Shown: positions 1-18,323 of the stretch, piece by piece
Numbering within the stretch: the first letter of the stretch is position 1
Layout of the letters: the number at the start of each line of letters is the position of its first letter
Source: Trueperella sp.
GTDB lineage: Bacteria > Actinomycetota > Actinomycetes > Actinomycetales > Actinomycetaceae
Reading direction: 5' to 3'
DNA length: 18,323 bases
Assembly (NCBI GenBank): GCA_012727825.1
Contig: JAAYGH010000022.1
Location: forward strand, 1 to 18,323
Position numbers and translations under genes: made by a program
The notes under the pieces: generated by a model
Databases searched by the model: none
What the model saw: the letters and a program-made list of their open reading frames with translations, nothing else
What the model was told of the DNA's origin: nothing

Positions 1-265
1 CTTTCGGGTCGAGCCTCCGCTTGTGATCGGAAGCCTGAAGGACCTCCTCCGCCGATTCGAACTCGCCGCTCTTGATTCGCTCGGCGTCTACTTCAGAGAG
101 CATCACAACGCGCCGTGATCCCTTCCTGCGCACGGGCTTACCGACTGAGCGCACCGCGTCGTCGATGGTCGACCCGTTCGTAGCCGAATGGGCGTCGTCT
201 TTCTCGGAGTAGGCGCCCGAACGATCGCTCTCAGCATCTGCCTTGGACGAATCCTTAGCGGTCAA
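1..265 (-). CDS. Hypothetical protein, 3' part cut by window edge
   Basis: A reading frame stays open on the minus strand from a TTG at 265-263 to the left edge, giving 88 residues without a stop. The TTG is preceded by GAGGA with a 5-6 base spacer. It overlaps the last 11 bases of the upstream helicase-like gene, so the two are probably translationally coupled. The visible part begins MTAKDSSKADAESDRSG and is hydrophilic and probably disordered for about 40 residues. It then has a basic patch (KPVRRKGSRR) followed by a more ordered stretch containing VVMLSEVDAERIKSGEF. I do not recognise a family. Overlap and strand suggest a job linked to the large upstream protein, but that is inference. 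The C-terminus is missing, so a domain could lie outside the window. Confidence 0.7.
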   Translation of the reverse strand, partial: MTAKDSSKADAESDRSGAYSEKDDAHSATNGSTIDDAVRSVGKPVRRKGSRRVVMLSEVDAERIKSGEFESAEEVLQASDHKRRLDPK

Positions 266-3200
266 TGTCATCCTCGAGGAACGGATCCTCATCGCCGAGT
301 TCGAGGCCGTCATCGCTTTCCTGGGTGATCTCGTAATCCACCTCGGTGGCAGCGTCGGATTCCTTGTGGGAAACCTCGTTGCCGAGGTCGACGTCAGCGG
401 CATCTACCTCGTCACCTGCGGGATCAAGCTCGTCTACAAGAGCGTCATCGCTGTCGACCGCCTCGTTGGGCAGTTCGTCAACGTGAGCGACGTGATCGCC
501 TTCAGGCTCAAGCTCGGCTTCGGGCTCAAGCTCGGCTTCAGGCTCAAGCTCGTCTACAAGCTCATGTTCGGGAGCGTCCTCATCAAATTTTGCGGCAACG
601 CCTATCAAACCCGAACGGCGCGTCACGTTACGTAGGATGACGTCCACCTGTTCACCGCGACGTTCAATTCCGAGCTCTGCCCGCAGCTCGCGCACAAGCT
701 CATCCTCACCGCGGATCTTGCCGTCCGAGGCGACCCACTCAATCATGTCATCGAGCTGGTCGTCGCTATACGCCGCAAGGCTCAAGCCGGGCGTCACATC
801 CGGTCGAACGCCGCGAGGGCGCAGATCGCCATCTGGATTATCAAGGCCCGGATTCTGCTTGTCGATCTCGGTGGTCTCCCAGCCCTCGGCCAGTTCTGCG
901 CCGTCCTCGGTCAGGGTGGGCACTCGGACAGGGTCAGGGTGATCCGGGAAACGCTCCTTGAGAAGCTCCTCGATTCCAGCCACTTGACCATCCGGATCAA
1001 TGAATAGGGAACTCGAGAAGGTCTGGAACACGGACCATCCGCGTGACTCAAGCGCGTTGACCCAGAAGCGATCCCTGCGGCGCAGCGATCTCTCACTGAC
1101 ATACGCGTCGTCATCAATCATCACGGCGATCACGTATTCGTCACCCCGACCAACGACCAACGGAATGCGGGGCGAATCATCGTATCCATACGAAGCACGT
1201 GCGGACCACCCACGGTCGTGGAGGCGATTGGCGACGTCGGCAAGAAGCGGCGCAACGACGTCGTCGCCAATGACATGCGGGACCTCGGACCCGCCCGCTT
1301 CCTCAATGAGGCGTGCGAGCAGACGCGGGCCGGGCGTGGACACGCGGCGCGCGTCGATATCGCCGGGGCCAAGTGCCGAAACAATCGTCAGGTCCGAGCC
1401 TGCTGCAGCGATCGCGTCAATAAGTCCGGCGAGACCCTCGGGAGTCGCCAGCGCTCCGAACGAGTGGAGAACCCGGCCGTGGACGGTCTTGCCGTAGCCA
1501 ACAGACAGGATCACGTGGTCGCGTTTCAAGCCTGATGCCCGTGTGATGTCAGTAATGACGAAGCGTTTCAGATTCTCGATATCGCTCGAGTTTGCGTTAA
1601 GGATTGCTTCGCGAATGCGGTGCGCGTGGGTGACGGACAGCGTGACGACTGCAAGGGTATCCTCGGGCCGGCTCGTCGCGTGCTCGATCACGGCGTCCAC
1701 GGCGGCATTGATCTCTACCTGCGTGGATTCCACGGCGCCGTCGCCAGATGTTCCTGGCACTCCCCGGCCGTCCACATAGATCAGGCGTGATTCGCGCGAG
1801 GCGTGGACGCTTGGGATGGCATGCAGATCGTATCCAATTTCCTTGAGTGCAAACGTCGCCAGGGCGTCGTGTTCAGCTTGGAACGTCGGCAGTTCGGCAA
1901 CGGGCAAGACGTCCTCGAACAGGCGCATTGCCTCGCCACTCGGGCGCTTCAGATCACCAACCACGACTGCCTGACGGCCACGCATCATCGGCGAGATGAG
2001 GGTGGCCACTGAATCGACGGCTTCGACCAGCACGAGATCCGCCCATGGCATCGGGGGGATGAACTCTGCCAGGACACTCGGTGGGACGACCCACACGGGA
2101 CGCGACGCCTGGACGAGGCGCGAATAGGTAGCGATCGCGTCACGCAAACCGCCGGTACCGTCCTCGGCAAGATTCTGGTCAAGCTTGAGCGTGTCATGGC
2201 GACGTTCCTGCATTATAGCGCGGGAGTTATTGACGACGGCACGGAGCACCGGCCCGCCCAGGGTCTGTGTGTGCTCGCGATCGAGTCTGCGCAAGTCGTT
2301 GAGCAACTCCGTAAGGTCACGTGGGCCAAGACTGGCCAAGGTGGGCGACTTACTGATCATGTGCTCGAACACGGCCGAGGTGTATGCGAGGTTGAGCTCG
2401 GCAGGAATATCGTCGGCTGGGACGCCGCGTTCCACGACGTCCTCGAGGAACGTGCCAAAACCGTTCTCGCGCAAGGAGCGGAGTTTCGCGTTACGTTCAG
2501 GCAACGTGGACATGTGGTGCGAATCGTTGACCAGCGCCGCGAGGCGTTCTTGCAACTCCTCGAAGTCCATGTCGAAGAAAGGTTCACCGTCGAGGTGGCC
2601 GATGAGGGATTCAAGATCGCGCTGAACCTCCGTGCGGGTCGCTCGAATCTGCGCCATGCCGTCTGGGAGGATCGGCCAGCCGCCATCAGGCGAATATTGG
2701 CGCCAAATTTCGCGGCGCTCTTGCACCTTGAGTAGCTCTTCGTGGAGGTTCGCCGTGGATTCACCCGGGCGTACGAGATCAAGCGCCTGCTTCCTGAAAC
2801 GCCGACGATCGGACATCTTCATCGCATGCCCGTGCGAGTCACGCCATTCCTTGGGAGCGGACGCGATCGCCATGTTCATTGGCGACGTCTCGAAAACGCG
2901 CGGAACAAACGTGTCGAGGGAGTCAGCGATGCCATCGAGGACATCAATGTGTTCGAACCACTGGGCAAGCGTGGTCGGCTGTTTCATTGAGGTTTCTCCC
3001 GCAGAGCGAGAGGACTGACTGATCGCAGCCGGGACGGTGATGTCATTGAGACGACGTACTTCGTCGAGAGCTTCGGTACCCGCGGACGCATCAGAAATGG
3101 TGGATCCAGCCCACGCCGAGCGGGAAATATCCGGATCGAAGGCACCCAGTTCGGCGGCGCGATCGAAGTCGGCGTTAATGGCCTCAAACCCGCCGTCCTT

Positions 3201-4835
3201 CATTGCGCTCACGGCCTTCTCGCCCAGGCGCACACGGGTTTGTGGCGGATTCTGCTCGGCCATCAGACCGGCAAGTTTTTCGAGGAGTTCGTGCACGGAG
3301 GTGCCCCATTCGGGATCCTCATGATGCAAGTCATCGACGAACGACTCGAGCGTGCGGCGGGTGGCCACAAGCTTGGAGCGAATCTTTAAGGTCTCGTCGG
3401 TCGGGAGCTCCGGATGTCGCAGGCGCAACCCTGTGCGGATGCGTTGCGGGACCTTGTCAACTTCAGAAAAGTCCAGCACGAGATCGCCAAGCCCGAGTTT
3501 TTCGAGCTCGTCGATGAGCTGGCGGCCTGACGAGAGTCGCGCTGGCACCACAAGAACTGAGCGATTCGACGCCGCGGCGTCCGCACAGATCGACGCCATT
3601 GTTTCTATGCGTTGAGATCCAGGCGGGCAGTCAACCACGATCGATCGACCAGAAGCCACAGCCTCGACGGCGTTGAGCTCGGCAACGTCCAGGTCACCGG
3701 CACCACGCTCTACTTCCGGGGTGCGATCTTCTTCGCCACCCGGTGGCAGTGGCGCGGCCGAGAGCTTGCGAGTTTCTTCGTCACCCGCAAGCGCCATCAT
3801 GATGCCCGAGGTGCGAATGTAGGGCTCCATTGCCTCGAGATCCGAAAGCATGGTGCGCGCTGGGCGTTCGAAGCAGCCTAAATGAGCGACGAATTCGGAG
3901 GAAAATCCTGGTAGGTAGGTACGGCCAAACGCCACGACGACCTCGAACAGATCGTCGAGGTCGGTCGTACGCTGAGTGGCCTCACGGAGCTGTGTCAAGT
4001 TCTCGGGTGTGGCGCCGTTTTCACGCAGTGCGCGCAGGAATGCAGGATTGATTTTGGTGCGCTTGAGTTGGCGAACAACCGCGTCTCCATCATCATCAAA
4101 CTTCAACGTGACGGCACGGAAGAGCGCATATTCATTGACTTCGATCGCCTCGCGTGGGGTTTCTCGCGTAGCGGGAGCGTCGGCCTCACCATGAGCGGCT
4201 TCGTCCGCGTCGACGGAGGCACCAAGGTCCGTCTCGGCGCCGTGTTCGGGCTGCGTTTTGTGGTCGGATGCAACCATCGGAAACTCGCCCGTCATCTCAG
4301 GCGCGTCGATGTTGATCGGGGACTCATCTTTGGAGGTCACTGGCGGCAGTTCTGTCCACGTCAACCGGCCTACCGCCAGCGAAATCGGTGCGTGTCCGTA
4401 CAGCTCAGAAAGGTGGTGGGTCGTGACCTTGAGACGCTGAAGGTTGTTGATCGCGCGCTGCTGTGCAAAACGCTCACGAACGAGGGAGGTGATACGCACC
4501 GGTGAGCCGGAAGAAAACAGGGCAGATCCCGTTGGGTGTGGATGAGTGAGATCGATGATTCCGTTGGTCTCATCGCTGGGTGCTTCGCCGGCCTGCTGGG
4601 CGCGGGTAGCAAGCTCTTCATGCCAGCTCGTGTACGCCGCCTCGAGAAGTTCCTCGCGAGAACGCGAATGCGCGGGGGCGGGAACGCTCTGGGCAGGGGA
4701 CTCGGGAGATGGCGCTGATTCGGGTGAATCCCCCGGAGTTTCGGCGCTCTGCGCGGACTCCGCGGACGTCTGATCCGGGGAGTCCGCCGATAACGGCTGC
4801 TGGGACTTTTTCCTGCGTCTAAAGAAAGGGCTCAC
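255..4835 (-). CDS. Helicase/nuclease-like large protein with degenerate catalytic motifs (DUF4011-type)
   Basis: This 1526-residue protein has a GTG start preceded by GGTGG. Residues about 57-275 resemble the DUF4011 region (LYGHAPISLAVGRLTW; INPAFLRALRE). A RecA-like core begins near 388. The Walker A position reads CPPGSQR (403-409) instead of GPPGTGK. The DEAS box reads VEAV (937-940). GDPKQ reads GDLKR (960-964). VQGDERD reads ASGLKRD (1100-1106), followed by the typical ILSVGYG. The usual VAVTRAR is missing near 1140. Residues about 1200-1290 resemble the MTES_1575 restriction-endonuclease-like domain, with the catalytic Asp and Glu replaced by Pro1225 and Met1239. A small domain (about 1380-1415, ELVRELRAELGIERRG) precedes an acidic tail of about 110 residues. 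The frame is intact and codon use is ordinary, so this is not a decaying pseudogene. I infer a non-enzymatic DNA-binding or scaffold role. The family assignment is from memory of motif patterns. Confidence 0.85.
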   Translation of the reverse strand: MSPFFRRRKKSQQPLSADSPDQTSAESAQSAETPGDSPESAPSPESPAQSVPAPAHSRSREELLEAAYTSWHEELATRAQQAGEAPSDETNGIIDLTHPHPTGSALFSSGSPVRITSLVRERFAQQRAINNLQRLKVTTHHLSELYGHAPISLAVGRLTWTELPPVTSKDESPINIDAPEMTGEFPMVASDHKTQPEHGAETDLGASVDADEAAHGEADAPATRETPREAIEVNEYALFRAVTLKFDDDGDAVVRQLKRTKINPAFLRALRENGATPENLTQLREATQRTTDLDDLFEVVVAFGRTYLPGFSSEFVAHLGCFERPARTMLSDLEAMEPYIRTSGIMMALAGDEETRKLSAAPLPPGGEEDRTPEVERGAGDLDVAELNAVEAVASGRSIVVDCPPGSQRIETMASICADAAASNRSVLVVPARLSSGRQLIDELEKLGLGDLVLDFSEVDKVPQRIRTGLRLRHPELPTDETLKIRSKLVATRRTLESFVDDLHHEDPEWGTSVHELLEKLAGLMAEQNPPQTRVRLGEKAVSAMKDGGFEAINADFDRAAELGAFDPDISRSAWAGSTISDASAGTEALDEVRRLNDITVPAAISQSSRSAGETSMKQPTTLAQWFEHIDVLDGIADSLDTFVPRVFETSPMNMAIASAPKEWRDSHGHAMKMSDRRRFRKQALDLVRPGESTANLHEELLKVQERREIWRQYSPDGGWPILPDGMAQIRATRTEVQRDLESLIGHLDGEPFFDMDFEELQERLAALVNDSHHMSTLPERNAKLRSLRENGFGTFLEDVVERGVPADDIPAELNLAYTSAVFEHMISKSPTLASLGPRDLTELLNDLRRLDREHTQTLGGPVLRAVVNNSRAIMQERRHDTLKLDQNLAEDGTGGLRDAIATYSRLVQASRPVWVVPPSVLAEFIPPMPWADLVLVEAVDSVATLISPMMRGRQAVVVGDLKRPSGEAMRLFEDVLPVAELPTFQAEHDALATFALKEIGYDLHAIPSVHASRESRLIYVDGRGVPGTSGDGAVESTQVEINAAVDAVIEHATSRPEDTLAVVTLSVTHAHRIREAILNANSSDIENLKRFVITDITRASGLKRDHVILSVGYGKTVHGRVLHSFGALATPEGLAGLIDAIAAAGSDLTIVSALGPGDIDARRVSTPGPRLLARLIEEAGGSEVPHVIGDDVVAPLLADVANRLHDRGWSARASYGYDDSPRIPLVVGRGDEYVIAVMIDDDAYVSERSLRRRDRFWVNALESRGWSVFQTFSSSLFIDPDGQVAGIEELLKERFPDHPDPVRVPTLTEDGAELAEGWETTEIDKQNPGLDNPDGDLRPRGVRPDVTPGLSLAAYSDDQLDDMIEWVASDGKIRGEDELVRELRAELGIERRGEQVDVILRNVTRRSGLIGVAAKFDEDAPEHELVDELEPEAELEPEAELEPEGDHVAHVDELPNEAVDSDDALVDELDPAGDEVDAADVDLGNEVSHKESDAATEVDYEITQESDDGLELGDEDPFLEDDIDR
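501..554 (-). repeat. Three tandem 18-bp repeats in the acidic tail coding region
   Basis: Three adjacent 18-base units (501-518, 519-536, 537-554) differ at one or two positions. They encode the LEPEAE-type repeat inside the acidic C-terminal tail of the helicase-like protein. Because the unit is a multiple of three, copy number can change by slippage without breaking the frame. Confidence 0.9.
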
Positions 4836-4917
4836 GTGTCCACCGTACCGAGAACGGAGTCACGGTCGGTACAAGCGCGCCGAAAAGCACGCGTTACGCG
4901 AAATTGACGACCGGGGT

Positions 4918-5823
4918 TTAGGCCGACATTCCGGAGGTTATGTGGTCATCACACAGCACGCCGTCGCCACAGTTTTCGCACGTCACGAGACGAGCGCGGC
5001 AGCTAGCTTCGTCGCAGTTGTGCAACAGGGAGGTTGGTTCGTCGCACTTGTGGCAGCGGCCGATGACCACCGGATCGTCACCGAAGTCCACCACCTCTCG
5101 ACCGTCGAACACCGTGAGCGCGCCCTTCCATCGGCCCGTATTACCGAATTTTTCGGCGTAGCGCACGATGCCACCGTCGATCTGCATGACGTTGGCAAAA
5201 CCGCGATTTTTCATCACAGAGGTCAGCACCTCACAGCGGATTCCGCCAGTGCAGTAGGTGAGGATTGGCGTGTTTTTGAGGTGGTCGTACTCGCCGGAAT
5301 CGAGGAGTTGGATGAAATCATGGGTGGTGTTTGTGGGCGGGACTATCGCGCCCTCGAAGCGTCCCACCTCGGCTTCGATCGCGTTGCGGCCGTCGAAAAA
5401 CACGAGGTCCGGGTTCTCGGCGATTACCTGTTCGATGTCTTCAGGTTTGACGTGGAGGCCGCCGTCGATCACGCCGTTGGTGTCAACTTTCAGCTCATCG
5501 GCGGCACCAAATGCCACGATCTCCTTGCGGACCTTGACCGACAGGCGTGGGAAGTCGAGCGACGAGCCGCCGTCGTCCACACCCGTGCCCTCGGATATCT
5601 TCCACTCAATATCCCGGAAGGGCTCGTACTCTTTTGTTGCCTTTTGGTACGCCTTCACTGCCGTGAGATTGCCACCGACAGTGCCGTTGATGCCGTGCTC
5701 CGAAATGAGGATACGGCCGCGCAGGCCTAGCCGTTCGCACAGGTTCCACTGCCACAGGCGAACAGCCTGGGGGTCAGCGATCGGCGTGAACTTGTAGTAC
5801 AGCAAAATGCGGGATTGGGTCAC
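4918..5823 (-). CDS. trhO: tRNA uridine(34) hydroxylase TrhO (rhodanese family)
   Basis: This 301-residue protein is of the TrhO/YceA (UPF0176) family, which hydroxylates U34 of certain tRNAs using oxygen to give 5-hydroxyuridine. The N-terminus (SRILLYYKFTPIADP) and GINGTVGGN are typical of its N-terminal domain. The central rhodanese domain carries YCTGGIRCE, with the catalytic Cys at about residue 191. The C-terminal segment holds seven cysteines (CHKC, NC, SC, TCENC, LC) that probably bind a metal, as in other actinobacterial members. I chose GTG at 5823 because AAGGA lies about seven bases upstream and the product then starts like its relatives. The frame stays open to 5883, but that extension (rich in Ser) has no good ribosome site. 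It lies 62 bases downstream of tRNA-Arg and 82 bases upstream of the helicase-like gene. Confidence 0.93.
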   Translation of the reverse strand: MTQSRILLYYKFTPIADPQAVRLWQWNLCERLGLRGRILISEHGINGTVGGNLTAVKAYQKATKEYEPFRDIEWKISEGTGVDDGGSSLDFPRLSVKVRKEIVAFGAADELKVDTNGVIDGGLHVKPEDIEQVIAENPDLVFFDGRNAIEAEVGRFEGAIVPPTNTTHDFIQLLDSGEYDHLKNTPILTYCTGGIRCEVLTSVMKNRGFANVMQIDGGIVRYAEKFGNTGRWKGALTVFDGREVVDFGDDPVVIGRCHKCDEPTSLLHNCDEASCRARLVTCENCGDGVLCDDHITSGMSA

Positions 5824-5885
5824 GGGGAGTTCCTTTCGCATCGATGACGAAGAGCCCATAGAGGTAAGTCCGCTAGAACACAAAG

Positions 5886-5958
5886 CGCCCTCGATAGGAA
5901 TCGAACCTACGACACCGGCTTTAGGAGAGCCGTGCTCTATCCACTGAGCTACGAGGGC
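5886..5958 (-). tRNA. tRNA-Arg (anticodon CCT)
   Basis: The minus strand folds as a 73-base cloverleaf. The acceptor arms GCCCTCG and CGAGGGC pair perfectly, with G as the discriminator base. The D arm contains AGCTCAGTGGATAGAGC. The anticodon stem CGGCT/AGCCG closes the loop CTCCTAA, giving anticodon CCT. The T arm contains GGTTCGATTCC. CCA is not encoded. It decodes AGG. Confidence 0.97.
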
Positions 5959-6023
5959 ATGCTAGTTACTAGCCTGCAAAGCCTACCGGATCTAGACCAC
6001 CCAAGAAAATTGCCGAGAGCCTA

Positions 6024-6049
6024 GGGGACTCAGCGAGATTCTAGTCCCC
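6024..6049 (-). terminator. Possible terminator at the end of the universal stress gene
   Basis: GGGGACT (6024-6030) and AGTCCCC (6043-6049) form a 7-bp stem around a 12-base loop and overlap the TAG stop of the upstream gene. In the minus direction it is followed about 20 bases later by AATTTTC rather than an immediate T tract, so the call is weak. Confidence 0.4.
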
Positions 6050-6988
6050 CAGCTTGATACCCGGCTCATCCGGATCCACGTACTGGACCGGCCCTGGGCC
6101 GACGTCGTCGCCAAGTCGTACGCGACGTGGCACCACCATCGTCGGACAGGCTGAGTATCCAAGTAGCGTCTGCGAAGTCGATCCGAGTAACAGACCAGTG
6201 AATCCACCTCGGCCCCGAGTGCCGAGCACGATGAGGTCTGCGTTCTCCGATTCTTGGGCGAGGAGGTGCGCGGGGCTTCCCTCCATGGCCACGATCTCGG
6301 TGTCAATTTGACGCCCCTCATCCACTTCGGCGAGGGCCTTCGCGATCTCATCTTCCATTTCCTCAAGATGTTCCTCACGAAACGCGTGCGCAGGAACCCA
6401 GCCAGCGGCCGCTGGATTGACGGCCGTGATAATTTTCAGCTTCGCATTCCACCGATCCGCCTCCCACACCGCTCGTTGCAGCGCCATCTTCGAGTGTTGC
6501 GAACCGTCCACACCACACACCACTCGCTCGATCGGAATGTGAAGATCAGGGCTGTCGGTTGGAACGACGACGGTCGGACAGTAGGCGTTCGCAGGCACGG
6601 CCGACGACACGGTTTTCAGCAGGCGATCCGCGAGACGGCTGGTGTTTCGGGTCGGGCCACCAACCACGACGAGCGCCACGCGCTTCGAGATCTCCACGAG
6701 CACCTCAGTCGGATCACCGAATTCGAGAGAGGACGTGACTTCTACTCCTTGCCCCTCCACCGCCTCGACTGCCTTATCCACAATTCGTTTCGCCGAGTCA
6801 AACAGGTGATTGACGTTACCTTGGTCCACCTGGAACTCGGGCGTCATGTATTGGGACGGAAGTTCGTATCCACAGACGATATGGAGGCGAGCTTCACGCG
6901 CTCGCGCTTGAGCGTGCGCCCACTCGAGAGCTGCGCTCCCGGCTTCCGAACCATCGATTCCTACGACAACAATATTTTCATGCGCCAT
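6041..6988 (-). CDS. Tandem-domain universal stress protein (UspA family)
   Basis: This 315-residue protein is made of two UspA domains (about 1-150 and 155-300). The first begins MAHENIVVVGIDGSEAGSA and the second contains VVCGVDGSQHS. The second domain has the full nucleotide-binding pattern G-2x-G-9x-G-S starting at Gly256 (GTRGRGG, then GSTS). In the first domain the matching stretch GGPTRNTS lacks the second glycine, so probably only one ATP site is intact. A tail of about 25 residues (RVRLGDDVGPGP) follows. ATG at 6988 is chosen because GAGGAGG lies at the right distance. The open frame reaches 7087 but has no better start. Family members act in dormancy, hypoxia and general stress, and the exact role is not shown. 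A 198-base leader with two hairpins separates it from the NlpC gene. Confidence 0.92.
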   Translation of the reverse strand: MAHENIVVVGIDGSEAGSAALEWAHAQARAREARLHIVCGYELPSQYMTPEFQVDQGNVNHLFDSAKRIVDKAVEAVEGQGVEVTSSLEFGDPTEVLVEISKRVALVVVGGPTRNTSRLADRLLKTVSSAVPANAYCPTVVVPTDSPDLHIPIERVVCGVDGSQHSKMALQRAVWEADRWNAKLKIITAVNPAAAGWVPAHAFREEHLEEMEDEIAKALAEVDEGRQIDTEIVAMEGSPAHLLAQESENADLIVLGTRGRGGFTGLLLGSTSQTLLGYSACPTMVVPRRVRLGDDVGPGPVQYVDPDEPGIKLGD

Positions 6989-7092
6989 TGCGTCCTCCTC
7001 AATACGTACCCATTCTTTCACTGAGGAAGATCCTTTGCTGGCCATTCGGCAAATTGGCCACTGATCCGCACACTCGAATGATGGCAATAAAC

Positions 7093-7123
7093 GGGGAAAT
7101 CGGAAATACCGATTTCCGTCCCC
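7093..7123 (-). terminator. Stem-loop upstream of the stress protein, possible second terminator
   Basis: GGAAATCGG (7095-7103) pairs perfectly with CCGATTTCC (7109-7117) across a 5-base loop, and further G-C pairs can form after a two-base bulge. In the minus direction it is followed by GTTTATTG, a weak T-rich run. It could be a second terminator for the NlpC gene or a leader structure of the stress gene. Confidence 0.45.
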
Positions 7124-7135
7124 TCATAGCAACGG

Positions 7136-7161
7136 AAAAGGGACCCATGCGGGTCCCTTTT
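7136..7161 (-). terminator. Rho-independent terminator after the NlpC/P60 gene
   Basis: An 11-bp perfect stem (AAAAGGGACCC, 7136-7146; GGGTCCCTTTT, 7151-7161) encloses a 4-base loop and starts 26 bases after the NlpC stop. The A run on one side and T run on the other make it able to act in both directions. Confidence 0.78.
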
Positions 7162-7186
7162 CTTAAGATCTGAGTTGTTCTGAGGC

Positions 7187-7984
7187 TTAGCCGAAGACGC
7201 GGATCACGGTCGGGGTGCCAACGTAGGAATCTGGACCCACGCGGGTGCCCATCGAGGCGTTCCACGCACCAATGTGCTGCCCGCCACCGACGGAAATGCC
7301 GACGTGGCCTGGCCAGTAGAGGATGTCGCCGGGCTGAACCTGCGAGTAAGGAACCTGACGGCCAACCGACAGGACTGAGGTGGTGTAGCCACCGATGTGC
7401 ACGCCATGCTGGGCGTAAACATAGCGAACGAAGCCGATGCAATCCCAGCCTGCCGGAGTGGTGCCACCCCAACGGTAAGGAGCGCCCGCGTAAGCAAGTG
7501 CCGTTCCAACGACCGAGCTCGACGAGCCCGAATTAACTGCAGGTGCAGGTGCTGCCTGCTGAGCCGGAGCTGCGGCCCGTGCCGGAGCTGCCTGTGCCGG
7601 AGCTGCGGCCTGCTGAGCCTGTGCCTGCTGTTCAGGAGCGGCTGCCTGTGCGGTGGCTGCTTCAGCTTGAGCTGGAGCTTCCTCCTGAGCAACCTCTTCC
7701 ACAACTGGAGCTTCGGCGTCGATAACGACCTGCTCCATCTCCCACTCGCCGCCCGACACCGAAGCGAGCTCGATCGAGGCAACCTCGTTGGCTTCAACTG
7801 CCGGGGTCTCAAGGGCTACTGCTGCAGCCTTCTGGGGTTCAACGCTCTCATCGTTCGGTGAAGCAAATGCGATTGGCGCACCGATACCCATCAGCATTCC
7901 TGCTGCGGATGCGGTGGCTGCTGTCGTCATGGTTGACTTCGAGAAGGTTGCACGAGTCTTAACCATTTCGTGACGTCCCGCCAT
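7187..7984 (-). CDS. Secreted NlpC/P60 cell-wall peptidase
   Basis: This 265-residue exported protein begins with a long n-region, a hydrophobic stretch (AAGMLMGIGAPIAFA) and a likely cut after AFA at about residue 40. An Ala/Pro/Gln-rich low-complexity linker (about 90-155) leads to a C-terminal NlpC/P60 domain (about 160-265). Such enzymes cleave peptide stems of peptidoglycan. The catalytic Cys182 lies in WDCIGF, where most relatives have DCSGF, and His227 is in GHVGISVG. At the usual third catalytic position (the H of the MIHA pattern) this protein has Gly239, with His237 two residues before. ATG at 7984 follows TGGAG by about nine bases. Two further in-frame starts (8026 and 7966) are less well placed. 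A promoter candidate and a strong terminator frame it as a single-gene unit. It may act in daughter-cell separation, which is inference. Confidence 0.92.
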   Translation of the reverse strand: MAGRHEMVKTRATFSKSTMTTAATASAAGMLMGIGAPIAFASPNDESVEPQKAAAVALETPAVEANEVASIELASVSGGEWEMEQVVIDAEAPVVEEVAQEEAPAQAEAATAQAAAPEQQAQAQQAAAPAQAAPARAAAPAQQAAPAPAVNSGSSSSVVGTALAYAGAPYRWGGTTPAGWDCIGFVRYVYAQHGVHIGGYTTSVLSVGRQVPYSQVQPGDILYWPGHVGISVGGGQHIGAWNASMGTRVGPDSYVGTPTVIRVFG

Positions 7985-8060
7985 AAAATTTCTCCATAAT
8001 GCTACTGAATTAACGATTCTCGCCAAAGTAAATCAATGCGATTTCTTAGGCACGAGTACC

Positions 8061-8089
8061 AGCATAACGGGAGAGTAACGTTTTGTCAC
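8061..8089 (-). promoter_or_regulatory. Promoter candidate for the NlpC/P60 gene
   Basis: On the minus strand GTGACA (8089-8084) and TATGCT (8066-8061) are separated by exactly 17 bases and match the housekeeping consensus at five and four positions. The leader would be about 70 bases. The rest of the 136-base gap is AT-rich with no other clear motif. Confidence 0.45.
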
Positions 8090-8120
8090 GATTTGATAAC
8101 GATGGCATGCGTCACTGCAA

Positions 8121-8798
8121 TTATTTAACGAAGATTCCCTTGGCTACATCGGCTGAAAGGCGCGTAGAATCAAGGCCCTGAGAGATGATCGCACTGGCGG
8201 ATTCGATAACATCCACCGTTATTTTAGCTCCGGGACGTAACTCTTCATAGTCGAGCATGGATAAAACGTCCTCGTGGAGCTGCGTCACTTCAGCGATACG
8301 CACGATCTCGTAGGTGGTCCCATCGCCGGCGAAATCGATATCCATGATGGACACGAGCCCCTCCTCGCTCACGTCAGGAATCTGGGTCGTATTTAGCGAG
8401 GGGATCGGATTTCCGAAAGGGTCTGTGCGCGGGTGCAAAAGAAGCGCTTCGATGCGGTTCGCAACCTCCTCGGACACGACGTGCTCCCACCGGCACGCCT
8501 CGCGATGGATCTGCCACCAATCGAGTTTGATCACGTCGTGTAACAATCGCTCAGCTAGCCGATGGCGGCGCATGACTTTGATGGCATCCTCGCGCCCCGC
8601 ATCAGTCAAAATGATTTCTCGGTTCGGCGCCATTGACACCAGGCCGTCGCGTTCCATGCGACTGACCGTCTCGGAGACCGTGGGCCCAGATTGGCCGAGG
8701 CGTTCGACGATTCGTGCCCGCAACGCGGGCACGCCCTCCTCGTACAGCTCATAGATCGTCTTGAGGTACATCTCGGTGGTGTCAATTAGTTGGCTCAT
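8121..8798 (-). CDS. dtxR: DtxR-family iron-dependent transcriptional repressor
   Basis: This 225-residue protein is nearly colinear with Corynebacterium diphtheriae DtxR (226). It has an N-terminal winged helix (about 1-72; LRARIVERLGQSGPTVSETV), a dimer and metal domain (about 73-140; HRLAERLL, EACRWEHV, DPFGNPIP), and a C-terminal SH3-like domain (about 148-225). All known ligands fall at the same numbers: His79, Glu83, His98, Glu170 and Gln173 for the ancillary site, and Met10, Cys102, Glu105 and His106 for the primary site. When loaded with ferrous iron such proteins repress uptake and siderophore genes. ATG at 8798 has GGAGGA eight bases upstream. It diverges from serC across 103 bases. 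I see no classical DtxR operator (TTAGGTTAGCCTAACCTAA) in the window, so its targets lie elsewhere. The intact Cys102 and ancillary site favour an iron sensor over a manganese MntR. Confidence 0.95.
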   Translation of the reverse strand: MSQLIDTTEMYLKTIYELYEEGVPALRARIVERLGQSGPTVSETVSRMERDGLVSMAPNREIILTDAGREDAIKVMRRHRLAERLLHDVIKLDWWQIHREACRWEHVVSEEVANRIEALLLHPRTDPFGNPIPSLNTTQIPDVSEEGLVSIMDIDFAGDGTTYEIVRIAEVTQLHEDVLSMLDYEELRPGAKITVDVIESASAIISQGLDSTRLSADVAKGIFVK

Positions 8799-8901
8799 TG
8801 CTGGGCTCCTCCACTATCTACGGTCAATGATATAGGAGTTGCCATGAACCATAGGTTGGAAACGAACACCCCGATGAGCGCGCCTTTGAGACGATAGAGC
8901 C

Positions 8902-10011
8902 ATGACGAACAACCATGCCCTATCACTGTCCCCCGAATCTTTGCCGCGCGACGGCCGCTTCGGCTCTGGCCCGTCAAAGGTGCGCAAGGAGCAGCTTGCC
9001 GCAATTCAGAGCCCGCCCATGGGAACGTCTCATCGGCAGCCGGGGGTGCGAAACATCGTCGGAGCTATCCAGTCGGGACTGACCGAGCTGTTCTACCTAC
9101 CCGATGGCTACGAGGTGATTGTGGGTAATGGAGGCGCAAGCGCACTCTGGGACGCAATTACCTTCAACCTCGTGGACGACCGTGCCCAAACTGCCGTCAT
9201 TGGAGAATTTTCAGGAAAAGCCGCGCGCGCCATTGAACGCGCTCCGTGGCTGGCCGCGCCGGATGTGCGCCGCGTTGAGCCTGGGCAGATGGTCGAGTGC
9301 CACACCACGCCCGGAATCGATACCTATATATATGCACACAACGAAACGTCCACTGGCGCCACCACCACCCTGAAGCGTTTCGGCGACGGCGGAGCACTCA
9401 CGGTCGTTGACGGCACCTCGATCGCTGGGGGTATCGACGCCGATGTCTCAGCCGCCGACTTTTACTATTTTTCACCGCAAAAATGCTTTGGCGCCGATGG
9501 CGGGCTCTGGCTCGCATTCGCATCCCCGGCCGCTCTTGACCGCATCGAGCGGCTCAGCTCCGAACGATGGACGCCCGACTTCCTCAACCTTCAGCTCGCC
9601 GTCGCGAACTCCCGCAAGGCCCAAACACTCAACACCCCGGCCATCGCCACGCTTCTCATGCTCGAGAACCAGATCTCATGGATGCTGGCCGAAGGCGGGC
9701 TTGCGGCAATGGAGGCCCGCACGCACGCGAGCTCATCCGCGATTTACGAGTGGGCGACGGCGCGAGATTTCGCCAGCCCGTTCATTGCGCCCGAATATCG
9801 CTCGCCAGTCGTGTGCACGATTGATTTTGCTGACGACGTCGACGCTGCGGCAATCGCCCATATGCTGCGCGCGCATTCGATCGTGGATATCGAACCCTAC
9901 CGTTCCCTTGGCCGCAACCAAGTTCGGATTTCAACGTTCCCCGCAATCGACATCGAGGATGTGCACAGGCTCCTGTCCGCAATTGATGAGGCAGTCGCCG
10001 CGCACCGGTGA
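8902..10011 (+). CDS. serC: Phosphoserine aminotransferase
   Basis: This 369-residue PLP enzyme converts 3-phosphohydroxypyruvate plus glutamate to phosphoserine and 2-oxoglutarate, the second step of serine synthesis. It resembles the actinobacterial (M. tuberculosis-type) SerC. Features are GRFGSGPSKVR near the N-terminus, the cofactor loop GNGGASALWDAITFNL at about 74, and YYFSPQKCFGADGG, in which Lys194 should form the Schiff base. NTPAIATLLMLE follows near 245 and FPAIDIED near 350. The length is normal. ATG at 8902 has only a weak upstream GATAGAG, so a poor ribosome site or very short leader is likely. It stands alone on the plus strand between dtxR and the permease. Other serine-pathway genes are not in the window. 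Confidence 0.95.
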   Translation: MTNNHALSLSPESLPRDGRFGSGPSKVRKEQLAAIQSPPMGTSHRQPGVRNIVGAIQSGLTELFYLPDGYEVIVGNGGASALWDAITFNLVDDRAQTAVIGEFSGKAARAIERAPWLAAPDVRRVEPGQMVECHTTPGIDTYIYAHNETSTGATTTLKRFGDGGALTVVDGTSIAGGIDADVSAADFYYFSPQKCFGADGGLWLAFASPAALDRIERLSSERWTPDFLNLQLAVANSRKAQTLNTPAIATLLMLENQISWMLAEGGLAAMEARTHASSSAIYEWATARDFASPFIAPEYRSPVVCTIDFADDVDAAAIAHMLRAHSIVDIEPYRSLGRNQVRISTFPAIDIEDVHRLLSAIDEAVAAHR

Positions 10012-10059
10012 TTGCAATGGCCCGCGGCGCATTGCGGTAGCTCCTATATATAGGACAGA

Positions 10060-10096
10060 GAAGGGCGGTGGCGGTCTTAGACCGCCACCGCCCTTC
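10060..10096. terminator. Bidirectional terminator between serC and the permease
   Basis: A perfect 16-bp stem (10060-10075 with 10081-10096) encloses a 5-base loop in the gap between the converging serC and permease genes. It has no T tract on either side, so termination would depend on the very GC-rich stem or on Rho. A 14-base perfect palindrome TCCTATATATAGGA lies just before it at 10042-10055. Confidence 0.7.
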
Positions 10097-10108
10097 GAGC
10101 TGGGTACC

Positions 10109-11578
10109 TTAGTTGATTCCCAGTGCGTTTGTAATGGGATCCATGAGGAAATAGAGGACGAACAGGACGGCCGTCAGCCACATGAGTGGGTGGACCTTTG
10201 ATGCTCGGCCAACAACAGCCTGCATGAAGACGTAGACGATGAAGCCCACGCCGATGCCAACGGTGATCGAGTATCCGAAGGGCATGAAGATGATCGTGAT
10301 AAACGCGGGAATCGCGACGGCAAGGTCTTGCCAGTCGATATCCACAACCTGCTGCATCATCATGAAACCAACGACGACGAGCGCGGGTGCGGCCGCCTGC
10401 GAAGGCACCAGCGCAAACAGCGGCGCGAGGAAGGTTGAGAGCAAGAAAAGAATACCGGTGAAAATAGCCGACAGACCAGTACGTGCGCCTTCACCTACAC
10501 CGGTGGCAGACTCAACGAAGGACGTGTTCGAGGAGACGCCGCCCATGCCTCCCGCGATGGCACCCAGAGAGTCAACCAAAAGGATCGCTTGCGTGCGCGG
10601 AGGATTGCCCTCCTCATCGAGGAGGTCGCCCTCAGATGCAACGGCGACCATGGTTCCCATGGTGTCGAAGAAGTCAGCGAGCATGACCGAGAAGGCCAGA
10701 ACGACAACGGCGAGGACACCGAGCTTTTGGAACGGGCCCGTGATAGAAAATTCGCCAAGCGTGGAGAAATCAGGAACGTTGATGACCGAACCGGAAAGCT
10801 TCGGCTCTGTCAGACCCCAACCGCCGACCTTGCCCACTGCTTCAATGATGAAAGCAATAACCGTGGAGACCATGATCGACCAGAGGATCGCACCCTTCAC
10901 GCCTCTCGCCATGAGGGCGATCGTGAGGAACAAACCGATGATGAAGACGACGAGCGGCCACGTGGAAATCGATCCGTTCACGCCGAACACAAGGGGCGTA
11001 CCTTCACCTGTGGAGACGATGCCTGCGTTGACAAGGCCGACGAGTGCGATGAAGAGGCCGATACCCACCGAGATCGCAGTGCGGAGAACCTTCGGCACGG
11101 CACGGAAGATCGCCTCGCGCAGGCCGGTCAGGACGAGCAGGAGGATGACGATACCTTCGATGACGATGATCCCCATGCCGTCCGCCCAGGTCATACCCGG
11201 AAGTTGAACGACTGTGTAGGCAATAATCGAGTTGAGCCCGAGTCCGGCCGCGAGCGCCAGTGGGAAATTGGCCACGGCACCCATGAGAATCGTCATGATG
11301 CCGGCTATGAGTGCGGTGCCGGCCGAGATCGCCGCAATATTGGGTTCTGAGCCACCGCCGAGGAAAGCGCCTGTGCTATCGGGACCCGAAAGGATCAATG
11401 GATTAAGAACAAGGATGTAGACCATCGAGAAGAACGTGACGAGGCCGCCACGGAACTCTTGGGCAACGTTAGTGCCCCGTTCGGTCAATTTAAATGTGCG
11501 GTCAAGCCAAGTGGGCGTGGGTTCAGGGGTGGGCTGATTCGTCTGCTGCGTGGTCGCAGTACCATTTGAGATAGTCAC
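10109..11578 (-). CDS. NCS2-family nucleobase permease (AzgA/PbuG-like)
   Basis: This membrane protein of about 489 residues is a proton-coupled nucleobase importer of the NCS2 family, AzgA-like branch, which takes up adenine, guanine or hypoxanthine. After about 40 soluble residues, many hydrophobic segments follow (12-14 expected). Diagnostic stretches are the first helix (FRGGLVTFFSMVYILVLNP), LALAAGLGLNSIIAY, ADFFDTMGT, and SSNTSFVESATGVGEGARTG; the Asp and Glu in the last two line the substrate site in the family. Adjacent TTG (11581) and GTG (11578) codons can start the protein. I chose GTG because no ribosome site is visible and a promoter candidate would begin the transcript near 11578. 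An 18-bp palindrome lies in that promoter. The exact nucleobase cannot be read from sequence alone. Confidence 0.9.
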   Translation of the reverse strand: MTISNGTATTQQTNQPTPEPTPTWLDRTFKLTERGTNVAQEFRGGLVTFFSMVYILVLNPLILSGPDSTGAFLGGGSEPNIAAISAGTALIAGIMTILMGAVANFPLALAAGLGLNSIIAYTVVQLPGMTWADGMGIIVIEGIVILLLVLTGLREAIFRAVPKVLRTAISVGIGLFIALVGLVNAGIVSTGEGTPLVFGVNGSISTWPLVVFIIGLFLTIALMARGVKGAILWSIMVSTVIAFIIEAVGKVGGWGLTEPKLSGSVINVPDFSTLGEFSITGPFQKLGVLAVVVLAFSVMLADFFDTMGTMVAVASEGDLLDEEGNPPRTQAILLVDSLGAIAGGMGGVSSNTSFVESATGVGEGARTGLSAIFTGILFLLSTFLAPLFALVPSQAAAPALVVVGFMMMQQVVDIDWQDLAVAIPAFITIIFMPFGYSITVGIGVGFIVYVFMQAVVGRASKVHPLMWLTAVLFVLYFLMDPITNALGIN

Positions 11579-11584
11579 CAATTG

Positions 11585-11613
11585 AGTTTCACACCGTGAA
11601 CACGGTGTAGCAA
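11585..11613 (-). promoter_or_regulatory. Promoter candidate with operator-like palindrome before the permease
   Basis: ACACCGTGAACACGGTGT (11591-11608) is a perfect 18-base palindrome. On the minus strand it fills the 17-base gap between a TTGCTA -35 candidate (11613-11608) and a GAAACT -10 candidate (11590-11585, a weak match). A repressor bound here would block initiation. As RNA the same sequence forms an 8-bp hairpin just before the start codon. The -10 is poor, so the palindrome is sure but the promoter is tentative. Confidence 0.45.
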
Positions 11614-11682
11614 ATGAAATCTCGCCAATTGGACGCCATTCAGGTCACATTTGCCTGGATGCTGAGACGCAAACTTCTTTGC

Positions 11683-12948
11683 CTACGGCACGTCGGCTTG
11701 GACGAAGCGTCCGACGCCTCTCACGTGGGCCCGCCCGTCGTCGGCACGCACGAACACAGCTTGGCCTGTGTTAATGATGTGGTGTTGACCAGATTCGGTC
11801 CAGATCTCGGTGGCACCCTCGAGGCTGGCAATGATTCGCGGACCGCCGCCGCGCAACTTGAAAGCGCGATTCGCCTGACGAAGCTGGATGATTGAGAGCT
11901 CGAAATCGTCAACCGGGGCGTAGAACGTGGACTGGATCGGTGAGATTCGCTCCGGGGCGATACGGATTGGTGGTGCTGCCACAGTTTCCACGACGTCGAG
12001 AAGTTCTTCCACATCCACATACTTGCTCGTCAGCCCGGCGCGCAACACGTTGTCCGAATTCGCCATGATCTCGAGTCCGAGTCCGGAGGTGTAGGCGTGC
12101 ACGGTTCCGGCGGGGGTGAACATGGCCTCGCCAGGCTGCAACGTCACTGGGTTCAGCAAGAGTGAGGCAACGACGCCAGGGTCGCCCGCGTAGTGCGAGG
12201 CCAGCATGCCAACCATGAGGTCAGCGCGCGGGGAGGGCGAATCGTCTGCGGGGCGCGCAGCACACGCCTCCACTACCTCAGCAACCGCATCCTCATCGGG
12301 GCGTGACTGTGCGGATAGTAACGTCGCAAACGCTTCCCGAACCCCCTGCGCGTTCGGCTGGTTCCGGATGCACTCGGCAAGATGGGCGGTCAGTTCAGTA
12401 TCGAGCCCGTCGAGGACGCCCAGGATACGCCGCGGCGATCGAAAGCCCACAAGCGCTTCAAAGCGCGTGATCGCATACACGAGCTCGGGTTTGTGGTTCG
12501 CGTCCTTATACGAGCGATTCGGCGCATCAACAGGGATCCCCAGCTCATTTTCGCGCTGGTAACCTATCCGCGCCTGATCGATCGAGGGATGCACTTGCAT
12601 CGAAATCGGCTGACCGGGCGCAATGAGTTTCATGAGGTACGGAAGCTCTCCGCCATGGTGGCTGGCGACGTCGGCGCCCAGAGTCCCTAATGCATCTGCG
12701 GCGATATAGTCGCGCAGGTCCGCACCGATCGTTGCACGCGAGCGCGCTCCCGGTTCGCCGTCGGCAAGGTCGTCCACGCTTATCGCAAGCGAACGCGGCG
12801 CGACGTCGCAACGTGCGGGGGCGCCTGGGTGGGCGCCAAGCCAGAGCTCGGCCACCGGAAAGTTTGCGGCGGGCTGGCCGAAGAATTCTGGAATGAGATC
12901 CAGAGCTCCCCAGTCGTAATCACGTACGCGCCCTTGAATGACGTGCAT
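11683..12948 (-). CDS. manA: Mannose-6-phosphate isomerase, class I
   Basis: This 421-residue zinc enzyme interconverts mannose 6-phosphate and fructose 6-phosphate, feeding GDP-mannose and mannose-containing envelope glycans or mannose use. The cupin zinc ligands are visible as Gln118 and His120 (SMQVHPS), Glu155 (NHKPELVYAI) and His284 (AGTVHAYTSGLGLEI). The active-site segment SDNVLRAGLTSKYVDV follows, and the N-terminus has the typical YDWGALDLIPEFFG. The length is normal for the class. ATG at 12948 begins eight bases after the stop of the DUF3027 gene, and the GAGGA near that stop is a distant ribosome site, so translation is probably coupled. The first two genes of this operon have no obvious tie to sugar metabolism. 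A 104-base gap separates it from the permease. Confidence 0.95.
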   Translation of the reverse strand: MHVIQGRVRDYDWGALDLIPEFFGQPAANFPVAELWLGAHPGAPARCDVAPRSLAISVDDLADGEPGARSRATIGADLRDYIAADALGTLGADVASHHGGELPYLMKLIAPGQPISMQVHPSIDQARIGYQRENELGIPVDAPNRSYKDANHKPELVYAITRFEALVGFRSPRRILGVLDGLDTELTAHLAECIRNQPNAQGVREAFATLLSAQSRPDEDAVAEVVEACAARPADDSPSPRADLMVGMLASHYAGDPGVVASLLLNPVTLQPGEAMFTPAGTVHAYTSGLGLEIMANSDNVLRAGLTSKYVDVEELLDVVETVAAPPIRIAPERISPIQSTFYAPVDDFELSIIQLRQANRAFKLRGGGPRIIASLEGATEIWTESGQHHIINTGQAVFVRADDGRAHVRGVGRFVQADVP

Positions 12949-12956
12949 GAATCGAG

Positions 12957-13745
12957 TCAGTCCTCGGTGATGTCCATGCGCGTGTCATCGAGCACCGGAT
13001 CGCTCTGATCCCAAATCTTCGCCTGTACCTGAACATCGGTTTCTGAATGGGCCCCGCACCCGTGGTCGAGTGACACCACCTGACCGTCAAAGGCTGACCA
13101 CTCGTTGGCGCACAAGCCAAAGAGCTGGCGTGCCGATCCGCCCATGAGCATCAGGTATCCACATGAGGAGCAGTTGGCTTTCGCCGTGCGAGTCGCTTGA
13201 TTGTTCGGACCACCTTCACCCTTGTACCAACGCTCAAATGCGGCTGTGCGGCCTTGGTCAGACAGCACGCGAGCGCGTCCGAGACCCATCTCGTACTCCG
13301 CAATAAAATCGGCGTCCAAACCAGTGGCCTCAAAGCCCTGGTCTAGGTCTGGATCGTCACCGGGCTGGAGGCTGGCGTCGTCGGGTTTGTAGGGCAGACG
13401 GTCGGTGCCGCTTACGTCTCCCGGTCGAACGCGATCAGCCCACGGCACCCAGTCGGGGGCGAGCAGTGCGTCCGGACCCGGCAAGAGCGCGACCTCGTCC
13501 ACCTTCGGTGTTCGGCCGTGCGGCACGCGGGAAAGCGTGACCGTCCAGAACCAACCCTTGTAGCCGGGTAGCAGGCAGAGAAAGGCGTGGGTCACAGCCC
13601 GCTCGCCTTCCTGCACCACACCAGCGTGATCACCGATGCTCGACTTGTGCGCGACGTCTTCAAGAGCCTCGCGTGCCACACCAACGGCCTTGGCGAGAGT
13701 CTTTTCTTTGGTGATATTCAGGGTCGGGTTAATTCGATTAGACAT
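12957..13745 (-). CDS. DUF3027 family protein
   Basis: This 262-residue protein matches the actinobacterial DUF3027 family, whose function is unknown. The N-terminal half has WFWTVTLSRVP, then EVALLPGPDALLAPDWVPW and RVRPGDVSGTDRLPY. The C-terminal part has a short Cys pair (CSSCGYLM), FGLCANEWSAFDG and VVSLDHGCGAHSE, which together look like a metal-binding knuckle. ATG at 13745 is preceded by GAGGA five bases upstream. It overlaps the last eight bases of the cold-shock gene, a sign of coupled translation. The frame is open to 13796, but the extra residues do not fit the family. As I recall, M. tuberculosis keeps csp, DUF3027 and serC genes in the same chromosomal area, as here. An RNA-linked role is possible from the pairing with Csp but unproven. 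Confidence 0.93.
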   Translation of the reverse strand: MSNRINPTLNITKEKTLAKAVGVAREALEDVAHKSSIGDHAGVVQEGERAVTHAFLCLLPGYKGWFWTVTLSRVPHGRTPKVDEVALLPGPDALLAPDWVPWADRVRPGDVSGTDRLPYKPDDASLQPGDDPDLDQGFEATGLDADFIAEYEMGLGRARVLSDQGRTAAFERWYKGEGGPNNQATRTAKANCSSCGYLMLMGGSARQLFGLCANEWSAFDGQVVSLDHGCGAHSETDVQVQAKIWDQSDPVLDDTRMDITED

Positions 13746-14112
13746 CAAAATCCTCAGCGAGAGCACGCAGGGCTTGGGCAATACGCGGACCACCATCGGG
13801 GTAACGTCCGCGGCGTAATGAGTTGGATGCCGAGTCGAGGATCTTGATCAGATCCTCAATAATCGGAACCATGTTTTCGGCCGGGCGGCGGTTGGCAGCG
13901 GCCAACGACTTCTGCTTTTCAACCACAGTCACCTGCAACGCGGCTTGGCCACGTCGGGTTTCAGCGACTCCATACTCTATGCGAGTACCCGGGCGCAGGC
14001 GTACGCCGATCGGGACGGAACTGGCCGGAAGGTAGACTTCCTGACCGTCGTCGCCGGAAATAAATCCAAAGCCCTTCTTCTCGTCGAAGAACTTTACCTT
14101 TCCAGTGGGCAC
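13738..14112 (-). CDS. Cold-shock domain protein with C-terminal extension (CspB-like)
   Basis: This 124-residue protein has a cold-shock domain in residues 1-65 (PTGKVKFFDEKKGFGFI) that binds single-stranded RNA or DNA. RNP1 (KGFGFI) is intact. RNP2 reads VYLPAS where canonical Csp proteins have VFVHFS, so one or two stacking aromatics are missing. An extra helical region of about 55 residues ends with ILDSASNSLRRGRYPDG. This layout matches the longer actinobacterial CspB (Rv0871-like, by memory) rather than the 67-residue CspA type. The start is GTG at 14112 with a weak GAGAG upstream. It is first in the csp - DUF3027 - manA operon and diverges from the TPM gene. Confidence 0.92.
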   Translation of the reverse strand: MPTGKVKFFDEKKGFGFISGDDGQEVYLPASSVPIGVRLRPGTRIEYGVAETRRGQAALQVTVVEKQKSLAAANRRPAENMVPIIEDLIKILDSASNSLRRGRYPDGGPRIAQALRALAEDFDV

Positions 14113-14150
14113 CAGACGCTCTCTTTCGTAGCTATTTAAATACTCCCCCT

Positions 14151-14156
14151 ATTATG
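14151..14156 (-). promoter_or_regulatory. Likely -10 box of the csp operon
   Basis: On the minus strand CATAAT (14156-14151) matches the -10 consensus at five of six bases and would give a leader of about 30 bases. The -35 region 17 bases upstream (GAGCCA) is poor. Confidence 0.35.
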
Positions 14157-14277
14157 GCACTTTCTAGCGCGAGTGGCTCCTTCGCTCTCTTTTCTCACAC
14201 CGCGCCGACGAGGACTGCTCCACTTCGCCGACGGCGCAGAAACCAGATGCCGAACTTTCAATCTTGGTACGTTGGTG

Positions 14278-14298
14278 GGGCATGCCACACGCATGCCC
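14278..14298 (+). promoter_or_regulatory. Stem-loop just before the TPM gene ribosome site
   Basis: GGGCATGC (14278-14285) pairs perfectly with GCATGCCC (14291-14298) across the 5-base loop CACAC. It ends six bases before the AGGAGG ribosome site at 14305-14310. It could be a leader RNA structure or, as DNA, an inverted-repeat operator. Confidence 0.5.
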
Positions 14299-14315
14299 GT
14301 TGTCAGGAGGTTCGA

Positions 14316-16265
14316 TTGAAGAAAATCCACGCTGTCGCCGGTGGCCTATGCGCGCTCGGCGCGCTGCTCATGCCATCCGTCGCATTCGCCGCACCGCCCA
14401 TGGATCTCGAATCAAACTTTACTGATAGCGCCGACATCGCGAGTAATGACGCGGAGATTGAGGCGGCTCTCGAAGAGATTGCGGGCAACGATCTGTGGAT
14501 CGTGACAGTCGACAACACCGACGGACTGGGCGCCGAGCAATGGGCGCTGGACACTCATTCGAGATCCGGGCTCGAGATGCACGACGGCGTGTTTGTGGTC
14601 TCGATAGATAACTCCGAGGTCGGCTGGCACTCTCCCGGCACGGCGCCAGGCGTTTCTTACACCACAATCGACAAGGCGCTCACTGACGAGGTTATCGATA
14701 TGTTCAGCGCCGATAACTGGGACGAGGGCCTTCTCGCCTTCGTCCAGAACGTCGAGGCCGTGACCGACGGCGGCAATCCGGTTGTGGGCGGTCCCGAGCC
14801 GTTCCCGTGGGTGGCCGTCGGCGGTGGCGCGCTCGTGATTGCAGGTGGGGCCGCCGGTGTCACGACCCTGCGCAAGCGCCGGAGCGCAGCCGAGCTCGAA
14901 TCGAGCGCAGACGCGCAGGTCCAAGAAGCATCCAGCACACTCCTCCAGACCGACGACGACGTTCGATCAGCATCCGCAGAACTTGAGTTCGCACGGGCCG
15001 AGTTTGGTCTCGAAGCTACCCAGGACTTCCAAAAGACCCTCGTCACGGCGCGTGAAGCCACGCACCAAGCATTCCAGATTCACGGGCAGCTTCATGACAC
15101 GAACCCGGAGACGCCCGAACAGAAGGTCTCCATGGCGAGCAAGATTAGTGAACTCGTCACCACCGCTCAGGCAGCCCTCGATGAACACACGAAGCAATTT
15201 TCTGAGTTGCGAAACCTCGCAGCGAATGCAGATTCCAAAGTGGCTGAGATCGAAACTCGTATGAAAGAGATTGCTGGCAGATCAGATCTGGGCCGCCGCA
15301 CGCTGACCAACCTTGAGGTGAACTACCCTGCATCGGCTCTCGAAACGCTCCGCACCTACCCCGACCAGGTGGCGCATCTCCTCGAGGCGACCGAAGAGTC
15401 ACTCACGGCTGCACGCGAGGAGCTCGAGGCAAACGATCGCAACGGCGCCGTGCCCTATATTCGCCTCGCGGAGGGGACGCTGAATCAGGCCTCGGGCCTC
15501 AATGAGACAGTCCTCGACGCTCCGCGCGTTCTCGAAGAGAAGAAACAGGACGTGGCCAGGCAGATCGAATCACTCTCCTCGGATATCTCAGATGCGAACC
15601 GCTTGGCTTCCAACGTCGCCTCGGTCACGTCACTTCGCACCACGGCCGAGGCCGTCGTGCAGCGCGCGAAAGCTGGCCAGACCGATCCGTTCCGCATCGC
15701 TGAAGAACTTCACGACGCCGAAGTAAATATCGACATGGCACTCGAGCCCTTCCGGCAAGCTGACGAGAACCGCAAGCGGCTTGAAGTGGATGCCGAACGG
15801 GCTCGCGCACTGGCCGCAAATGCGATTGCCGAGGCCGACCAGGCGATCTCGCGCTACCGCGCGTCAACGCGCTCGGGTGCGCGCGAACAACTTTCCCGCG
15901 CCGAGAGCGACTACCAGTCGGCGAACTCACTTCCAGATCCCCAGCAAAAGCTCCGCCTCTACGAATCGGCTCGTCAGGCAGCCAATCGCGCCCGGCAAGC
16001 CGTGTTCAACGACATCGACCAGTCCTACCGCTCTGGACCCCCTCGTTCGGGTGGTTCTCGTTCATCCGGAAACGACTCCTTTGCTGGTGCGATGGCTGGC
16101 TCCATCATTGGTGGCCTTGCACGCGGCGTTATTCTCGGCGGAATGTCCGGAGGTTTCGGCGGCGGATCCCGCGGTGGATCCCGCGGTGGATCACGCGGGG
16201 GCTTCGGAGGAGGCGGAAGCTTCGGCGGCGGGGGCGGGCCAACCGGAGGGCGCCGCGGCTTCTAG
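14316..16265 (+). CDS. Secreted/membrane TPM-domain protein with coiled coil and Gly-rich tail
   Basis: This 649-residue protein starts at TTG 14316, placed by AGGAGG five bases upstream and by the signal peptide that follows (AVAGGLCALGALLMPSVAFA, cut near residue 25). Residues about 30-145 form a TPM domain (IVTVDNTDGLGAEQWALDT; GVFVVSIDNSEVGW). One membrane helix lies at about 163-185 (VAVGGGALVIAGGAAGV), followed by KRR. Residues about 190-590 are charged, Ala/Glu/Arg-rich and strongly helical, probably a cytoplasmic coiled coil. The tail is Gly/Ser/Arg-rich with GSRG repeats. The topology would put TPM outside and the coiled coil inside. TPM domains occur in envelope, photosystem-repair and stress proteins. 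The next gene is a PspA homologue 82 bases on, so a shared envelope-stress role is likely. The frame is open back to 14154, but nothing there looks coding. Confidence 0.9.
   Translation: MKKIHAVAGGLCALGALLMPSVAFAAPPMDLESNFTDSADIASNDAEIEAALEEIAGNDLWIVTVDNTDGLGAEQWALDTHSRSGLEMHDGVFVVSIDNSEVGWHSPGTAPGVSYTTIDKALTDEVIDMFSADNWDEGLLAFVQNVEAVTDGGNPVVGGPEPFPWVAVGGGALVIAGGAAGVTTLRKRRSAAELESSADAQVQEASSTLLQTDDDVRSASAELEFARAEFGLEATQDFQKTLVTAREATHQAFQIHGQLHDTNPETPEQKVSMASKISELVTTAQAALDEHTKQFSELRNLAANADSKVAEIETRMKEIAGRSDLGRRTLTNLEVNYPASALETLRTYPDQVAHLLEATEESLTAAREELEANDRNGAVPYIRLAEGTLNQASGLNETVLDAPRVLEEKKQDVARQIESLSSDISDANRLASNVASVTSLRTTAEAVVQRAKAGQTDPFRIAEELHDAEVNIDMALEPFRQADENRKRLEVDAERARALAANAIAEADQAISRYRASTRSGAREQLSRAESDYQSANSLPDPQQKLRLYESARQAANRARQAVFNDIDQSYRSGPPRSGGSRSSGNDSFAGAMAGSIIGGLARGVILGGMSGGFGGGSRGGSRGGSRGGFGGGGSFGGGGGPTGGRRGF
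16164..16199 (+). repeat. Three 12-bp repeats encoding GSRG
   Basis: GGATCCCGCGGT occurs at 16164-16175 and 16176-16187, with a variant at 16188-16199. It encodes the GSRG units in the tail of the TPM protein and can vary in copy number without frameshift. Confidence 0.85.
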
Positions 16266-16347
16266 ACGCCGGCCGAGACAACGGGGTCGTTAATTTTGTC
16301 CACTTTCAATAACCAATAAGAGTAAATCAAATAGAAAGGCCACTCTC

Positions 16348-17103
16348 ATGGCAGAAAAGCAGTCCATCCTCGGACGTATTTCCCAGTTGGCAAAGGCCAA
16401 TATCAACTCGCTGATCGATCGCGCGGAAGATCCGCAGAAGATGCTTGATCAGATGGTTCGCGACTACACGAACTCCATTGCTGAAGCTGAGGACGCCGTG
16501 GCCGTCACGGTCGGCAACCTACGCCTAGCCGAGGCTGATTACAACGAGGATATCGCCTCGGCGCGCGAGTGGGGTCAGAAGGCTCAGGCTGCCGTCAACA
16601 AGGCGAAGGAAATGCGCGACTCGGGCAACGACGATGGTGCACGAAAGTTCGACAACCTCGCTCGCGTTGCTCTCGAACGTCAGATCCAGCACGAGGGCGA
16701 AGCGCGCTCTGCCGAGCCAATGATTTCCTCACAGCAAGAAGTCGTGGACAAGCTCAAAGACGGGCTCAACATGATGCGCAACAAGCTCGGTGAGCTCAAG
16801 AACAAGCGTGATCAGCTCGTTGCTCGCCAGAAGTCCGCCGAAGCGCAGAATCGTGTTCAGGACGCAATCGGTTCGATCAACGTCCTCGACCCGACTTCCG
16901 AGCTGTCTCGCTTCGAGGACCGCGTGCGCCGCCAAGAGGCGATCGCCGTCGGTCGCGCTGAAGTCTCTGCATCCTCGCTTGACGATCAGTTCGCCGAACT
17001 CGAGGCATCCACGGACACCACCGAAATTGAGGCACGTCTGGCCGCACTTCAGTCCGGTGAAGAGCCCAAGGCCATCGAAGGCCGGGAATTCACCGATTAC
17101 TAA
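16348..17103 (+). CDS. pspA: PspA/IM30 family membrane-stress protein
   Basis: This 251-residue, almost wholly helical protein matches the PspA/IM30 (ESCRT-III-like) family, whose members bind stressed membranes and polymerise. It begins with an amphipathic segment (ILGRISQLAKANINSLIDR), then EDPQKMLDQMVRDY, which is nearly diagnostic. A long coiled coil follows (about 25-185), with a hairpin of heptads around LKNKRDQLVARQKSAEAQ. SSLDDQFAELE and a short tail (AIEGREFTDY) end it. Length is near the usual 220-270. ATG at 16348 follows GAAAGG at about eight bases. It lies 82 bases after the TPM gene on the same strand, and no terminator is visible between them. The usual E. coli partners PspB, PspC and PspF are not in the window. 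The TPM protein, with its inner coiled coil, could serve as the membrane partner, which is inference. Confidence 0.95.
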   Translation: MAEKQSILGRISQLAKANINSLIDRAEDPQKMLDQMVRDYTNSIAEAEDAVAVTVGNLRLAEADYNEDIASAREWGQKAQAAVNKAKEMRDSGNDDGARKFDNLARVALERQIQHEGEARSAEPMISSQQEVVDKLKDGLNMMRNKLGELKNKRDQLVARQKSAEAQNRVQDAIGSINVLDPTSELSRFEDRVRRQEAIAVGRAEVSASSLDDQFAELEASTDTTEIEARLAALQSGEEPKAIEGREFTDY

Positions 17104-17157
17104 AATTTTGCGCTAGGTCTGCGAACCCGCTGATCTAGGCAACAGCCACTGCAGATC

Positions 17158-17213
17158 GCCCCGGTTGGAATATGCTCAGAGCCTCAAACTCACAGCAATG
17201 TTCCTACCGGGGC
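17158..17213. other. Long imperfect stem-loop (possible structured RNA or terminator)
   Basis: Arms GCCCCGGT (17158-17165) and ACCGGGGC (17206-17213) pair fully. After a single T/T mismatch, GGAA pairs with TTCC. After a small internal loop, TGCT (17173-17176) pairs with AGCA (17194-17197). Inside that, GAG can pair with CTC. About 19 base pairs thus stack over 56 bases in the gap between pspA and the NYN gene. No T tract follows. It could end pspA transcription, be a small RNA, or be a protein-binding site. Confidence 0.55.
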
Positions 17214-17234
17214 GGCCACATGTCCGAGTTAAGT

Positions 17235-17240
17235 TAGAAT
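17235..17240 (+). promoter_or_regulatory. -10 box placed for a leaderless NYN transcript
   Basis: TAGAAT matches the -10 consensus at five of six bases and ends six bases before the ATG at 17247. Transcription would start at or next to the A of the start codon. No clear -35 and no ribosome site are present, which fits leaderless genes of actinobacteria. Confidence 0.5.
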
Positions 17241-17246
17241 CCGGAT

Positions 17247-17843
17247 ATGTATCTGCTTATTGACGGCGAAAATATCGATGCCACCCTCGGGGTGAACATC
17301 CTCAAACGCGCGCCTAACCCAGAAGAACGCCCACGCTGGGATCGGGTCCTTAAATATGACCCGTGGGCGCAGGACACACCAAAGCCGGATGGTTCGGAAG
17401 ATATTACCGACACACCCGCTCGCATCGGTTCTGGCCTGTTTTTCCTCAATGCCAAGCAACGTACCGCCACGACATTCGTTCAGGCGCTGCTCGCTATCGG
17501 CTGGCAGCCAATTTTACTCACCTCCGACGAACCTCACGTCAAAATTGTGGATGCGGGTATCCAAAAAACTCTGACGGCAATCCAAGACTCGCGCCCGGGG
17601 GCGGACATCGTCATCGCCTCACACGATGTTGACTATCTGCCACACATCACGAGCCTGCTGAACGTCGGTCACCGGGTAGCCGTGATCTGCTTCCGCGAGT
17701 ACCTCTCGACACAATTGGCCGAACTTGAGAGCCGCGGGCTCAAAATCATTGATTTGGAGTACGACGTCGGGGCGTTCAATCAGATGCTCAGTCGCATCAA
17801 CCCGATTAATCTGAACGATTTCGATCCGTTGGCATTCCTCTAA
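17247..17843 (+). CDS. NYN-domain putative ribonuclease
   Basis: This 198-residue protein is of the NYN (PIN-like fold) family, predicted metal-dependent RNases that process or degrade RNA. The acidic active-site set is visible: YLLIDGENID at residues 2-11, VDAGIQKTL near 100, and DIVIASHDVDYLPHI near 115-130, followed by GHRVAVICF. An insert of about 45 residues between the first strand and the next helix (PNPEERPRWDRVLKYDP) is longer than in minimal NYN domains and may shape substrate choice. There is no signal peptide or membrane segment, so it is cytoplasmic. It is probably transcribed alone from the -10 at 17235-17240. It ends 80 bases before the response regulator gene on the same strand, so read-through is possible. 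The RNA target is unknown. Confidence 0.9.
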   Translation: MYLLIDGENIDATLGVNILKRAPNPEERPRWDRVLKYDPWAQDTPKPDGSEDITDTPARIGSGLFFLNAKQRTATTFVQALLAIGWQPILLTSDEPHVKIVDAGIQKTLTAIQDSRPGADIVIASHDVDYLPHITSLLNVGHRVAVICFREYLSTQLAELESRGLKIIDLEYDVGAFNQMLSRINPINLNDFDPLAFL

Positions 17844-17849
17844 ATACCC

Positions 17850-17922
17850 TGCAAGATCGCCAAACGCGCCGTTAACATGTGTATGAGTTATCGCCACCGC
17901 AAAATTTAGTGCAAGATTGACA
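17850..17922 (+). repeat. Pair of 13-base direct repeats upstream of the response regulator
   Basis: TGCAAGATCGCCA (17850-17862) and TGCAAGATTGACA (17910-17922) match at 11 of 13 bases and are exactly 60 bases apart, start to start. They flank the whole gap before the response regulator start. A regulator-binding role is possible. Confidence 0.4.
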
Positions 17923-17923
17923 T

Positions 17924-18323
17924 ATGGTCGCACAGCGAGGAAACAGTAAACCCGAAGCAAAAATTTTGGTCGTCGACGACGAGCCCACGATTCGTGAGCT
18001 CCTGTCGGCCTCACTGCGTTTCGCAGGATTCGACGTTGCAACGGCGCAGGATGGCGCCGAAGCGATCCGCGTGGAGCGCGATTTTCAGGCGGACCTCGTC
18101 GTACTAGACATCATGCTGCCCGACATGGACGGTTTCGAGGTGCTCGTCGAGCTACGCGAACGCGAGCCGGACCTTCCCGTGCTGTTCCTGACAGCAAAGG
18201 ATGATGTGCAAGACCGCGTGCGAGGGCTCGAGGTCGGCGCCGATGATTACGTCACCAAACCATTCTCACTTGAAGAGGTGGTGGCGCGCATCCACGCGAT
18301 CTTACGCCGAACCTCCCCCGACA
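17924..18323 (+). CDS. OmpR/PhoP-family response regulator, 3' end cut by window
   Basis: The first 133 residues of a two-component response regulator are present; the DNA-binding domain lies beyond the edge. The receiver domain (about 13-128) shows the acidic pair Asp18/Asp19 (ILVVDDE), the phospho-acceptor Asp62 (VVLDIMLPDMDGF), Thr90 (LFLTAK) and Lys112 (DDYVTKPFSLEEVVARI). The wording KPFSLEEVVARIHAILRR and the short polar N-tail before the domain are most like actinobacterial PhoP and its close relatives, but the subfamily cannot be fixed without the C-terminus. ATG at 17924 is taken; GTG at 17927 is an alternative. No ribosome site is visible, so it may be leaderless. A sensor kinase gene is expected downstream. 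No promoter is sure in the 80-base gap, which holds two near-identical 13-base direct repeats. Confidence 0.93.
   Translation, partial: MVAQRGNSKPEAKILVVDDEPTIRELLSASLRFAGFDVATAQDGAEAIRVERDFQADLVVLDIMLPDMDGFEVLVELREREPDLPVLFLTAKDDVQDRVRGLEVGADDYVTKPFSLEEVVARIHAILRRTSPD

Follow-up and report, generated by a model that had tools for sequence, protein, structure and literature searches.

The 18,323-nucleotide Trueperella contig analysed here (the window) carries at one end a gene for a helicase/nuclease-like protein, referred to as PH (pseudo-helicase/nuclease), which has lost nearly all of its catalytic residues and is nevertheless clearly maintained under purifying selection, most likely as a vertically inherited, near-universal core gene of its order. 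Of the possible readings we favour, with some reserve, that PH is a pseudo-enzyme kept for a non-catalytic function, probably as a nucleic-acid-binding scaffold or sensor which acts together with a small companion protein in a housekeeping process. The relevant features of the window are:

1–271, minus strand: companion gene (small protein with a PPH[WF] tail), ATG at 271, overlapping the end of PH and cut by the contig end
255–4835, minus strand: PH, 1526 amino acids, GTG start
603–773, minus strand: C-terminal helical segment, residues 1355–1411 (predicted model; the ProA model match reaches residue 1407)
966–1238, minus strand: MTES_1575 (Vsr-like PD-(D/E)xK) pseudo-nuclease, residues 1200–1290
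1398–1418, minus strand: former motif VI (TRAR), residues 1140–1146, DAIAAAG (alignment)
1518–1538, minus strand: degenerate motif V, residues 1100–1106, ASGLKRD (alignment)
1944–1958, minus strand: motif III remnant, residues 960–964, GDLKR (alignment)
2016–2027, minus strand: degenerate motif II, residues 937–940, VEAV (alignment)
3609–3629, minus strand: degenerate Walker A, residues 403–409, CPPGSQR (strand-loop-helix in the predicted model)
4311–4643, minus strand: DUF4011-like N-terminal region, about residues 65–175
4918–5811, minus strand: rhodanese-type gene, upstream of and co-directional with PH, outside the conserved pair
6041–11581, no strand assigned: upstream neighbourhood partly common to the family (universal stress protein, NlpC/P60, DtxR-type regulator, SerC-like protein, NCS2 permease)

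The original prediction had described an intact 4.6-kb frame with altered signature motifs, and both statements are borne out. The frame contains no internal stop, CPPGSQR, GDLKR and ASGLKRD as well as P1225 and M1239 are found at the claimed residues, ILSVGYG (1109–1115) and RSLRRRDRFW (1249–1258) are present, and a string search of the translation detected no VAVTRAR; VEAV is seen at 937–940 and, as an identical string, at 390–393. An alignment with nine intact relatives, which retain Walker A, the DE pair and the nuclease triad and served as reference for motif scoring, specifies the exchanges as Lys to R409 and Ser/Thr to I410 in Walker A, DE to E938-A939 in motif II, Gln to R964 in motif III, Gln/Glu to Ser/Lys in motif V, Arg to A1144 in motif VI, and Asp to P1225 and Glu to M1239 in the nuclease site. 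Only the second nuclease Asp (D1241) is retained among the 13 positions scored. The hallmarks of an active SF1 helicase (GxxxxGK[ST], DE and the motif V/VI residues) are missing in PH, as are the catalytic Asp and Glu of an active PD-(D/E)xK nuclease. An intact P-loop elsewhere in the protein, which would have spoken against this reading, was not found when the whole protein was scanned for a further GxxxxGK[ST]; strings of this kind occur elsewhere in 6 of 92 loci of the inactive family. Because the Walker Lys, the catalytic Glu, the motif VI Arg and the nuclease Asp/Glu are missing, neither ATP hydrolysis by the usual route nor cutting is expected, and both ATPase and nuclease activity are presumably absent from PH.

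On the level of profiles, MTES_1575 (PF18741; 44.3 bits versus a cut-off of 38.2) is the sole Pfam match of PH, a helicase domain not being detected by Pfam. DUF4011 (PF13195) gives no match in PH and weak matches in the relatives P0108, P0101 and P0111; W71, H100, P101 and R120 of the DUF4011-like region are invariant in alignment A1. The NCBIfam models antiphage_ProA (NF058533, 210.3 bits) and Hhe (NF042953, 70.3 bits) remain below their curated cut-offs of 1500 and 2000, respectively, and the PADLOC model PDC-S37, which has no printed cut-off, scores 227 bits with its best stretch at residues 1033–1405 (intact relatives, 817–1218). Structure prediction, proposed along with the original prediction, produced a confident UPF1-like SF1B model whose two RecA-like domains superpose on IGHMBP2/UPF1. 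The altered strings appear to fall at the P-loop and the nuclease strands of this model, and the segment 1355–1411 may take the place of DUF3320/wHTH in relatives. RecC is absent among the PDB matches listed for the PH model, which excludes no kinship.

The suspicion that a whole clade of such pseudo-enzymes might exist turned out to be correct and even understated. A first homology search with the PH protein yielded 130 proteins, of which 120 were listed; the motif table comprises 107 of P0001–P0109 (P0088 and P0095, shorter than 1000 residues, were dropped). Neither the Walker A signature GxxxxGK[ST] nor the nuclease triad [DE]-E-D occurs in any of these 107 proteins, both being present in 9/9 intact relatives, and neither is kept in the 80 named-genome loci (best 80 of at least 563 confirmed relatives) from genera such as Georgenia, Cellulomonas, Promicromonospora, Isoptericola and Actinomyces, a pattern that goes beyond chance. 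A close orthologue with normal motifs, which would contradict the prediction, was searched for in vain among 31 family loci, the 107 proteins and the 80 named loci. The Walker Lys column is varied in the dead copies (V, R, T, A, K and others). In contrast, among 72 dereplicated sequences 68 carry Pro in the nuclease Asp column and all 72 keep the second Asp; R1252, R1254 and R1256 are conserved whether the protein is intact or dead, and 87 columns are near-invariant in the dead clade. Several PH orthologues without helicase motifs are named "DNA helicase" in databases, a label that is probably wrong for them. One locus (L270, f5) reads normally at motifs V and VI and at the nuclease site but has an odd Walker A string, maybe reflecting a frame or alignment problem.

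The gene is found throughout the order. With the PH protein as query, matches were obtained in 151/151 genomes and 36/36 genera of the family (worst best E-value 2e-109), the matches of a few members containing one or two in-frame stops. With an intact relative as query, matches were found in 119/119 order genomes, covering 52/52 genera and 17 family groups, and an orthologous frame of at least 1100 residues was confirmed in 115 of them (106 fetched loci plus nine family genomes; G258 and G289 run off the end of the stretch). In the remaining four genomes the gene is cut short (G272, G325) or represented by a paralogue-size match or no listed match (G260, G275). Even the 0.8-Mb genome G290 retains a 1205-residue copy with altered motifs. 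Beyond the order the occurrence is patchy: any match was seen in 24 of 100 phylum genomes, four of which are order members and many of the others weak. A further family, f68, has PH in 8/8 genomes with the Walker Lys replaced by Arg in each.

The NG86 dN/dS values of 40 disjoint pairs (median 0.14, range 0.073–0.307) demonstrate purifying selection on the altered copies. For two pairs whose Walker A is normal the values are 0.28 and 0.26, a rough comparison since genus and divergence differ among the pairs. A pseudogene or a sequencing error is disfavoured by the open frames and the dN/dS values, the few family members with in-frame stops notwithstanding. The core of the original prediction, namely that both catalytic centres were lost without decay and that a non-catalytic role follows, is thus supported by selection, by the distribution over family and order and by the UPF1-like model.

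The families of the order differ in the extent of the losses. The motif table of the order contains 132 loci (four loci with identical proteins, among them L206, were left out), and f3 was scored separately via L116 (Walker Lys to Ala, nuclease D-V-D). A normal Walker A motif is found in 7 of the 10 loci of f4/f44, a Dermatophilaceae-type group with the named relatives Knoellia, Pedococcus and Nostocoides, and in 0/122 other loci; the 133rd locus (f3) likewise lacks it. The nuclease triad is kept in 8/10 loci of f4/f44, 4/8 of f52, 9/26 of f45/54/2, 1/15 of f46/51/53, 1/8 of f49 and 0/65 in the clade of f43, f48, f55, f47, f50 and f1, gaps at the nuclease position (L182, L211, L232, L242, L243, L244) being scored as not kept. 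A mixture-model tree of 66 rows, calculated by a short search with the catalytic columns removed, gave SH-aLRT values of 99 for the order clade, 99 for f4/f44, 100 for the rest and 100 for the nuclease-dead clade. The distribution of the motifs over the families together with this tree indicates that the ATPase motifs were lost first and the nuclease residues later.

By parsimony, Walker A changed three times, both on 76 of 77 rows and on a 30-row set, which disfavours a single ancestral loss; an AU test (30 rows, LG+G4) does not reject a one-clade loss (p 0.086). Normal and altered copies coexist within f4 (5/8 normal), which speaks for more than one loss. The Walker Lys is replaced by Gln in 7/9 loci of f2, by Ala in f45, f46 and f51, by Gly in f54, by Leu/Ala/His in f52 and by Val and others in f47 and f50, and such family-specific replacements are as expected from drift once the site is no longer needed. 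Families were named after the named proteins grouping with them: f2 Zhihengliuella, f45 Brevibacterium, f46 Pseudokineococcus, f47 Promicromonospora, f49 Brachybacterium, f51 Kineococcus and f52 a Kineosporiaceae bacterium.

Directly 3′ of PH resides the companion gene, coding for about 50–120 residues with an often Arg-rich N-terminal part and a conserved C-terminal tail of roughly GWG...DDxRLLRERPPHW (PPHF in the relatives of the Trueperella PH). The tail missing in the window (...DDVPPHFGNL) is found at the start of another contig of this genome, C349, ahead of SAF, 5-formyltetrahydrofolate cyclo-ligase (5-FCL) and MoeA genes. Of 205 in-order loci with downstream room, 198 have the companion, as a separate gene in 173 and fused in frame to the C-terminus of PH in 25; the 205 loci are not fully independent as some genomes were counted twice (e.g. 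L171 = L072). It is lacking in seven, four of them from f55, and eleven further loci offered no room; outside the order it was found in 0/5 loci with room. In a control of the tail test, 136/143 downstream regions were positive versus 1/143 on the other strand, 3/135 further down, 1 and 0 of 143 upstream and 1/215 antisense inside PH. In f55, where 4/4 loci show no tail in the tested range, a PPHW tail is located 3–5 kb downstream (L201, L216) and does not adjoin PH. That the two genes adjoin and in part are fused speaks for a shared function of PH and the companion. Of 59 class genomes, 27 have a match to a companion model at E ≤ 1e-3 in a search that is not sensitive, since the Trueperella pieces themselves score only 0.002 and 0.07; as 13 of the 27 genomes have no PH match, the companion appears to be more widespread than PH and not an obligate partner. 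Three companions searched against Pfam and NCBIfam gave no match, and the "PPHW" literature matches listed looked unrelated. Docking of the fused PPHW tail onto PH was considered, but in an AlphaFold model the tail is disordered (pLDDT about 46–53) and no docking is seen.

The surroundings of the pair are partly conserved. The mscL gene lies downstream of PH in 70/80 named loci and in 11/17 family groups, a count that includes several loci with short flanks and found none in f2, f48, f49, f51, f53 and f55. It is followed by varying sets of SAF-domain, 5-FCL, GalU, MoeA and GNAT genes; the RefSeq order in Actinomyces oris is usp, "DNA helicase", hypothetical protein, mscL, SAF, 5-FCL, Glp and GNAT. 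Upstream genes near PH in the 80 named loci are usp (17), nlpC (16), ideR (15), ncs2 (10) and serC (4). The rhodanese-type gene of the window, which we take to be trhO-like, is inserted between the universal stress protein gene and PH and is near PH in 0/80 named loci.

Consistent with these data we propose a first scenario for PH. An anciently acquired protein composed of a DUF4011-like region, an SF1B (UPF1-like) helicase and an MTES_1575 nuclease would have become a core gene of the order. Its preserved RecA-like and nuclease-like folds may bind nucleic acid, perhaps within a protein complex, such that PH would act as scaffold or sensor in repair, replication or transcription. The short and mostly disordered companion might work together with PH, its PPH[WF] tail being a candidate docking peptide that could recruit another factor. 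Pseudo-ATPases can still bind nucleotide. Points against the non-catalytic reading are a Lys in the Walker column of 5/31 family loci, yet without GK[ST], and a DE pair in motif II of 18/107 proteins despite the lost Walker A (e.g. P0034, P0043, P0045). There is a reasonable chance that PH represents a new housekeeping machine. The more far-reaching proposal that PH and the PPH[WF] peptide form an undescribed order-wide, perhaps essential, nucleic-acid machine, a RecC-like hub of chromosome maintenance or transcription disarmed stepwise (the ATPase perhaps three times by parsimony, the nuclease later), is put forward tentatively and has about one chance in three.

The characterised families closest to PH by profile matches are anti-phage systems, and PH might still be a defence protein, i.e. 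a sensor derived from DUF4011 helicases of the Hhe/ProA/PDC-S37 type that detects invading DNA without cutting it. Besides the ProA, Hhe and PDC-S37 scores, matches of PH to 299 plasmid records (230 from Klebsiella; nine of the ten listed are Acinetobacter DUF4011 proteins) point in this direction. However, only one plasmid record covers at least 80% of PH, a 415-kb A. oris replicon with the same neighbours, phage matches amount to a single weak one, and the near-universal presence in the order, the retention in a 0.8-Mb genome and purifying selection are hardly those of a defence gene. The role in genome defence offered by the original prediction is not supported, given that PH also follows the family groups on the tree within a largely conserved neighbourhood. 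Core status alone leaves room for a defence link because a core DUF4011 gene adjoins a defence hotspot in P. aeruginosa according to the available text of PMC10250203. On balance we regard an anti-phage sensor as unlikely.

A nucleotide-binding switch, in which the altered P-loop binds ATP or another nucleotide without hydrolysis and thereby controls complex assembly, appears equally improbable: the PPG[ST] part of the loop is mostly preserved in the clade of the Trueperella PH and the motif II Asp in 60/72 dereplicated sequences, but the Lys and Ser/Thr columns drift, the motif VI Arg is found in 0/65 loci of the nuclease-dead clade, and f43 has lost the loop sequence as such (e.g. GTQDTDTAE). 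Still less probable is a non-canonical enzyme using substituted residues, such as a Pro/Leu/Asp nuclease site with the RxRDR helix. The invariance of D1241 and of the Arg cluster would fit, but Pro and Leu/Val/Met at metal-binding positions, the family-specific Walker Lys replacements and the lack of another P-loop in the Trueperella protein do not. Slow decay of a once useful enzyme might be read from the stepwise fall of Walker A and then the nuclease triad on the tree and from the occasional in-frame stops. This is highly improbable in view of the long open frames in nearly all genomes, the near-invariant columns and dN/dS values that do not exceed those of pairs whose Walker A is normal; beyond the noted stops, no frequent frameshifts or absences were seen in the genomes examined.

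The favoured pseudo-enzyme reading has precedents. RecC contains inactive SF1-type helicase domains. Its nuclease domain in RecBCD is homologous but inactivated, as stated in the available text of PMC1185551, and, by analogy only, RecC resembles PH as a disarmed protein; it is kept as a DNA-handling scaffold, as PH may be. Unlike PH, which is not known to have an active partner and combines a UPF1-like (SF1B) helicase with an MTES_1575/Vsr-type nuclease, RecC works beside active RecB and RecD. The PriA pseudohelicase of Deinococcus radiodurans has lost its motifs together with ATPase and unwinding activity and kept DNA binding (available text of PMC4504706). Both are conserved bacterial helicases with lost motifs, PH judging by its sequence and predicted fold; PriA belongs to another helicase family, carries no nuclease and lost its motifs in one phylum, whereas PH shows graded stages within one order. 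Hhe, ProA and PDC-S37 share with PH the domain order DUF4011, SF1 helicase and MTES_1575 nuclease, but PH scores far below the curated cut-offs of Hhe and ProA, which were compared by profile alone, and lacks the catalytic residues of 9/9 intact relatives. MTES_1575 of Microbacterium testaceum comprises a Vsr-type REase, an SF1 helicase and a C-terminal wHTH overlapping DUF3320 and, unlike PH, also HEPN and transglutaminase domains, as far as described in the available text of PMC3710099.

In the open-access literature we found no description of the function of the PH family, no report of its order-wide conservation, stepwise inactivation or companion (the matches were mostly listings), and no paper on PDC-S37 or on ProA, Hhe and DUF4011 in combination; a further search on RecC returned no paper. 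The matches listed for DUF4011, pseudohelicases and pseudo-enzymes contained nothing on PH, and the available text of a Micrococcus luteus competence study (PMC8467076) revealed no link to it. Pseudohelicases and inactivated nuclease domains are already known; apparently new are the PH family, its order-wide conservation, the stepwise loss and the companion. A protein of about 1200–1700 residues that one order retains in 17 family groups and even in a 0.8-Mb genome marks a large gap in actinobacterial biology. The graded series from intact via ATPase-dead to ATPase- and nuclease-dead forms constitutes a natural experiment on an enzyme becoming a structural protein, and the companion peptide provides a direct handle on the partners of PH.

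The 415-kb A. oris replicon (NZ_CP116225.1, L281) is annotated as a "plasmid". PH resides there with mscL, 5-FCL and further genes of the core neighbourhood, and the replicon could be a chromosome fragment or a secondary chromosome. Near PH on this replicon (L281:2160–2672), the genes for the NCS2 permease and an MFS protein are separated by large hypothetical genes and one encoding a Tox-REase-5 domain.
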